Origin: Spirochaetales bacterium | GTDB lineage: Bacteria > Spirochaetota > Spirochaetia > SZUA-6 > RPPD01 | NCBI GenBank assembly: GCA_016929065.1 | Contig: JAFGJO010000002.1 | Location: 62,001 to 126,000, forward strand | Direction: 5' to 3' | Length of the DNA stretch: 64,000 nt | Part shown: positions 1 to 64,000 of the stretch, piece after piece | Position numbering within the stretch: the stretch's first letter is position 1 | How the letters are laid out: every line of letters starts with the position of its first letter | Position numbers and translations under genes: made by a program | Notes under the pieces: model-generated | Database searches by the model: none | Told to the model about the DNA's origin: nothing | The model's input: only the letters and a program-made list of their open reading frames with translations

Positions 1-321
1 CATCCGGAGGTGGGATATGACATTTTAAAGAACATCGAGTTTCCCTGGCCCATCGCCGATATGGTGATTCAACATCATGAACGGCTGGATGGGACTGGAT
101 ACCCAAAGAGCCTTAAATCAGACGAGATCAGGCTGGAATCAAAAATACTTGCAGTTGCGGATGTGGTCGAGGCCATGTCGTCGCATCGGCCGTACCGCCC
201 CGCTCTTGGCGTGGAAAAGGCAATGGAAGAAATTGCAGAGGGGAGCGGTGTAAAATATGATACGACGGTTGTTGCCGCGTGTGCTTCCCTTTTTCAAAAG
301 AAAAAATACCAATTTAGATAA
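1..321 (+). CDS. HD-GYP domain protein, C-terminal part (runs in from left edge)
   Basis: The reading frame is open from base 1 and ends at 321, so only the last ~106 residues are present. It contains the HHExxDGTGYP signature of HD-GYP cyclic-di-GMP phosphodiesterases (HHERLDGTGYP) and the downstream conserved stretch ADVVEAMSSHRPYRP. HD-GYP domains hydrolyse c-di-GMP, usually as output domains of two-component or sensor proteins. The N-terminal sensor or receiver part and the first HD metal residues lie outside the window, so the input signal cannot be told. The C-terminus is short and ends in a lysine-rich tail with no extra domain. It converges on nrdG, with only 9 bases between the stop codons. 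Confidence 0.9.
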   Translation, partial: HPEVGYDILKNIEFPWPIADMVIQHHERLDGTGYPKSLKSDEIRLESKILAVADVVEAMSSHRPYRPALGVEKAMEEIAEGSGVKYDTTVVAACASLFQKKKYQFR

Positions 322-330
322 TTTCCGGCC

Positions 331-1026
331 TTACCGGGAGAAGGCTTTCACCCCATTTTTTAAAAGTTTTTTACAGAGTTTGTCGATTGTCTCGTCGGAA
401 AACGGTTCGGCATCCGCATAGGCAGGACAAAGTGTCTGTGAAGCCGCGAATTTTTGCAAAATATATGTTTGATTGTCCTGTAATAAATCCCCGATAGCCA
501 TAATATCTTTTTCGGAAAGCAGTCCCTTGACCACAGTTGTCCGAAACTCGTGCTGTACAGACGATGCTGACATAAATGTTAATGATTTTTGAACCTCCGC
601 TGTTATTGCAGTATCAGAAACCCCGGTTACTTCCCTGTATTTCTCAAGCGGCGCCTTTATGTCCATGGCAATGTAGTCAACGAGTTTTTCCCGGACGAGC
701 TGAGTCAGCATTTCAGAATTGGTTCCATTTGTATCCAGCTTGACCAAAAAACCCATATCTTTAATTTTTTTACAGAACTCCGGAAGATCCGGCTGCAGGG
801 TCGGTTCGCCGCCGGTTATAACCACCCCGTCAAGTTTTCCATGCCTGTCCTGTAAAAAATCAAAAAACAATTCAGGGAGCATGCGCTCACTGTGCTGTGC
901 GGGGTCGACGAGTTCGGGGTTGTGGCAGTAATGACACCGGAGATTGCACCGAAGAGTAAATACCGTGCAGGCGATTTTTTTGGGAAAATCGATCAGGGAA
1001 AAACGGTGTATGCCGCCGATTAACAT
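331..1026 (-). CDS. nrdG: Anaerobic ribonucleoside-triphosphate reductase activating protein (radical SAM)
   Basis: This 231-residue radical SAM enzyme would use a 4Fe-4S cluster and S-adenosylmethionine to install the glycyl radical on NrdD. The cluster motif CxxxCxxC is seen near residue 28 (CNLRCHYC), followed by the glycine-rich TGGEPTL segment typical of SAM binding. It is the downstream gene of an operon: its ATG overlaps the nrdD stop as TAATG, which suggests translational coupling. The N-terminus, with a GGIHRFSLIDFP-like stretch, matches the longer NrdG subtype also seen as pyruvate-formate-lyase-activase-like proteins. Assignment as NrdG rests mainly on the nrdD neighbour and is strong. 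Confidence 0.93.
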   Translation of the reverse strand: MLIGGIHRFSLIDFPKKIACTVFTLRCNLRCHYCHNPELVDPAQHSERMLPELFFDFLQDRHGKLDGVVITGGEPTLQPDLPEFCKKIKDMGFLVKLDTNGTNSEMLTQLVREKLVDYIAMDIKAPLEKYREVTGVSDTAITAEVQKSLTFMSASSVQHEFRTTVVKGLLSEKDIMAIGDLLQDNQTYILQKFAASQTLCPAYADAEPFSDETIDKLCKKLLKNGVKAFSR

Positions 1027-3122
1027 TACTGGACCTGGAGTTTATACGTCTTCCGTAATTTGAATTCTTCCGCCTTGCCCTCGTTCCACTGGTTGACCGG
1101 CCGCAGATATCCCACAATGCGGGAATAGACTTCGGTCGGGAGGTCGCATTTCGGACAGACAGGCTGTTTTCCCGGCATATACCCGTGCGTGGTACAGATG
1201 CTGAAGGTTGGGGAAATGGTAAAATAGGGGAGATGGTATTTGTCGCAGATTTTTCGAACCAAATTTTTGACATTATCGGTATCGGATATTTCCTCGCCGA
1301 CAAACAGATGGAGTACAGTGCCGCCGGTATATTTTGTCTGGATCTCATCCTGCAGGTCGAGTGCCTCGAAAATATCATCGGTATAATTAACCGGAAGCTG
1401 TGATGAGTTGGTATAGAATGGTTTTGCACCGTGTTCAATGTCTTCGGAATTCGCGCAGACAATGCTCTTGTATTTTGAGCGGTCGATTCGGGCGAGCCGG
1501 TAGGAGGTGCCTTCGGCCGGGGTCGCTTCAAGGTTGAAATTGTCCCCGGTTTCTTCCTGATATTGAATGAGTGTATCGCGCATATAGGTGAGGGTGCGCA
1601 GGGCAAACTGACGGCCTTTTTTGGAAGTGATGGAACATCCCAGGAGGTTCAGGCAAGCTTCGTTCATTCCGATAAGGCCGATTGTCGAAAAGTGGTTTTT
1701 CCAGTATTCATTAAACCGCTCTTTGACATTGCGCAGATAATATTTTGTATACGGATACAGATTTTTATCGGTAAGTCCCTCAAGGATTTTTCGTTTTATT
1801 TCAAGGCTTTTCCGCGCTTCCATCATGAGGTCGCCCAACCGTTCGCGGAACTCTTTTTCGTCGGTTGAAGTAAACCCGATTCTCGGCAGGTTGATGGTTA
1901 CCACGCCGATAGACCCGGTAAGGGGATTTGCGCCGAATAATCCGCCGCCGCGTTTATCGAGCTGTTTTAAATCCAGACGGAGCCTGCAGCACATGGAACG
2001 GGAGTCTTCCGGGGACATGTCGGAGTTTACAAAATTGGAAAAATAAGGGATGCCGTATTTTGCGGTTGCTTCCCACAATACATCGAGTGCCGGATCATCC
2101 CAGTTGAAATCCTTGACCACATTGTAGGTGGGGATTGGAAAGGTGAAGACGCGGCCCTTGGCGTCTCCTTCGCCCATGACTTCCAGGAAGGCCTTGTTGA
2201 ACATATTCATCTCTTCCTGAAAAGATGAATATGTTTCTTCCTTGAATTCACCGCCAATGATAACCGGTTTGTCCTTGAACGTTTCCGGGACCTTCAGGTC
2301 CATCGTGATATTGGTAAAGGGAGTCTGGAATCCGACGCGCGTCGGGACATTGATGTTGAAAATAAATTCCTGCAGCGCCTGTTTCACTTCTCTGAATGAC
2401 AGCTTGTCATAACGGATAAACGGAGCAAGCAATGTGTCGAAATTTGAAAATGCTTGCGCCCCCGCTGCCTCACCCTGAAGGGTGTAAAAAAAGTTGACGA
2501 TTTGACCAAGTGCACTGCGTAGATGCCTGGCTGGTTTGCTTTCCACTTTCCCGGATGCGCCCTGAAATCCGGAGACCAGCACATCCTGCAGGTCCCAGCC
2601 GACGCAGTATACCGAAAGGATACCCAGGTCATGAATGTGGAGATCGCCATTATTGTGCGCATCGCGGATTTCCGGCGGATAAATCTTGTTGAGCCAGTAG
2701 ATTTTGCTCACTTCCGATGAGATGTAGTTGTTTAATCCCTGGAGGGAGTACCCCATATTGCTGTTTTCGTTGACCTGCCAGTCGAGCTGTTCAAGGTACT
2801 GGTCGATGAGACGGACATCGGCGTTTGAAACGATCTCGCGCATGCGGGCATGCTGGTCGCGGTAAATGATATATGCCTTGCCGGTTTTCTTGTATTGGGA
2901 GGTGATAAGTACTTCCTCAACAATATCCTGAATATCTTCGACTGTGGGGATTCGTTCCTCAACCAGCTCGTGCGCGATATTCAATACCCGGAGGGTGAGC
3001 TTTTTCGCCACATCCCGCCCGAACTCGCCGGTTGCTTCTCCGGCCTTTTGAATTGCCAGGGTGATTTGTTCTGAATTGAATTGTACTTTTGAACTGTCTC
3101 TTTTTATGATCAGATTAAACAT
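1026..3122 (-). CDS. nrdD: Anaerobic (class III) ribonucleoside-triphosphate reductase
   Basis: It reduces ribonucleoside triphosphates to deoxy forms without oxygen, using a glycyl radical. An N-terminal ATP-cone (about residues 1-95) would give allosteric control. The body is the glycyl-radical barrel, and the C-terminus carries a zinc-type Cys set (CTTHGYMPG followed by CPKC) and the radical loop RIVGYL, where the glycine is the expected radical site. At about 698 residues it is of normal family length. I start at the ATG at 3122 because a strong purine-rich site (GGGAGGGGG) lies just upstream; an in-frame extension 16 codons longer would place that site inside the gene. The stop overlaps the nrdG start. 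It implies growth, at least at times, without oxygen. Confidence 0.96.
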   Translation of the reverse strand: MFNLIIKRDSSKVQFNSEQITLAIQKAGEATGEFGRDVAKKLTLRVLNIAHELVEERIPTVEDIQDIVEEVLITSQYKKTGKAYIIYRDQHARMREIVSNADVRLIDQYLEQLDWQVNENSNMGYSLQGLNNYISSEVSKIYWLNKIYPPEIRDAHNNGDLHIHDLGILSVYCVGWDLQDVLVSGFQGASGKVESKPARHLRSALGQIVNFFYTLQGEAAGAQAFSNFDTLLAPFIRYDKLSFREVKQALQEFIFNINVPTRVGFQTPFTNITMDLKVPETFKDKPVIIGGEFKEETYSSFQEEMNMFNKAFLEVMGEGDAKGRVFTFPIPTYNVVKDFNWDDPALDVLWEATAKYGIPYFSNFVNSDMSPEDSRSMCCRLRLDLKQLDKRGGGLFGANPLTGSIGVVTINLPRIGFTSTDEKEFRERLGDLMMEARKSLEIKRKILEGLTDKNLYPYTKYYLRNVKERFNEYWKNHFSTIGLIGMNEACLNLLGCSITSKKGRQFALRTLTYMRDTLIQYQEETGDNFNLEATPAEGTSYRLARIDRSKYKSIVCANSEDIEHGAKPFYTNSSQLPVNYTDDIFEALDLQDEIQTKYTGGTVLHLFVGEEISDTDNVKNLVRKICDKYHLPYFTISPTFSICTTHGYMPGKQPVCPKCDLPTEVYSRIVGYLRPVNQWNEGKAEEFKLRKTYKLQVQ

Positions 3123-3144
3123 GGCTTGCCCCCTCCCACTCTTT

Positions 3145-3174
3145 TTTATATCGCGGATCGGTCTTGTCAATCAA
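3145..3174 (-). promoter_or_regulatory. Possible sigma-70-type promoter of nrdDG
   Basis: Read on the minus strand there is TTGATT, an 18-base spacer, then TATAAA, ending about 20 bases upstream of the nrdD start codon. The match is reasonable but not perfect, and no NrdR-box pair could be recognised beside it. Confidence 0.35.
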
Positions 3175-3258
3175 TAGATTATTGGAAACAATTTCAGATT
3201 TCCCGAAAAACTGTCATTAAATAATGTTAAGGAAAAGTGGAGATTTAAAAAATGGATC

Positions 3259-3287
3259 TTGAGAAATTGGAATCTCCGGCGTATACT
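3259..3287 (+). promoter_or_regulatory. Sigma-70-type promoter for the gene at 3367
   Basis: TTGAGA (3259-3264), a 17-base spacer and TATACT (3282-3287) form a near-consensus promoter. The predicted transcript starts near 3294, inside the short hairpin that follows, so part of the hairpin could be lost from the RNA depending on the exact start. Confidence 0.5.
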
Positions 3288-3302
3288 CTCTGAGGAGAGA
3301 GT
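3285..3302 (+). promoter_or_regulatory. Hairpin covering a ribosome binding site
   Basis: ACTCTCT and AGAGAGT form a perfect 7-base-pair stem around a GAGG loop. The right arm and loop contain the GGAGAGAG that would serve as ribosome binding site for the small ORF at 3305. It overlaps the -10 box, so a role in RNA depends on where transcription starts. Confidence 0.35.
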
Positions 3303-3304
3303 AA

Positions 3305-3379
3305 ATGAAGATGAAAAAAGAAATACAGCCGGATATTTTACTGTTTACAGGGAAAGAGAGGTTTTTATGGCGGAATTGA
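3305..3379 (+). CDS. Possible 24-residue leader peptide
   Basis: An ATG three bases after a strong GGAGAGAG site opens a 24-codon frame beginning MKMKKEIQPD and ending in TGA at 3377-3379. It overlaps the start of the next gene (3367) by 13 bases in another frame, an arrangement compatible with translational coupling. It could equally be a chance ORF. Length is too short for any family comparison. Confidence 0.3.
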   Translation: MKMKKEIQPDILLFTGKERFLWRN

Positions 3380-3702
3380 TCATAAAAAACAGGAGTTTAC
3401 CGGATCTGGATGATGCGGATTCATTATCTGACCACAATCTGAGGGATTACGGGCGGTTTGCCATTCTGGATGACGGGAGCATGTGGCTGGGGGATGTCTA
3501 TTCGAGCAACCCGGATGAAGCGAGCAGTACTTTTTTTTGGGCGATTACCAAAAGCGAAGAGCTGCTCATCTGTGCCCAGCACTCTAAAGTGGATGATGAA
3601 CGAATATTCGGATCCGATAAAAGGCCGCTGGCCTGGGTGGTCGAAGAACTGGTATCGAAACAGATTATCGGGAAACCGACCGGGACACGGATAGCTGAAT
3701 AA
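3367..3702 (+). CDS. Conserved-looking hypothetical protein, 111 residues
   Basis: I do not recognise this protein. It is small and acidic, has no signal peptide or membrane segment, and contains a stretch GDVYSSNPDEASSTFFWA followed by an alternating hydrophobic C-terminus (LAWVVEELVSKQIIGKP). The start at 3367 is chosen because GAGAGG lies 6 bases upstream; an in-frame GTG/ATG extension back to 3259 would overlap the promoter. It stands alone between nrdD (divergent) and the cyclase gene, each with its own promoter. A cytoplasmic role is likely, and nothing more can be said. Confidence 0.6.
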   Translation: MAELIIKNRSLPDLDDADSLSDHNLRDYGRFAILDDGSMWLGDVYSSNPDEASSTFFWAITKSEELLICAQHSKVDDERIFGSDKRPLAWVVEELVSKQIIGKPTGTRIAE

Positions 3703-3726
3703 CCCCGCAGAAAATATTTTCAGAAC

Positions 3727-3756
3727 TTGCCACCGCTTGCAGGAAACAGATATAAT
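3727..3756 (+). promoter_or_regulatory. Sigma-70-type promoter of the cyclase gene
   Basis: TTGCCA (3727-3732), an 18-base spacer and a perfect TATAAT (3751-3756). The predicted start of transcription near 3763 rules out the in-frame TTG at 3762 as start codon and supports the ATG at 3813. Confidence 0.55.
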
Positions 3757-3812
3757 ACTTTTTGTATCGGGTCAGATATCATTTTGATTCCACTCAGAGG
3801 GGTTATGCAGTC

Positions 3813-4829
3813 ATGGTTCCATTTAAAACCGATTTGAAAAAAGTATATTTTATCAGTGTTGCCGTCCTTGTGCTCTTGGTAATTATTTTCTATGGACTGT
3901 TTTTTGTGAATATTGGAAATACCTTCAAGGGGAAATACCTGCCGAAGTCAAAAGCCGATGCAGTTGCCATATCGAAATCTGAGGTTCTTGAAGATCTGAA
4001 CGGCATGATTTGGGCATATATCTTTATCTCTCTTTTAATGTTTGTTTTTCCCTTTGTTTTTTCTTTTTTTACCTATTGGCTGTTTATAAAGCGTCCCTTC
4101 AATGAACTCAAGCGCGGGATGCAATGTGTGAAAGACGGCGATTTCGAAACACGGCTCGCGGTCAAGGGCCTTAAGGAAATTGCGGAGTTGAATGAAAATT
4201 TCAACAACATGGTACGGGCGTGTCAGAAAAAAATCGCCATCAAGCATTATGTATCCGGCTCGACCGAAAAAATGGTGGCGGGGCTTCATACCGGTGAAAT
4301 TACCACTCATCCGCATCGGAAAATGGTGACGATTTTTTTCTCGGATGTCCGCGAGTTTACCTCGTTTTCTGAACAGAATGATCCGCTGGTTGTTATTAAT
4401 ACGATTAATGAGCTGTTTACCATTCAGGTTTCCACTATAAAAAAACACTACGGTGACATTGACAAGTTTATCGGCGACGAGATCATGGTCGAGTTCCCCA
4501 CGCCATCGCTTGCCTTCAAGGCGGCATCCGAGATCCAGCGCAAAGTTGAAACGTTCAATAAAAAACGGGACGTGCCCCTCGAAGTGGGAATCGGGATTAA
4601 TTTCGGCGAGGCAATTGTCGGGGCGATCGGATCCGGTGACCAGTATGACTGGACGATGATTGGCCATACGGTGAATATTGCGCGCAGGCTTTGTGCGGCC
4701 GCGGAAAAGGGCGAGGTGGTGGTTTCCCAGACAATATATGAAAAACTGAAGGTCAAGCGGGAATGTGAAAAGAAGGACATCAAGGTAAAGGGTGTGTCAA
4801 AACCCGTGAAGGCGTATTTTTTTTGTTAG
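3813..4829 (+). CDS. Membrane class III adenylate/guanylate cyclase with HAMP-like linker
   Basis: Two hydrophobic segments (about residues 15-35 and 65-90) enclose a short extracytoplasmic loop. A HAMP-like linker follows (KRPFNELKRGMQCVKDGDFETRL region), then a class III nucleotidyl cyclase domain from about residue 170. The two metal-binding aspartates are visible in FFSDVREF and IGDEIM, the purine-selecting lysine in DKFIGDE, and the transition-state Asn and Arg in VNIARRL. The position usually Asp/Thr before TVN is His (IGHTVN), which leaves ATP versus GTP preference open. It is convergent with the DUF4143 gene, with stop codons almost touching. It probably makes cAMP in response to an unknown envelope signal. 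Confidence 0.85.
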   Translation: MVPFKTDLKKVYFISVAVLVLLVIIFYGLFFVNIGNTFKGKYLPKSKADAVAISKSEVLEDLNGMIWAYIFISLLMFVFPFVFSFFTYWLFIKRPFNELKRGMQCVKDGDFETRLAVKGLKEIAELNENFNNMVRACQKKIAIKHYVSGSTEKMVAGLHTGEITTHPHRKMVTIFFSDVREFTSFSEQNDPLVVINTINELFTIQVSTIKKHYGDIDKFIGDEIMVEFPTPSLAFKAASEIQRKVETFNKKRDVPLEVGIGINFGEAIVGAIGSGDQYDWTMIGHTVNIARRLCAAAEKGEVVVSQTIYEKLKVKRECEKKDIKVKGVSKPVKAYFFC

Positions 4830-4831
4830 TA

Positions 4832-5977
4832 CTATATAATATTCAGGTTTTTCTGCACTGCATCGATTGGACAAACAGAAATAATGTTGTCGACCGGCCA
4901 TGTTTTTTCGCCTGGATAAACGATCAGTAATTTGTCAAGTTTTAATGTTTCAATGGCCATGTGCATGGACCTCGTTTTTTTTGGAGCTTCACTGAACTTG
5001 AATTCAATCCCAAACCGTTTTCCATTCAAAATAAAAAACAAATCCAGTTCAGCCTCGCTGTATGTTGCCCAGTAATATGCCTGTGCGGGACGAACGGCCC
5101 GAATGATTTGTTCAATTGCAAAGCCCTCCCATGAAGGGCCCAGTACAGGATGGCCGGTGAGAACATGAAAATCCTTCAGGTCGAGAAGCCGGTGTAGTAA
5201 CCCGGAATCATGAAAATATATTTTTGGAGATTTTACCTGTCGTTTACTGATATTTTCATGCCATGGTTGAAGCTGTCGAATCATATATGTTTCAGAGAGA
5301 ATATCAAGATACGATCTGGCGGTTTTATCACTTACTCCCATTGATACGGCAATTCGGGAGGCATTCCATGTTTGACCATGACTATGTGCCAACATCGTCC
5401 AGAAGCGTCGCATTGCAGGTGCAGGAATGTTTATTCCAAACTGTGGTATGTCGCGGTTCAGGAACGTTCGAATAAATCCTTCACGCCATTGGAAACTGTC
5501 TTCATCATTTTTGGCAAGAAATGATCGTGGAAAGCCGCCCCGCGTCCAAAGAGAATGGAGTTCCGGAGTCCCAAGTTCCTCCAGGTCGAACCCGGAAATG
5601 TCAACAAATTCAACACGGCCTGCCAGTGTTTCAGAAACGTTTTTGATGAGCAGGGGTGACGCACTGCCCAGTATAAGGAATTTACATTTGTTGCCCGGTT
5701 TGTCGACAATCACACGAAGGGCTGCAAAAAGTTCCGGCCTGGTTTGAATTTCATCTATGACAACCAGTCCCTCAAGAGTATCCAGAATCATCTCCGGGTT
5801 ATCCAGCCGCTGATAATCCTGCTGACTTTCAAGGTCAAAATAGGTGATTGCCTGACGGGTGCCGATAAAGCGGGCCAATGTTGTTTTGCCGCACTGACGG
5901 GGTCCCAAAAGGGCAGTAACAGGCGATCTTTTTACAGACTTCTCTACCAATTCCAAATATCGTATTCTTTCGATCAT
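4832..5977 (-). CDS. AAA-type ATPase with DUF4143 C-terminal domain
   Basis: This 381-residue protein has a Walker A motif (GPRQCGKTT, near residue 26), a Walker B motif (LVVIDEIQ), a central winged-helix-like part (MGVSDKTARSYLDIL) and a C-terminal PD-(D/E)XK-like region (AELDLFF then GIEFKFS) typical of DUF4143 proteins. These ATPases occur in many free-living bacteria, often in several copies, and are often considered solitary or toxin-antitoxin-like accessory genes. Their biological role is not established. It is monocistronic here and no strong ribosome binding site precedes the ATG. Confidence 0.88.
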   Translation of the reverse strand: MIERIRYLELVEKSVKRSPVTALLGPRQCGKTTLARFIGTRQAITYFDLESQQDYQRLDNPEMILDTLEGLVVIDEIQTRPELFAALRVIVDKPGNKCKFLILGSASPLLIKNVSETLAGRVEFVDISGFDLEELGTPELHSLWTRGGFPRSFLAKNDEDSFQWREGFIRTFLNRDIPQFGINIPAPAMRRFWTMLAHSHGQTWNASRIAVSMGVSDKTARSYLDILSETYMIRQLQPWHENISKRQVKSPKIYFHDSGLLHRLLDLKDFHVLTGHPVLGPSWEGFAIEQIIRAVRPAQAYYWATYSEAELDLFFILNGKRFGIEFKFSEAPKKTRSMHMAIETLKLDKLLIVYPGEKTWPVDNIISVCPIDAVQKNLNII

Positions 5978-6037
5978 ACGATTATTATGAACTTTAATAA
6001 CCGGAAAGTCAATCCGGATATTAAAGTTTAAAACCAG

Positions 6038-7234
6038 CTACTGTACATTCCTTACACACCGGATATAATTAAACACATACCGGATATCTCCCTGAGGGCC
6101 AAAATACGAAGGGTAATCTGACGGATTTCCTGATTTTGGATCACTGCGCTGGGCACCAGCACCGTGAACATCCACAACACTTCCACGCATTTGCCCCTGC
6201 GCCTCGCCGAACGCAATATACACTGCATGGCTTTCGGGGTCGCGGCCGTCAAGATGTGTTGTGCTGCTCCAGAAAAACGGATAATTGGTTTTCCCGTTTG
6301 GATCGGTAATTGATGAAATGGCAAAAACAGGATCAATCGCCGCAGAATTGCTGGTTTGTGGCGAACGGCTGTAGTCGACGATGCTTTGGAGTTCCTTTGC
6401 CGAGGGCAGGCGCCAGTCGTTGTGGCCGGCCGCCGAAAGAGTTTCGGCATAGGCAAGTGCGTGTTCCCAATCCATGCCCTTCCCGCTGTCGGCTTTCTGC
6501 CACATCAGCCCGGTAGCATGATCAGTAACTGTGCCGTCATTATTGTCAGTAAAACTGTTCTTCCCATAGTCAGGGTTTCCGCGCACCATGCGGAAATACA
6601 TTTTATTCGGGGCCCGGGTCCTGGGATCGAATTTGGGATAGCCTTTGATTCTGCCGTCGATAAAATTCACTCCGAATACCGTGGCATCGCCATTCATGGT
6701 TTTTCCCGCATATTCTGTGGCAGACCATGTCTGCGCATCAATTTCACGCTCTCCTTTTTTTGGGTCCCCAAGTGGCTGAGTGAAATATGATGTATCAATA
6801 AAAAGGGTTATTGATTTTTCTCCCTGGACTTTTCCGGTAAACAGAATAAGTGAGTACAGCTCTTTTATTGTGGGAACACGCCAGTCGGAATATCCGCCGG
6901 GAGAAAGCCCTGCAGCCTTATTATTTGCATCTTCGAAGGAGATCTTTTGTCCCATATCTTTCTGCCACATAAGGCCGGTGACATTGTCGGTGATGGTGCC
7001 ATTGTTGTTGTCGGTATAAGACGGCGGATTGATGACATAGTGTGCATCCTGGCCATAAAAGGGATCTCCTGCTTTTGGAGCAGGTATTTCGCTGTCACTG
7101 CTGTAAAACAAAGAGACAGCGGTATCCACGATTGGATAGGTTATGTTCACAGGAGTTTTTCCGGGGGCTCTGCTGACTGTTGTGCAGGAAAAAATGAAAA
7201 ACAGTATCGTTAAGGACATGGTTGCGTATTTCAT
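6038..7234 (-). CDS. DUF1566 lipoprotein with two Lcl-type repeats
   Basis: A signal peptide with lipobox FSC near residue 17 predicts a lipoprotein. Two copies of the DUF1566 (Lcl C-terminal-like) module follow, each with the pattern NNGTxTDxxTGLMWQK...W.VP..KEL (about residues 80-215 and 225-395). Such proteins are surface or periplasmic, and some related modules take part in adhesion; substrate unknown. The start at 7234 is chosen because AAAGAGG sits 8 bases upstream; the in-frame GTG at 7243 overlaps that site. It is divergent from the exported protein at 7364. Confidence 0.85.
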   Translation of the reverse strand: MKYATMSLTILFFIFSCTTVSRAPGKTPVNITYPIVDTAVSLFYSSDSEIPAPKAGDPFYGQDAHYVINPPSYTDNNNGTITDNVTGLMWQKDMGQKISFEDANNKAAGLSPGGYSDWRVPTIKELYSLILFTGKVQGEKSITLFIDTSYFTQPLGDPKKGEREIDAQTWSATEYAGKTMNGDATVFGVNFIDGRIKGYPKFDPRTRAPNKMYFRMVRGNPDYGKNSFTDNNDGTVTDHATGLMWQKADSGKGMDWEHALAYAETLSAAGHNDWRLPSAKELQSIVDYSRSPQTSNSAAIDPVFAISSITDPNGKTNYPFFWSSTTHLDGRDPESHAVYIAFGEAQGQMRGSVVDVHGAGAQRSDPKSGNPSDYPSYFGPQGDIRYVFNYIRCVRNVQ

Positions 7235-7363
7235 AAATTTCACCTCTTTAATTAATATAGAAGCTGTGAAACAGGTTTACAAATATAATTTACAGCAGAA
7301 AAGGATATTATTATTAAAATGGTATATAATAATTTCTATAATAATCATTATTTGGGAGATTTC

Positions 7364-7771
7364 ATGAAATTGAAACAATCAGTCATTTTGTTTGCTGTTT
7401 TTCTTTTAATTACAGTTGCTGTCACGATTGGTTACGCGCAGGAGAAATATGAAGATGTAAAAGCAGTTGTAAATGATTTTGCTTCCGCTGTCGATAACCT
7501 GAATACAGCACTTGATTCCTGGGACGGGAAACAGGTCGCGGCCGCATTAAAAGAATTTGAAAGCAGGATGAAAGAAATTGAACCGCAGCTCGAAGTATTG
7601 TCGGAAAAATATCCTGAGCTGACTGAAGATGAATTTCCAGCTGAACTGCAGGATGTACAAATCCGGATGAAAGAAGCAGAACAAAAAATGCAGGGTGTGG
7701 TCGAAAAATTGATAAGATATAAGGATAATGAGGATGTTCAGAAGGCAATGGAAGAAATGGGAAATTCGTAA
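7364..7771 (+). CDS. Small exported helical protein, paralogue of 10685-11095
   Basis: There are 135 residues: a signal peptide ending around GYAQ, then a charged, almost entirely helical region (AVVNDFASAVDNLN, ALKEFESRMKEIEP). It aligns from end to end with the lipoprotein at 10685: both have KYxEVxAVV near the mature N-terminus, a KYPEL motif in the middle and a terminal KYxDNEDVxKAM. This copy has no lipobox cysteine, so it should be free in the periplasm while the sister is anchored. No named family is recognised; the spacing of heptads suggests a helical bundle. A TATAAT lies at 7325-7330. Confidence 0.75.
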   Translation: MKLKQSVILFAVFLLITVAVTIGYAQEKYEDVKAVVNDFASAVDNLNTALDSWDGKQVAAALKEFESRMKEIEPQLEVLSEKYPELTEDEFPAELQDVQIRMKEAEQKMQGVVEKLIRYKDNEDVQKAMEEMGNS

Positions 7772-7828
7772 TCTTGAATTCTGTCCATGACAGCATTAAT
7801 TGTGGAATAACGAAGCGAGGTGGTTTTA

Positions 7829-8200
7829 TTGTCCTGGGAAATTATACCTCATAGAGAGAAGAAAATAATTGAAATACGATATATGGGAGAAGTATCTCCC
7901 CTGGAGCTTGAAGAAGCATTTGAGAAGGTTGTCGAATCAATGGTTGAAAATAAATTTATACGATGTATAGCGGATTGTACGAAATTAACCGGAGGGCATT
8001 CAATTGTTGATCTGTACTCACTTATTGGAAGAATGGATCATGCAGGCATACCCCGAAACCTTAAAGAAGCGGTTATTATAAATTCAAACAAGGAAATCCA
8101 GGCGCTGGGGAGTTTTTACGGGAATGCTTCCTTTAACCGGGGTTTCAATATCCGTATTTTTACTGACAGGACAGCTGCTCTTGAATGGCTTGATACTTAA
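7829..8200 (+). CDS. Hypothetical protein, possibly STAS/SpoIIAA-like fold
   Basis: The 123-residue cytoplasmic protein alternates strands and helices (IIEIRYMGEVSPLELEEAFE, FIRCIADCTKLTGG, VIINSNKE, NIRIFTDRTAALEWL). This order resembles STAS/SpoIIAA-like domains used in partner-switching or lipid-linked regulation, and the final FxDxxxALxWL is typical of such proteins. That similarity is inferred by eye. The TTG at 7829 is preferred because GAGGTGG lies 5 bases upstream; an in-frame GTG at 7820 is embedded in that site. Confidence 0.6.
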   Translation: MSWEIIPHREKKIIEIRYMGEVSPLELEEAFEKVVESMVENKFIRCIADCTKLTGGHSIVDLYSLIGRMDHAGIPRNLKEAVIINSNKEIQALGSFYGNASFNRGFNIRIFTDRTAALEWLDT

Positions 8201-8222
8201 TATCTGTAATAATCAATTAAAA

Positions 8223-9740
8223 TCATTTATGCACTTCAATAAATCCCTTCGTTGAATACCGCGGCTCGCTGGTAAGATTTACTCCCAGGCGGCGCAGTCC
8301 GGCTTCATCGCCGGGAGTGGGCATGTGAGTCATATGCACTTCACAACCCCGGAGCTCCTTCAGTTTTTCCAGGCATGTCTGTACCGTGGGATTGGTTGCG
8401 GCACTGATCGCCAGACTGATAAGTGCCTCATCCAAATCCAGGCTCATTGTTTTCGAGTTGAAAATATTGGTTTTAAACCGTGTGATGGAGTCAACAATTG
8501 TAGTTGACAGTACATGAATATTGTCGGGAATTCCTGTGAGCAGTTTCACTGCGTTCAGCACCAGGCTTGATGCTGCATGAAGCTGCGGAGAATTTTTCCC
8601 CGTGACAATAGTGCCGTCTTTTAACTCAATTGCCGCACCGCAGTATATTCCGTCATGTCCCCTCTCGTCTTTTTGATTCTCTTCCGCAGCCTGCTGGGCA
8701 GGGACGAGGACATTGCGGTCACGGGGTGATGCGCCAACCTCTTTCATAATGAGTTCTGCGCGCTGGACTGTCTCATGATCAACCAGTCCCATGGTATATT
8801 CGCACGCATACCGGAAATATCTGCGGATGATCTCCTGTTTTGAAGCTTGCTGGACTGCACAATCATCGGTAATGCCGAATCCCGCACAGTTTACTCCCAT
8901 ATCAGTGGGTGAATTGTAAATGGCATCGGTACCCGTAATCCGTTCAAGAATTCGTCTGAGCACCGGAAAGACTTCGACATCACGGTTATAGTTTACTGCT
9001 GATTTTCCGTAAGCTTCCATATGAAAGGGATCGATCATATTGAAGTCCCGGATATCCGCAGTTGCCGCTTCATAGGCGATATTTACCGGATGTTTCAGCG
9101 GAATATTCCAGATCGGGAATGTTTCGAATTTTGCATAACCGGCTTTTATTCCCCGTTTGTATTCATGGTAAAGCTGGGACAGACAGGTTGCGAGCTTCCC
9201 GCTTCCAGGCCCGGGGCCGGTCACGATCACGAGCTGTTTTTGTGTCTCGATATGCGAGTTTGCGCCATATCCTTCGTCACTGACAATGAGGTCAACATCA
9301 GTAGGATACCCTTTTGTGAATCTGTGGGTATACACACGAATTCCCTGACGTTCCATCTTGTTTTTGAAAATATTCGCCGCAGGCTGATTGTCGTAGCGGG
9401 TTATTACAACAGAAGGAGCCTCAAGCCCCCATTCCCTGAGATCATCGATGAGTTTCATGGCATCGACGTCATAGGTGATGCCGAAATCCGCTCTTACCTT
9501 ACGGCGTTCGATATCGCCGGCATAAATGCACAAAATTATTTCTGCCTCATCGCTCAATCGCTGCAGAAGCCTCATTTTCACATTCGGATCGAAGCCGGGG
9601 AGCACACGTGCAGCGTGGTAGTCAAAAAGAATTTTCCCGCCGAATTCCAGATATAGTTTGCTCTTCATTTGTGCAACCCGTTCCCGGATCGCGTTACTCT
9701 GTTCTTTTAAATATTTTTCATTGTCAAAACCGATGATCAT
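8223..9740 (-). CDS. DUF1846 family protein
   Basis: The protein of about 505 residues matches the DUF1846 family: it starts MIIGFDNEKYLKEQ, has the conserved VTGPGPGSGKLATCLSQLYHE segment near residue 175 that resembles a nucleotide-binding loop, and ends with HMTHMPTPGDEAGLRRLGVN. The length is normal for the family. Members are large cytoplasmic proteins of unsettled function; the GPGSGKLAT loop suggests nucleotide or phosphate binding. The start at 9740 is chosen over the ATG two codons upstream because AAAGGG is 8 bases away. It sits alone between two exported-protein genes. Confidence 0.88.
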   Translation of the reverse strand: MIIGFDNEKYLKEQSNAIRERVAQMKSKLYLEFGGKILFDYHAARVLPGFDPNVKMRLLQRLSDEAEIILCIYAGDIERRKVRADFGITYDVDAMKLIDDLREWGLEAPSVVITRYDNQPAANIFKNKMERQGIRVYTHRFTKGYPTDVDLIVSDEGYGANSHIETQKQLVIVTGPGPGSGKLATCLSQLYHEYKRGIKAGYAKFETFPIWNIPLKHPVNIAYEAATADIRDFNMIDPFHMEAYGKSAVNYNRDVEVFPVLRRILERITGTDAIYNSPTDMGVNCAGFGITDDCAVQQASKQEIIRRYFRYACEYTMGLVDHETVQRAELIMKEVGASPRDRNVLVPAQQAAEENQKDERGHDGIYCGAAIELKDGTIVTGKNSPQLHAASSLVLNAVKLLTGIPDNIHVLSTTIVDSITRFKTNIFNSKTMSLDLDEALISLAISAATNPTVQTCLEKLKELRGCEVHMTHMPTPGDEAGLRRLGVNLTSEPRYSTKGFIEVHK

Positions 9741-9801
9741 GTTCATTTCCCTTTATTGCTTCTGGTTTTATTATAACGGGTACAAACGCAGTATCACAAT
9801 A

Positions 9802-10539
9802 TTAAATATCCTGATGAAAAATTATCTTTTGTCCGGGGTAATTGGCCGTCCAATCCAGAATTGTGTTGGGGGGGGTCTTCTTTCTGGATTGGACAGAAGT
9901 GTAATAATGGATAACCTCATCCTCTGTGAGCGCAATAAAGAACTCCTCTTCGGGGGTATACATGATTATCGCCTGCATGAATGGGCATATTCCGTGCACG
10001 CAGCCCACGATTACCGTTGCAGAAAAATCATCGAGGTTGGGTCCTGTGGAAACAATATCCATACATGTCGAAATATAAGGAAACCGGTCTCTGGTGACGG
10101 TTCGTATTTTTTCGACAAGGTTTTTTTTGCCGAGAACATTTTCCAGGTTTTGTGTTGCAAGATTGATTTCCGATGCGGCGGTATTTTGGTATATACCGTC
10201 AAAACTCACCCCGTTACCCGCATATATTTCGCAGTTTTTTGTGGAGATGACTATTGAACTGCCATTGTGTTTGAAAAAGACCTCGCTTTCCACGTCGAAT
10301 TCGTTGATAAGAGCGGAGGCATGATCATTTACCATTAATGCGAATCCTTCAAGCTGACCAATGTTGGCTCCTGAAAACGCGGTAATGGTGAAAGCAAAGG
10401 TTTCTTCGGAATCAATGGAAATTGTAATTTCGGCGGAATTGTTGAGACTGCTTCTGTACCATGTTCCCTTCCATTGGATGTCGGAAAATACAGAAACGAC
10501 AAGGAAGCAGAACAGCACGGTAAAGACGGGTTTTTTCAT
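9802..10539 (-). CDS. Exported hypothetical protein
   Basis: A signal peptide (KKPVFTVLFCFLVVSVFSD) precedes about 225 residues of mostly beta-strand character (DIQWKGTWYRSSLNNSAEIT). I do not recognise a family. Several cysteines in the middle (STCMDI, VGCVHGICPF) could form disulfides. GGAG 6 bases before 10539 supports this start over the ATG four codons upstream, which overlaps it. Close to the 3' end the gene contains a run of eight C (coding strand) inside a 13-base inverted repeat, described separately; the present frame reads through to a normal stop. Confidence 0.65.
   Translation of the reverse strand: MKKPVFTVLFCFLVVSVFSDIQWKGTWYRSSLNNSAEITISIDSEETFAFTITAFSGANIGQLEGFALMVNDHASALINEFDVESEVFFKHNGSSIVISTKNCEIYAGNGVSFDGIYQNTAASEINLATQNLENVLGKKNLVEKIRTVTRDRFPYISTCMDIVSTGPNLDDFSATVIVGCVHGICPFMQAIIMYTPEEEFFIALTEDEVIHYYTSVQSRKKTPPNTILDWTANYPGQKIIFHQDI
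9848..9894. repeat. 13-bp perfect inverted repeat around a G8 tract, inside a gene
   Basis: GTCCAATCCAGAA (9848-9860) and its exact complement TTCTGGATTGGAC (9882-9894) flank 21 bases containing eight G in a row. The whole structure lies within the 3' part of the exported-protein gene at 9802-10539. Confidence 0.85.
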
Positions 10540-10601
10540 ATAACGCTCCATTTATAGGATTATAACCCATAATTATTTCACTCTCAACACACGAAATATG
10601 T

Positions 10602-10629
10602 TTGCGGATTTAATTTTCATGCTTATAAT
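10602..10629 (+). promoter_or_regulatory. Possible promoter of the lipoprotein gene at 10685
   Basis: TTGCGG (10602-10607), a 16-base spacer and TATAAT (10624-10629). The same TTGCGG -35 box is used by the promoter proposed at 35055. Confidence 0.4.
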
Positions 10630-10684
10630 ATATGGCAAGCAGAAAACAAAATACAACTGCAAAAAAAAATATTCGGAGGGAAAA

Positions 10685-11095
10685 ATGAAATTAAAAATTT
10701 CTGTAGTGGCAATTGCGGCAATCCTGTTGAGTGCTGCATTTGTCGTGTCCTGCGGGCCACAGGGAAAATACGGCGAGGTTCAGGCTGTTGTCGGTGAATT
10801 TGTGGCAATGGTGGACACTCTTGACAAGGCGCTTGATTCAAACGACGGCAAGACAGTTGCGGCAGCATTGACTGCGTTCGGCAACAAAATGAAGGAAATT
10901 CAGCCGCGGCTTGAAGGCCTTGCAGACAAGTATCCTGAACTGGACAGCGACAAGGTTCCTGCAGAACTTGAGGGTGTGAAAAAGCAGATGGATGAATCAG
11001 AAAAAAAGATGGAATCACTGTTTGAAAAACTCATGAAATATGCGGACAACGAAGATGTCATGAAAGCCATGGCAGCATTTGAAGACATCAAATAA
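10685..11095 (+). CDS. Small helical lipoprotein, paralogue of 7364-7771
   Basis: There are 136 residues: signal peptide with lipobox VVSC (Cys near residue 21), then an acidic/basic helical domain with AVVGEFVAMVDTLDKALDS, KMKEIQPRLE and KYADNEDVMKAM. A good ribosome binding site (CGGAGGG) lies 6 bases before the ATG; longer in-frame readings to 10598 have no such support. It shares its architecture with the soluble protein at 7364, with DUF1846 and one other gene between them. It would be lipid-anchored on the periplasmic side or the surface. Function unknown. A clear terminator follows at 11119. Confidence 0.8.
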   Translation: MKLKISVVAIAAILLSAAFVVSCGPQGKYGEVQAVVGEFVAMVDTLDKALDSNDGKTVAAALTAFGNKMKEIQPRLEGLADKYPELDSDKVPAELEGVKKQMDESEKKMESLFEKLMKYADNEDVMKAMAAFEDIK

Positions 11096-11118
11096 AACAG
11101 CTTTTATTGTTTTAAACA

Positions 11119-11151
11119 GGGCAGAGACGATTGTTTCTGCCCCTTTTTTTT
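11119..11151 (+). terminator. Rho-independent terminator
   Basis: GGGCAGAGA pairs with TTTCTGCCC (one G-T pair) around a short loop and is followed by eight T. It ends the lipoprotein gene at 10685-11095. Confidence 0.85.
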
Positions 11152-11155
11152 GGAT

Positions 11156-11183
11156 AAAAAAAACCCGGCGCAGTGCCGGGTTT
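11156..11183 (-). terminator. Rho-independent terminator for the minus-strand gene
   Basis: AAACCCGGC (11161-11169) and GCCGGGTTT (11175-11183) form a 9-bp stem with a 5-base loop. On the minus strand the stem is followed by a run of T, so it ends the gene at 11208-11702, back to back with the previous terminator. Confidence 0.85.
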
Positions 11184-11207
11184 GATAAACAGATAATAAC
11201 AGTCTGA

Positions 11208-11702
11208 TTACTGTCTGGGTTTCGCTTCGATGATGACTTTTATATCGTCACCTTCGATAACCTGGGTGTCTAAGCTTCTGATTTCAAAGACTTCCTGGCC
11301 AGGAAGTACTGTGATAATATAGTCATTGGTGGCAAAGTCCATGGTTCCCCAGTAAGAAGAGCCGGTAAGAATGTTGGAAAATTCAAGTTCAACATAAACA
11401 GGTGATGCATACGGAACACCATAAATGGTAAAAGTCTCGTAACCGGAAACAGTATAATCTGGCTGCAGCAGATCATCATACAGCTGAACATAGCTTGTAT
11501 TTGTCAGATAGGCATAATTAATTGTTGACCCTATATAATTTCTTATTTCAAGAATTGCACCGGGATTGAAAAAATCTATATAACTGCTGCCGGTACCGGT
11601 ATAATAACATTCGTTATCCGATCCAATCGTAATTTCACACCCGGTAAAAAACGCTGCAACTGTTATTATTGCCGCTAAAATCAAAATGTTTCTCAATTTC
11701 AT
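11208..11702 (-). CDS. Lipoprotein of unknown function
   Basis: A signal peptide with lipobox FTGC (Cys near residue 22) is followed by about 140 residues of beta-rich, tyrosine-rich sequence (TGTGSSYIDFFNPGAILEIRN, NYAYLTNTSYVQL). This could be an immunoglobulin-like fold, but no family is recognised. The ATG at 11702 has AAGGA just upstream; the in-frame ATG five codons earlier would overlap it. The next gene upstream on this strand (PEGA protein) ends 59 bases away, so the two may be co-transcribed. Confidence 0.75.
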   Translation of the reverse strand: MKLRNILILAAIITVAAFFTGCEITIGSDNECYYTGTGSSYIDFFNPGAILEIRNYIGSTINYAYLTNTSYVQLYDDLLQPDYTVSGYETFTIYGVPYASPVYVELEFSNILTGSSYWGTMDFATNDYIITVLPGQEVFEIRSLDTQVIEGDDIKVIIEAKPRQ

Positions 11703-11761
11703 TTCCTTATCCTCCATAAACTAAAAAATTACATGTTTTTAATCACTCTATAATCATAGCA

Positions 11762-12940
11762 CTAATTATCCGAAATATCCATGCCGAATCCCAACTTGAT
11801 TGTATAGGTTTTGCCTTCCCTGAAATAAATCTTTTCTTCAAGGGCAAATGCGCCCGATTCGATCCGTATTGTATGGCTGCCCGCATTGACTTCGAATTCC
11901 AGGCCATGCTCTTTTTTGCCGTCGACATACACATCGATCCGCGTTTCGGGTTTGTTTATCTTTTTGTTCAATATACTCGAGGGGACTTCAATGATCACTT
12001 TGGGATCATAGGACCTGAGTTCTGCAAAAAGCTTTGTATCCTTGTTCAGGTAGACTTCTGTTTCCCAGGGTTTGAAACTTCGGCTGATCACTTTTACTGA
12101 ATATTTTCCTTCCTTAAGCTTTTCGGCATACGGTGCGAATCCCCGCTGTTCCTTGCCGTCAATATAGACCTTCGCGTCTTTGACATTCGCGGTAATACTT
12201 AATGTATAATAGCGGACTTCCGGTTCCATTTTTGCATAGATTTTTGTGTCCTTATCAAGATAGATATCAGTTGTATAATCATCATACCCTCGGCTTGTCA
12301 CCTTGATTGCGTATTTGCCCTGTTCGAGCTTCTCGGTGACCGGCGCGTATCCCCGCTGTTCGCGGCCATTGATATACACCTTGGCATCCCGGACACTTGC
12401 AGAAATACTCAGGCTGTAAAAGCGGGTAGCAAGTTCGAGATTTGCAGAGAAATTCATGTTTCCGGATACTTTTATAGTATTTTCATAGTCCTTGTATCCG
12501 TCTGCAGTAACCTTGATGGTATGTGATCCTGCCGTTACCTTGATTACAGCTGGTGTTTTGGCCTTATAGTCGTTATCAATATAAATACGGGCATCACGCA
12601 CATTCGATGCGATGCGCAGTTCATAGGTGCGCTGGTCAAACAAGTCCTTGGGTTCTTCGCGCTGAACTTCCAGGTTCATTGAAAAATTCATATTGCCGGA
12701 GACCGTAATTGTTTTCTCCTGGGTCTCATAGCCGCGTTGAACCACTTTTACTGTGTGTGTTCCCCGTGGAACCGCATAGGTAAGCGGTGTTTGTCCTGCA
12801 TACTGGCCGTCCACATATACTGCAGCTCCCCGTACATTCGAAGCGATTCGCAGTTCATATCGTGACTGTGCAAATGTCGTGGTAACACATCCAACAAGGA
12901 ATATGGCAAGTAATATTACATATACAGCCTGTTTCTTCAT
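11762..12940 (-). CDS. PEGA-repeat envelope protein
   Basis: After a signal peptide (lipobox-like LVGC, also a possible cleavage at TFAQ) the protein is a string of PEGA domains: four clear copies of about 68-70 residues, each with a V.DAxVYIxG...G.TP..... G.YxIKV...GY pattern, plus a shorter fifth unit at the C-terminus (DVYVDGKKEHG). PEGA domains are beta modules of surface and periplasmic proteins thought to contact other proteins or wall components. Repeats 1-2 resemble each other most, as do repeats 3-4, suggesting pairwise duplication. GGGGGAAAAC supplies the ribosome binding site before the chosen ATG. Confidence 0.88.
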   Translation of the reverse strand: MKKQAVYVILLAIFLVGCVTTTFAQSRYELRIASNVRGAAVYVDGQYAGQTPLTYAVPRGTHTVKVVQRGYETQEKTITVSGNMNFSMNLEVQREEPKDLFDQRTYELRIASNVRDARIYIDNDYKAKTPAVIKVTAGSHTIKVTADGYKDYENTIKVSGNMNFSANLELATRFYSLSISASVRDAKVYINGREQRGYAPVTEKLEQGKYAIKVTSRGYDDYTTDIYLDKDTKIYAKMEPEVRYYTLSITANVKDAKVYIDGKEQRGFAPYAEKLKEGKYSVKVISRSFKPWETEVYLNKDTKLFAELRSYDPKVIIEVPSSILNKKINKPETRIDVYVDGKKEHGLEFEVNAGSHTIRIESGAFALEEKIYFREGKTYTIKLGFGMDISDN

Positions 12941-13043
12941 GTTTTCCCCCAAAAAAAGTTATTTATATCAGTATATCTACTAATATATCGCATTATAGAC
13001 AAAAAACAAGACAGTGACAGCATGGTTACACCATTAAAAAATA

Positions 13044-14408
13044 TTATTGTCTCCCGTCGCCTGAAATATTTTTCCAGGTGCCGGTCGATAACTCGATGAC
13101 GATTTTTTTATCTGCCGGCGGCAGATCATGCCACACTCCTTTGATGAGGTCTTGTGCAAAGCATATGACCAGCCCTGCCTTAAAGGAAAGACCGTCGGAA
13201 TTCAGTAAAACAGGCGGCGGCATCTCATCCCCGGCAGTGTGGGCGACCATGCCTGCGACCATTTGGGGAATCAGTATTTCGTAATCCTTTTGTTCAAAAT
13301 CATAGCGTGACAAAGTGGATTGTAAAAAGCTGGTTACTCCGTCCGACAGGTGTTTTTTTGCATAGGCCGGGAAGTCGGGGATCGACGGCAGGGCTTCAAG
13401 GGAAAGACTCTGGATTTGAACAGAATTATTTAAAACACGGACCTGGCGGTACATTGCTGGAAACGTGACCATGGACGAGGTTTCTATATCATACAAAAAG
13501 GTTGTATCCCGCCATGTTTGTTTTGTTATATCAAGTGCATGAAAGTGACCGGTAAACACCAGCTTCATGCCGTAATGTGCGAACATTTTTGAAACCGGTT
13601 GATAATCATTGACCACAAAATCCCTGAAATATTTTTTCTGTGTTTCAAAGTGTTCAAGGATTCCGTGGTGCATCATGCCCAAAACGGCTTTGTTTAGCTT
13701 TTGCGCTTCGATCAGCTGTTGCTCTATCCAATCGAGTGTTTCGGGAGTGAATTCTCCGAATGTGGAGTTTGGCGATCCCTGTTTGTTTTTTGTATACGTA
13801 CACGCATCAAGGGCAAACAGCCACAGGCCGGGAACCGGTTCAACAATATAACTGAGCGAGGCCGGGTCCCGTGCGATGGCCTGTGAAAAACCGAAATCAT
13901 TGTAAATGTCTTCAAATTCTGCAGCTGATATTGATGTAACCTGTTCGGATCCTTTTTGCGTAAATCGTCTGGCGTCAAAATTATTGATGTCATGATTGCC
14001 GGGCACCACAAAAACCTGTTTTCCCGCTGCTTTGATCTTTGCCAATACTTTCTGCATCGCGAGGTGATTTTCTTTTTCGCCATCACGGGTAAGGTCGCCG
14101 CAGACCAGAACAAATGAGATGGAATTATCAGCAGCAAGTGTGTCGGCAAGGGCCTCTGCGATTTCCTCTGCAAGGTGCAGCATCTTTTTCCCGGATTTCA
14201 GTTCTCCGGTAAAATCGGGTCCTGTTTTCCCAAGTGACGCAGTATGCATATGCAGATCGGTAATCACGGCAAAAGAGGTGTCAGGGTAGACAGGAAAATT
14301 ATTGATATTGGCAGCGTTGGTATAGGAAAATTGCGGGCCGGTCGCACAGGAGTATAAACCGGTGAAGAAAAGGAAAACAACTGTTTGAACTATCTTGTTT
14401 GGTTTCAT
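13044..14408 (-). CDS. Metallophosphoesterase lipoprotein
   Basis: A calcineurin-like phosphoesterase of 454 residues with a lipoprotein signal (lipobox YSC near residue 21). All metal-ligand motifs are visible in order: DLHMH, CGDLTRDG, PGNHD, MMHHG and TGHFH. These enzymes use a two-metal centre to split phosphomono- or diesters; the substrate here cannot be told. A ~130-residue C-terminal extension follows the catalytic domain. The M28 peptidase gene lies immediately upstream (11 bases between), so the two form an exported or surface hydrolase operon, although the peptidase itself shows no signal peptide. Confidence 0.88.
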   Translation of the reverse strand: MKPNKIVQTVVFLFFTGLYSCATGPQFSYTNAANINNFPVYPDTSFAVITDLHMHTASLGKTGPDFTGELKSGKKMLHLAEEIAEALADTLAADNSISFVLVCGDLTRDGEKENHLAMQKVLAKIKAAGKQVFVVPGNHDINNFDARRFTQKGSEQVTSISAAEFEDIYNDFGFSQAIARDPASLSYIVEPVPGLWLFALDACTYTKNKQGSPNSTFGEFTPETLDWIEQQLIEAQKLNKAVLGMMHHGILEHFETQKKYFRDFVVNDYQPVSKMFAHYGMKLVFTGHFHALDITKQTWRDTTFLYDIETSSMVTFPAMYRQVRVLNNSVQIQSLSLEALPSIPDFPAYAKKHLSDGVTSFLQSTLSRYDFEQKDYEILIPQMVAGMVAHTAGDEMPPPVLLNSDGLSFKAGLVICFAQDLIKGVWHDLPPADKKIVIELSTGTWKNISGDGRQ

Positions 14409-14419
14409 TGTATTCCATC

Positions 14420-15337
14420 TTATACTGAAAGATCGAGTTTTGATACTGCACTATAGACTTCTTCCATCAAAGAGAAGGCTTCGGGTGATAGTGTGTCGAT
14501 AGTATCTTTTGACCCGTGCCGGAGGTTCCAGGTTTCAGGCTGAATCTTGGTAAATCTGCTGCGATAGGTGTCAGCGTTATGCAGTACATCAATTTTTTGT
14601 TTTCGGGTAATTTCATCGCGCAAATTATCAAGGTCTTTTTTATATGCAGCGGCTTCTTTAAAGGGAAGCAGGGTCAGGTGGATGGCAGGGTACCCCTGAA
14701 GCAAAAATCCAAGATTGTCGGAAAACGGGGTGCGAAGGCTTATAAACCGTCCCCGGACCATTCTGGGCAGCCGGTCGATCAGTTTCTCCCTGAGTGAATG
14801 GATATTTTGAAACAGGGCCGTATGTGTTTTATGACGGGATGCAAGAAACTGTTCGGCAGCTTCGCTGACAATTACTGTATCCCCCTTCCCGCACATGTCG
14901 AAATTGAAAAACACCATGTCCTTGAGTCCCTGCTTGCGGAATGCCTCGCCAAGTAAAAAAGAGCCCTGCTTTTTGGGTGATGACGAAACGTTTACTTCTT
15001 CCCGGTCAGTAAACAGCAGCAGTGTATTGTGCGGAAGCGGTGATTTTGCCAGTTTTGGTGCAGCCTCCAGGAGCTGAACAACTGCTGCGGCATTGTCATT
15101 CGCCCCCGGGGAGCCAGGCATGCTGTCATAATGCGCTGCCAAAACTTTGGTTGGGCCGAGTTTTGGAGAATACAGGTCTTTGCCAAAGCGGACAAGAATG
15201 AATCGGGCGCCGTCGAGCTCTATCGGAATCGGAGAGAAACCGGATTTTTCAAGATTCGATAAAATATATGTATATCTGTCTGAACGTGATGCAACCAGTT
15301 CTTCCAGCAGATTCAGTGTGTGTTTTTTTATTTCCAT
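14420..15337 (-). CDS. M28-family zinc aminopeptidase-like protein
   Basis: 305 residues. The M28 zinc-ligand motifs are seen as AAHYDS, GANDNAAA, the acidic pair in TDREEVN and NFDMCG, and a C-terminal His in IHLTLLPF. M28 enzymes remove N-terminal amino acids or act on related amide bonds. There is no obvious signal peptide (MEIKKHTLNLLEELV), so a cytoplasmic location is predicted. The last His is in a slightly unusual context, so activity should not be assumed. It is the first gene of the pair with the phosphoesterase; no strong ribosome binding site is visible. Confidence 0.82.
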   Translation of the reverse strand: MEIKKHTLNLLEELVASRSDRYTYILSNLEKSGFSPIPIELDGARFILVRFGKDLYSPKLGPTKVLAAHYDSMPGSPGANDNAAAVVQLLEAAPKLAKSPLPHNTLLLFTDREEVNVSSSPKKQGSFLLGEAFRKQGLKDMVFFNFDMCGKGDTVIVSEAAEQFLASRHKTHTALFQNIHSLREKLIDRLPRMVRGRFISLRTPFSDNLGFLLQGYPAIHLTLLPFKEAAAYKKDLDNLRDEITRKQKIDVLHNADTYRSRFTKIQPETWNLRHGSKDTIDTLSPEAFSLMEEVYSAVSKLDLSV

Positions 15338-15553
15338 ACAATATAAATAGTAGTGAAAAACCGAAACTGAATCAAATGTGAATGAACTGAATAGTTTTTG
15401 AATTATATGGCATCAGAAAAAACTGGTTGACTGGAGAACGTACGGGTAATGTCTGGTATCTCTCAAAATTACACTTCAAAAAAAGAAGCTCCTTGATTGC
15501 GATTGATTTTATTTATACTATTATGTATCAATTAAAACAAAAATGAGAGTGTA

Positions 15554-16069
15554 ATGAGAAACCAGAGAATGAATCCCGAACAAATGCCGAATCCGGGAAA
15601 GAACTTTCAGCATATGCGCAAGCAGAAAAAAAGCGGGCCGGAAGAAATTGCCGTGGGGCTTGTCGCGACAATCGGTTTCGGCGGCGCCTTGCTGTACCTT
15701 GGGCAGAATTTTTGGTGGCTGGTTTTCCCCCTCATTTTTATCGGTCTCATGCCGCTTGCAACCGGGATTGCAAAACTTTTCAGCTCTAAAAACAAGGAGC
15801 CGCAGCTTCCAAAAAACAAGTCAGCGCTTCTTTCCGGGGAAAAAGAGATTCTTGAGGCAGTCCATAAGTACAAGGGGCGTATCAGTGTTCTTCAGGCGGC
15901 AAAAGCGACATCTCTTTCAATAGACGATGCACGGGAGACGCTCGAATCCATGGCCAAAAAAGGGTATGCAGGCATGCATGTGGATCTACAAGGGATTATT
16001 CAATATGAATTCCCCGAGTTTTTACCGGAAGAAAAAGATGACGAGTTCATGAAAAAACTGGATGAATAA
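15554..16069 (+). CDS. Membrane protein with C-terminal winged-helix-like domain
   Basis: A charged N-terminus rich in Met, Asn and Lys (about 35 residues) precedes two adjacent membrane helices (GLVATIGFGGALLYLG, WLVFPLIFIGLMPLATG). A cytoplasmic region from about residue 90 looks like a winged helix (EKEILEAVHKYKGRISVLQAAKATSLSIDDARETLESM). No close named family. The layout is that of a small membrane-tethered protein, perhaps scaffolding or DNA-binding; the winged-helix reading is inferred by eye. Confidence 0.65.
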   Translation: MRNQRMNPEQMPNPGKNFQHMRKQKKSGPEEIAVGLVATIGFGGALLYLGQNFWWLVFPLIFIGLMPLATGIAKLFSSKNKEPQLPKNKSALLSGEKEILEAVHKYKGRISVLQAAKATSLSIDDARETLESMAKKGYAGMHVDLQGIIQYEFPEFLPEEKDDEFMKKLDE

Positions 16070-16199
16070 AGCGCAGGGTACAACTGGATGTTTTTTTATA
16101 CTCCATTCCCTTGAAAGTGGAAAAAATATTATATGAATTACGTTTGTTATGGCTTATACTATACATTATATTTAGATTCGGGGTGCTGAAAATCAGGAT

Positions 16200-16772
16200 A
16201 TGAAGCGGATTTTTGTTATATTGATTATGATTTTTCTCCTGGCAATAAGCGGATATACAGAAAACGTTATGTATCAGGCAAAGGATGCGACATTTTATAT
16301 TTCCGCTTCGGGCGGTGTTTCCCTTCCCTTTGGAGAATTGTCCACTATTATGGAGACAGGATATACAGTACGAACATATGGGGCGTATCTGTTTCAATTT
16401 GACCTTTTTGATCTTGGACTTGGCGGGATGACAGGGTTTGACTATTTTTCAACACGTGAGAGTGTTCCATCTCCCTATTTTATAATTGCAATTCCGGTTG
16501 CGGCCCACGCCCAAATCTCATCAAAATTTGGTTTGCCGTTCCGTCTTTTTGCAGAAGTGAATGCCGGCGCAAGTATAAATACATTGTTTTTTCAGAATGA
16601 TTCGACTGTTCTCAATTCATTTAGAATATTTTTACAAGTCGCATTTGGCGTGGGCAATGATGTATCAGACCTTTTTAATATTGCCCAATTTGTGGGACTG
16701 ACGGTCATTTTTTTTGAAGATCCTGTCTATGTCATGCTGAATCCCGGATTGCGGATTGAAGTAAAATTCTGA
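16200..16772 (+). CDS. Predicted small outer-membrane beta-barrel protein
   Basis: 190 residues with a signal peptide cleaved near SGYTE, then alternating strands rich in aromatic residues (ATFYISASGGVSLPFGEL, LPFRLFAEVNAGASINTLF) and a C-terminal strand ending RIEVKF, which fits the aromatic-terminal signature of barrels assembled by BamA. TCAGGA lies 5 bases before the ATG. It is followed by decayed DNA. No family name can be given. Confidence 0.65.
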   Translation: MKRIFVILIMIFLLAISGYTENVMYQAKDATFYISASGGVSLPFGELSTIMETGYTVRTYGAYLFQFDLFDLGLGGMTGFDYFSTRESVPSPYFIIAIPVAAHAQISSKFGLPFRLFAEVNAGASINTLFFQNDSTVLNSFRIFLQVAFGVGNDVSDLFNIAQFVGLTVIFFEDPVYVMLNPGLRIEVKF

Positions 16773-16897
16773 TTTCGATAAAATGCAGGCAAGTCTATAA
16801 TGAAATCCTTCCATAAAAAACGTTTCTAAAAAAATCAAAATCATCACGTACGTAATTTTCGGCCGAGAGGTGGCGTACGAAAAAATGCCTGCTGAGA

Positions 16898-17169
16898 ATG
16901 ATGATCATGTTCTCCCTGTTGAATTTGGCCGCCTGTGACCAGATGAATCTGATACGGATGGCGTATGAAGGAACCGAGGATATCACCGGTGTCCGAATTA
17001 TCGCGACAGGACCATTGTATCCAATAGGAGATACTTATCAACTTGCCTTGATGGAGGAATAGACGGTGGATCATTATGGGGATTTTCTGTTGACAGGGAT
17101 AACCAGGTTCGTGACGGTGACGGGTCAACCGGCTGGTCTGTCGGTGCGTACGAAGTGAATCCATATTAA
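16898..17169 (+). pseudogene. Decayed exported protein with choice-of-anchor-type C-terminus
   Basis: The first part (ATG at 16898) has a lipoprotein-like start, MMIMFSLLNLAAC, and runs into a stop at 17060. In another frame (codons from 17041) the sequence reads CLDGGIDGG then DRDNQVRDGDGSTGW and ends SVGAYEVNPY with a stop at 17167. A GDG...GAYE ending is typical of the C-terminus of parallel beta-helix (choice-of-anchor Q-type) proteins. Only the two ends seem to remain, so the middle is probably deleted. Signal moderate. Confidence 0.45.
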
Positions 17170-17184
17170 TATTCTCAATTTTTA

Positions 17185-18032
17185 CTAATCAACGGACTGT
17201 ATGCTTGGAGTACAGGATTTCGTCGAAAGCATGATATTCCGGTTTTTCAAGTTCCTGTTTTCCATAATGCCCCGGAACACAGACGGATAGTGCTTGCCGG
17301 CATACTGCAGGTATTTCAAAATAAAGAACTTGAACTCCATGTTCGCGGAAAATGACCTGTTGACTGCTGAAAAATAATCATGCCATTTTGCCGGGCCGGG
17401 CGGCATGGCGTCCCGGTAGTACGGGTACAAGTCCAGGGCTGCTTTGTTTCCATGATAATAGGCGCTGTATTCATTCAGGAGTCCGTATACTCCCCACGCC
17501 TTTGATCCGGTAGAAAACGATGCACCCGACGGATCGGGTGCGATATACGTGGCGAACCTGAATGTGCGCAGCGGCCCGGGAATTGAGTCTGCAATTTCCG
17601 ATGTGTTGAATACCGGTGTGCGTTTTACCAGTATAAATGTTTTGTTCTCTGTACGAAAAGCATGATAATCAGAGAGAGTTTTTCCAAAACGTTCATCGGT
17701 CATCTGGAAGGCTTTGAGCGCGGAACAGCTATGGTATGTCTCGTGGACGATAATATTTACCGAACCAAGAAGGCTCTGGATGGAATCGCCGCGGACAAAT
17801 TCCATGAAGTCGTCTTTTTGCTTTTTCCACGGCATGTATTTGGATTCAAGGGCAAACGGGAATTTTTCATATTGATCGACGATTGCAAACCCCGTTTCGG
17901 AATATGTTTCAAGAATTGTCAGGAGCTTGTTCCGTGAAGAATTGTCCTGTGACTGCAGGACGGGGCACAGGACAAGGAGAGAGCAGCTTTTTTGCTATTG
18001 AACAGGCCGAAAGGCATATTCAGTGAAAACAT
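17185..18032 (-). pseudogene. Frameshifted exported protein with HExxH motif
   Basis: The main frame (17185 up to a stop near 17997) encodes a protein with IIVHETYHSC, a HExxH zinc-peptidase-like motif. In this frame it has no good start: the readable sequence reaches back through SLLVLCPVLQSQDNSSRN to a TAG. The missing N-terminus lies in the next frame (ATG at 18032, MFSLNMPFGLFNSKK), and the two join at a run of six A (coding strand; 17988-17993). A one-base change there would restore a protein of about 280 residues with a signal peptide. It could be a sequencing error, a young pseudogene or slippage. The natural ATG at 17835 would make a 216-residue form without signal. Confidence 0.55.
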
Positions 18033-18054
18033 GGACTTTCTGCAATATTTTTGA

Positions 18055-18234
18055 AGAGAACATAGTTTCAGGTATTTATTCCGCAAGGCGTTTGGAATGG
18101 CAGGCCCGGGAGACACAGTGATGCTTTTGGGAAAAGGCCATGAAAGAATTATTTTCTCTCCGCAGGGTCCCGGGCCGTGAAACGAGCAGGAAGTTGCAGA
18201 GGAAGAGCTTGCCCCAATCGGGTACGGAAAATAA
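18055..18234 (+). pseudogene. Relic of a Mur-ligase (MurE-like) 3' end
   Basis: An open frame reads RKAFGMAGPGDTVMLLGKGHER, matching the conserved C-terminal GD.VLLAGKGHE block of UDP-N-acetylmuramyl-tripeptide synthetases. After a TGA at 18178 it continues NEQEVAEEELAP, matching the usual [D/N].REVAxEAL end. Changing this TGA to TGG (Trp) would join the two. Nothing of the ~400 upstream residues is present, so this is a leftover end, not a gene. Confidence 0.6.
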
Positions 18235-18418
18235 CGGCCCTGTGGTTGCTTGCGGCAAGACATGACTGTTTGCGGTGTTTGATTCAGGATGAATAAAACT
18301 TGCGGCCCGATAGTCAAGGCTCCATAAACGTATGTGAGCATCATACTTCGGGGTACGTGGTAGTCACGCCGCCTGTTCCCCGGGTTGACCATTGATGAGC
18401 AAAAAAGAAAAAATTTAC
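18235..18418. other. Non-coding or degenerate DNA before the TetR gene
   Basis: No supported gene, repeat or RNA. Reading frames here have no ribosome binding site and no recognisable composition. It continues the decayed stretch that begins near 16800. Confidence 0.4.
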
Positions 18419-18447
18419 TTGATATCTGGATGGTAATATGCTATATT
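18419..18447 (+). promoter_or_regulatory. Promoter of the TetR-family gene
   Basis: TTGATA (18419-18424), 17-base spacer and TATATT (18442-18447). ATTGA at 18451 and TCAAT at about 18468 form a weak inverted repeat just downstream that might be an operator, but it is too short to be sure. Confidence 0.4.
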
Positions 18448-18490
18448 CTCATTGACTATATGTTCATTCAATAAGAAAAGGGGTTGTTTT

Positions 18491-19093
18491 ATGTCTCCAA
18501 GGGGTGAAAAACTGAATGAGAATATGAGACAAGAGGCCATTGCCAAAATTACCAAAGCGGCTTTGCTGGTATTTGCCGATTACGGTTATCAAAGCACGAC
18601 CATGAATCATATCATGCAGGTTTCGGGGTTAAGTAAAGGCCTTGTGTATCATTATTTTCCGTCGAAGGAGAAAGTTTTTTTCCATCTTGTCGAGACTGCA
18701 CTCGAGATTTCAAAAAGAACATGGAATGAAGCCCTGAACTCGACGGGAACAGCCTGGGAAAAGATAAAAAGGTTAACTGAATATTTGGTTCGCAGCTCTT
18801 TTACAGAAGAGAATTTCCTTTATTCCTGCATCATTCTCCAGGCTATGACACAGTCGAAGAGTGTGCCCGGGCTTTTGGAATTCATCGGGATGAATGGTAA
18901 ACACTATCAGTTGTTTCCACCGCTCATTGTAGAGGCGCAGCAGGCAGGTGACATCGAGCAAGGCGATCCAGGCGTGATTATTTCCGCTTATTTTGCCATG
19001 TTTCATGGGTATACGCTTTTGATGCTCCATGATAAGGGACTCAGAGACAAAATTACTCCGGGAATATTTCTCAAGGTATTCGGCAATAAATAA
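18491..19093 (+). CDS. TetR/AcrR-family transcriptional regulator
   Basis: 200 residues. The N-terminal helix-turn-helix is clear (ALLVFADYGYQSTTMNHIMQVSGLSKGLVYHYFPSKE), with the usual YHYF recognition-helix end; the C-terminal ~140 residues form the variable ligand-binding domain. It probably represses a nearby promoter until a small hydrophobic ligand binds. The start at 18491 follows AAAAGGGG. The next gene, 41 bases downstream on the same strand, is the acyltransferase-like gene, so the regulator probably controls this cluster and itself. Confidence 0.9.
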   Translation: MSPRGEKLNENMRQEAIAKITKAALLVFADYGYQSTTMNHIMQVSGLSKGLVYHYFPSKEKVFFHLVETALEISKRTWNEALNSTGTAWEKIKRLTEYLVRSSFTEENFLYSCIILQAMTQSKSVPGLLEFIGMNGKHYQLFPPLIVEAQQAGDIEQGDPGVIISAYFAMFHGYTLLMLHDKGLRDKITPGIFLKVFGNK

Positions 19094-19134
19094 AAAAGCA
19101 CGATTATAATTCCCTGCTGAAAGGAGAAAAAATA

Positions 19135-20727
19135 ATGGGGGGAAAACTGATGAACGCAATGAAACGGTGGGTCAATTGCGTTGTACTCCTTACTGCCGTT
19201 ATGGCATTTGCATTTTCGTTCTTCAAATGGGACAACCAGCTTTGGATTGCGGCGTGGATTGCTCCTGTGTTCCTGATTCGTTTTATGCGGACGAATAAAT
19301 GGATTATCGCCCTGGTCTTGGGTTTTGTTGCCCTGGAACTGTCGCTCGGTATCGGTTTTCTCCAGATGTTTTCAAGGATGGACATGCAAACCATGACGGG
19401 GAACCTGAATCCCTCGATCATTGCTGAAGGTTCCGTCAGGGCTGGAACCATGTTTTTGGCTCTGGCCTGTCTGGTACCGTTTGTACTGGACAAGCTTCTC
19501 CATAAACGTTTGCCGAATTTTCTATCCCGGCTGGTTTTTCCCGCTTCCTGGGTCACCATGGAGCTGATCTACTCCTTTAACGTCGGAACACTGTATTGCC
19601 TTGGCCAATCCCAAGCTTCAATCCCGCCCCTGGTGATGTCGTCCGCCGTCCTGGGCATGCATGGCGTTTCCTTTTTGATCGCCTGGCTTGCTCCCTTGAT
19701 CAACGATTTGTGGGAAGAGGGTTGGGACATGAAAAAGCTCGGCGTGTCCGGGAAGGTTTACGCTGCCCTCATGGCGTTGATTTTGATTTTTGGGGCCATG
19801 TCGGTCGTCCTGACAAAACAGGCGGAGAAATCCGTACCTGTCGCTGGAATTGTCCTGGATGCGAAATTCGAGGAGCGTTTGTACGCGTCCGGTTTCAGTT
19901 TCCTGGATCCGGCTGTCACCGTGGCCGAATACTTCGCGCAGTTGCGCAGTCCTGCTTCACACCTCGATGAAGTCCGTCAAAAAACCCGGGAGGCCGTGAA
20001 GGCTGGCGCAAAAATCATTGTGTGGCAGGAATACGCGCTGTCGCTGGAACCGGCAGTCGCTGATCCATTGCTCGAGGAAATGAGGGTTCTGGCGGATGAG
20101 GCGGAGGTATATCTTCTCGTTTCGTATGCAAGGGTTTTAAACCGGGAAGAAGCACGTGCTCACCGGGTCATCCGGAACCTCGGCATACTTTTTACACCGG
20201 ACGGCCGGAAAGCCTGGGAATACGAGAAGGCGCATCCCATCACTGGTACGGAGGATTACGCAGTGAACCCGGGTCCGGAGAATATTCCGTACCTCGATAC
20301 GCCGTATGGAAGAATCGGCCAGGTCATCTGCTTCGACATGCATTTTCCCCGGTACATGCGGCAGGCGGCGCTTGATAATATCGATATCCTTTTTTCACCG
20401 TCGTTGGACGGTTTACCCTTTACCCCAATGGCCACGCTGAATCACGGATACCGGGCCGTGGAAAACGGATTTACGCTGGTCCGGGTGACGGGTGACGGCC
20501 TTTCTGCCGTGATCGATCCGAATTACAGGATTTGGGCGGCACAGGATACATTCGGACAGGGAACGGATAACTTCTATTGCAGGGTACCCGTGATTTCGGG
20601 AAATACTTTCTACTCCGCAGTTGGTTTTTTGTTTCCTTTTGCATGTGCCTTTCTTTTAATAACATTGGTCGTGATAGCCTGCATCAGGATTGTGAAACAA
20701 AAAGGAGCGGGGCCGTTTAAACCATAG
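19135..20727 (+). CDS. Apolipoprotein N-acyltransferase-like membrane carbon-nitrogen hydrolase
   Basis: 530 residues: about six hydrophobic segments up to residue 235, then a nitrilase-superfamily domain. The catalytic triad is visible as Glu in VWQEYAL (near 297), Lys in YEKAHP (near 362) and Cys in VICFDMHFP (near 398). A last membrane helix lies at the C-terminus. This is the Lnt layout, and Lnt transfers the third acyl chain onto lipoproteins. The sequence WQE instead of the common WPE and its place behind a TetR gene and ahead of lipoprotein genes suggest a specialised paralogue, not the housekeeping lnt. AGGAG lies 8 bases before 19135; an ATG at 19150 is also possible. Confidence 0.8.
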   Translation: MGGKLMNAMKRWVNCVVLLTAVMAFAFSFFKWDNQLWIAAWIAPVFLIRFMRTNKWIIALVLGFVALELSLGIGFLQMFSRMDMQTMTGNLNPSIIAEGSVRAGTMFLALACLVPFVLDKLLHKRLPNFLSRLVFPASWVTMELIYSFNVGTLYCLGQSQASIPPLVMSSAVLGMHGVSFLIAWLAPLINDLWEEGWDMKKLGVSGKVYAALMALILIFGAMSVVLTKQAEKSVPVAGIVLDAKFEERLYASGFSFLDPAVTVAEYFAQLRSPASHLDEVRQKTREAVKAGAKIIVWQEYALSLEPAVADPLLEEMRVLADEAEVYLLVSYARVLNREEARAHRVIRNLGILFTPDGRKAWEYEKAHPITGTEDYAVNPGPENIPYLDTPYGRIGQVICFDMHFPRYMRQAALDNIDILFSPSLDGLPFTPMATLNHGYRAVENGFTLVRVTGDGLSAVIDPNYRIWAAQDTFGQGTDNFYCRVPVISGNTFYSAVGFLFPFACAFLLITLVVIACIRIVKQKGAGPFKP

Positions 20728-20842
20728 AGGAGTGTCCGGGAGGATGGCCGCCGGATTTGATTTCGCGATAAACGTGAATTCGACGGTACTGCCGCTCTGT
20801 ATGGAAATGGAAGATGCTGTAACCAGAAATCAGGAGGAATTT

Positions 20843-22192
20843 ATGCCAAAAATACAATTGATGAGTTTGATCTTGGCTGTGGCGGTGGCTCTGGTGAGTT
20901 GCCCTTTGGGCGGAATATCGCCGGCCAACGAGTGGACGGAACCGGTCGCCGTCGGTCCCGAAGGTAATTTTGATGGAAACGCTATAACACGAGTGGTCAT
21001 GGATGAAACGGGAAACACTCTTGTTGCCTGGACTCAAGGTGAGAACGGGTTTCAACAAATTTTTATAAGCGAATACCGGGATGGCGTTTGGCGGCACCCG
21101 TCCGGCCCGGATGACAATCTGAGCCAGGATGATGCGACCGCAATCGTGTCGATGGAGATTTCCATGGATGATAACGGGAATGCAATCATCGTGTGGATCT
21201 CGCAATATGCGGACTGGAGCCGGGGGATGCGTGTATTCATGAGCGAGTTGCGCAATGGAATCTGGAGCGCGCCCCTGGACATCAGTCTTGCAAGCGGAGC
21301 AGAAGCTGAAAACTGTTGGCATGTTGGTGTGGAAATGGATAATGCCGGGAATGCGGTTATCTTGTGGACGCAACATGATGCTGTCGGTGATCCGTGGATA
21401 TTCAAAAGCGAATTCCGCAATGGTGTCTGGACTCATCCGGACAGCATCGACGATCATGTAAACGACGGGTGGACCCCTCGCGCCGCCATGAATGATTCGG
21501 GCGCGGGCGTCGTTGTCTGGGCGAAATCCGACGGAACCGGAATTTGGGGCAGCAGGTACGAAACCGGGGTGTGGGCCGAGCCGGAACAAATCAGTGCTGA
21601 AAGCGCGGATGAATGCGGGGCTCCGGTGGTTGAGATGGATGAAGCGGGAAACATTATCGCCGCCTGGTTTCAGCCCGGAGGGGTCTTTGGCGATTTGCAA
21701 ATCTACAAAAACGAATTCCGCGCGGGAACATGGGGCGTGCCGGAGCAGATCAGTCAAAGTGCCTACGAGTCCTTCGATCTGCAGATCGAAGGCAATGACC
21801 CCGGAGACATGCTCATAGTCTGGTCACAGTATATCGACATGAGTTTTTCTGAACTTTACAAAAGTGAATTCCGGGGAGGGGAATGGAATCATCCCGTCAA
21901 TGCAGATGACTGCATGGATTCATTTCATGGCGTGTTTGCAAAGGCGGCGATGGACGGCGAGGGGGATTCGGTCATTGTCTGGGAAACATTGGGCCCTTAT
22001 CGCGTCTACAGATGTGAATTCCGGAACGGATCATGGATTCATCCCACCGGCGATGATGATTGTATCAATTCGATCACCTCTGACGCAAGCAAGCCTGCCG
22101 TAGCCATGAGTGGAGCCGGAGATGCCGTTATGGTTTTCATACAGTACGAAGGACCGGCTATGCGACTGTACATAAGTGAACGCAGGGAGTAA
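20843..22192 (+). CDS. Lipoprotein with about eight WD/propeller-like repeats
   Basis: A textbook ribosome binding site (CAGGAGGAA) precedes this ATG. The signal peptide ends in lipobox VSC (near residue 20). The rest is a chain of repeats of 50-60 residues with the pattern MDxxGNAxIxWxQ ... IxKSEFRNGxWxHP, seen about eight times between residues 50 and 440. This spacing fits a beta-propeller. The terminal repeat ends LYISERRE. Function unknown; a surface or periplasmic binding role is likely. It is the first of four exported-protein genes in a row on this strand. Confidence 0.8.
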   Translation: MPKIQLMSLILAVAVALVSCPLGGISPANEWTEPVAVGPEGNFDGNAITRVVMDETGNTLVAWTQGENGFQQIFISEYRDGVWRHPSGPDDNLSQDDATAIVSMEISMDDNGNAIIVWISQYADWSRGMRVFMSELRNGIWSAPLDISLASGAEAENCWHVGVEMDNAGNAVILWTQHDAVGDPWIFKSEFRNGVWTHPDSIDDHVNDGWTPRAAMNDSGAGVVVWAKSDGTGIWGSRYETGVWAEPEQISAESADECGAPVVEMDEAGNIIAAWFQPGGVFGDLQIYKNEFRAGTWGVPEQISQSAYESFDLQIEGNDPGDMLIVWSQYIDMSFSELYKSEFRGGEWNHPVNADDCMDSFHGVFAKAAMDGEGDSVIVWETLGPYRVYRCEFRNGSWIHPTGDDDCINSITSDASKPAVAMSGAGDAVMVFIQYEGPAMRLYISERRE

Positions 22193-22270
22193 GCGGCGCG
22201 TGTAATACCCGCGGCGTATCCGCAGGATTCTTTTTAAATTGACATGCAATGACCAAACAGGAGGAAACCG

Positions 22271-23146
22271 ATGAAATTGCACAAAGGATTTTTATTGTTA
22301 GCATTGGGCGTGCTTGTGTTTTTTGTTGCCTGTGATCCCCCGGGGGATAACCCGACGGTTGCCAAAAGGATTTTTTGGGCGCGGGAAGACCTTCAGGTGC
22401 CGCGGCGCGATTTGCGATGTGCGGCCATTGCCGATTTGGCCGGGAGCGTGGTGAATGTGCTGGAGAATGCCGATTTTCCCCTGCCCTGGTACGGTTTGCG
22501 CATCGACAGGACAGGCGCCAAGCTGTATTGGGCTGATGGCGAAAGTTTCGATAAAATTATTCGGGCAAATCTGGATGGGAGCGGCCGGGAAACGATTGTC
22601 AACGGAGCCGGGATTGTTGCTTTCTGTCTGGATGAACCAGGGCGCAAGTTGTACTGGAGCGAACATAATATGATCCGCAGAGCGAATCTGGACGGCAGCG
22701 ATCCAGAGGATGTCTTTGAGCACCCGGGATTGGATGTTTATTTCCTCGCGATCGACAGCCGGGATGAAAAAATTTATTTTTCCGAATTGAACCATATTTA
22801 TCAGCTCAATATGGACGGAACCGGCTGTGTGACACTCATCGAAAGTGATGTGTTTTTTGGCCTGGAATTTGACGCGATCAACCGCAAGCTTTATTGGGTG
22901 CGCAATGCAGCGGAGGCGCAAGGATTCGAACAAGCGGATCCGGACGGACTAAACCATTTGTCGATTGAAATCGGTGAAAATATCAAATATTTTGCGATCG
23001 ATCCCGCTGGAAAAATTTATTTCGCTGTATCCGGCATCATGTCGGATATCATTAAACGGGGTAATTTTGACGGTACGTCGATTGAAACATTGTACACGGA
23101 AGAGGGCCAGGCCGAGATTTCCGGGCTGGCGCTTGAGTTTGAGTGA
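22271..23146 (+). CDS. Lipoprotein with YWTD-type (LDL-receptor class B) propeller repeats
   Basis: Signal peptide with lipobox VAC (near residue 21) and about 270 residues carrying repeats of the pattern KLYWxxxxxxxIxRANLDGSxxExxx, e.g. LYWADGESFDKIIRANLDGSG and LYWSEHNMIRRANLDGSDPE. YWTD repeats form a six-blade propeller; here about five or six units are seen. CAGGAGG precedes the ATG. It follows the preceding propeller lipoprotein by 78 bases and probably shares its transcript. Confidence 0.82.
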   Translation: MKLHKGFLLLALGVLVFFVACDPPGDNPTVAKRIFWAREDLQVPRRDLRCAAIADLAGSVVNVLENADFPLPWYGLRIDRTGAKLYWADGESFDKIIRANLDGSGRETIVNGAGIVAFCLDEPGRKLYWSEHNMIRRANLDGSDPEDVFEHPGLDVYFLAIDSRDEKIYFSELNHIYQLNMDGTGCVTLIESDVFFGLEFDAINRKLYWVRNAAEAQGFEQADPDGLNHLSIEIGENIKYFAIDPAGKIYFAVSGIMSDIIKRGNFDGTSIETLYTEEGQAEISGLALEFE

Positions 23147-23204
23147 GATATCGCGTTTGGCCTTTTAATGCAGCATTGCAGGAAAGGGCATTGAAAGGAT
23201 GATT

Positions 23205-24359
23205 ATGAAGCGATTTTTTTTTATTATACTCCTGGTTTTTTTCGCGGTTCTTGCAACCGCCCAGGAGACACAACCCGCCGGAACCGAAATGGACAGCCTG
23301 GATTTTCGGCTGGAACTGGGGGGCACTCCCTGGTTTTTCGAGTGGCAAAACCAGATGCATGGCCTCACTTTCGCAGGGAGCGCGGAAGGGTGGGTCGCCT
23401 TGAGTGATTTTTCACTGGGCTTGTCATACGATTTCCTCTGCGATCTTTTTTACGGTGGCACACCGCTTTCGATGATTCCGCCGGATAATTATCCATTCCG
23501 ACCGCAGGAAGGGTGGATGACGCACATGCGGCTGGATGTGTTCGCGGCATACCGCTTCATTCCGGATTTTCGGATCGCCGCCGGATTAGGTGTCGCATTG
23601 AATGCGCATTCCCTGATTTTGCGGGTGCGAAACGATTTTGGGGATATTGTGACCGATTTCCAGGAGTATTTTCGTCTGGGTTTGACCGCTTTCCTGAACC
23701 TCGGTATCGGATTCGGTCTGGATTGGTATAACATCGAGATCCGCAATGAATTTGACTGGCTTCCGGATTTCCTTTATTACGGCGGCGTTCGGAACAATTT
23801 TCATCTCCCCGGCGGGCAGTTTACTCTGTATGCCGAACCGGGAGTATTCCTCTGGAACAGGAATTCCGCGGTGATGTCGCCCGATATCACAAGCGGCTGG
23901 GTCACCATCCGGTTGGGCGCGGTGTTTGAATTCCGGGCCGCGGAGTGGAAAGGCGCAACAGAGGTCGTCTACGTGGAAACAATACGGGAGCAGATCACGC
24001 GTATGGAAGAAGCCGCGGTGGGTGACGTGGTGACGTTTACGAACATAGTCTTTTATCCGGACAGCGCCGGTATCAAGGAAGAATCGACACCCGTCCTGGA
24101 GGAAATCGCCCGGTTTTTAGCCGAAAATCCGGAGGTCACGATCGAATTGCGCGGCTATACAAACGCCCTGGGCTCGCCCGACCAGGAACAGGAACTGTCC
24201 AGGGCCCGCGCGGAGGCGGTTAAAACCTTCATGCTGAAAAAAGGCATAGCGGGCTTCCGCATCATCACCGTAGGTTACGGAAGCATTTTTTCCGAAAGCG
24301 GAACAATCCAGGAAGCGAACCGCCGGGTGGAGATCAAGATACTGTCAAGGAAGAAATGA
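23205..24359 (+). CDS. OmpA-family outer-membrane protein
   Basis: Signal peptide cleaved around ATAQ, then a barrel-like N-terminal region of about 240 residues rich in alternating aromatic strands, then an OmpA-like peptidoglycan-binding domain (about residues 275-384). The domain shows NIVFYPDSAGI, VTIELRGYTNALGS and the diagnostic SRARAEAVKTFM and NRRVEIKIL. It would tie the outer membrane to the wall. The ATG at 23205 is chosen over 23199 because AAGG is 7 bases away rather than one. A broken second copy of its C-terminal domain lies downstream at 24845-25128. Confidence 0.85.
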   Translation: MKRFFFIILLVFFAVLATAQETQPAGTEMDSLDFRLELGGTPWFFEWQNQMHGLTFAGSAEGWVALSDFSLGLSYDFLCDLFYGGTPLSMIPPDNYPFRPQEGWMTHMRLDVFAAYRFIPDFRIAAGLGVALNAHSLILRVRNDFGDIVTDFQEYFRLGLTAFLNLGIGFGLDWYNIEIRNEFDWLPDFLYYGGVRNNFHLPGGQFTLYAEPGVFLWNRNSAVMSPDITSGWVTIRLGAVFEFRAAEWKGATEVVYVETIREQITRMEEAAVGDVVTFTNIVFYPDSAGIKEESTPVLEEIARFLAENPEVTIELRGYTNALGSPDQEQELSRARAEAVKTFMLKKGIAGFRIITVGYGSIFSESGTIQEANRRVEIKILSRKK

Positions 24360-24374
24360 ATAAGGAGGCAATAG

Positions 24375-24743
24375 ATGAAAAGATATACAATGGCAAGATT
24401 TGTTTCTTTTTTATTGATCGCAACAGTCGCGGGTTTTCTCATGTCCTGTGATTTCATGTTCAGCTCGGAGCTGGTCTATGAAGTCAACGAAGACGGTACA
24501 GCCGACCCTCCCGTGATGGATATTACCTATACTGATTTTTTTGGTGTGGACAAAACCGTCACCGTTGATTTCAGCGCACCGTTGGGTTCGTCGTGGCGAT
24601 GCAGCATCCAGGTATTCCGGGGTCGCACGTATCGATTGTCGATCGCTGCAAATAATGGTGGCTACTGGATCCGTATTTACAAAGACGGTGATATAGTTGC
24701 AGCCGGCGACCACCTGACACCCGCCAGTTTTCATATTGACTGA
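24375..24743 (+). CDS. Small lipoprotein of unknown function
   Basis: 122 residues: signal peptide with lipobox MSC (near residue 25), then a short beta-rich domain (VMDITYTDFFGVDKTVTVDFSAPLGSSW, YWIRIYKDGDIVAAG) that could be a single immunoglobulin-like or C2-like sandwich. AAGGAGG lies upstream of the ATG, and the gene follows the OmpA-family gene by 15 bases, so it closes the cluster of four exported proteins behind the acyltransferase-like gene. Confidence 0.75.
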   Translation: MKRYTMARFVSFLLIATVAGFLMSCDFMFSSELVYEVNEDGTADPPVMDITYTDFFGVDKTVTVDFSAPLGSSWRCSIQVFRGRTYRLSIAANNGGYWIRIYKDGDIVAAGDHLTPASFHID

Positions 24744-24844
24744 CAGGTGTTTTCGGCAATCAATCGGATCTTGTCGTTTTTTGTCGAGCGGGACTGTCTC
24801 ATAACTTCATTTTCCGGACCATCCCCACAGCCTGTGCAAAATGA

Positions 24845-25128
24845 GGTGACTGCACAAGCCGCCGCCAGAACACCACCGGAGCCCAACAGCTTGCGGCCTT
24901 GCAGGATGCCAGGACCGGAGATATCATCACATTCACCAATATCGTGTTCTACCCTGACAAGGCGCGGATAAAGCCGGAATCCTTTGCGTGCTGGACGAGA
25001 TCAAAGGATTTCTGGCTTTGCATCCTGATGTGACCATAGAATTGCACGGGTATACGAATGCATCGGGGACTCCCGACCAGGAGCAGGCACTCTCCAGGGC
25101 ACGGGTAGAGGCGCTTTCAGGGTCCTGA
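24845..25128 (+). pseudogene. Broken OmpA-type C-terminal domain
   Basis: One frame reads GAQQLAALQDARTGDIITFT then NIVFYPDKARIKPESF and is cut by a one-base shift near 24982. The adjacent frame continues VLDEIKGFL, HPDVTIELHGYTNASGT, PDQEQALSRARVEAL and stops at 25126. It matches the domain of the intact gene at 23205 block by block (NIVFYPDSA, VTIELRGYTNALGS, PDQEQELSRARAEAV). The end of the domain with the NRRVE motif is lost. This is a degenerate tandem duplicate or the remainder of a related gene. Confidence 0.8.
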
Positions 25129-25484
25129 TCGATTTTTGGATATTCCCTCCAATGCTTGCCACACAGCCTGCGAAATCCCCTCGGGAAGGCTGTTACAATT
25201 CCCTTCAGTTAATTCGTGTAGGTTCGCATAGTCGTTTATCCGTGGTAAATTCTCCGGGTTTGATCATGGGCTATAGTTCATGCTATCAATGAGGCGAATC
25301 AGGATATTTTGAAAACCGCGACATGAACTATTCTGTCATACAGGAAAAAACCAATATGGAAGGTGATTTTCTCTCCAGTGACCGAGAACTCCATACAAAA
25401 GCAGATTGCCGGGCAAAAGCGCAATTACAAGAGGCTTGATATATGGAGTATCGGGATCATGCGCCGTGTATTTTGGAAATATCG
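25129..25484. other. 356-base stretch without a supported gene
   Basis: Follows the OmpA relic. Only short frames, none with a good ribosome binding site; no terminator, tRNA or repeat was recognised. Probably the decayed remainder of the duplicated segment. Confidence 0.4.
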
Positions 25485-25894
25485 CTAATTTGCGGTAAAA
25501 ATGATTTCGCCAAAATAGGCATAATCAATTGCTGCGGAATATGTCACCAGCACCTGGTTGCTGTTTCCCCTTCGGGATAAATCCATAAATTTGCGGTATG
25601 TGTGCCTCCCGATTGTACGCTGACGGCGAAAACCGTTGGATATGCGGGATGATAATCCGCAGGCAGGGTAAAGACATTTGAGCTTGAAACCGGATTCGGG
25701 TCATACGCAGTACCCCGGATATGCACCTGTCCCCAGTCATCTATGCTGTACTGCAATGGTTGGTAACCCGCGGCATTCTGCCAGCCGTTTACAAATGTGG
25801 TCACATTCTGCCAGGAAATCGTCGCAGGCTCCGGGCAGGAATACAAGGTCAACAGAACAAAAAAACTCACGATTAAAATACGCATCATGTGCAT
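25485..25894 (-). pseudogene. Lipoprotein gene frameshifted in a short G run
   Basis: The start is well supported: AAAGGGGCGAG before the ATG at 25894, then a signal peptide with lipobox YSC and a beta-rich domain. The frame ends early (WIYPEGETATRCW, stop at 25544). In the next frame the sequence continues as GNSNQVLVTYSAAIDYAYFGE ... IIFTAN and stops at 25485. This continuation makes sense as the missing last strands. Adding one G to the G4 run around 25567-25570 would restore a 136-residue lipoprotein. It may be a real mutation or an assembly error. Confidence 0.6.
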
Positions 25895-26193
25895 CGCTCG
25901 CCCCTTTCCAAAAACGGAATTATACATTTCAGTGGACAATAACGGAAATTTGATCAATCCCGCCATATGCTTATTGGCATGAAAAAAAGCTCTCCAGATG
26001 GGCGAGGCCGAAGAGTAAATAAAAATGATCTATTTACAATATTAATAGTCGATGGATTGTTTTTTATTTGTCGTAATCACCGGCTTTTGCTTTACTCTCC
26101 GGTCGGAAAATCATGCCAAATAGCATATTCCCCAAAATCATCGATATCGCTTAAAATTAAGAGGTGCCCTCAATAAAAAAGATGGAGATGAAA

Positions 26194-27870
26194 ATGAAAA
26201 TAGTAATCAAGTGTCTGGTAATTGTATGCAGCATGATGATATTGTCCTGTCCCCCTCCCGGTTCAGGCACGTCCGGCTGGAATCCTCCTGTTCTGCCGCC
26301 GGCTTCCGCCAAAGCACAGATGCCCTGCGGGATAAATCTTTCGGGAATCGCCGACTGGTCCGAGGAAATTCCGTTCAAGGACATGTTCAGGATAGTCCGG
26401 CCATGGAATAATGAGAATACCTCCGGGCTCACTTTGGACGAAAACGGCTGGATCGTGTCCCTGGGGACAAATGCATCTGCCGAAGCCCTGTGGGACGCGC
26501 CGGTCAACAATCCCGGCGGAGACTTTGTCTGTCTATACGAAGGTGACGGCGATGTGGATGTTGATTCCCCGTACGGTTTTATTACCGTGACCGCCCGTAC
26601 GCCGGGCCGGATCGAGTTTACCATAGATGAAACTCTGGTACGCGCTGGAGGGAGATTTTTCTGGAATGTGATGATTACCCGCACCAATCCCGCGGATTAC
26701 GTTCGGAATATACGGGTGATGAAACGGGAATACGAAAGCAGCTATCTTGATGACCCATGGAATCCGGATTTTATTTCCCATATTGTAACCCGTTTCAACA
26801 CGCTTCGCTTCATGGACTGGCAGGCCACCAACAACTCCAGTACAGTCAACTGGGCGGACAGGAAGACCCCGGACTACTATACCCAATCGGCCGGGAATAC
26901 CGGCAAATCCGCTGCTGTTGCAATTGAATACATGGTGGATCTGTGCAACCGGACGGGGTCGAATGGCTGGTTTTGCATGCCGCATTTGGCCGACGATGAC
27001 TATATGCAGCAGTTTGCCGCGTATCTGCGCGACAATTTAAACAGCGGGCTTACAATCTACATAGAGTATTCCAATGAGTGCTGGAACTGGACATTCGAAC
27101 AGGCTGGATACTGCCACGTGCAGGGTGTGGCGCAGAATTTGGACCCTGACGAATGGACTGCCTGGCGAAGATTTTACGCAAAGCGCAGTATCGAAATGTT
27201 CACTATTTTTGAATCAGTCTTTGCCGGGCAGACCGACAGGCTGGTGAAAGTGTTGGCCAGCCAGGGGGCCTGGTATGACATGACAGGCCGTGTACTCAAT
27301 TATGTCTATCCCGACGGCACAGGCCGGAGCGCAGCACAGCACGCGGATGCTCTGGCTATTGCCCCGTATTTTGGTTCCGATGCCCACGCTGCGCCCGGAT
27401 CAGATTCCTGGAATCTCACCCAGCTTTTCAATTATCTGGATGCCGAGGTAAACGGCCTGGGTACTCCCGGTGCGGGGGATACAGTCCGGCGCTGGATGAT
27501 CGACAATTATCAGGCGTTTATTAATCCCGGGGATGCGCTTGACCAGCCCAACCTCAATCTGCGTCTTATTGCCTATGAGGGGGGGCAGCACCTGCTTCCA
27601 TTACGCGAGGCCGATGGCGAGCATGATCAGGCAAAACTTGAGCTTTATCGCCGCGCGCAGAGCGATCCGCGGATGTACACGCTCTACAAACAGTACCTGA
27701 CCCACTGGCGCGAGGCCGGCGGCGAGATGTTCGCGATGTTTTCCTCGGTGGGCAACTGGGGCGAGTGGGGCTACTGGGGGCTTCTTCCCAACCTGGCGGA
27801 TTCACCTGCTGCCTCGCCCAAATACGCGGCGGTGCTGGAATGGATGGATGAAAATCCGGTGTGGTGGTGA
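26194..27870 (+). CDS. Large lipoprotein, clan GH-A-like glycoside hydrolase candidate
   Basis: 558 residues with a lipoprotein signal (lipobox LSC). Two motifs match the acid pair of (beta/alpha)8 glycosidases: YIEYSNECWN near residue 288 (the NE acid/base signature) and LIAYEGGQ near residue 457 (candidate nucleophile Glu). Between them lies barrel-like sequence with GWFCMPHLADDDYM and DALAIAPYFG. Related proteins in environmental bacteria are often labelled cellulose-binding without proof. I infer a surface enzyme or binding protein for a polysaccharide. The start is chosen by GGAG 6 bases upstream. The gene is richer in G+C than the flanking DNA. Confidence 0.65.
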   Translation: MKIVIKCLVIVCSMMILSCPPPGSGTSGWNPPVLPPASAKAQMPCGINLSGIADWSEEIPFKDMFRIVRPWNNENTSGLTLDENGWIVSLGTNASAEALWDAPVNNPGGDFVCLYEGDGDVDVDSPYGFITVTARTPGRIEFTIDETLVRAGGRFFWNVMITRTNPADYVRNIRVMKREYESSYLDDPWNPDFISHIVTRFNTLRFMDWQATNNSSTVNWADRKTPDYYTQSAGNTGKSAAVAIEYMVDLCNRTGSNGWFCMPHLADDDYMQQFAAYLRDNLNSGLTIYIEYSNECWNWTFEQAGYCHVQGVAQNLDPDEWTAWRRFYAKRSIEMFTIFESVFAGQTDRLVKVLASQGAWYDMTGRVLNYVYPDGTGRSAAQHADALAIAPYFGSDAHAAPGSDSWNLTQLFNYLDAEVNGLGTPGAGDTVRRWMIDNYQAFINPGDALDQPNLNLRLIAYEGGQHLLPLREADGEHDQAKLELYRRAQSDPRMYTLYKQYLTHWREAGGEMFAMFSSVGNWGEWGYWGLLPNLADSPAASPKYAAVLEWMDENPVWW

Positions 27871-28231
27871 CCTCGTGTCAGGGGCTGTTTTTTTTCTTGC
27901 AGCCGGCCGTTGGTGTCCTTTAGCGGAACTATCGATTGTGTTTATTTTGGCGGGATAAAATACACCTTGAAATAAGACGTTGACACTGCTTTAGTATGTG
28001 ATTGGGAATTTAAAATACATCCCCACCGGAAAATGTACATCACAATCCGGTTTTTATTCTGGGTGTCAAGGTCATTTCTCTATTTTCCCGACACGAAAAT
28101 TTATGATCCATCCGCAGCGGGAGGTTGAATTTTTTTACCAATCCTCGTCTGTCGTTGTTGATTTCTTCTCCTGGTCTCCCTGTTATTACAATTATATCAT
28201 TGCAATAACGACTTCTCAACCGAATAATATT
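27871..28231. other. 361-base stretch, no clear gene
   Basis: After the stop of the GH-A-like gene comes GGGGCTG followed by eight T, without a good stem. On the minus strand the frame of the small peptide gene at 28232 stays open for about 60 codons beyond its TAA, down to about 28040; this may be the remainder of a longer gene cut by a nonsense mutation. Nothing else recognised. Confidence 0.35.
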
Positions 28232-28351
28232 TTAAACCACAGGAACAACCTTGATTACCTCTCCGGGCTGTACGCTTTGTGCGGCAAGAATAGAAGACAG
28301 CAGGACACTTACGACAAAAAGAACCATGACCGCACACGTATTTATCCACAT
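28232..28351 (-). CDS. Small exported peptide (39 residues), possibly truncated gene
   Basis: A very strong ribosome binding site (AGGAGGGGG) stands 4 bases before the ATG at 28351. The peptide is a signal sequence (TCAVMVLFVVSVLLSSILAA) plus about 15 residues, QSVQPGEVIKVVPVV, then TAA. Either a true small secreted peptide or the head of a longer protein interrupted by the TAA, because the same frame continues open afterwards. Confidence 0.45.
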   Translation of the reverse strand: MWINTCAVMVLFVVSVLLSSILAAQSVQPGEVIKVVPVV

Positions 28352-28515
28352 GATCCCCCTCCTGACACCCACTTTGGTACCCCGATGGTAAAAATCAAAA
28401 AAACCCGCTATCCCAAAAAAGAGAAGCGCAGAACCCACACAGGGGAAGGAAGAAACAATGCCGGCGTCTGGCCAAATTGCCGGATTCCCTGGCACAGGGC
28501 GACGCGAGAATTCGT

Positions 28516-28905
28516 TTACCAGGTGGTGGTGAACTCGCTGGTGGCGACGGCATGGACCTCGTTAGTATCGCGGTTGATTATGTACCATTCGATTTTCCAC
28601 TTGCCGTGTGTCTCTGCTCCAACGCCAAGGGTTACAACCGTGTATCCAGGAGTGTAAAACCCCCCGGGACTGCCCTCAAATGTAGCCCCGCCTGGATAGG
28701 TGATTTTATATTTGTAGTTCCATACCGGCAGACCGTTACGGTTAAGGTACGAACTGGTGGGCGGACCCGAAAGCCATGCGGCAAACACCTGATTCCCGCG
28801 GTACCGGCCTGCCAGCGCACCATTGTCGTACAATTCCTTCAGATCCCAGGCGTCACCGCGTTCTGCGATCTTGAGCACGCTTGAGTACTCAGCGTCCTGG
28901 ATCAC
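28516..28905 (-). pseudogene. Hypothetical protein with damaged 5' end
   Basis: About 130 residues of plausible protein (LKIAERGDAWDLKELYDNG, WKIEWYIINRDTNEVHAV) with no good start in frame. An AAGGAG site and ATG lie at 28931 but in another frame (MKRIPASAW then stop). A one-base gain just after that ATG would join it to the main frame. The product has no signal peptide and no recognised family. It is upstream of the small exported peptide at 28232 on the same strand. Confidence 0.45.
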
Positions 28906-29129
28906 CAGGCCGACGCCGGAATCCTTTTCATCAAGAGTTCTCCTTTCTGAAGCCTCTGTACAAGACGTATATTAATATACAATCGGGGATGCGGGGTGTG
29001 TGTAAGGAATCACTATATAAATCAGCATAAGGTGGCACGAAGAACCAAAAGCGGTTTACTCTGCACCCGGCCCCAATAAACAGGTCTGCGCTGTCCTGCA
29101 CGCTGAAATCGCGTTCACAGGATCATCGT

Positions 29130-29627
29130 TCATTTCCAGACGATTCTATACGAGTAGGAACCGGTAAAATATTCCCCGGAGTTGATCATCAATACAACCC
29201 AGAACTCCTTGCCATCCTTGACTATATGATAGACAGACCACTTTTGGCCGGACGTTACCCCTATCAGGGTTCCGCCCTGTGTTATGATGGCCTTCTCAAA
29301 GTCGCCGCGCAGCCGGGCCTCACCGGGTTTCGTTTCGAGTTCAGGCTGCGGCCTGAACAACAATGCCATGGATTTTCCCTCGATATGAAGAGTCTCGATG
29401 GTCTCTCCCTTGACGATGTCCACGTCAAACACTGCGGCTGCCTCACTGCCTTCGAGTATATAGTAACCGGGCATCCTCGGAATGAGCGGGTGGTCCTTGT
29501 ATCCGGTCGCATCTTCCTCCGCAGCTGGGAGATTGGCAGCCATCATGCCAAACAATGCCGCTATCACAATGGTGAATATCTTTTTCGTGGGAATATCCTG
29601 TAAAATTCTGTTTTTGCTTATGGTCAA
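29130..29627 (-). CDS. Exported protein, DUF4892-like
   Basis: 165 residues from a TTG start that follows AGGAAGGA; an in-frame ATG at 29723 gives an unlikely N-terminus. A signal peptide (KKIFTIVIAALFGMMAANLPAA) is followed by YKDHPLIPRMPGYYI, close to the opening of DUF4892 domains (KDHPLIPRYPGS-type), and by GDFEKAIITQGG and YHIVKDGKEFWVV later. In other bacteria this domain often precedes an OmpA domain; here it ends alone. Periplasmic location and unknown role. Family match is made by eye. Confidence 0.6.
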   Translation of the reverse strand: MTISKNRILQDIPTKKIFTIVIAALFGMMAANLPAAEEDATGYKDHPLIPRMPGYYILEGSEAAAVFDVDIVKGETIETLHIEGKSMALLFRPQPELETKPGEARLRGDFEKAIITQGGTLIGVTSGQKWSVYHIVKDGKEFWVVLMINSGEYFTGSYSYRIVWK

Positions 29628-30214
29628 GTATCCTTCCTGTAGTTTTGCTCCGCATTGGGAGGTTGTTGGAATGGTTCCACTTTCCCATAACCTGATAGCG
29701 GACTGATTATAGTCACGTGCCACTATATCTCATACCCGGCGCCATTGCAACGAAAGAGAATTGTGATTGTGGTGAAAGTATGCTCCAGTCTGCGTCAAAG
29801 ACCTGCAGCGGTATGGACCTGTATCCGTTTCATCCCTGGGCCGGCCTAAAAGCCACCTTGCGTTGATTGGGGTTCTATCGATCGTCGGTTGCCGAGGTGA
29901 TGGATAAACGAGGGATCGCTGTCGTTGAGAAAGGAAACCACGACACCGGCCAAGCTGCGCACGCTCTGGCCGGATAGAGGGCTGGATGCGATAGGAGTTT
30001 ATGCCTGGAAGACGGGCATAAACTCCTGCCAGGCGGAACGCAGTGACGCTACACCCCAGGGCACCGATCCGGTCTTCGCCGGCACTAAAGGCCGCGCTGT
30101 TTGTCAACTATTCGCGCAAACTCGACGAAAAAGGCAATGGACTGGATGAGCCCGGGCAAAGAGATTTTTAAAAAAAGGGATGCCATTTTTCTGTTTTTCA
30201 TTTAGACTGATTTC
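29628..30214. other. 587-base stretch without a supported gene
   Basis: It contains the 12-bp perfect hairpin at 29994-30026. No other frame has a ribosome binding site or recognisable product, and no promoter of good quality was found ahead of the AAA+ gene at 30215. Confidence 0.4.
29994..30026. repeat. Perfect 12-bp inverted repeat (hairpin)
   Basis: GGAGTTTATGCC (29994-30005) and GGCATAAACTCC (30015-30026) are exact complements with a 9-base loop. There is no T run on either side, so it is not a standard terminator. It could be a protein-binding palindrome, a recombination remnant or an RNA structure. Confidence 0.8.
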
Positions 30215-32077
30215 ATGCTGACCGCCGATGGAAAAAAACAGATAGAACGTGAACTCGAAAAAAATATAACCGGTAAAGAAACTGTCTGTGCCCGATTATC
30301 CGGGGACATTGTTGTTGGGGATGCTGTTCCCGAAACAGAAACCGGGGTTCCGGGGATTGTCTTCTGTACAAATAAACGGCTGCTGTTTGTTTTTATTAAA
30401 AATAAGAAAACAGAATGTATTGATGCCTCTTTCAAGGACATGGATACCTTCTCATCGGAATTAAAGCAGGCACAGCCTGTACTTACCGCGACAACAAAAA
30501 AAGAGTCCATAACATTCTCCTCTGATGGTTCGGATGATGAGGTGAGGGAATTTATTGAGGCGGTCAGAAAAGCTATTAATGATCAAAAGGAAAAAGTTGT
30601 CTTTTTCGACTACAGTTCAAATTACGATTTTCTGGTGATTGAGGCCAGTAAAATACTGAACAGTCTGAATGCGTATTTCAACAAGGAAAACAGCGAGTTC
30701 TGCCGCGTTTTTGTCAATGACATGATCGTCCTGTCTTTCTTGATCATCGGAACCAAAAAACTGCTCAGCGAGAAAGAAATATTTTTTATGACCCTCAATC
30801 TTCTTCCTTTGCATCAGCAGATCGATGAAAAAAGCAAGGACAAAGTCCTGGGAATAATCAACAAATTTGATCTGGAAGATGTGGATAAGGTAACTGCCTT
30901 GTGGCCGAAGATCGCGCGGTTTTTTCCGGAGAGTGTCAAGGAAGAAATTACCTCATTTCAGTCGCTCGACTTTTTATTGGAGGTCGATGCGGGAAGCGGG
31001 ACAAACCACTACACCAAAATCCGCACGCTCATGTTCAATTATGTGCAGTGCCTGATAAAGGCAGACGGCAAGATCACCGAAGCTGAAATACAGGTAGAAG
31101 AGCAGTGCAATAAAATACTGTTTCATGACAAACAGGAGACAGTTTCCCTTCCGGGAAAAGAGCCGTCAGCCAGGCCCGGGGAGAAAACGCAGGCGCAAAA
31201 GGAAATAAAGACACCGGTCAGGGAGCCTGAGGAAACGCTTGAATCGGTATTGGGAAAAATAGATGAACTTGTCGGCATGAAGAACATTAAACAGGAAATC
31301 AGTACCCTGGTGAACCTGATAAAAATCCGAAAGGCCAGGGAGGAGCGGAACTTGCCGGTTTCGAAAATCTCCCTCCACGCGGTATTTCACGGCCCGCCCG
31401 GAACCGGAAAAACGACGATCGCCCGGCTTTTGGGAAAAGTGTACAAGACCCTCGGGCTGTTGAAAAAAGGGCACATCATCGAAACTGACCGTGCCGGGCT
31501 GGTGGCAGGCTATGTCGGGCAGACAGCCATTCAGGTGAATACAATAGTGGAACAGGCGCTGGATGGAATATTGTTTATCGACGAGGCCTATGCATTGAAA
31601 CCAAAAGGCACGGGAAATGATTTTGGACAGGAAGCGATCGATACCATACTCAAACGAATGGAAGACAACCGTGACCGGCTGGTGGTGATTGTCGCCGGAT
31701 ACCCGGATGAAATGAAGGATTTTATCGAATCCAATCCTGGATTAAAATCCCGCTTCAGCAGATATTTCTATTTTAAGGACTACAAACCCGAAGAATTGAT
31801 AAAAATCTTTGAAATATTCTGCAAAAATGCTGCATACAAAATAACCAAAACAGCAAAATCAAAACTGCTGGAGCTGTTGAAAACGTTATATCTGAAAAAG
31901 GACAGAATGTTCGGGAATGGAAGGCTTGTACGTAATATCTTTGAAAAAGTCATTGAAAACCAGGCGAACCGGCTGGTGAAAATAAGTGCCCTCACTGATG
32001 AAGTCCTGTCAACATTTCAGACAGCCGATATCCCCGATGAAAATGAACTGAACATGAGTCCGGATCAGAAAACGTGA
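30215..32077 (+). CDS. CbxX/CfqX-type AAA+ ATPase with N-terminal PH-like and TerB-like regions
   Basis: 620 residues in three parts. Residues ~20-110 look like a bacterial PH-like domain (VCARLSGDIVVGD, IVFCTNKRLLFVFI). Residues ~125-310 are helical and contain YVQCLIKADGKITEAEI, the aDG...E signature of TerB-like domains. Residues ~340-600 are the AAA+ domain of the CbxX/SpoVK group: Walker A GPPGTGKTT (near 392), Walker B ILFIDEAYAL (near 453), arginine finger region KSRFSRY. Such ATPases remodel protein complexes. It converges on the ABC transporter genes and lies close to telA, matching the known linkage of TerB, TelA and CbxX proteins in predicted stress systems. No clear ribosome binding site. 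Confidence 0.82.
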   Translation: MLTADGKKQIERELEKNITGKETVCARLSGDIVVGDAVPETETGVPGIVFCTNKRLLFVFIKNKKTECIDASFKDMDTFSSELKQAQPVLTATTKKESITFSSDGSDDEVREFIEAVRKAINDQKEKVVFFDYSSNYDFLVIEASKILNSLNAYFNKENSEFCRVFVNDMIVLSFLIIGTKKLLSEKEIFFMTLNLLPLHQQIDEKSKDKVLGIINKFDLEDVDKVTALWPKIARFFPESVKEEITSFQSLDFLLEVDAGSGTNHYTKIRTLMFNYVQCLIKADGKITEAEIQVEEQCNKILFHDKQETVSLPGKEPSARPGEKTQAQKEIKTPVREPEETLESVLGKIDELVGMKNIKQEISTLVNLIKIRKAREERNLPVSKISLHAVFHGPPGTGKTTIARLLGKVYKTLGLLKKGHIIETDRAGLVAGYVGQTAIQVNTIVEQALDGILFIDEAYALKPKGTGNDFGQEAIDTILKRMEDNRDRLVVIVAGYPDEMKDFIESNPGLKSRFSRYFYFKDYKPEELIKIFEIFCKNAAYKITKTAKSKLLELLKTLYLKKDRMFGNGRLVRNIFEKVIENQANRLVKISALTDEVLSTFQTADIPDENELNMSPDQKT

Positions 32078-32086
32078 ACAGAATAC

Positions 32087-32980
32087 CTACAGGGTTTGAA
32101 ATGAATCGGCATGTTTCAGGTTGAAATCTTTTATATGCTGCAGATAGTCCGGGTCAAATCCTTCGAGCCGGATTTTTTGAATTAATTCCCGGAATACTTT
32201 GGTATATTTTACATCGGTCGCGGAGATTTCCTGTTTCATGTATTTTGTGAGATCCAGGTCGGTGACAACCCGGGAACCATGTGATGCCTGATCAGATCCC
32301 CGGTCGTCGGAGTAATATCTTGAGACTGTTAAAAGCCGGGTTCCCAAAAAGACCGCCTCTTCCAGATCATGGGTGATAAAAATGATGGTCATTTTTGTTT
32401 CATCCCAGAGTTCCAGCAGATACAACTGCATGTCCTCGCGGGTTCCGGGGTCGAGCGCGCCGAACGGCTCGTCCATGAGTACGATTTTCGGATTGATGAT
32501 AAGGGTCTGGAGAATAGCGACCCGCTGCCGCATACCGCCGGAAAGTTCATGCGGATATTTTTTTTCGTGTTCAAGCAGATGCACTTTATCTAGATAGTGT
32601 CGAACTTTTTCACGGTACTCGCTTTTATTGGACCGCCATTCGAACGGGGTATGGGTGAGCTGCATTCCCAGCAGAATGTTGTCCATCACCGACAGATGCG
32701 GAAACAAAGAGTACTGCTGGTAGACCACGCCGCGGTCGGGATTGGAGAACATGGCCCGTTCCTGTTCAATATAAATTTCGCCTGATGTGGGCAGTTCCTG
32801 CCCAATGATAAGCCGCAGCAGGGTGGATTTTCCATGGCCGGAAGGGCCCACCATGGTGCAGAACTCGCCTTTTGCAAGCGAAAAGTCGATATCCTCCAGC
32901 ACGACATTTCCACCATATGCCTTATGGACATTGCTGAGGTGCAGAATATTTTTTTCAAGAAGTTTTTTTTCTTCCACCAT
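32087..32980 (-). CDS. ABC transporter ATP-binding protein (nitrate/taurine/sulfonate type)
   Basis: About 297 residues with Walker A (GPSGHGKST), the Q loop, signature [11 protein letters not shown], Walker B ([12 protein letters not shown]) and the H loop ([10 protein letters not shown]). This is the SsuB/TauB/NrtD group that powers import of nitrate, taurine, sulfonates, cyanate or amide-like compounds. The start at 32980 follows CAGGAAAC; the open frame extends further upstream only because it overlaps the permease gene. It is the last gene of the substrate-binding protein-permease-ATPase operon; the permease stop is 14 bases upstream. Confidence 0.9.
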
Positions 32981-32994
32981 AATATTGTTTCCTG

Positions 32995-33822
32995 TCAATC
33001 CTTGTGGTACCAGGGGAACCGCGATTTCACCACGTAGATCAGCCCGAAATCTATCAGGAACCCGATAAGGGTAATCCAGACCACATAGGGAATGATGACA
33101 TCCATGGCCAGGTATCTGCGTACGAGAAAAATGCGGTACCCCAAACCGTTTGTCGAGGCGATTGATTCTGAGGCGATAAGATACACCCATGCAGCGCCCA
33201 GCGACAGCCGCACCGAATCTATGAGCTTGGGCAGTATCTGCGGGAAGATGATCTTCCAGGGAATCTGATGCTGTTTTGCGCCGAGGGTGAGCGATTTTGT
33301 AATCATTTCCTCGGGTATTTTCTTAACAGTGATATAAATGTCGCGGATAATCATGGGGCAGGTCCCGATGAATATCAGCATGATTTTTCCGATGTCCCCG
33401 ACGCCGAAGGTGATAAACAAAATCGGCAGGATTGCGAGGGGAGGGATGATGGAAATAAAATTGACGAAGGAGAGGCTCAGGCTTTTAAATCCGCGGAATA
33501 TTCCCATATACAGTCCGATGAACAGTCCGATACTGGAAGACAACAGAATCCCGGTCCCGATTCTTGCCAGGCTGGAGAGCGTATCATCGAGCATTAAAAG
33601 TTTGCCGCTGTCCTCGTCCGGAGTAAAGGCGTATTTGATGACCGAGTTCACCATTTTGGGGAGCGACGGAAGCAGTTTGTCATCCGGATTAATCGAAAGA
33701 CGGTAATACGACCCAAAAAAATACACTCCTACCAGCAGCAAAAAAGGCAGAAGAGCGAGCAGTATATTCAGCTTGAAACCAGGGCGTGCATGAATCCCCA
33801 GAAATCCTGGTACTTTCGGCAT
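32995..33822 (-). CDS. ABC transporter permease (SsuC/TauC-like)
   Basis: 275 residues with about six membrane helices and the cytoplasmic EAA-type loop ([20 protein letters not shown]) that docks with the ATPase. The family is the binding-protein-dependent inner-membrane component of nitrate/taurine/sulfonate importers. GGAG precedes the ATG. It sits between the substrate-binding protein gene, from which it is separated by a terminator-like hairpin, and the ATPase gene. Confidence 0.92.
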
Positions 33823-33833
33823 GGTGTTTACTC

Positions 33834-33864
33834 CAAAAAAATCACCCGGCTTGCCGCCGGGTGA
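33834..33864 (-). terminator. Intra-operon terminator or attenuator
   Basis: ATCACCCGGC and GCCGGGTGAT form a perfect 10-bp stem; on the minus strand it is followed by seven T. It lies between the substrate-binding protein gene and the permease gene. Partial termination here would give more binding protein than permease, a common arrangement in importer operons. Confidence 0.85.
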
Positions 33865-33873
33865 TGTAAAGAT

Positions 33874-34917
33874 TTACAGTTTTCCGTCCTGGGCCATTTT
33901 CATGTATGCAGGATCAAAGGTCATTTTGATGTTGCTTTCGTCCCCGATTACCGAAGCATCGGGAAATTTGATGCCGACATAATCTTTTGTTTTTGCCTCG
34001 GCATACAGCCCGTGATCAAATGAAAATGTCCGGACATATTCCATGGTCTGCTTTAACCGTTCGCTGTTGTTGAAGGAAACCGCTTCCGGTGCATTGTAAA
34101 ACATGGCGGTTGTTTCGAGCTGCTGCTTGAATTCCTCGACGGTTGCACCCGAGGTATTTGCCATGAAGGCAATAGCTTCTTCATATTTTTCGTGGCCTTT
34201 CTGCATGTGGGCCATGGTTTCATACCAGGCGCCGGTGAGGGCTTTTTTGAAGCTGTCTGCGGCATCTGCTTTTACGACAGTCATGTCGATAATCTCGCCG
34301 GGGATGAGTGAGGAATCAAATACCACCTTTGTGTCGGGGGCATTGCGTACCTGCATTAAAATGGGATTCCATGTCACGATCGCTGCGGTCTTGCTTGAAT
34401 CAGAAAGGTACAGGGAGCCGATGTCCGCGTCACTGGTGTTGACCAGTTTGACATCTTTTTCCGACAACCCGTTCATCTCAAGCGCCCGCGCCAGAAGGTA
34501 ATGGGACACTGACAGTTCGACCAGTTTGATTTCTCTTTCCTTGACGTCCATGACCGTGGTGCCGTTTTTAACAACAATTCCGTCGTTGCCATTGGAAAAA
34601 TCGCCAATTATCAATACGGAATTGTCAACTCCTCCGACCGCGGGAATGGTGAGAGCGTCCATATTGGTCATGGTGCATGCGTCAAATTCTCCGGCAGTAT
34701 ATAAATTAATTGATTCGATATAGTCATTGACAAGGGTCACTTCGATGGAAATACCGTATTTGTCTGCCCATTTGCTGATTATTCCCGCCTTTTGCGCATA
34801 AGCCCAGGGTTCCCACCCGGTATAATGCGACCATGCGAGTTTAAATGTCGGTTTTGAAGGCTGACAGCTCACTACAAGCAGTATTGAAAGAACAGCAATA
34901 AATAGAATTTTTTTCAT
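33874..34917 (-). CDS. ABC transporter substrate-binding lipoprotein (NMT1/THI5-like, urea-carboxylase-region type)
   Basis: 347 residues; strong GGAGGAG site, lipobox VVSC. The mature part begins KLAWSHYTGWEPWAYA and contains AGEFDACTMTNMDAL and GDFSNGNDGI, wording very close to the family of binding proteins found beside urea carboxylase genes (TIGR03427 type). No urea carboxylase gene is in this window, so the ligand is open: urea, another amide, or an unrelated small anion. It is first in the importer operon and divergent from the SBP-OmpA operon, with 268 bases between. Confidence 0.88.
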   Translation of the reverse strand: MKKILFIAVLSILLVVSCQPSKPTFKLAWSHYTGWEPWAYAQKAGIISKWADKYGISIEVTLVNDYIESINLYTAGEFDACTMTNMDALTIPAVGGVDNSVLIIGDFSNGNDGIVVKNGTTVMDVKEREIKLVELSVSHYLLARALEMNGLSEKDVKLVNTSDADIGSLYLSDSSKTAAIVTWNPILMQVRNAPDTKVVFDSSLIPGEIIDMTVVKADAADSFKKALTGAWYETMAHMQKGHEKYEEAIAFMANTSGATVEEFKQQLETTAMFYNAPEAVSFNNSERLKQTMEYVRTFSFDHGLYAEAKTKDYVGIKFPDASVIGDESNIKMTFDPAYMKMAQDGKL

Positions 34918-35054
34918 GGAATACTCCTCCTCCTCGGATAATTATTTTAATTGTTGGCTGTTGGATGCAAAACAGTAATTTGCATGTAGAAAGATTGTAG
35001 ATTCTTCAATTGTAAATGTCAATTGTTATTTTCCTGTGTATCGAATTAACTGTA

Positions 35055-35083
35055 TTGCGGAAACAAACGGTTATTGCTATTAT
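35055..35083 (+). promoter_or_regulatory. Promoter of the SBP-OmpA/TelA operon
   Basis: TTGCGG (35055-35060), a 17-base spacer and TATTAT (35078-35083), giving a predicted ~95-base leader before the gene at 35186. The leader includes GGAGG just before the start codon. Confidence 0.45.
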
Positions 35084-35185
35084 TAATGGAAAAGGGAATC
35101 TGCATATTATTATTGATGAAAAAACTATTTTGGACGTACCGGGTTATACCATGATTTGATTTTAAAATGAGTATGGAGGAAAAAG

Positions 35186-36886
35186 ATGAGATTCCGAATT
35201 ATTTGCCTGATTTTTGCTGTGATTGGCCTGTTTTTTTACTGCGGTGACGGGAATCAGGCCGGAGGGGAAGATTCAATGAACCCATCCGGCGGGGATATTG
35301 ACATCAATGCCCAGGGGTACAGTGATTCCGGAATCGTTCGAGTTCCCCTTATTACCTGGGGTGCGGATTTAATTACTGTGTATGCCAACGGCGGCACTTT
35401 GAAAACAAGCCAGGGGTCTTTGTTTCAGAAATACAATCTCAATATGGAACTGTTCCGGGAAGATGACTTCCAAAAGCAGATTAATGAGTATATCAGCGGG
35501 AAAAGCCCTTACCTGCGCGGGACAATGGGTATGATCAACATGGCCGCGGAAAGCATAAAACAGTACCCGGAACTCAAACTCGTGGTGATTTTTCAGCATT
35601 CATGGTCGGCCGGCGGCGATGCTCTCGTCGTAAAACCCGGCATCAAGGCGGTGAAGGATTTAAAGGGCAAGTCGATTGCCATCCAGAAAAACGGCCCGCA
35701 TCTGGCATATTGCATGAAGCTGCTCTCCGATGCGGGGCTTTCGGATAAGGATGTGAATATTGTCTGGACAAATGACCTTGTGGGGCCCGATGGCGACACA
35801 CCGATGGCGAAATTCTATAAAAGCAATATCGATGCTGCCTTTGTCATTATCCCCGATGCACTGGCGTTGACATCAAGCGGGACAATTGGCACCGGCGCGG
35901 AGGATTCGGTTAAAGGAGCGGTAATTCTTTTGTCTACCAAAACCGCAAACAGGATCATCAGTGATGTGTATGCAGTCAGAAAAGATTATTTTGAAAAAAA
36001 CAGGGACAGTGTGAAAAACTTTGTCCACGCCCTTTTCATTGCAGAAGAGCAGGTACGGGATCTGTTTAAAAATTCGAAAAGCGAAAGTTTCAAGAAATTC
36101 ATTACCGCTGGAGCAAAAATATTGCTGGACAGTTCAGAAGCTGGTGCGGATATGGCGGGGATGTTTTATGATGCTGAAATGTCAGGATTCCAGGGCAATG
36201 TGAAATTCTTTTCAGACAAGAATTTTTTAAGAAGATTTGAACGGCTCAACGAAGAAATTCAGACTTCTTTTTCCCGGCTCGGTATCATGAGCGGCAGACG
36301 TGAGGTGCTGAATGCGAATTGGGACTACAATGAATTTCGCAGCGGACTCGTCTACGCAGATAACGTCGAGGTTCCGAAGTTTGAAAAGGATACTGTTGCT
36401 GCGGTGATCACCAAGCGGCAGCAGACTGCATCCCCTGAAAGCGGTGAATTGTTTTCCTTTGAAATATTTTTCCAGCCGAACCAGCATGAGTTTTCGGCAA
36501 ATCTGTATCGGGAACAATTTGACAAGGTGATTGACTTTTCATCAACTTACGGCGGAGCGATTATCACCATTGAAGGGCATTCTGATCCTATGGGATACCT
36601 TCGAAAGAAAAAGGAAGGGGAAACCGAGGTTCTTCTTAAAAAAATAGAGCAGGCAGCAAAAAATTTGAGTTTAAGCCGGGCAAACAGCGTGCGCGATGAA
36701 TTAATTCAATTCGCCCGGGACAAGGGGATCACCCTTGACCCGAGCCAGTTCGCCACCGTCGGCCATGGGATTGAAAAGCCGGTATATGCGCTCCCCCAAT
36801 CCGATAAGGAATGGCTTGCAAACATGCGTGTTGAGTTCAAGATTATTCAGATCGAAGCGGAAGAAAACGTATTCAAAAAATTGTAG
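35186..36886 (+). CDS. Lipoprotein fusion: periplasmic substrate-binding domain plus OmpA domain
   Basis: 566 residues; GGAGG before the ATG, lipobox FYC (near residue 20). Residues ~50-400 form an NMT1/PBP2-like ligand-binding fold (VPLITWGADLITVYANGG, VKDLKGKSIAIQKNGPH, SNIDAAFVIIPDAL). Residues ~425-560 are OmpA-like (IITIEGHSDPMG, LSLSRANSVRDEL, ANMRVEFKI). So a solute-binding domain is tied to a peptidoglycan-binding domain instead of feeding a transporter. It starts the five-gene operon to telA. Sensing or buffering a ligand at the wall is my inference. Confidence 0.85.
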   Translation: MRFRIICLIFAVIGLFFYCGDGNQAGGEDSMNPSGGDIDINAQGYSDSGIVRVPLITWGADLITVYANGGTLKTSQGSLFQKYNLNMELFREDDFQKQINEYISGKSPYLRGTMGMINMAAESIKQYPELKLVVIFQHSWSAGGDALVVKPGIKAVKDLKGKSIAIQKNGPHLAYCMKLLSDAGLSDKDVNIVWTNDLVGPDGDTPMAKFYKSNIDAAFVIIPDALALTSSGTIGTGAEDSVKGAVILLSTKTANRIISDVYAVRKDYFEKNRDSVKNFVHALFIAEEQVRDLFKNSKSESFKKFITAGAKILLDSSEAGADMAGMFYDAEMSGFQGNVKFFSDKNFLRRFERLNEEIQTSFSRLGIMSGRREVLNANWDYNEFRSGLVYADNVEVPKFEKDTVAAVITKRQQTASPESGELFSFEIFFQPNQHEFSANLYREQFDKVIDFSSTYGGAIITIEGHSDPMGYLRKKKEGETEVLLKKIEQAAKNLSLSRANSVRDELIQFARDKGITLDPSQFATVGHGIEKPVYALPQSDKEWLANMRVEFKIIQIEAEENVFKKL

Positions 36887-36913
36887 TTCCGGGTGCGGAA
36901 GGGGGAAGAGGTT

Positions 36914-37669
36914 ATGGCGGGCAAAAAACCCAGTGTTGGTGTGGCCATTTTTATTGTAGTTGTTTCAGCGGTAATCGGAATAGGTCTTCTGGTGTTAACC
37001 GATGAGGAGCCTGTGCCGGTTTCGGCAACAAAACCAAAGGACACTGAAGCCAGTGTTCTCTGGTTTCAGGATAATTCTGTACTGCAGAATATTTCTCTTG
37101 AGCAGGATTTTCAGAAAGACAATTATTATATAGTATTTGACGGTTCCGGGAGCATGCGGGAACGGGACAAACTGACGATTGCAAAAACTGCGTTATCAAA
37201 ATTTGTCACCTTTGTTCCTCCCGATGCCAATCTGGGACTTGCAGTTTTTGACGGTTCCGGCCTTTCCGAACGGGTTCCCCTTGGTACTGATCGGGAACTT
37301 TTTCTGAATGCAGTGAACAAGGTCAGGGCAGACGGGAATACTCCGCTTGACCAGTCCATGGAACTTGCATTCGATAAATTGCGGGTCCAGGCGCGAAAAC
37401 AGCTGGGATATGGGGAGTATAATATTGTTGTTGTCACGGACGGGGAAGCAACCTCAGGGTATGAACCAGACAGTATTGTGCGGAAAATTCTAACGAGCAG
37501 CCCGGTTGTTATTCATACAATCGGTTTTCAGATCGGCGAGAATCACTCCCTGAATCAACCCGGAAAAATATTGTATAAATCTGCAAACAATTTTGATGAA
37601 CTCAGTCAGGGGCTTGAGTCGGTTCTCGCTGAATCCGAGAACTTTGTCGTGACCGATTTTAAAAAATAA
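36914..37669 (+). CDS. Membrane-anchored von Willebrand factor A domain protein
   Basis: 251 residues. One N-terminal membrane helix (VGVAIFIVVVSAVIGIGLLVL) anchors a vWA domain with the metal-site motif DGSGSM (near 76), the conserved Thr in DGNTPLD and the Asp in VVVTDGE. The domain would face the periplasm and bind partners through a metal ion. The ribosome binding site GGAAGAGG supports 36914. The gene lies between the two SBP-OmpA fusions (27 and 15 bases of spacing), pointing to one complex. Confidence 0.88.
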   Translation: MAGKKPSVGVAIFIVVVSAVIGIGLLVLTDEEPVPVSATKPKDTEASVLWFQDNSVLQNISLEQDFQKDNYYIVFDGSGSMRERDKLTIAKTALSKFVTFVPPDANLGLAVFDGSGLSERVPLGTDRELFLNAVNKVRADGNTPLDQSMELAFDKLRVQARKQLGYGEYNIVVVTDGEATSGYEPDSIVRKILTSSPVVIHTIGFQIGENHSLNQPGKILYKSANNFDELSQGLESVLAESENFVVTDFKK

Positions 37670-37684
37670 CAGGACGAACCAGCA

Positions 37685-39229
37685 ATGAAAAAACATACAA
37701 TAATTCTGATCGTATTGGTTCTTCTTGGCGTGCTGGGCATTATTGGCTACAAAATTGCGAGTCCCTATCTTGAGGAGACGGCTGCTCTGAATACAAGCGA
37801 TGCAAAGGACATGAAGGGTAAAATACGCATCGCGCTCGACAGCTGGATCGGGTATTATTATTTACAGTCCCCGGTTTTCAAGAAACTGATGCGTGAAGAC
37901 AAATATCTGGTTGAAATCATCGATGATAATGCCAATTATGCAGAGCGGATGAAAAAGCTTAAAAATAATGAAATTGATTTTGCAGTGGCGACGGTCGACT
38001 CATACCTGCTGAATGCAGCGCCGGAGGGGTTCCCGGGGACAATTATCACTGTCCTGGATGAATCAAAAGGCGGTGACGCGATTGTTGCCTGGAAGGATAA
38101 AATCGGCCGGCTCGAAGAACTGAAAAACGGCATGAAGTATTCCATCGCCTTTACCCCGGATTCCCCAAGCGAATATCTGCTCAAGTCGATCGGTGTTCAC
38201 TTCAATATTACCACGCTCCTGGAAAAAGATGGCTCGTGGCGCAGGGAAGCAGACGGCGCCGAAGATGCATATAACAAATTATTGAAACATGAGGTTGATG
38301 TCGCCGTTGTATGGGAGCCGCATGTCACTGCCGCGCTTTCCAGGGAGGGGATTGTAAAACTGCTCGGCTCGGAAGACACCGAAAAGCTTATCGTTGACAT
38401 CCTTTTGGTGAATCGCCGTTTTGCAGAAAAAAACAGTGACTTGGTGATACTGATGTTAACCAATTATTTCAAAACTCTTTTGGTCTATTCGAATGATACG
38501 GCCATGCTCAAACAGGATATCATGAAAGAAACGAAAACTACACAGGTGAATGTTGAGGCGATGCTCAAGGGGGTTGAGTGGATCAATCTTGTGCGCAATG
38601 CCCAATGGTTTGGTCTTTTGCAGGACAGCTCGTTCAGCAAGGAGGAATTGGTTGACACGGTTGAATCTACCATCGATATCCTGATCGAGAACGGCGACTT
38701 TTCCGGTAATCCTTTACCGCAGCGGGATGCCAGCACGATTATCAATTCAAGTTTTGTTTCCCGGCTCTATGCCCTTGGCGGAACGGGAACAACAGATATC
38801 CAGTACACGAACTCCCTGAAAAAGGATTTTTCAAAACTGTCAGCTGCCGAGTGGGAGCTGTTGCGGCAGGTTGGAACACTAAAGGTGCGTCCCATTACCT
38901 TTACCAGCGGTACCTCGGATCTGAATGGACAGGGCGAACAGCAGGTCGATACCATTGTAGAGAATATCAAGCATTACCCGAATTTCAGAATTCTGGTAAA
39001 GGGACATACAGGAACGCGCGGCGACGCGAATCAGAATATTATTTTGTCCCGTGAAAGGGCCGCAACCGTTGCCAACTACATGATAACCCATTACAATGTC
39101 GACAAAGACCGTATTCGGTGGGTCGGAGTCGGCGGGGAAGAACCGCTCGTCCAATCGTCTGACGAATCAAGCCGGGAGTATAACGACCGGCTGAAACGGG
39201 TTGAAATTTTGCTTGTTGCGGAAAATTAA
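37685..39229 (+). CDS. Membrane-anchored substrate-binding domain plus OmpA domain, second copy
   Basis: 514 residues. An N-terminal membrane helix (TIILIVLVLLGVLGIIGYKI) replaces the lipid anchor of the first fusion. Residues ~45-340 are NMT1/PBP2-like (KIRIALDSWIGYYYLQSPVF, DFAVATVDSYLLNAAPEG, VDVAVVWEPHVTAAL), the sort of fold seen in nitrate/sulfonate/taurine binding proteins. Residues ~400-510 are OmpA-like (FRILVKGHTGTRGD, LSRERAATVANYM, LKRVEILLV). With the first fusion it gives one copy per membrane: outer-membrane lipoprotein and inner-membrane form. Confidence 0.86.
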   Translation: MKKHTIILIVLVLLGVLGIIGYKIASPYLEETAALNTSDAKDMKGKIRIALDSWIGYYYLQSPVFKKLMREDKYLVEIIDDNANYAERMKKLKNNEIDFAVATVDSYLLNAAPEGFPGTIITVLDESKGGDAIVAWKDKIGRLEELKNGMKYSIAFTPDSPSEYLLKSIGVHFNITTLLEKDGSWRREADGAEDAYNKLLKHEVDVAVVWEPHVTAALSREGIVKLLGSEDTEKLIVDILLVNRRFAEKNSDLVILMLTNYFKTLLVYSNDTAMLKQDIMKETKTTQVNVEAMLKGVEWINLVRNAQWFGLLQDSSFSKEELVDTVESTIDILIENGDFSGNPLPQRDASTIINSSFVSRLYALGGTGTTDIQYTNSLKKDFSKLSAAEWELLRQVGTLKVRPITFTSGTSDLNGQGEQQVDTIVENIKHYPNFRILVKGHTGTRGDANQNIILSRERAATVANYMITHYNVDKDRIRWVGVGGEEPLVQSSDESSREYNDRLKRVEILLVAEN

Positions 39230-39242
39230 AAAAGGGTAATGC

Positions 39243-40094
39243 ATGGATCAGAAAAAAAAATTGACAACAGTTGATTTTTCCCGGGAATCGGTGAACAGGG
39301 CTGTAATGAATGATATACTGCAGAATCCGGTTTCAACCTATATAACCTTCGGGGCCGGCATATTGCTGCTTGCCAATATTCTGCTTTTTGGCATGCCTCT
39401 TCTTTTTATTCTGGCCCTTGGTGCTCTGGCCCTTGGTGCCCTGAGTTTTTTTATCAATTTTATTTTCCGGAAAGAACAATTTGCCTCAAAATATATTGCG
39501 AAAGTCAGCAAACAGCTTGAGCAGCAGCAGCGAATCGTCCTGACAAATCTCAAGCGAAATCTTGCACAGTATAAAACAATAGAGGGGCTGGCAAATTATT
39601 CCGAGCAGGCAGTTCAGCAGTTTGAAAAAATCCAGCACAAATTCACAAGCTTTAAAAAACTGCTTTCCGACAAATATAATGTAAAGGAATTGACCTATGC
39701 CCGATTTTTTGGAACCGCGGAACAAGTGTACCTTTCGACACTCGACAATCTCACCGATATCATGAATACCCTGGAGAGTGTGAGCACAATAGATGTAACA
39801 TATATTAAAGAACGGTTTACAATCCTTGAAGGGCTTGCAGAACCGGAAGATGCAGACAAGCGGGAAATCGAGACCCTGAAAAAAAGACAGGTACTGCGCA
39901 AGCAGCAGCTGGCAAGAATTAATGAGTTGTTGACTCTGAATGAGGAAGCGATGACGCAGATTGATGCGTCGATGGCGGCGATTTCCGAGGCGAAAACAAA
40001 GCTGGGACGCGCGTCAATGAATATGGAAACCGCACGAGAGGAACTGCAGGAGCTTGTCCGCAGGACAAAAAAGTATTCCATGGAAGCGCAATAG
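39243..40094 (+). CDS. XpaC-like membrane and coiled-coil protein
   Basis: 283 residues: two closely spaced membrane helices (residues ~30-75, YITFGAGILLLANILLFG and LFILALGALALGALSFF), then about 200 residues of coiled coil (VSKQLEQQQRIVLTNLKRN, REIETLKKRQVLRKQQLARIN). TelA genes are often next to xpaC, whose product has this same membrane-plus-coil layout; I infer XpaC-like by layout and position, not by strong motif. It follows the second fusion by 13 bases. Confidence 0.65.
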   Translation: MDQKKKLTTVDFSRESVNRAVMNDILQNPVSTYITFGAGILLLANILLFGMPLLFILALGALALGALSFFINFIFRKEQFASKYIAKVSKQLEQQQRIVLTNLKRNLAQYKTIEGLANYSEQAVQQFEKIQHKFTSFKKLLSDKYNVKELTYARFFGTAEQVYLSTLDNLTDIMNTLESVSTIDVTYIKERFTILEGLAEPEDADKREIETLKKRQVLRKQQLARINELLTLNEEAMTQIDASMAAISEAKTKLGRASMNMETAREELQELVRRTKKYSMEAQ

Positions 40095-40131
40095 GGTGTA
40101 TTGTATTCATTATTTGTAAAGGAGTATGTCG

Positions 40132-41325
40132 ATGAGTGATCAACAGAAAATGGCCATTCCTGACAAGGATGAAATTAAAAAGGAACTCGGATTAACCGAT
40201 CCCTCAGATATAAAGGTGGCGAAGCCTGAGGAAACAAAAATGGACAGCGAGGCATCGGCGTTTGTCAGCAAACTGCTTGATTTTGCCGCTGATGACATAA
40301 ATGCAAAGGAATCCAGCAAAGTTGCCGTGGAAATTCTGGGTGAAAGCGTGCAAAAAGAAGCCGCGCACAGAAGCCAGATGCTGCAGGGCCCGATCAATGA
40401 GTTAAAAAAACGGGGAGATGACGGCGGCGAGGTCGCCAACGCGCTTATCGATTTGAAACTGAAGGTTGAAGAACTTGATCCCGCAAAAATAGATTTCGGG
40501 AAACCAGGATGGTTTTCCCGGCTGGTCGGTAAAGTTCCGGTTGTGGGAAAGGCATTAAAAAAATATTTTACAAAATTTGAAAAATCACAAACAATTATTG
40601 GTGCAATCATCAATGCACTGAAAAACGGAAAGACCCAGCTTGAACGTGACAACGGCATGCTGATCGAAGACCAGAAGGCATTGCGCGAATCAACCATAAA
40701 ACTGGCCAAAGTCATTAAGCTTGGTCAAATGATTGACACAAAACTTCAGCACAAGGCTGCCCGTGATTTTTTACAGGATGAAGAAAAAAAGCGCTTTATC
40801 GAGGAAGAGCTTTTGTTCCCGCTTCGCCAGCGGATCATGGACCTGCAGCAGCAGCTTGCTGTAAGCCAGCAGGGAGTTATCGCTATAGAGCTTATAATAC
40901 GGAACAACAAGGAACTCATGCGCGGGGTGGACCGGGCGGTGAATGTTACGGTGAACGCGCTTCAGGTGGCGGTAACCGTGGCCCTGGCATTAACCCATCA
41001 GCGGATTGTTCTGCATAAAATTGAAGCCGTAAACAAAACGACATCAGACCTTATCGCCTCGACCGCGGCAACACTCCGGCAGCAGGGAGCGGCAATTCAC
41101 AAACAGGCTTCGTCGAGCATGCTGGAAATCGAGTCATTGAAATCCGCTTTCCGCGATATCAATATTGCCATGGAAGATATTGCCAAATACCGCAAGGAAG
41201 CGCTTCCCAAAATGGCAGAGACAATCCTTGAATTTGAAGACCTGTCCTTGAAGGGCGAGAAGATGATTCAGAAGATGGAAAAGGGAAACAAGATAAATCC
41301 ATCGGTCACACTGAGTATCGAATAA
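40132..41325 (+). CDS. telA: Toxic-anion-resistance protein TelA
   Basis: 397 residues, largely helical, with the TelA-family core: FVSKLLDFAADDINAKESS, GWFSRLVGKVPVVGKALKKYF, NALKNGKTQLERDN and the long helix with AVNVTVNALQVAVTVALAL. TelA was named for tellurite resistance and is linked to other envelope stresses; its biochemical role is unsettled. The start at 40132 has AAAGGAG 7 bases upstream; the ATG at 40126 is too close. It is the last gene of the operon and is followed by a shared terminator. Confidence 0.92.
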   Translation: MSDQQKMAIPDKDEIKKELGLTDPSDIKVAKPEETKMDSEASAFVSKLLDFAADDINAKESSKVAVEILGESVQKEAAHRSQMLQGPINELKKRGDDGGEVANALIDLKLKVEELDPAKIDFGKPGWFSRLVGKVPVVGKALKKYFTKFEKSQTIIGAIINALKNGKTQLERDNGMLIEDQKALRESTIKLAKVIKLGQMIDTKLQHKAARDFLQDEEKKRFIEEELLFPLRQRIMDLQQQLAVSQQGVIAIELIIRNNKELMRGVDRAVNVTVNALQVAVTVALALTHQRIVLHKIEAVNKTTSDLIASTAATLRQQGAAIHKQASSSMLEIESLKSAFRDINIAMEDIAKYRKEALPKMAETILEFEDLSLKGEKMIQKMEKGNKINPSVTLSIE

Positions 41326-41334
41326 TTAGTTTTG

Positions 41335-41366
41335 AAGCGGGATTCATCAAAACCAGAATCCCGCTT
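41335..41366. terminator. Bidirectional terminator-like hairpin
   Basis: AAGCGGGATTC (41335-41345) and GAATCCCGCTT (41356-41366) form a perfect 11-bp stem between telA and the convergent gene; the hairpin covers the last codons of the latter. T runs on both sides are short. Confidence 0.7.
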
Positions 41367-42150
41367 TAATTGTCGGCCCATACATAATCAAATCATTGTA
41401 ATTATTGAAATCAAAACCCACACCGAGGACGAAGAAGTCGAATTTATACATAATTGAAGTTGATAAAATAATATACCAAACCGTGTCCTTGAATGAAAAC
41501 AGTGAATAGAATTCAGCAAGGATATTCGGGGTCAACCGCGCGACCGTACTGGCTCCAAATGAGAAAGAGAAATATTGGACATCCACCTGTGAAAAAAATC
41601 CACCGTACAAATTGACATGAAAATTATTGAAAGGTATGGACACTCCTGCATTAAAGGAAAGGGAATTCAGGGGCAGTTCGCCAAGTTCATTTCCAATCAA
41701 CGCGTAATAGAAGTTCAAATGAATAAATGAAAAAGACGCATTGACCATTGTAGTGGCACTGTAGATGGAGTAGTCCTGTCCAAACAAATATGCTCCGTGT
41801 TCCGAGATGGACAGATATGATTCGGAATCCGATAAAATGCAGGAGCCTTGATCTTTGTTGGCGGTGGTGCTGCCGGTGGAGGAATCTGAAGAGTCATCAT
41901 CGCTCGAATTACTGCCTATTTCTGAAAGACACTGCAGCATTTTCAGGATGCTGTTGCAGAAATTTCCGGAGTTTTTATTGTCATCATCCTGCTGGTTCGG
42001 CACTTCATGATTCTCCTTGTTTTCTTCCTGTTCCTTTTTTGTACGTTCCCTGTATTCATCAAACGTCTCAGCATGGAGTGCTGTTGCCGGGATTATCATG
42101 AATGCGGCAATCAATAATAGCGGAAGAAGGAAAAAGACTCTGTTTCTCAT
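41347..42150 (-). CDS. Predicted outer-membrane protein with acidic linker
   Basis: 267 residues. Signal peptide (FFLLPLLLIAAFMIIPATALHAE), a highly charged linker rich in Glu, Asn and Asp (residues ~25-100, EYRERTKKEQEENKENHEV and a Ser/Asp run), then about 165 residues of alternating strands ending in KAGFWF, a typical barrel terminus. AGGGAG precedes the chosen ATG. No named family. A barrel fold and surface role are inferred from strand pattern only. Confidence 0.65.
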   Translation of the reverse strand: MRNRVFFLLPLLLIAAFMIIPATALHAETFDEYRERTKKEQEENKENHEVPNQQDDDNKNSGNFCNSILKMLQCLSEIGSNSSDDDSSDSSTGSTTANKDQGSCILSDSESYLSISEHGAYLFGQDYSIYSATTMVNASFSFIHLNFYYALIGNELGELPLNSLSFNAGVSIPFNNFHVNLYGGFFSQVDVQYFSFSFGASTVARLTPNILAEFYSLFSFKDTVWYIILSTSIMYKFDFFVLGVGFDFNNYNDLIMYGPTIKAGFWF

Positions 42151-42310
42151 CGAATAACTCCCTGTTGTATCAATATATTCCAATCTAACTCCAAATATCG
42201 ATTATTTCCTGATAACTGATCCGGGAAAAAAAATAATCAGGCTCAGAATTATATAATGCAAGTTCGGGTATTTTCAGACTGATTCAATGTTGCTATACTT
42301 TGATACTACC

Positions 42311-42769
42311 ATGCGCAGAAAAGAAAAAGAAATTTCCAGCACTTTTGAATTGGCTGCAATTCTTGATACCGAACCGGTCATGCGGATTGCACTTATTGAT
42401 GGCCTTGTCCCCTATATTGTGCCGCTACATTTTGCATATTTTGATGATGCCCTTTTTTTCCATAGCGCACCCGAAGGGCGAAAAATAAATGCCTTACGGC
42501 AAAATCCCGGGATTTGTTTTGAAGTGGGAACAGAATCTTCAATTGTTACAGCCGAAACAGCCTGCGGCTTTGGGACCCGGTATAAAAGCATTATCGGCTA
42601 TGGAACAGCACATATATTGCTATCTCGCGCAGATAAGGAACATGCGCTCTCCCTGCTGATGAATAAATATGCTTCCGGCGGACTGTGGGTTTTCCCTGAG
42701 GATAAGCTCGAAAAGACCTGCTGCATTCGTATTGATATTGAAACCATGACCGGCAAGCAGAGCGGCTGA
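42311..42769 (+). CDS. Pyridoxamine 5'-phosphate oxidase-like flavin-binding protein
   Basis: 152 residues. The sequence begins MRRKEKEI and has PYIVPLHFAYFDDALFFHSAPEGRKINALRQNP, the layout of the split-barrel flavin-binding family often annotated as nitroimidazole-resistance (NimA-like) or PNPOx-like. A function in FMN-dependent reduction is probable; substrate unknown. An alternative start 8 codons upstream overlaps a TATACT box (42294-42299), so I use 42311; the transcript would then be almost leaderless. A strong terminator follows at 42880. Confidence 0.85.
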   Translation: MRRKEKEISSTFELAAILDTEPVMRIALIDGLVPYIVPLHFAYFDDALFFHSAPEGRKINALRQNPGICFEVGTESSIVTAETACGFGTRYKSIIGYGTAHILLSRADKEHALSLLMNKYASGGLWVFPEDKLEKTCCIRIDIETMTGKQSG

Positions 42770-42879
42770 GACATGCTGTTCGGGGAGAGCGTTGATGTTC
42801 TGGCCAGTCCGGAATTTACAGCTGCTTTTCAAAAGAAATATGTAACAAATTATATATAGCAAATATTTGACGTTGCCTT

Positions 42880-42926
42880 CAGCTTTTTGTATCATTGCTC
42901 TATGATGCAAAAAGCTGTTTTTTTTA
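42880..42926 (+). terminator. Strong rho-independent terminator
   Basis: A 16-bp stem (CAGCTTTTTGTATCAT with ATGATGCAAAAAGCTG, one wobble pair) with a 6-base loop and eight following T. It separates the flavin-binding protein gene from the Mrp gene. Confidence 0.88.
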
Positions 42927-42974
42927 ATAGTTTTATTCAATATTGTATTTCGCCTGAAATTACGGACGGCTGAA

Positions 42975-43985
42975 ATGTATACAGAACAGGATGTCCTCGC
43001 TTCTCTGGGAACGGTTTTGGACCCGGATATACATCAGGATATTGTGTCTTTGGGTTTCGTGAAACATATTAAAATTGCTGAAACTTCCCTTTCGTTTACC
43101 GTCACCCTCACCACACCGGTATGTCCGCTTAAAGACGTGATACGGCTGAATTGTGAAGCAGCGATTCACCGGGACCTGCCGCGGATTAAAACCATAACAA
43201 TCACCTTCGACGCACAGGTCCGTCCCGATTCCCGGATCGCGGATTCGATTGCCGGGACAATAAAAAATATCATCGCTGTGGGAAGCGGCAAAGGGGGTGT
43301 GGGCAAGTCGACAGTCAGTGTGAATATTGCCTGTGCTCTCGCAAAAGAAGGTGCATTGGTGGGATTGTTGGACTGCGATATCTATGGGCCGAACATTCCC
43401 CGGATGACCGGGGCAGCGGGACTGCCGCTGGAACGCGATGAAAAAATTGTTCCCATGGAAAAACATGGTATACAGATCATGAGTATGGGGTATCTCATTC
43501 CCCCAAATCAGGCCCTGGTATGGCGCGGCCCCATGATTCACAGCGCAGTGCGGCAGTTGTTTACGGATGTCGCCTGGCGGGAGATTGATTATCTGATTGT
43601 CGATCTGCCGCCGGGAACCGGGGATGCCCAGATGAGCCTTGCCCAAAGCGTCCCGGTAACAGGGGCAATTATTGTGACCATGCCCCAGCTTGTTGCGCTT
43701 GATGACGCCCGGCGCGGTGCGGATGCGTTTACACGGCTTTCTGTGCCGGTACTGGGAATAGTAGAGAACATGACCGGAGCGGTGTTCGGCAGCGGCGGCG
43801 GAGCATCTCTGGCAGATGAGCTTGCTGTCCCGTTTATCGGCTCGATTGAACTGGAAGCGGGGATAACCGCATCGATTAATACCGGACGCCCGTATGTGCT
43901 GGACCATGACGACGGAATTTCCGCGGCCTACCATGCCATAGCCCGTCACATTGCCGTTCGCTGCAGTATGGCGGCAATACCTTGA
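42975..43985 (+). CDS. Mrp/NBP35-family iron-sulfur cluster carrier ATPase
   Basis: 336 residues: N-terminal MIP18/DUF59-like domain (VLDPDIHQDIVSLGFV) and a deviant-Walker P-loop ATPase (GSGKGGVGKST near 105) with DCDIYGPNIPRM and DLPPGTGDAQ. Mrp/ApbC proteins carry 4Fe-4S clusters to target enzymes. The usual CxxC pair that binds the bridging cluster would lie just before the FGSGGG motif; here that stretch reads ENMTGAVFGSGGG with no cysteine, so cluster binding must differ or be lost. Next to an IscA-like gene, 18 bases away, which supports the pathway. Confidence 0.88.
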   Translation: MYTEQDVLASLGTVLDPDIHQDIVSLGFVKHIKIAETSLSFTVTLTTPVCPLKDVIRLNCEAAIHRDLPRIKTITITFDAQVRPDSRIADSIAGTIKNIIAVGSGKGGVGKSTVSVNIACALAKEGALVGLLDCDIYGPNIPRMTGAAGLPLERDEKIVPMEKHGIQIMSMGYLIPPNQALVWRGPMIHSAVRQLFTDVAWREIDYLIVDLPPGTGDAQMSLAQSVPVTGAIIVTMPQLVALDDARRGADAFTRLSVPVLGIVENMTGAVFGSGGGASLADELAVPFIGSIELEAGITASINTGRPYVLDHDDGISAAYHAIARHIAVRCSMAAIP

Positions 43986-44003
43986 TAATACAGGGAGGAG
44001 TAA

Positions 44004-44333
44004 ATGTCTGAACAATTAATTTCTATCACGCCGGACGCTGTTGATGAACTTAAACGCCTTGGAATAACAAAAGAGGAGTTTTTGCGGATTTCGCTTGTAC
44101 CCGGCGGCTGTTCCGGCTTGAGTTATCAGCTGAATACGGAAACCACGGCAACCGGCTTTGACACCGTGATGTATGAGGATGATGACATTAAAATCGTAAC
44201 CGACCGGGAGAGTATTTCTTATTTGAAGGGGATGACCGTTGATTATTCAAGAGATCTCATCAATATCGGATTTCGGTTTGACAATCCGAATGCCGTGGAC
44301 ACCTGCGGCTGCGGAAACAGCATGAGGGTATAG
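44004..44333 (+). CDS. IscA/ErpA/SufA-type iron-sulfur cluster assembly protein
   Basis: 109 residues; perfect GGGAGGAG site. The three conserved cysteines are visible in GGCSGLSY and CGCGNS at the C-terminus. A-type carriers hold Fe or 2Fe-2S/4Fe-4S clusters and pass them on. It follows the Mrp gene in one operon and its stop overlaps the next GTG. Confidence 0.93.
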   Translation: MSEQLISITPDAVDELKRLGITKEEFLRISLVPGGCSGLSYQLNTETTATGFDTVMYEDDDIKIVTDRESISYLKGMTVDYSRDLINIGFRFDNPNAVDTCGCGNSMRV

Positions 44334-44539
44334 TGGCATACAAGGAATTTGATATCACCGGAGGCGAATCGGTTTTTTGCATCAATGAAATGCAGCTGCG
44401 CCACGCGAAAGCATTAATGCAGAATTCCCATGACTCCGCAGAAAAAATAGATACATGTTTCAGACAAATCGAAGCAGATCTCTCCCGTAATGAACAGGCA
44501 GCGCTGGCGTTTCTGATAATTGAAAAACTGCTGGGGTAA
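44333..44539 (+). CDS. Small hypothetical protein (68 residues), coupled to the A-type carrier
   Basis: The GTG start shares one base with the stop of the preceding gene (TAGTG), indicating translational coupling. The product begins MAYKEFDITGGESVF and is followed by a helical part with DSAEKIDTCFRQIEADLS. It has two Cys residues. No family is recognised; the position suggests an accessory role in iron-sulfur assembly. Confidence 0.6.
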   Translation: MAYKEFDITGGESVFCINEMQLRHAKALMQNSHDSAEKIDTCFRQIEADLSRNEQAALAFLIIEKLLG

Positions 44540-44791
44540 TTCTGTAATATTTTTCTTGTAGTATCAAAATGCATTGACTATAATTTCTTCCTGAGGGGCA
44601 TCAACTGTGACAAGCCCTACTTTCAGACCAAAACCATCATTAAATTAAGCGGTTTTGAACAGGGGAAAAATATTACTTTGGTGTTACGGGGGCTGTTAAC
44701 CCCGGGTTATTGGCTATTGGTTTTATCCATAATCTTTTTCTTCCCCACATGTGCTTAGCACAATGATACAGTATATTTATAAGGAGGAATT

Positions 44792-45475
44792 ATGTTCTTG
44801 AAAAGGACGGCATTTTTATTGATACTGGTCAGCCTGGTCATTATTCCTGCAGCAGCAGAGCAACTCGACTATTTTGGTGTCTTCAATCTTGGGATCGATG
44901 TATTCAAGATGTTTATGCTTGGTGAATCGGGGGGGATGGGAGCCGGTGCGACAATTGATTTCAATACAGGGCCGCTGTTATGGCACGGTTCTGCCCATGT
45001 TTTACTTGAGATGAGTGATTTTACACCCGGTGTGGAGGCTGATCTTGGTGTCGGGTTTATTGTCTCAGGAACGTATGAAACCGCGGCAGACTACACTCAA
45101 ATAATTGAGATTTCTTCATGGACAGTGGGAGATTACCGCTATTCGGTCTCGCAAAGAATCGATGGGAAATGCTGGGCGGCATTTTTTCATGTGATAGAGG
45201 CTGGTGTCAAGCCCCATTATGTAGCCCTTGAGGGTGATGAGTTTACCGATGTGATCATGTACGCCGGGTATCGGTTTGCATCCTTTTATGCGGCATGGCT
45301 GCCGATGCAGGAATTTGAAATTGCACTGCATGGATTATTGGGGACAAATGGTGATGAGTTTTATCCGGGAGGAGAGCTGCGGTTGGTTTGGCAGGCCTTC
45401 AATGTAGGTGTCGGCGTCTATGGAGAAATGTTCTATTTCCAGCTTACGATCCGTACAGCCCTGACGTTCATGTGA
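44792..45475 (+). CDS. Exported protein, probable outer-membrane barrel
   Basis: 227 residues; AAGGAGG site, signal peptide ending PAAAE. The mature part has repeating strand-like segments (LDYFGVFNLGIDVFKMFML, FNVGVGVYGEMFYFQLTI) and ends FQLTIRTALTFM, a hydrophobic terminal strand. Similar in size and style to the exported proteins at 16200 and 59941. No named family. It is monocistronic, with a clear terminator behind it. Confidence 0.65.
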   Translation: MFLKRTAFLLILVSLVIIPAAAEQLDYFGVFNLGIDVFKMFMLGESGGMGAGATIDFNTGPLLWHGSAHVLLEMSDFTPGVEADLGVGFIVSGTYETAADYTQIIEISSWTVGDYRYSVSQRIDGKCWAAFFHVIEAGVKPHYVALEGDEFTDVIMYAGYRFASFYAAWLPMQEFEIALHGLLGTNGDEFYPGGELRLVWQAFNVGVGVYGEMFYFQLTIRTALTFM

Positions 45476-45482
45476 ATTAGGT

Positions 45483-45525
45483 AGTCCCTGTGAGACGACA
45501 GGTCTTCTGTCAGCTCACAGGGACT
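45483..45525 (+). terminator. Terminator hairpin
   Basis: AGTCCCTGTGAG (45483-45494) and CTCACAGGGACT (45514-45525), a perfect 12-bp stem, followed by AATTTT. The central part forms a further weak stem. Confidence 0.8.
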
Positions 45526-45799
45526 AATTTTGAATATTTTCCATGCAATTATGTAGAACAGATTCCTGAACCAGAGAAATCTTTCACGCCGAATTTGATT
45601 TCATATAATTCCCAAAAATCATGCGAAATTCCAAAGGATAGTTTTATATCGTTCCCCGGGTAGTTGACTTGGAAAAGGGTGAATTTTGGCATTATATTGT
45701 TCATTATAACCATAAGCTGAATTTCGCGGTTACTTGAGAAGCGAAGAATATTATGGTATTGTCGGAAGAACAACACGACAAACAAGGAGCACTGACTGC

Positions 45800-46507
45800 A
45801 TGTCAATAATACAGCTTGATACGATTATAAAAACATATCATATGGGAAAAGTAGAAGTTCCCGCGCTTCGCGGAATATCACTCACTCTCGTAAAAGGCGA
45901 TTTTGTGGCTATCGCAGGGCCTTCGGGTTCCGGGAAGACAACAATTCTCAATATTATCGGGCTTATTGACAAACCGACATCGGGCTCAATTGTCATTGCA
46001 GATAAAAATGTCACCAACATGAAAAAAGCCGGACTCACCCGGATGCGGCAAAAGGAGCTTGGGTTTATTTTTCAGTCCTTCAACCTTATTTCTGTACTCA
46101 ATGTATTTGAAAATGTTGAGCTGCCCCTCATTATCGGAAAAGCTGAGCAGACAAAGGCGGAGCGCAGGGACTGGGTGAACTATTTAATAGAAGAAGTCGG
46201 GCTTGCAGACCGGAAAAAACACAAGCCGGCGGAATTGTCGGGCGGACAGCAGCAGCGGGTTGCAATTGCACGCGCACTGTCGACCAAACCGCAGATTGTC
46301 ATCGCCGATGAACCCACCGCAAACCTGGACTCGGCGACCGGCGAAACCATCTTGAATTTGATGAAAAAAATAAACAAGGAACAAAACACTACATTTGTAT
46401 TTTCAACACATGACCCGGTGATCCATGAGCTGGCCGACCATGTTATTTTTTTAAAAGACGGCAACATCGTCAGGGAGCGGAAACAGGCGAAAGAGGTGAA
46501 AAAGTGA
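45800..46507 (+). CDS. ABC transporter ATPase of the LolD/MacB type
   Basis: 235 residues with GPSGSGKTTILNIIGL (Walker A), LSGGQQQRVAIARAL (signature), IVIADEPTANLD (Walker B) and FSTHDPV (H loop). The LolD/MacB/FtsE group works with FtsX-like permeases to move lipoproteins, peptides or lipids out of the inner membrane by mechanotransmission. ACAAGGAGC precedes the start. It overlaps the permease start by 4 bases (GTGA). Confidence 0.93.
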   Translation: MSIIQLDTIIKTYHMGKVEVPALRGISLTLVKGDFVAIAGPSGSGKTTILNIIGLIDKPTSGSIVIADKNVTNMKKAGLTRMRQKELGFIFQSFNLISVLNVFENVELPLIIGKAEQTKAERRDWVNYLIEEVGLADRKKHKPAELSGGQQQRVAIARALSTKPQIVIADEPTANLDSATGETILNLMKKINKEQNTTFVFSTHDPVIHELADHVIFLKDGNIVRERKQAKEVKK

Positions 46508-47952
46508 TTTTTATTATCGCTTTCAGAAACCTTTTTAAAAGCATCAGGCATACACTTATTGTTGTTTTTCTTATTATGGTCATCATCGCACTTTTTTACA
46601 TCGGGAACACCGTCCTCGAAGAATCAAACAACGGACTGCGGACAACCTACATTCTTAACTATACCGGAGATATTGTCATTCAGGAGAAAACCGATGTGTC
46701 CATGAGCCTGTTCGGGGCAAATACACCGGCGATCGGCGAGTTTTTCTCTATTCCTGTGCTGAATGATGTTGACACAATAAATGCTCTGGCAGCTGATTTC
46801 GAGGAAGTGGAAACAATAACCCGTCAGATTTCCGGCCCTGCAGTCCTTGATATCGGCACTCAGCGGTTCGGAGTCCCGGTATTCGGCATCGATCCTGATA
46901 CCTATTTTCCCTGTTTTCCCGGTATACAACTTGATGCAGGCAGATTTCTGCAAAGCGGCGAGATGGGAGCCATGCTTACAAAGGGGCGGGCAGAACAGGT
47001 GAAGAAGGATACAGGTGTTCCTGTTTCAGTCGGCGATTCAATTCTTTTAAGTACAGCCGGGACGACGGGATTCAAGATTCGGGAAGTGCCGGTCGTCGGT
47101 ATTTTCTCCTATTCGAATGCCGTTCAAATTCCCGATGAGATTGTCCTCACGGATGCGCAGACAGCCCGTGCGCTCAACTCGATCCTGCTCGCAACAGATT
47201 CCGACTACGCCCCGCCGGAAACGACTGTGGATATTTTAACCGATGATATCGACAGCCTTTTTATGGATGAAGGTTCAGACACGATTGCGGATAAAACAGA
47301 GTCAGTATCTTTGGCTGAAATTAAGACATTGCTTGAAACCGGTACTGAACCGGTCACACAGGACTGGAAAGATGGCGGATGGAATTTTATTATCCTCCGG
47401 CTTAAAAAAGGCGTCAATGATTCCGATTTTTTAAAAAAACTTAATGAAAAGCTGGAACCCTTTACCGCAAAGGCAGTGGACTGGAGAACCGCAGCCGGAA
47501 CTCCGGCATTGTTGGTGCTGCTGCTGCAGTATCTGTTTAATGCGGGGCTCCTGTTGATTATTATTGCGGGAATTATTGCGATAATAAATATATTGTTGAT
47601 TACCGTTTTTCAGCGGATGAAGGAAATTGGAACATTGCGGGCAATCGGAGCATCCGACGGGTATGTGCGGTTATTGATTTTTACTGAAAATATTATCATT
47701 GCAGCGATTGCGGGTATTCTGGGAATTGTTCTGGGGAACGTACTCATTCAGGTGATAAACGGAATGGGCATTTCCGTCAACAACAGCCTGATCTCATCCA
47801 TGCTGGGCCATGACAGGATTTTTATACAGAATTCCGGCCTTATGGCAATTGCCAGCGTTGCACTTTCGGTTGTATTGGGATTTTTGTCCTCGATTTATCC
47901 GGTACAGATCGCATTGCGTATCCAGCCGGTAGAAGCAGTTGCAAAAGGATAG
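46504..47952 (+). CDS. FtsX/MacB-type ABC permease
   Basis: 482 residues. One N-terminal helix (HTLIVVFLIMVIIALFYIG), a large periplasmic region (about residues 50-335, MacB core-like), then three C-terminal helices with the FtsX motif (MKEIGTLRAIGASDGYV). Start GTG overlaps the ATPase stop. Such permeases act as pairs or homodimers; the second gene of the pair is reduced to the stub at 47956. Confidence 0.9.
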   Translation: MIFIIAFRNLFKSIRHTLIVVFLIMVIIALFYIGNTVLEESNNGLRTTYILNYTGDIVIQEKTDVSMSLFGANTPAIGEFFSIPVLNDVDTINALAADFEEVETITRQISGPAVLDIGTQRFGVPVFGIDPDTYFPCFPGIQLDAGRFLQSGEMGAMLTKGRAEQVKKDTGVPVSVGDSILLSTAGTTGFKIREVPVVGIFSYSNAVQIPDEIVLTDAQTARALNSILLATDSDYAPPETTVDILTDDIDSLFMDEGSDTIADKTESVSLAEIKTLLETGTEPVTQDWKDGGWNFIILRLKKGVNDSDFLKKLNEKLEPFTAKAVDWRTAAGTPALLVLLLQYLFNAGLLLIIIAGIIAIINILLITVFQRMKEIGTLRAIGASDGYVRLLIFTENIIIAAIAGILGIVLGNVLIQVINGMGISVNNSLISSMLGHDRIFIQNSGLMAIASVALSVVLGFLSSIYPVQIALRIQPVEAVAKG

Positions 47953-47955
47953 CAT

Positions 47956-48117
47956 ATGAAAAGTATTCATGGCCCGATATTGGTTGTCTCTTGTTTTATT
48001 TTCGTTGTAACCAAAATCGCCATTCTCATGTTTACTATAATACCGGCTGTCTGGATACCGGCATTCCGGGCGTCCAGGACAGAACTGGTTGATGCATTGG
48101 CAGGAGGAAAGCTGTAA
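47956..48117 (+). pseudogene. 53-codon stub of a second FtsX-type permease
   Basis: AAAGGAT and ATG at 47956, two bases after the first permease's stop; the stop overlaps the next ATG (TAATG). The product has one hydrophobic helix and ends PAFRASRTELVDALAGGKL, which is the usual C-terminal end of FtsX-like permeases (P..RASR..PVEALR). So the rest of a second permease (~400 codons) is missing, while start and coupling signals are in place. It may be a deletion remnant or a retained single-helix partner. Confidence 0.7.
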
Positions 48118-48881
48118 TGAAGCGATTTTTTATTATTATTGTACTCATATTATCTGGATGTGTTTTTGGCTATGCCCAGGATTTCAAGGCAATGCTCGTC
48201 ACGGCTGATGCATTGGTCAATTTTCCGGATTCAGATTTTTCAGCTGAATACACGATTGCCCGTGAAGTGCCGAAACAGGGACTCACCTCGACCTCATGTG
48301 TTATCTTTCGCCGTGATGTTGAAAAAAAATATGTGATTATCGTGACCGAGCCAAAAATCAACAAGGGACAGGGGTATCTGAAAATCGGCGATACCATATG
48401 GTTTTACGACCCGGAGAGCCGCAGGTTCAATACATCAAGTTCGCGGGAGCGGTTTCAGAACTCGAACGCGAGAAACGCAGATTTCACCGAATCGACGCTG
48501 GCCAGGGATTATGATGTGGTAAAGGGTGAAAAAGTAATGCTCGGCAAGTATGACTGCTGGCTGCTTCACCTCAAGGCAAATAATGATGAAGTCGCTTATC
48601 CGGTCATGAAAATCTGGATCAGCGATGACGGGCTTGTGCGAAAAGCCGAAGACTACAGTCTGTCCAATCAGCTTTTGCGGACGACTGCAGTGTACGGGTA
48701 CCAGAAAGTCGGGACAAAATATGTCCCCACTAAAGTGCTGTTTCTGGACAATCTTGCCGGCGCAATGGTGGAAGGAAAATTTGTTCACGAAAAAACACAG
48801 GTCACCATTACCAAACCGTCCTTGAAAAAACTTCCCGACTCGGTATTTTCAAAAACATTTCTGGAGAGTACCAGCCGTTGA
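48117..48881 (+). CDS. LolA-like outer-membrane lipoprotein-sorting protein
   Basis: 254 residues. A signal peptide (IIVLILSGCVFGYAQ) with a possible lipobox SGC, then a single domain of alternating strands with IWFYDPESRRFNTSSSRER and YDVVKGEKVMLGKYDCWLLHL, typical of the LolA-like family that is encoded with MacB/LolCDE-like transporters. It would accept a hydrophobic cargo and carry it across the periplasm. Start is coupled to the stub (TAATG), stop overlaps the next gene by 4 bases (TTGA). Confidence 0.8.
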   Translation: MKRFFIIIVLILSGCVFGYAQDFKAMLVTADALVNFPDSDFSAEYTIAREVPKQGLTSTSCVIFRRDVEKKYVIIVTEPKINKGQGYLKIGDTIWFYDPESRRFNTSSSRERFQNSNARNADFTESTLARDYDVVKGEKVMLGKYDCWLLHLKANNDEVAYPVMKIWISDDGLVRKAEDYSLSNQLLRTTAVYGYQKVGTKYVPTKVLFLDNLAGAMVEGKFVHEKTQVTITKPSLKKLPDSVFSKTFLESTSR

Positions 48882-50140
48882 GAACCTTTTGCCTGATTGT
48901 TGTCATCATTTGTCTTCCTCTCTCGTTATCATGGGCTCAGGAAACACAGCAGCTCCCGGAGGATATTGATGCATTGTTTCAGGATGATACTCCCCCAAAA
49001 GACACAAAAGAGCCGGGTGATGAAACAGCAGAAAACAGTGATTTGCTGACACAGGTGGTGATGCAGGACAATTTTTCTTTGGGTGCTGATTTTTTGCTTG
49101 TCGGCGGGTATTCACCGGGACTGAATTATCTGCCCTATGATGTTTCCGACCCCTCGGAGATCAAGTACCAGGACAAGTTTATCGCAAAGCTGAATTCTTC
49201 GGTATCGCTGAATGTGCGGTTCTCTCCGGAATTCCGTGTTTTCAATAAAATCAGCGCGCGGCTGCCGGAGCTTGAGCTTGAGGTCACCGAACTGTTTTGC
49301 GATTACACGGTCGCGGATACGGTTTTTCTGCGTCTGGGAAGGCAGACCATCACCTGGGGAATTTCCCGCAACTATCCTTTTACCAATTTATTGGCGCGTC
49401 TTCCCGCAGATGCAACTGATAATAATGAATCGGCAGATTCCTTTGCATTCAAAATGAATATCCCGATCGGGACAGGAGGACTGGAGGCAGTCGCCTTTAC
49501 CCGAAGCAGTTTCTGGATTCCGTCAGATGAACCGGCAGCGGATGAAATCGGTTACGGTGGAAAACTGAACCTTGCATTCGAATTTGCGGATATCAACATT
49601 GGCGGTTTTTATCATAAAGACATGGACGTCAGATTTTTTTATACGGTCAAGACAACCCTGTTTGACTCCCTTGAAGTGTATACCGAGGGCCTCCTGGCCA
49701 TGGAGCAGGCATGGTTCATCGACCCGGAAACGCGCAGAATCGGGTTTTCTGCAAACGCCGGAATCTATTTTGATTTGTTTTCCCGAATGCTTGAAATAAA
49801 CGCGGAGTATTTCTATAACGGTGAAGAATCAGATCCCGACCAGCTGGTAAAGGGGGATTTGTTCCCGATGTTTCCGGGCCATAATGCGGCCCTGAATGTG
49901 TCTTTTGCCCTGTTTGACCGCAAGTTCAAGCTGCTGTTCCAGGGAAAGTACAATATTACTGAAAACTCCGGGGTGATCATTCCTGCTGCAACATTATCAC
50001 TATTCCCGCATTTAACCTTTACCCTTGCTGTTCCCTGGATTTTGGGGCCGACAGACGGGGAATACTCTGAAAATAATGAAGAAAATGACAACAGACGAAT
50101 CAGTCTGATTTTGGGAATTGTATTAAAAGGAAGTCTGTAA
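48878..50140 (+). CDS. Large outer-membrane beta-barrel protein of the transporter operon
   Basis: 420 residues; TTG start overlapping the previous stop. Signal peptide ending LSWAQ, an acidic segment, then strand-rich sequence with LGRQTITWGISRNYPF, a motif seen in the DUF1302-like/TonB-independent barrel proteins that accompany lipid exporters (the GRQ..W motif). The end reads ISLILGIVLKGSL. By position it is the outer-membrane partner of the ABC-LolA system. Confidence 0.78.
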   Translation: MRTFCLIVVIICLPLSLSWAQETQQLPEDIDALFQDDTPPKDTKEPGDETAENSDLLTQVVMQDNFSLGADFLLVGGYSPGLNYLPYDVSDPSEIKYQDKFIAKLNSSVSLNVRFSPEFRVFNKISARLPELELEVTELFCDYTVADTVFLRLGRQTITWGISRNYPFTNLLARLPADATDNNESADSFAFKMNIPIGTGGLEAVAFTRSSFWIPSDEPAADEIGYGGKLNLAFEFADINIGGFYHKDMDVRFFYTVKTTLFDSLEVYTEGLLAMEQAWFIDPETRRIGFSANAGIYFDLFSRMLEINAEYFYNGEESDPDQLVKGDLFPMFPGHNAALNVSFALFDRKFKLLFQGKYNITENSGVIIPAATLSLFPHLTFTLAVPWILGPTDGEYSENNEENDNRRISLILGIVLKGSL

Positions 50141-50182
50141 GCATCCTTCCGCTTCTTCATTTTTTATTCAATCCATGTCATA

Positions 50183-50662
50183 GTGTATTCCATAAGAAAA
50201 AATAATGAAGGACCGATTGGAGAACAGTTTTTGAGTGAATCGACAAATCCGGGAACACATATCCAGCCTGACCGCATACAGCCTCGGATGCCGGAATTTC
50301 GGGATTTGCCAAGCTGTGTCCGGTGGATCAGGTTGTGCGGAATCCTCTCCATCGCAGCCGGAGTGTGTGCCGTCATATTTGGATTTCTGCCATTTTTAAC
50401 ATCCTCGGAAACCATTGTGTTTACTATTGTCGGCGGAATAATTATCGGGAGCGTCATTATTATTTCGGGATTCGCTCTTGTTGAAAGCTCAAAAAAAATG
50501 AAACTCTATCAGTATTCAAAAAAGCTTTCAGCGCTTGAGAGTGCCTTTCAAAAAACAAACCTCCATTTCAAAATTAGCGGAATTCTGGTGATGATCGGAA
50601 TATTTTTTATTGTATTGGTCTTCATCGTGTTTTTACTTGTTATCGCCTTGCAGGGTGTGTAA
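50183..50662 (+). CDS. Membrane protein with three hydrophobic helices
   Basis: 159 residues from a GTG start. A hydrophilic N-terminus (~45 residues) precedes helices GILSIAAGVCAVIFGFLPFL, IVFTIVGGIIIGSVIIISGFA and a C-terminal one (FFIVLVFIVFLLVIALQG). The layout resembles DUF5362-type small membrane proteins; the gene at 50711 has the same layout and is probably its paralogue. Function unknown. Confidence 0.65.
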   Translation: MYSIRKNNEGPIGEQFLSESTNPGTHIQPDRIQPRMPEFRDLPSCVRWIRLCGILSIAAGVCAVIFGFLPFLTSSETIVFTIVGGIIIGSVIIISGFALVESSKKMKLYQYSKKLSALESAFQKTNLHFKISGILVMIGIFFIVLVFIVFLLVIALQGV

Positions 50663-50710
50663 AGCAATGAAGCAGGGAAAAGTATAAAAAGGATTTGATG
50701 CCGGGTGAGT

Positions 50711-51121
50711 ATGACCATGAATGAAAACAGAAAATCCCCTGAGAAAAAAAAATATCCATTTTCAGATGTTTTTCCGTCGCATTCATTCTGGACACGGTTG
50801 TTGAGTGTCCTTGCTTTTTTGGCAGGCGGCGGTCTGTGTATCTTCGGCTTTTCTGCCCTGCTTGTTGATTTTACAGTTTTTGCCATCTTTATTATTATCA
50901 GTCTGTATTTTCTTTCGATGGGAGCATTGCTTTTGGGGATCTCAAACTCCATGACGCTCTATTTGAAGGAACACACCATTACCAGGTTTCAGGGAGTTGT
51001 TTGCGCAGTCCGCAGGTATTTCCGGTTTATGGGGATTTCTGCGATTGCGATTATCGTTATTTCCATAGCGGTTCTGGTTATTTTTTATTTTATCCGGGGG
51101 GAGTCAGGACTGTTTCTGTAA
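50711..51121 (+). CDS. Membrane protein, paralogue of 50183-50662
   Basis: 136 residues, three helices (LLSVLAFLAGGGLCIFGFSA, FAIFIIISLYFLSMGALLLG, and a C-terminal one), same order and loop lengths as the preceding gene. The start is uncertain: GTG at 50705 or ATG at 50711/50717, with no strong ribosome binding site. Its 3' end overlaps the convergent NUDIX gene by 37 bases. Confidence 0.6.
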   Translation: MTMNENRKSPEKKKYPFSDVFPSHSFWTRLLSVLAFLAGGGLCIFGFSALLVDFTVFAIFIIISLYFLSMGALLLGISNSMTLYLKEHTITRFQGVVCAVRRYFRFMGISAIAIIVISIAVLVIFYFIRGESGLFL

Positions 51122-51567
51122 TAATCGAAAAGAAGCAGTCGTGAAAATACCGAGTCGGATCCCTTTTGATATTCACACAGCAGCTGTTTTGAATACTCAT
51201 GGAGCGGTAAATCAAGAGCTTCTGTAACCGTGACCCACTGGAAACCGGTATGCTCGCCGTTGAGCACGACATCGGATGAATTTGTCCGGCAGAAAAAGTC
51301 AAAAAACAGGTAATGTTTTTTCTCTGAGAAAGCAGCGTCAAAAATGCATTCCTGAAATGCAATAAACCTAACATCAAAGATATCAAGTCCCGTTTCTTCC
51401 TTTACTTCGCGGATAACTGCTCTGGTGATTGTCTCTCCGCATTCAACATGTCCGCCGGGAATCGCCCATAATCCGTTCAGAATGGCCGGCTGGACCAGGA
51501 GGACATCGTTGTTGCTGCTAAAAACGAGCGCACCGACGGTCGGTTCTGGAAAGTTTTTCGAAGTCAT
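51085..51567 (-). CDS. NUDIX hydrolase
   Basis: 160 residues. The full NUDIX box is present near residue 35: GGHVECGETITRAV then REVKEETGL (Gx5Ex7REUxEExGU). NUDIX enzymes hydrolyse nucleoside diphosphates linked to another moiety; this one resembles ADP-ribose/NTP hydrolases of the general housecleaning kind. The chosen start has AAGGA 6 bases upstream; the ATG seven codons earlier overlaps that. Confidence 0.92.
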   Translation of the reverse strand: MTSKNFPEPTVGALVFSSNNDVLLVQPAILNGLWAIPGGHVECGETITRAVIREVKEETGLDIFDVRFIAFQECIFDAAFSEKKHYLFFDFFCRTNSSDVVLNGEHTGFQWVTVTEALDLPLHEYSKQLLCEYQKGSDSVFSRLLLFDYYRNSPDSPRIK

Positions 51568-51608
51568 ATCGTTTCCTTGTATTGTCATTTTTCCATTTTA
51601 AAATCGTG

Positions 51609-54050
51609 TTACAATTCACAGCTTATTATTTTTTTTCGCTTATCAAGGCTAATGGGCGGTTTGTCATATTTCAAATCCCATACAGTGATGGTTCCGTCCT
51701 GGGCTCCGGTTGCCAAAAGAGAATTGTCTGTGGTTAAGGCGCTTGAGTGGATTGGAGCGGCCTTTCCTGTTTCAACAACAAATTTGGTTTCCTCATCAAT
51801 TAATACAGGGTTTGTTTCTGTATTTTTTAAAAGAGGAATAATGGCGGCATTTGCCTTAATTTCCGGCTGAACAGTGCGGAAAACCAGATCTTTTGAGAAA
51901 TATTTATTTTTTAATTCTTCAGACATTTCAGTGATGTGAAGGTTGTTTTCAAAATAACAGCGGTTGATTGCATTTTCAGTCCCGTAAAATTGATTATCGG
52001 GTGTGTAAAACATCCATTCAGAGTTTACTTCACCGGATGAAAAAGGTACCATATTTGTCATTGTTTTACCGGAGGGAAGGGCAATAAATGCAATTTCATT
52101 CCCCCGGCCTGCAAGCAGCAAATGCTCACCTGTTTTGGATGGATGGATTGCAAACAGCTGTGTATACGGACCAAAGATTTCAACGGGTGCTGATCTGGTT
52201 TCAACATTCCAGAACTGTATCGTATGTGCTTGTGTCAATGCCGCCATATATTTTCCATCGGTTGAAAAAATAATTGTTCTTGTATTCCCGTCCCAGCGAA
52301 GGGCGTGTGTGATTACTTTTTTCCCGTTCGCGCGGTCTAACAGTATAATATTGTTATGAACCGCGGCTGCAATATATTTGTCATCGGGCGAAACAGCAAG
52401 CCGGGCCGAGTATGCCCAGTTTGCGATAGTGTATGATTTGATGAGTATGCCTGTGGCAGCATCCCATTCCTGGATGACCGCGTCTGAATTAAAGGTGATC
52501 AGCTGTTTCATGTCGTTTGAAAAGACAAGGGTATCAAACCAGGCTTCGTTTTTACTTTCAATCTGAAAAACCATTTTTCCGGTCTCAACATCCCACATTT
52601 TCACGGTTTTATCGCGGCTTGCAGTTGCCAGAAACTGTGAATCGGGAGAAAACACGCAGTCTTCAACACTTTCATTGTGGGGTTTGATGATATGTCTTGC
52701 CTGTAAAAACGGTTCAACAGCCCAGATGACCATGGTATTGGTCTTGTCGATTGACACGAATTGTTGTGCGTTTGGGGAAGTCCGTAAAAATTGAATAGTA
52801 TCCTGATTTTTTTCTGCATCATGAAGAATTGCATGAGGCTGCCCGTCAGCTGTCTTTGTGATATTCCAGGTAAATACAGTTGTTTTTTCAAATCCAAAAA
52901 ACTTCCAGGAGCCGGGTGACAGCACCGCAGCATTCCAATATATATGGACATCGTTTGGACAGGACAATTGGATATCTTTACCTGATATAATATCCAGCAT
53001 GTGCGGCTTCATGTCATTCCCGCCGGTAATCAAAATGTTGCTCTCCGGAATAAATGCTGCTGCCCGAACCAGAATTTCATCTCCCAGATATGTGCCTGCT
53101 GTTGTCCATGTGTGCATATCCAGCAGCTTGATTTTTTTATCTTCATCGGTAAACGCGAGGTATTTGCTGTCCGGCGAGAATGTGCAGACGAGACTGCCGA
53201 ACCCGATAAGGCTGCCTTTCTCAAGGTCCCACGTAATTGTTTTTTTTAATTCGCCGGATACTGTATCCCAGATATTGGTCAGCTGGTCATACCCGATCGA
53301 GGCAAGATATTTCCCGTCCGGGGAGAGCGTTAAAAAGTAAATATCCCGGGAGTGTCCCTTGAACTGGCTGACAGTCTTTTTGGAAATGATGTCTCTTTCG
53401 ATGACTTTGTTTTTCTCCCCATAATACAAATACTTCCCGTCCGGGCTGAATGCGATTGAGTTGTCATCCAGTTCTCCCGCAGGGAAAGAATCGAGCATAT
53501 CTCCTGTCTGTATATCCCATATCATCACATCCAGGCCGTATGATTCCCCTGATTCAAACCCGACTGCAGCGATAAGGGTATTTTGACGGTTCACATCGAT
53601 ATCAAATATTTTGCCGTCCGGTTTTGAAAGTGTTTGGAGCATGTTGCCTGTTTTTGTCTCGCAGACGATTATGGAGCCGTCCATGCCCGACGAAACAAAC
53701 TGATCTCCGTCATGGACAAATTGGACATCAGTGACAGGGCCGGTATGGTGGAGAAATGTTTTTACAAGCTTTCCGCTTTTTGTCTCATACAATTTTACTG
53801 TGTTGTCGGTGTTTGCAGTAATAAAATATGTGCTGTCCGGGAAGACATCAATGGAGTTGATTGTAGCCGAGAACCCGGCGGGGACAACAAGTCTGAGCGA
53901 TGCTTCTGCTTGCTGAATAGCAAGAGGAGCAGTTTCGTCAACAGAATTGTATTCTGTGATATTTTGGGAAACACACCCGGTCAGTATTATAAAGAAGATA
54001 ATTATCTGTATTGCAAAAAAATGTGCGTTGAGATGTTTGGTTGTATTCAC
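51609..54050 (-). CDS. Large WD40-repeat lipoprotein
   Basis: 813 residues; AAGGAG 5 bases before a GTG start, lipobox TGC (near residue 27). About a dozen WD40 repeats with SPDGKYLAS, TVKLYE, VKMWDVETGK and ITVWDLKYD motifs form probably two seven-blade propellers. It would be a protein-interaction platform in the periplasm or at the surface. A related WD40 protein starts at 62651. Function unknown. Its upstream neighbour is the divergent solute-binding protein. Confidence 0.88.
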   Translation of the reverse strand: MNTTKHLNAHFFAIQIIIFFIILTGCVSQNITEYNSVDETAPLAIQQAEASLRLVVPAGFSATINSIDVFPDSTYFITANTDNTVKLYETKSGKLVKTFLHHTGPVTDVQFVHDGDQFVSSGMDGSIIVCETKTGNMLQTLSKPDGKIFDIDVNRQNTLIAAVGFESGESYGLDVMIWDIQTGDMLDSFPAGELDDNSIAFSPDGKYLYYGEKNKVIERDIISKKTVSQFKGHSRDIYFLTLSPDGKYLASIGYDQLTNIWDTVSGELKKTITWDLEKGSLIGFGSLVCTFSPDSKYLAFTDEDKKIKLLDMHTWTTAGTYLGDEILVRAAAFIPESNILITGGNDMKPHMLDIISGKDIQLSCPNDVHIYWNAAVLSPGSWKFFGFEKTTVFTWNITKTADGQPHAILHDAEKNQDTIQFLRTSPNAQQFVSIDKTNTMVIWAVEPFLQARHIIKPHNESVEDCVFSPDSQFLATASRDKTVKMWDVETGKMVFQIESKNEAWFDTLVFSNDMKQLITFNSDAVIQEWDAATGILIKSYTIANWAYSARLAVSPDDKYIAAAVHNNIILLDRANGKKVITHALRWDGNTRTIIFSTDGKYMAALTQAHTIQFWNVETRSAPVEIFGPYTQLFAIHPSKTGEHLLLAGRGNEIAFIALPSGKTMTNMVPFSSGEVNSEWMFYTPDNQFYGTENAINRCYFENNLHITEMSEELKNKYFSKDLVFRTVQPEIKANAAIIPLLKNTETNPVLIDEETKFVVETGKAAPIHSSALTTDNSLLATGAQDGTITVWDLKYDKPPISLDKRKKIISCEL

Positions 54051-54170
54051 GGGAACTCCTTCTTGTCTGCCTGTCTAATCAGTATACCGTCAATCTGACT
54101 GCATCTCAAGAATGATGAGGTATGAATACAGAAATTTCGCTCTATTGGTTATTTTTCCTGTATTTTGTGA

Positions 54171-54200
54171 TTGAAATCCTTTCCCATCGCATATTATACT
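54171..54200 (+). promoter_or_regulatory. Promoter of the solute-binding protein gene
   Basis: TTGAAA (54171-54176), an 18-base spacer and TATACT (54195-54200), 36 bases upstream of the start codon at 54236. Confidence 0.45.
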
Positions 54201-54235
54201 TTATTGTGACTAATGTGGTTCTACCCGGGGGGAAC

Positions 54236-55801
54236 ATGCAAAAAACAACTTTATTTCTTCTGTTTGCCATATTTGTATTGATTCTCTCCTGCGGGGTAGT
54301 CAGGGATCATCCGAATACGGTTATTATTGCAATTACCGAAGAGAACCTTGAGGGCTTTGACTCCCTGGTCGAATGGGGAGGAATCGGGTCCCGGCTTTTT
54401 TACAGCACCCTGCTGGCCTACGACGAAAAGTTTGCCGTAGTCAATGACCTTGCATACCAGTATAAACTGTCACCGGACAAGCTGACCTGGACAGTGAAAA
54501 TACGGACAGACAGCCGTTTTCACAATGGAAAAGAACTCAATGCGAAAGATGTTGTCTATACCTTCATGACTGCTGCAAGTATAGAGAACTGGCTTGATCT
54601 TTCGATGCTGGAAAAGGCTGAAGCCTATGATGCGGCAACAGTCATTTTCACACTGAAACGACCTGACATGTCTTTTATTCATCCTTTGGCAACATTGGGG
54701 ATTATTCCGGAAAACAGCCTGGATCCCGAACAGGAACAGATTCCAGCTGGTTCCGGTCCCTATAAATTTATTGCTTCGAATGAAAACAAGGAAATTATCC
54801 TTGAGGCGAATCAGAATTATTATGGAAAGAAACCGGAATTCGAAAGGATTGTTCTGTTGGTCACCGATGAACAGCAGGCATTTCAATATGCCCTTGAGGG
54901 AAAAATAGATATTCTGCCGGTTCCCATTTCAAAGTCGTCTTTTCTTGTCGAAGGGACCCGTCTGGTGAGTATTGGAAGCGTTGAGAAAAGGGCGATTTTT
55001 TTCCCATTGATTCCCAAAACCACCGGAATTGACGGGAGCATCCGCGGCAATGACGTCACTTCGGATGTCAGTATTCGGAAGGCGATAGACAGTGCAATGA
55101 ACCGGGATAATATTGTTGCAGGAATTCTGGGCGGGCATGGGACACCCATTTACGGACCGGCCGACGGGTTCCCGTGGGATGAACCGGCCGGAAGACTCAC
55201 CTGGGGCAGAACCAGAACATCAAAAAACATTCTTGCCGGTGCAGGCTGGAAAGATCTGAACCGCGACGGGATTCTTGAAAAAAATGGAATATCTGCGGAG
55301 TTTACATTATATTATCCCCAATCTGATTTCATCGCCCAGAGTATGGCGATTGCGTGTGCAAATACAGCGCTTGAAATAGGGATTAAAATTATCCCCGAAG
55401 GCAGACCCCGGGATGAACTGGGTGAATTGATGTATTATAATCCGGTCATGTTTTCCTGGGGAAGTCACAACCCGTTCGAAATTAATAACCTGTTTCACAG
55501 CAGTAATACAGGATCAGAAAATTATCCCAGTTATTACAGAAATACACGGGTGGATACCCGGATTGAAGGGGTAAAATCCAGTGCGACTTTTACCGCTGCC
55601 GTTCAGCAGCTGCAGCAGGTGCAGTGGGACGGGGTGACCGGAGTTTCAATGCGGGGTGACGCGCCGATTGTCTGGCTTGCGAATATCTCCCATACGTATT
55701 TTGTAAACAATAAACTTGTTGTCGGCAGTTCCCGGCTGGAGAAACGGGGTTCTGGATGGCCGGTGCTGGAGAGTATTCTCTCTTGGTCGTGGAAAAAGTA
55801 A
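54236..55801 (+). CDS. ABC transporter family-5 solute-binding lipoprotein
   Basis: 521 residues; CGGGGGGAA before the ATG, lipobox LSC. The family-5 (peptide/nickel/opine) pattern is clear: SLVEWGGIGSRLFYSTLLAYDE, YQYKLSPDKLTWTVKIR, FHNGKELNAKDVVYTF and IRKAIDSAMNRDNIVAGILGG. No permease or ATPase gene is next to it, so it must work with a transporter encoded elsewhere or act as a sensor. The 3' end abuts foreign relics (see 55799-56038). Confidence 0.88.
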   Translation: MQKTTLFLLFAIFVLILSCGVVRDHPNTVIIAITEENLEGFDSLVEWGGIGSRLFYSTLLAYDEKFAVVNDLAYQYKLSPDKLTWTVKIRTDSRFHNGKELNAKDVVYTFMTAASIENWLDLSMLEKAEAYDAATVIFTLKRPDMSFIHPLATLGIIPENSLDPEQEQIPAGSGPYKFIASNENKEIILEANQNYYGKKPEFERIVLLVTDEQQAFQYALEGKIDILPVPISKSSFLVEGTRLVSIGSVEKRAIFFPLIPKTTGIDGSIRGNDVTSDVSIRKAIDSAMNRDNIVAGILGGHGTPIYGPADGFPWDEPAGRLTWGRTRTSKNILAGAGWKDLNRDGILEKNGISAEFTLYYPQSDFIAQSMAIACANTALEIGIKIIPEGRPRDELGELMYYNPVMFSWGSHNPFEINNLFHSSNTGSENYPSYYRNTRVDTRIEGVKSSATFTAAVQQLQQVQWDGVTGVSMRGDAPIVWLANISHTYFVNNKLVVGSSRLEKRGSGWPVLESILSWSWKK

Positions 55802-55873
55802 GGAATCAGAAAAAATCTGTATAAGTTTTTCCTTTGTGAGTTCTGGATTTGTTCTTATTTGCATTTTCGGCAT
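55799..55873 (-). pseudogene. Start fragment of a lost gene
   Basis: A strong site (TGGAGGAT) and ATG at 55873 open a protein beginning MPKMQIRTNPELTKEKLIQIF; after ~24 codons the frame runs into the end of the solute-binding protein gene on the other strand and reads as noise. The original gene was probably cut here. I cannot name it. Confidence 0.4.
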
Positions 55874-55897
55874 TGACTATCCTCCATAAAAAATAAT

Positions 55898-56038
55898 TCA
55901 TTGTAATTTGCCAGGAAGCCAGGCGATATTATCTGCACGAGTGTCCATAGTTTCAAGCTCTTCGGGATCATTTTCAACGGCTTTTTCGGGGCTGCCGACA
56001 GCCAGATTCCAGTATTTTGAGCCGGTAATGATTTCCGG
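55898..56038 (-). pseudogene. 3' fragment of a flavodoxin/NADPH-FMN-reductase-like gene
   Basis: Right after the kinase's TGA, in the same frame, the sequence reads EIITGSKYWNLAVGSPEKAVEND then EELETMDTRADNIAWLPGKL and stops. The GxKYWNLxxG ... D.E...TM..L..N.AWL pattern is the C-terminal end of NADPH-dependent FMN reductase/flavodoxin-fold proteins. The rest is missing. Confidence 0.6.
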
Positions 56039-58495
56039 TCACCCTTTCTGGACACACGGCAGCCGAATGACAAAGGTGGTCCCTTCTCCCTCAATGCTTT
56101 CCACGGTGATTTCACCCTGATGATAATCAACGATTTTCTTGCAGATCGACAGCCCGATGCCCGATCCCTCATACTCATTGATCGAATGGAGCCGTTCGAA
56201 TACTCCGAAAATCCTGTCCCTGAATTCCGGATTAATGCCGATACCATTGTCGGCGATCTGTATCAGACACCAGCCGTCTCCCGACGATTCCGAGAAAATC
56301 CGGATATGTGGCGGAACATTTTCCCGGCGGAATTTGAGTGCATTTCCGATCAGGTTTTGGAAAAGCTGCCTCATCTGTATCGGTTCCGCATCGATCACCG
56401 GCATATCGTCGATCTGAACGGCAGCGCCGTTTCTTTTTATAGCCAGCTCAAGGTCAACAAGGACCTGGGCACAGAGCGTTTTCAAATCGAGCTGTTCAAA
56501 CGGATGCGGTTTTCTGCCCACCCGCGAGTAGTCAAGAAGATCATCAATGAGGTTCTGCATACGGTATGCGGCCCGCTGCATGCGATGCAGATAATCCCCG
56601 ATATCTACCGTGTCGCGGCGGTCTTCCAGAGTGATAATCCTGTCCGACATGGCAATGATTTTCCGCAGGGGTTCGCGCAGGTCATGCGATGCGATATAGG
56701 CGAACTGCTCGAGTTCTTCGTTTGAACGGGCGAGTTCACGGGCCTGAACAGCAAGTGCCGACCTGGTGGCATCCAGATCCCTGATCGAGAGGGCAATCTG
56801 CAGCGCGTTGCTCAGCTGATCGATCAGCATATCATAGACAACCCTGTCCATCTGCGTCATGCTGTAGCAAATGAATCCGATTTGCTGGGTTCTGAAATAC
56901 AACGAGGCAACGACAATGGAATACGGTTGATTTGTCGGCCGCATATCAAGGGGGATGACCTCCCGTGTCGGGAAAAGCATGCCGTCCTTTTCTATCTGCA
57001 GCCGTGTTCCCTCGCGAATTGCGAGCACCATCCGCGACATGGTGACGGGTTGACCGGGATTTTCATACAGCGCAACATAACAGGTGTCGATGCCCAGTTT
57101 CTCACAGCCTTTCGAAAGATCATCCATGATTTCACTGATGTTAAAGGTGGAAAACAGCGAAACGCCGATCTGTCGCACCGTATAGTACAGCTTCGGGGAT
57201 TCAAGCATCCCGGTTTCCAGGAGCCGTCTCTCCAATGAGGAGATATACATTTGTATTTTTTTATACAGTGTCTCCAGCCGGACGACAAGTGTTCTGCCGG
57301 CAATGCGGGGGATTGTTCCGGCTCGCAACTGTGCATACCAGCCTCTCAATATCACAATATATTTTTCACTGCATTCCTTTTTATTCAAAACATGCCGGAA
57401 TAGCGAGAAAAAGTCGGACGGTGCCGTATTGCCTGTACAGACACCATAAAACAGTGTTGTCAATTCATCGCCTTCATCGGGTGTCAAAACTTCATTCGCC
57501 AGCAATGGCCTGAATGACTCATTTATTTTTTCCTGCAGAACAGCATCCCCGGAGACTGTCTGGGCAGATTCCTCGATATCAAAATCCTGAAAGGCGTCCT
57601 CGCTGCAGCCGCATGAATCCCGAAAAACCAGCTGTGCCGGGAGCGCCTGCACCAGGGGATCATCTTCCGATACAGCCGCGGCATCATGTTCAAGAAGATG
57701 CAACAGAAGTCTGGCCACTGCCTGCCCCTGTTGTAAAAACGGCATTTGCACACTTGAGAGTGTCGGGGCATACACGCTGCATTGCCGGTCATTGTTGAAC
57801 CCGGTTACCTTTACATCCCGCGGGATACCGAATCCCCTTTTCTGCAGAATGATGACAACTTCCCGCGCCAGGTGGTCATTCGGACAGACAACAGCGTCAA
57901 AATCCCTGCCAGGCACATACCCCCGCTCATCAAGCATGGTTTCAATACCGGATTTCCACCAAGTCCCCGGCGGGGTCACCATCTTGTCGTCAAATGCAAA
58001 ACCATGGGCTTCCAATGTGTCATGATACGCGCGGAAACGCGCTTCTGCATATGGATTTTTTTCGGGACCCCGCACATAAATGATACGGCGGCAGCCGTGT
58101 ACCTCGATCAGGTGCGTCATCATGCCCGAAATTCCCCCGCTGTTATCGATGGGAATAAAGGGCAATCCGGCACTGTTTTCCCGAATGGTGATGACCGGCA
58201 GGGCATATTTGGAAAAAAAAGCAGCTGACGTCTCGTCTGAAGTAATATTCTCCATGAAAATATTACCGACAATTAATCCGTCAAAATATTCCGGACTGAC
58301 AAAATCGGCGAGAATGTTGGACTGCCGCTTGAAACCGTCCGGCTCGTTGATGGTTCTCGTGACAAAACAGAATACATTTGCCCCGGCCGAGGTCAGGATG
58401 CTGCCGATACCCTCAAACCGGCTTTTATTAATCTGGCTGCCAAGAAACGTGGTGAAATATGCAATTGTTGCATGTCCGGAACCGGCGGCAGCCAT
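56039..58495 (-). CDS. Hybrid sensor kinase with LacI/GalR-type ligand-binding domain
   Basis: About 818 residues. The N-terminal ~290 residues are a type-1 periplasmic-binding-protein fold like that of LacI/GalR repressors (FDGLIVGNIFM, GCRRIIYVRGP, DFDAVVCPNDHLAREVV, GFNNDRQCSVYAPTLSSVQ) but no DNA-binding head and no signal peptide, so it should be cytoplasmic. A GAF-like segment precedes the kinase: HisKA with ASHDLREPL (phosphorylated His near residue 600) and HATPase with NLIGNALKFR, IADNGIGI and GSGIGLSICKKIV. The CG cysteines in FRDSCGCSE are at the end of the PBP region. No response regulator gene is adjacent. A soluble sugar- or metabolite-sensing kinase is inferred. Confidence 0.85.
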   Translation of the reverse strand: MAAAGSGHATIAYFTTFLGSQINKSRFEGIGSILTSAGANVFCFVTRTINEPDGFKRQSNILADFVSPEYFDGLIVGNIFMENITSDETSAAFFSKYALPVITIRENSAGLPFIPIDNSGGISGMMTHLIEVHGCRRIIYVRGPEKNPYAEARFRAYHDTLEAHGFAFDDKMVTPPGTWWKSGIETMLDERGYVPGRDFDAVVCPNDHLAREVVIILQKRGFGIPRDVKVTGFNNDRQCSVYAPTLSSVQMPFLQQGQAVARLLLHLLEHDAAAVSEDDPLVQALPAQLVFRDSCGCSEDAFQDFDIEESAQTVSGDAVLQEKINESFRPLLANEVLTPDEGDELTTLFYGVCTGNTAPSDFFSLFRHVLNKKECSEKYIVILRGWYAQLRAGTIPRIAGRTLVVRLETLYKKIQMYISSLERRLLETGMLESPKLYYTVRQIGVSLFSTFNISEIMDDLSKGCEKLGIDTCYVALYENPGQPVTMSRMVLAIREGTRLQIEKDGMLFPTREVIPLDMRPTNQPYSIVVASLYFRTQQIGFICYSMTQMDRVVYDMLIDQLSNALQIALSIRDLDATRSALAVQARELARSNEELEQFAYIASHDLREPLRKIIAMSDRIITLEDRRDTVDIGDYLHRMQRAAYRMQNLIDDLLDYSRVGRKPHPFEQLDLKTLCAQVLVDLELAIKRNGAAVQIDDMPVIDAEPIQMRQLFQNLIGNALKFRRENVPPHIRIFSESSGDGWCLIQIADNGIGINPEFRDRIFGVFERLHSINEYEGSGIGLSICKKIVDYHQGEITVESIEGEGTTFVIRLPCVQKG

Positions 58496-58545
58496 TGATG
58501 AACACTCCCCTCCCTTAATCATAATTCAACAAAACGGGGTGTCAA

Positions 58546-59224
58546 GTGAAAATGACAGCTTTTTTGAAACAGGCACTGGAAAAGGAGCTCTATAGATCAC
58601 TTGAGGAGGAATATCCTGTAATCTGTGTTGATGCCATTTACGAGAAGATCAGGGATGACAGTCGGGTGATCTCCATGACAATGTTTGTCCTCTATGGGGT
58701 AAATCTTGAAGGGAAAAGAGAAATACTGGCAATAGAACCCATGTATGACGAGTCTGAGAGCGGCTGGAAAGCGGTTTTTGAGAAATTACGACAGCGCGGG
58801 TTTAAAAAAGTATGGCTTGTTGTCTCGGATGCGCATCAGGGATTCAGGCAGCGGTCAGAAAACATTTTACCGGCACAAGCTGGCAGCGATGCAACGTACA
58901 TTTTATGAGAAACATTATGGCCAGAGTGAAGCATCGGGACAAGATACCATTCGCAGGAAAGCTGATATATATATGGCTTCAACCTGACAGGAAATCAGCT
59001 ATTTTGATCATCGAAAAATATCATCTACGAATGTTCTTGAAAGAATCAATAAGGAAATACGAAGACGCAGCCGTGTTGTTGGTGTTTTCCCAAGTGAAGA
59101 GTCAAATACCCGTCTTATCACAAGTTATTTAATGGAATATTGCGGGGACTGGATGAGTGACAGAAATTATATCAGAAAGGAGGCGATCCAGTCGAGGAGA
59201 GCCAGATTGCCTGGAGCAGCGTGA
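58546..59224 (+). pseudogene. IS256-family transposase remnant
   Basis: Three frames together show IS256 blocks in order: AFLKQALEKEL joined directly to YPVICVDAIYEKIR with the N-terminal ~150 residues deleted, WLVVSDAHQGF, then in another frame FTGTSWQRCNVHFMRNIMARV, and finally in a third frame TNVLERINKEIRRRSRVVG, FPSEESNTRLI and WMSDRNYIR, ending in TGA at 59222. Internal sections between the second and third blocks are lost. It is inactive. No terminal inverted repeats were recognised. Confidence 0.85.
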
Positions 59225-59365
59225 TAAGCTCTTGCGAGAAGGGCTCTATTTTAAATCTTTGAGGACAAGGTGGTACTTGGCTCCTCAAAAATGGTAAATC
59301 AGTCAAATAGCGTATGGGAGTGATGAAATGGTTTCAATAAAAATTGCGAATAAAACTGGACATAA
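59225..59365. other. Short stretch between transposase and uvrB-like relics
   Basis: Contains no supported gene; may hold the IS end but no inverted repeat was recognised. Confidence 0.3.
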
Positions 59366-59491
59366 CCGAAAAAATATCTTCACCGTCTGAATGCGGAGAT
59401 GTTCGAACATGCAAAAAACCTCGAGCATGAAGAGGCAGCTGCACTCAGTGATGAAATCAATCGGATCGACGACGAGTATCCGGGGACCTGA
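59366..59491 (+). pseudogene. UVR-domain relic (uvrB 3' end)
   Basis: The open frame reads KKYLHRLNAEMFEHAKNLEHEE then AAALSDEINRI and stops. This is the UVR motif that ends UvrB and binds UvrC (L..eM..AA.nLefE.AA.lRD.I). Only this C-terminal stretch is present, with a TAA just upstream at 59363. It lies directly behind the IS256 relic. Confidence 0.7.
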
Positions 59492-59656
59492 TAAAATAAT
59501 TTCGCCGCAATTCATGAAAAATCCCGGACATCACAATAAATTTAAAAATGGTACTTTCGTACGATGTTTTACTTTTTATATGGATGTACACTTTTGTTCT
59601 GTAAACTGGCGGTATGGATTTATCAGTATTATTACTGCTGCATAAAGGGGTGTATT

Positions 59657-59944
59657 TTGAAATATTTTTTGTTGCAAAGATTAGTACTCGTTACGACAAT
59701 CGCCTTTGTATCCTGCGCTCCCCCGGCAGAAGAACCTGATGCACATTTTATTATCGGCGGAGTGAACGGCCGCATCGCATGGTCACCGGATGCAAGGGCG
59801 GGTTCATGGTATACGACGGATACAAGCGCAGATGGTATTTTTTACGGGATGAAATATGACGGGAACCATCTCTGTGCTGCCGGCGCTTTTGATCACAGGA
59901 TCTATTATTCAACAACAGGAAAAATGAAAGGAGACCTATTGTGA
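59657..59944 (+). CDS. Short lipoprotein with part of a propeller-like domain
   Basis: 95 residues from a TTG that follows AAAGGGGTG. Signal peptide with lipobox VSC, then SPDARAGSWYTTDTSADGIF and LCAAGAFDHRIYYS, which resembles one or two BNR/WD-type blades, too few for a closed propeller. It may be a truncated gene. Its stop overlaps the next gene by 4 bases (GTGA). Confidence 0.55.
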   Translation: MKYFLLQRLVLVTTIAFVSCAPPAEEPDAHFIIGGVNGRIAWSPDARAGSWYTTDTSADGIFYGMKYDGNHLCAAGAFDHRIYYSTTGKMKGDLL

Positions 59945-60651
59945 AAAAAACATTTATTCTTTTTATTCTGCTCACACTGGCTGTCTCGGCCTTGTGTGCA
60001 CAGAACGACCTTGATTCATTTGTCGTCGCAGACATTTGGGCAGGCGGCGCCCGAAGCACACTCGAGGATAAGGTCACCTTCAGCTGTCGCCCGAGTGTGG
60101 ATTTCTTTCCCGGCGGCAATATTTTATTGAGTGCTGCGGTAACGCTTGATGTTGACGCCATTTACTTCGGACTGTCATACCAGGCAAGCGCGGGATTTGT
60201 CTTTGCCGGCGACAGTGACAGCGAAGAGGTCTTTGGTGCATTCTTCGGAGAGACAGGTACAAATACCACCACCTATTCGCAGATTTCCGGTTCAGCTGAT
60301 TACACAAAACTGAACATACTTGAAGTAGGCATCATGGGACGCCAGCTGTGGGGGGATGATTACTGGTCTTCCTCTGAAACCTCATCACATGAACTGTTTG
60401 CCACTGCCGGATACCGGTTCCTGGCGGTCCACGATACAGTATTTCCCGTCTTCCAGAGTGTCAGTTTTGCAATAAAGGGAGTGGCCGGCTTTTATACGAT
60501 CAGTGTAAACGGTGCTTCCGCAGATTTTGAACCGGCCTTTGGGGGACTGGTTGAATTCCGGTATTATCTTGTGGCAACAGAACTGGGATACATCGGCGAC
60601 AGTTTCTATTGGTCTGTCTACGCCCGGATACCCCTCTGTTTTTTTCTATAA
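59941..60651 (+). CDS. Exported protein, probable outer-membrane barrel
   Basis: 236 residues; GTG start overlapping the previous stop, AAAGGAG upstream. Signal peptide ending ALCAQ; the rest is strand-rich (NILLSAAVTLDVDAIYFGLSY, FEPAFGGLVEFRYYL) and ends YARIPLCFFL. Same general style as the genes at 16200 and 44792. No named family. Confidence 0.65.
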   Translation: MKKTFILFILLTLAVSALCAQNDLDSFVVADIWAGGARSTLEDKVTFSCRPSVDFFPGGNILLSAAVTLDVDAIYFGLSYQASAGFVFAGDSDSEEVFGAFFGETGTNTTTYSQISGSADYTKLNILEVGIMGRQLWGDDYWSSSETSSHELFATAGYRFLAVHDTVFPVFQSVSFAIKGVAGFYTISVNGASADFEPAFGGLVEFRYYLVATELGYIGDSFYWSVYARIPLCFFL

Positions 60652-60662
60652 TATAAAAAAAT

Positions 60663-60702
60663 GAATGATAGAAATAAATACACAGATTTATTTCTATCAT
60701 TC
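60663..60702. terminator. 17-bp perfect inverted repeat between convergent genes
   Basis: GAATGATAGAAATAAAT (60663-60679) and ATTTATTTCTATCATTC (60686-60702) pair completely around a 6-base loop. A+T-rich, with no G+C stem, but its place between two convergent genes makes a shared terminator likely. Confidence 0.65.
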
Positions 60703-60708
60703 TATTAT

Positions 60709-61911
60709 TCATTCACCTTCAAAAACGACATTCAGCATCTGGACCTTGTTGTCTATTCCCATCTTGTTGTAAATATGGGTAAGGTGCGCCTTCACAGTCC
60801 TTTCTGATATAAAGAGCCGGGTAGCAATTTCTTTATTGGTGTTTCCGGTCATCACACACCGGACGACCTCGATTTCACGACTGCTCAGTCTATAGACGCT
60901 TTTCAGCCGCTCGAATCCCCGCACTTCCTTGCCGACAAGGACAAATCCGATATCATCACCGTATTTGTCCTGAACCAGCTGAATCCGCATATTTAGGAGG
61001 GTGCCGCCCGGATGTTTCCCTTTCAAGTGGCATTTACGCTGAATGATTGTTTGTTTCCGCTGCTGCAACACGGCGCAGCTCTTTTGCAGCTTTTCATCAT
61101 TAAACACAGTAAAAAGCGAAACGCCATTTATTTGTGCATATGTTTTCTTCATCAGAAAAAGAAGTTTTTCATTCGCCATGCGAATGATGTAGCGCATATC
61201 GGTAAAAACTATTACCTCATCAATGTGTCTTGATACAATCGCGTTCATCAATCGCTGATTTACCGCCAGCAACCGGAACCGGACAAGTGCGAACCAGACA
61301 CTCCCGATCCATATACTGAGCAGTGCAGGCGTCAGGGTCGGGATTCCCCTGTTGCCCATATAAAAGTCGGTAAAGAGTGTCACCGCAATGGCAATCACTG
61401 CACCGCAGACAATAATGGCCACCTGCCGCCGCATTCTTTGCGAGCCGTTTTTTACTGCTCCGATTATGACGATGATAATGGATGCACAATTATAAAGATT
61501 GGCATAAATATGGGAGGAAATAAACCAGAATCCAAACGGCATATCCCGGATAATCGCATTATGAATCAAATGCATAAAAAGGTAGATTCCCGGCACAACC
61601 GCCAGCCCCGCAAGAAAAAGCCATTTTAATCGTATCCTTTTAAAAAAACCTGAAAAATGCAGGGCAAACACCAGTACAACCGGATTATATGAATATGCAG
61701 CGGTATAACCGATTTTCAGCCAAATCAGTTTTTCACTTTCTGCGAGTGCGGGCATATTGATAAAAATAAAACTGAAACTCCAGACCGAATAAATCATACA
61801 GACAATAAAAAACAGGAAATTTGTCTTGTTTTTTTTGTCAAGAAAAAAAATATAGAAACCAAAATACAGATAGGTTGAAAACGCAATACTGTTCAGAATA
61901 ACACCGGTCAT
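60709..61911 (-). CDS. Seven-transmembrane LuxR-family regulator
   Basis: 400 residues. The first ~220 residues hold about seven membrane helices like the histidine-kinase N-terminal 7TM region. A PAS-like segment follows (about 225-320, DEVIVFTDMRYIIRMANEKLLFLM), then a LuxR-type helix-turn-helix (LSSREIEVVRCVMTGNTNKEIATRLFISERTVKAHLTHIYNKM). It would sense a membrane or external signal and bind DNA directly, with no phosphorelay. Its targets are unknown. No strong ribosome binding site. Confidence 0.85.
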   Translation of the reverse strand: MTGVILNSIAFSTYLYFGFYIFFLDKKNKTNFLFFIVCMIYSVWSFSFIFINMPALAESEKLIWLKIGYTAAYSYNPVVLVFALHFSGFFKRIRLKWLFLAGLAVVPGIYLFMHLIHNAIIRDMPFGFWFISSHIYANLYNCASIIIVIIGAVKNGSQRMRRQVAIIVCGAVIAIAVTLFTDFYMGNRGIPTLTPALLSIWIGSVWFALVRFRLLAVNQRLMNAIVSRHIDEVIVFTDMRYIIRMANEKLLFLMKKTYAQINGVSLFTVFNDEKLQKSCAVLQQRKQTIIQRKCHLKGKHPGGTLLNMRIQLVQDKYGDDIGFVLVGKEVRGFERLKSVYRLSSREIEVVRCVMTGNTNKEIATRLFISERTVKAHLTHIYNKMGIDNKVQMLNVVFEGE

Positions 61912-62498
61912 GATATAGATAATAGATGTATCCCCAAATTTGTCAATAATCCGTCATAATCGGTTCCTGGGCGAGACTTCTGGCGAGAGTAATAATGGAA
62001 AGGCAAAAACCAGTTGAGGTAGCGTATCGTATTTTTAAATAAAGTAATGATCCTGTGAAGAAGCTGTGAGGATGCTGTTTGTTTTTGCACTGGCTGGCGA
62101 ATGCACGAGGCATGAGCCAGACTGGTTCTCGCAGCGTCTGCGGAGATCGCGAAGGGAAGAAAAGACAGGTCACCCACGACGTAAAATACCCGTTTCGAAG
62201 GAAACGTGGAGATAGGAGAAGAGAAGGAGCTATAGTCAATACACATTAAATGATACCAGTATTTAAAAGGCGGAGCCCCTTGTATATACAAAAATCCGGA
62301 TAATTATCCTTTCATTATAAATACCCTGAATTAAACAAACACCATATCCGTGTATCATCTGCGAAAATCCGTAGTTTTATAACTTCCCTGATCCTCTTTA
62401 TCGATGTCTACATAATGAAACACAAGGATTCACAGACGCATTCATGAGCGGAAGGGAACAGGTCTGTTCTTTGCCGGAGAAAAAATTGGATTACCAGG
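61912..62498. other. 587-base stretch without a supported gene
   Basis: No frame has a good start or a recognisable product; only a very small stem (GTTTCGAAGGAAAC, near 62189) was seen. No terminator or tRNA. Confidence 0.35.
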
Positions 62499-62527
62499 TT
62501 GAAAAGGCAGTTTTGTAGTGCTAAAAT
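62499..62527 (+). promoter_or_regulatory. Possible promoter of the WD40 gene
   Basis: TTGAAA (62499-62504), a 17-base spacer and TAAAAT (62522-62527), about 120 bases ahead of the ATG at 62651. Confidence 0.4.
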
Positions 62528-62650
62528 ATAACTTGAAAGGATGATGGGAGAAGTAGATAGCCATTCTGTGATCGCAGAAGGCAGAAAACGTCCGGAATTG
62601 AACTAGGCGGATTATAAAAAAAATCCTATCATTATCATTTTGCAGAGAAC

Positions 62651-64000
62651 ATGAGGGATTCAAAATTGTTCAAAAAAAAAAAATTCAATTACTTTCCAGA
62701 GCTGTAATTATCGTTATATGCATATTTTTTGCAGCACAGGTTCAAACCTACAATATATCTGCGGACGAAAATGAGCCGCAGATATTCATCCCCCAGGGAT
62801 GTTTCGGAGAAGTTTTTTCTGTATCATTTTCGCCCGACGGAAAATTCATAATCTCCATTACGAAAAATTATCAAATTCTTGTATGGGATATTCAGTCAGA
62901 AAAAATAATAAAAGTAATGGAACCGCCGGCTGGCTATGTCAAGCAATCATTAACCTGTTTGGCGGTCTCGCCGGACGGGAAGTATGTACTGACGGGATCC
63001 TATTCAGGTACGGTAACACTTTGGGACATAAAACAGAACAGATTGTTGTCTGATATTGGAGAACTCAAAGAATGCATAAGAACAGTCTCGTTTTCCGTGG
63101 AGGGGAAATTTGCTGCTGCATACGACGGTGAGAATGTGTATCAATGGGATTTGATTACCGGCAAGAAAATTAAATTGGGAGAGAAATTACGCAATTTTAT
63201 TTTTAACCATACAGGATCCGCAGGGATTGGACATCAAGGCGCGGAACTGGTGATTCTGGATATGGCCACGGGTAAAAGCAGATCAGTACTGGAAACCGAG
63301 GACGGCAGTATTCTCAATCTGGAGTTCGCTGCATTATCGCCCGATACTGCTTTCTGCAGCTGGGCACTGACCCAGGATTTGTATATTGCGAACATCGGAA
63401 ATGGTAAAATAAAGCATATTTCATTACCCTCACCTGTAACCTCACTTGTTTTCTCTCTAAATGGAAAATATCTTCTGACTGGACATCAGAATGGTTTCAT
63501 AGCAATATGGTACATTGCATCGGGGAAGATGTATAAATCATGGAAAGCACATACAAGCCATATAGCCCTGGCAGGTTTTTATCCGAATGACAAGTATGTT
63601 TTTTCCTTTTCACCGCTTTCGGATATTGTAATATGGAATATTTCGTCCGGAAAAGAATTGAAAAAGTTTGATGCAAAGTCATCCTCTGTGAATGCAGGAG
63701 CCGTTGCTCCAGATGGTTCATATTTCGTCTGGGGCACTGAAGACGGTACCCTTTTTCAATTGTTCACCGTCACTGGAGAAATCCGCACTTTTCGTGATGA
63801 AGATCGGGCAATAAAACAGATTCAAATCAGTTCTGACAGCAATATTGTTTATTACACCGATGCATTGGGAGTATGCAGACTTCGTGACAGTAAGACAGGA
63901 GATATTTTAGCAACATATTATCTGGATTCACCGGTTTTTTCTTTTTCCAACAACGGGAATTTTCATCTTTGTGCCGAAGGGATTTCGCGGACAGATAAAT
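62651..64000 (+). CDS. WD40-repeat exported protein with an A12 frame break, runs off right edge
   Basis: The long frame (open from about 62683 to the window end) contains WD40 repeats (FSPDGKFIISI, YQILVWDIQSEK, SPDGKYVLTGSYSGTVTLWDI). In that frame there is no start codon; its first readable part is a signal-peptide core (QLLSRAVIIVICIFFAAQ). The ATG at 62651 is one base out of step and its codons MRDSKLFKKKK lead into a run of 12 A (62672-62683); a one-base shift there joins the start to the signal peptide. Sequencing error, phase variation or RNA slippage are possible. Resembles the WD40 lipoprotein at 51609. Confidence 0.7.

What the first reader, a model, noticed from the sequence alone, without database searches (positions are those of the whole stretch)
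30215..41325. Candidate new envelope system: SBP-OmpA fusions, vWA, XpaC-like and TelA beside an ABC importer and a TerB-like AAA+ ATPase
Nine adjacent genes form three units: a divergent pair of operons (importer SBP-permease-ATPase; SBP/OmpA, vWA, SBP/OmpA, XpaC-like, TelA) and an AAA+ ATPase with a TerB-like segment converging on the importer. TelA, XpaC, vWA, TerB and CbxX-type ATPases are known partners in predicted Ter-type stress systems (established knowledge). The new part is the coupling to wall-bound solute-binding domains and a dedicated importer, suggesting a system that senses or clears a specific small ligand at the cell envelope (inference).
Basis: partly seen in the sequence, partly recalled or inferred. 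Interest (0 to 1): 0.82.

Follow-up and report, generated by a model that had tools for sequence, protein, structure and literature searches.

The report
Wall-tethered import operon shared with megaphages
A cluster of bacterial genes joins a small-molecule importer to binding proteins predicted to be tied to the cell wall and to a membrane-stress scaffold; the same cluster, or a shorter five-gene form, is carried by Vibrio plasmids and by some of the largest known bacterial viruses, where I found no description of it.

Summary
The nine genes are there. The core claim, that a TelA operon and an ABC importer belong together, survives a test that could have refuted it. In Desulfobacterota-type genomes, Vibrio megaplasmids and a relative (G003) they form one co-directional operon; the importer is adjacent in 12 of 18 loci of this type. 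The SBP/OmpA fusions, VWA, coiled-coil membrane protein, TelA and importer are therefore most likely one system. The AAA+ gene is not core: it lies beside the cluster only in the window and its nearest relative, and its 'TerB-like' part fails the TerB model. 'XpaC-like' is not shown by profile comparison.

The larger result lies outside the window. A 545-kb phage contig carries the full eight-gene set, and a 595-kb phage most of it. A compact five-gene form (small protein, membrane coiled-coil protein, SBP-OmpA, permease, ATPase) occurs in Lak megaphages, the 735-kb phage and 19 IMG/VR contigs; phage G has a variant. All 20 GenBank phage records with such a fusion over at least 80% of the query are 497 kb or longer. 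No held paper describes it.

Most likely mechanism (inferred): a peptidoglycan-tethered receptor feeds a dedicated ABC importer held by a submembrane scaffold. Ligand unknown.

The parts
35186..36886 (+). SBP-OmpA fusion 1: lipoprotein-like signal, NMT1/SsuA-type solute-binding domain, C-terminal OmpA domain that keeps the usual peptidoglycan-binding Asp and Arg (GHSD...LSLSRA)
   Evidence: Pfam NMT1 2e-11, OmpA 3.3e-06; alignment
36893..37669 (+). VWA protein: N-terminal membrane anchor, VWA domain with intact MIDAS motif DGSGS
   Evidence: PF00092 1.4e-11; hydropathy; sequence
37685..39229 (+). SBP-OmpA fusion 2: probably uncleaved N-terminal membrane anchor, solute-binding domain, OmpA domain (the usual Asp is Gly here, GHTG; Arg kept)
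   Evidence: OmpA 2.9e-17, TIGR03427 3.9e-10
39243..40094 (+). Membrane-anchored coiled-coil protein in the XpaC position; XpaC homology not shown
   Evidence: No Pfam hit; hhalign to canonical XpaC 0.7%; all-helical AlphaFold2 model, pLDDT 72
40126..41325 (+). TelA family protein
   Evidence: PF05816 6e-71, 239.7 bits; only TelA in the genome
33874..34917 (-). Free solute-binding lipoprotein of the importer
   Evidence: TIGR03427 3.6e-146, over cut-off; signal ends LVVSC
32995..33822 (-). ABC importer permease (taurine/sulfonate-like)
   Evidence: PF00528 3.7e-19; best NCBIfam model TauC 1.5e-31, under cut-off
32087..32980 (-). ABC importer ATPase
   Evidence: PF00005 3e-30; ATG at 32980
33841..33865 (-). 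Terminator-like hairpin (10 pairs, 7 G-C, T tract) between SBP and permease: possible attenuator that keeps SBP in excess
   Evidence: pattern match; total number found is near the shuffled mean
34994..35022 (-). Promoter-like site (TTGACA-17-TACAAT, 11 of 12) upstream of the importer, in the divergent gap
   Evidence: sequence
30215..32077 (+). AAA+ ATPase (SpoVK/CbbX/EccA-like) with N-terminal bacterial PH domain; neighbour, not a core part

Best explanation
The cluster encodes one envelope machine: a dedicated ABC importer (free SBP, permease, ATPase) whose ligand is also bound by one or two SBP domains tied to the peptidoglycan through OmpA domains, with a membrane-anchored VWA protein as a metal-dependent linker and a membrane coiled-coil protein plus TelA as a scaffold on the cytoplasmic face. 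Wall-tethered SBPs capture or concentrate a small organic ligand and hand it to the permease, directly or through the free SBP; the scaffold holds and perhaps gates the importer and supports the membrane around it. The compact phage/spirochaete form shows the minimum: scaffold coiled-coil protein, wall-tethered SBP, permease, ATPase, with no free SBP found nearby, so the tethered SBP is probably the delivery protein there. Shown: gene content, order, domains, recurrence, adjacency. Inferred: physical complex, ligand hand-over, scaffold role, ligand chemistry. In huge phages the likeliest use is keeping the host cell supplied or its envelope sound during infection.
For: Same genes in one operon in G735 (L088), G795 without TelA (L089), G003 (L035), Vibrio plasmids (L078, L086) and a 545-kb phage contig (L120). 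A deep relative with canonical XpaC and TelA, SBP / SBP-OmpA / permease / ATPase / VWA / XpaC / TelA, in G096 (L108), where free and tethered SBP are 49% identical, which points to a shared ligand. Compact operon in the same order in Lak-A1/B1, the 735-kb phage, 19 IMG/VR contigs (ATPase not seen in one, small protein not seen in two) and two spirochaete contigs. Shared cleft motif S-x-G-x-D and an invariant Asp260 in nearly all of 38 free and tethered SBP domains. OmpA domains with the PG-binding Arg, and MIDAS intact in VWA. TelA/XpaC are tied to cell-envelope stress in Listeria and Lactococcus (PMC12791056, PMC3139573).
Against: No ligand, interaction or phenotype data. The importer is missing near the cluster in 6 of 18 loci (G008, G022, G216, G298, L147, L148), although G008 and G022 carry an importer with a permuted SBP elsewhere. 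TelA is missing in G795, G216, G320, G314, G298 and LR756511. SBP-OmpA 2 in the window lacks the canonical OmpA Asp. The SBP-OmpA 2 model was too poor to examine the pocket (pLDDT 59.5).
Confidence: 0.5

Rival explanations
1. The ABC/SBP part is a sensor rather than a nutrient importer: ligand or envelope damage switches the coiled-coil/TelA scaffold, which then closes the membrane against incoming DNA, toxic peptides or oxyanions. In phages and plasmids this would act as superinfection or entry exclusion.
For: TelA and vWA (TerF) proteins are proposed to form submembrane structures that stop phage or xenobiotic entry, and TelA is reported in jumbo phages (PMC7824862). Carriage by mobile elements. 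The compact coiled-coil protein has a weak, sub-threshold PspA match (5.7e-05).
Against: A complete permease and ATPase are kept in nearly every phage copy. PADLOC models gave no defence-system match except shared AAA+ and OmpA domains.
Confidence: 0.25
2. Plain nutrient scavenging: a urea/guanidine- or thiamine-precursor-type importer with extra wall-bound SBPs, TelA and coiled-coil proteins being general stress neighbours.
For: The free SBP is over the cut-off of TIGR03427; a guanidine ABC importer is established elsewhere (PMC12186494).
Against: No urea/guanidine carboxylase over the cut-off and no guanidine-I riboswitch in 9 carrier genomes. Coiled-coil scaffold genes are kept even in the five-gene phage form.
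Confidence: 0.15
3. Separate neighbours: two unrelated divergent operons.
For: In the window the importer and the TelA unit are divergent, and the importer has its own promoter-like site.
Against: Single co-directional operons in Desulfobacterota-type genomes, a spirochaete relative, Vibrio plasmids and a phage contig; recurrent adjacency across phyla.
Confidence: 0.03

Closest known systems
XpaC-TelA pair (yaaN/xpaC; Listeria lmo1966-lmo1967; Lactococcus llmg_1115-telA1) and klaABC of IncP plasmids
   Same: TelA family member next to a membrane coiled-coil gene; link to envelope stress
   Different: Those shown here (L113, L118) have no SBP-OmpA, VWA or ABC importer beside them; gene 8 of the window is not demonstrably XpaC
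Ter stress systems (Anantharaman et al. 2012; as summarised in PMC7824862)
   Same: TelA and a VWA protein
   Different: No TerB, TerC or TerD in the cluster; SBP-OmpA and a dedicated importer instead. The 2012 paper itself could not be read
Urea/guanidine and taurine/sulfonate ABC importers (TIGR03427, SsuABC, TauABC)
   Same: SBP, permease and ATPase families
   Different: Extra SBPs fused to OmpA; no carboxylase pathway gene over the cut-off in 9 carrier genomes
MotB/Pal/TssL-type PG anchors
   Same: OmpA domain; in SBP-OmpA 2 also an N-terminal membrane anchor
   Different: A solute-binding domain sits between anchor and OmpA domain; no MotA-like motor gene seen

Membership tests
TelA (PF05816) | Match over curated cut-off (30 bits) | tested here: met
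   239.7 bits
XpaC (PF10112) | Match of gene 8 to the family | tested here: not met
   No match at E up to 1; hhalign of 12 homologues against 5 canonical XpaC 0.7%. Canonical XpaC is present beside related clusters
TerB (PF05099) | Match of the AAA+ segment | tested here: not met
   Only match in the genome at E up to 10 is elsewhere, 8.6 bits
Ter system | TerB, TerC or TerD in the cluster | tested here: not met
   No such Pfam match in ten proteins of the cluster; rest of the genome not tested for TerC and TerD
TIGR03427 SBP | Score over cut-off (333.9 bits) | tested here: met
   486.5 bits
Urea/guanidine carboxylase pathway importer | Carboxylase (TIGR02712) in the genome | tested here: not met
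   0 of 9 genomes over cut-off
Urea/guanidine carboxylase pathway importer | Guanidine-I riboswitch | tested here: not met
   0 of 9 genomes; control B. subtilis rings
ABC importer | SBP, permease and ATPase in one unit | tested here: met
ABC importer | Ligand uptake | not testable with these tools
Zorya (ZorB-like OmpA anchor) | ZorA and other Zor proteins | tested here: not met
   Only a domain-level ZorB hit, 26.8 bits, among eight proteins scanned
SpoVK/CbbX/EccA AAA+ | Score over equivalog cut-off | tested here: not met
   285.5 of 422.95 bits for the best model: same superfamily, no named equivalog

The most novel reading that the evidence does not exclude
A previously undescribed class of peptidoglycan-tethered ABC machine is near-obligatory in several lineages of the largest phages (over about 490 kb) and is exchanged with bacterial chromosomes and megaplasmids. 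It would let a giant virus, during infection, control what crosses or damages its host's envelope, with TelA/XpaC or a PspA-like coiled-coil protein as the switch.
Probability: 0.35. Interest if true: 0.9.

Novelty: new variant of a known kind. Interest (0 to 1): 0.75.

Why it matters
TelA and XpaC are widespread, named after tellurite (TelA), and mechanistically unexplained; tying them to a receptor-importer with a testable ligand gives a way in. The compact operon also gives a shared, conserved, testable function to neighbouring genes of unknown role in phage G, Lak megaphages and the 735-kb phage, where papers and annotations list only parts or nothing. All 20 GenBank phage records with an SBP-OmpA hit over at least 80% of the query are 497 kb or longer, which suggests a need specific to giant phages.

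Tried and rejected
Guanidine/urea ligand: no carboxylase over the cut-off, no riboswitch (Rfam empty, only a chance-level microRNA match). TerB in the AAA+. XpaC homology by profile and by fold: the AlphaFold2 model is helical with no significant PDB match, E at best 0.098. The SBP-OmpA 2 model was too weak to use. PDB sequence relatives: none for SBP and SBP-OmpA 1, nothing significant for TelA. Literature: no description found in the held library; the 2012 Ter paper is not held. Defence-system library: domain-level matches only. XpaC-like versus compact coiled-coil protein: no profile similarity. Phage G gp246/gp247 do not match the compact small and coiled-coil families, so phage G is only a variant.
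Full report
The window is part of a 3.49-Mb draft genome of the Spirochaetales kind (G000, contig 50; nearest named relatives are Spirochaetales MAGs). All nine genes of the finding are present. The importer ATPase should start at 32980, not 33190. The divergent gap carries a promoter-like site for the importer with 11 of 12 consensus positions, and a hairpin with a T tract lies between the SBP and permease genes, as expected of an attenuator that keeps the binding protein in excess. These two are pattern matches, not proof.

Domains. SBP-OmpA 1 has an NMT1-type solute-binding domain and an OmpA domain with the peptidoglycan-binding Asp and Arg (roles of these residues from general knowledge of OmpA domains). 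SBP-OmpA 2 has a probable uncleaved N-terminal anchor, a TIGR03427-like domain (3.9e-10) and an OmpA domain in which the Asp is Gly in the window but Asp in G008 and G003. The VWA protein has an intact MIDAS motif. TelA scores 240 bits. Gene 8 is a membrane-anchored helical protein with no Pfam match; compared with canonical XpaC by profile it gives 0.7% probability, so 'XpaC-like' describes position and make-up, not shown homology. The AAA+ has a bacterial PH domain and an AAA+ core close to SpoVK, EccA and CbbX but under their cut-offs; the TerB model does not find it.

Is the importer part of the system? They do. G002 repeats the window's layout. In G003 the order is SBP-OmpA 1, VWA, SBP-OmpA 2, gene 8, TelA, radical SAM, SBP, permease, ATPase, all on one strand. 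In G735 the eight genes follow each other on one strand; G795 has the same without TelA. In G320 and G314 the importer is directly upstream on the same strand. Vibrio plasmids pSEA2 and pAM7 have ATPase, SBP-OmpA 1, VWA, SBP-OmpA 2, gene 8, TelA, SBP, permease in one run. Of 18 loci with the SBP-OmpA 1 / VWA core and enough flank, 12 have importer genes adjacent (window, G002, G003, G735, G795, G320, G314, G343, Vibrio, G828, LR756511, L149; in G343 only the permease is seen, at a contig edge) and 6 do not (G008, G022, G216, G298, L147, L148). This count was made by hand. In G000 and G002 every TIGR03427-type match of the genome lies in this cluster. The system is rare: strong SBP-OmpA 2 matches over most of the protein occur in 6 of 393 genomes drawn from the phylum and 3 of 345 from the second phylum sampled.

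A more distant relative supports the theme. G096 (L108) has SBP, SBP-OmpA, permease, ATPase, VWA, canonical XpaC and canonical TelA in one run, with SBP-OmpA about 24% identical to ours; there the free and the tethered SBP are 49% identical to each other. Other TelA loci have SBP-VWA fusions beside XpaC (L105, L111). So solute-binding domains, VWA, XpaC and TelA keep company across deep lineages. The AAA+, by contrast, lies beside the cluster only in G000 and G002; its N-terminal part occurs in 4 of 80 relatives, the other two on contigs without the cluster.

Ligand. The SBP family name says urea, and related pathways are now known to act on guanidine (PMC12186494). Nine carrier genomes have no carboxylase over the cut-off and no guanidine-I riboswitch. 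Across 38 SBP domains from cells, plasmids and phages, free or tethered, S-x-G-x-D (95-100% per position) and Asp260 (100%) are kept. I infer related ligands for tethered and free SBPs, not which one.

Phages. A scan of IMG/VR found the full eight-gene order, interrupted by an HNH endonuclease gene, on a 545-kb contig (L120) that also has terminase (phrog_2, 4.8e-28) and portal genes. GenBank phage records then gave: LR756511 (595 kb), with SBP-OmpA 1, VWA, SBP-OmpA 2, two proteins without Pfam match in the gene 8 and TelA positions, SBP, permease, ATPase; and a compact form, small protein / membrane coiled-coil protein / SBP-OmpA / permease / ATPase, in Lak-A1, Lak-B1 and LR756501 (735 kb). 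SBP-OmpA and coiled-coil hits occur in all 15 Lak records. The same five genes occur on spirochaete contigs L056 and L057, with coiled-coil proteins at about 1e-42 and small proteins from 1e-12 to 1e-5 against Lak; those contigs are short (5-8 kb) and could be misbinned phage. Phage G (497 kb) has permease gp243, ATPase gp245 and two SBP-OmpA proteins, gp249 and gp250, while gp246/gp247 are not detectably related to the compact proteins. In IMG/VR, 19 of 19 contigs with a compact SBP-OmpA show coiled-coil protein, SBP-OmpA and permease in this order, 18 with the ATPase. Terminase was found in 4 of 13 IMG/VR records tested, so viral status of the others rests on IMG/VR. All 20 GenBank phage records with an SBP-OmpA hit covering at least 80% of the query are 497 kb or longer; 15 of them are related Lak genomes, so these are few independent cases. 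A tree of SBP-OmpA proteins needs at least three changes between phage and cell, so genes probably moved more than once, though several branches are long.

Literature. Searches of the held library found no description. A jumbo-phage survey mentions TelA and Ter genes but no OmpA, permease or ABC transporter. The 2012 Ter paper could not be read, so a mention there is not excluded.

Mechanism. The anatomy suggests a receptor tied to the wall, an importer in the membrane, and a scaffold beneath it. In the compact form I saw no free SBP beside the operon, so the tethered SBP must probably deliver to the permease itself. That the proteins form one complex, that ligand passes from wall to importer, and that TelA or the coiled-coil protein gates or stabilises it, are inferences. 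Whether giant phages use it for supply, envelope maintenance or exclusion of rivals is open.

Noticed in passing
L035:6807-7892 (G003); G008 contig 30 (L091:6581-7648); G483 contig 578 (L092:4123-5319): The importer SBP is circularly permuted: the C-terminal half of the fold (SBP residues about 122-304) comes first, followed by the N-terminal half (about 23-117). Seen in three genomes, so unlikely to be an assembly error.
   Followed up: partly
L034:12768-13778, L032:10618-11622, L033:10651-11655, L035:7999-9042, L036, L037, L050:10845-11822: A radical SAM gene related to archaeosine synthase RaSEA (TIGR01210, 117 bits against a cut-off of 212) follows TelA, or SBP-OmpA 2 in L050, in many relatives; no match in the window's genome.
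   Followed up: partly
L056:3879-7689, L057:77-5012, L125, L126, L127, L128-L146: Five-gene compact operon of huge phages with a new small protein family and a new membrane coiled-coil family (weak PspA-like signal in L056), also on two spirochaete contigs.
   Followed up: yes
L050, L051, L052, L053: Canonical XpaC (PF10112 matched in the two tested, L050 and L051) lies convergent to the SBP-OmpA/VWA cluster in genomes whose cluster lacks TelA and gene 8.
   Followed up: partly
L087:6237-9908 (Vibrio coralliilyticus plasmid p380): A divergent SBP-OmpA-like protein and a VWA protein beside an integrase and a Dam methylase, without importer; the S-x-G-x-D motif is lost.
   Followed up: no
L111:5160-9582, L105:2641-6113, L077:8905-11768: SBP_bac_11-VWA fusion proteins (or a relative of them) beside TelA, with XpaC in L111 and L105: another receptor-TelA arrangement.
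   Followed up: partly
window 41347-42183 (-): Putative membrane or outer-membrane protein convergent with TelA, no family match.
   Followed up: no
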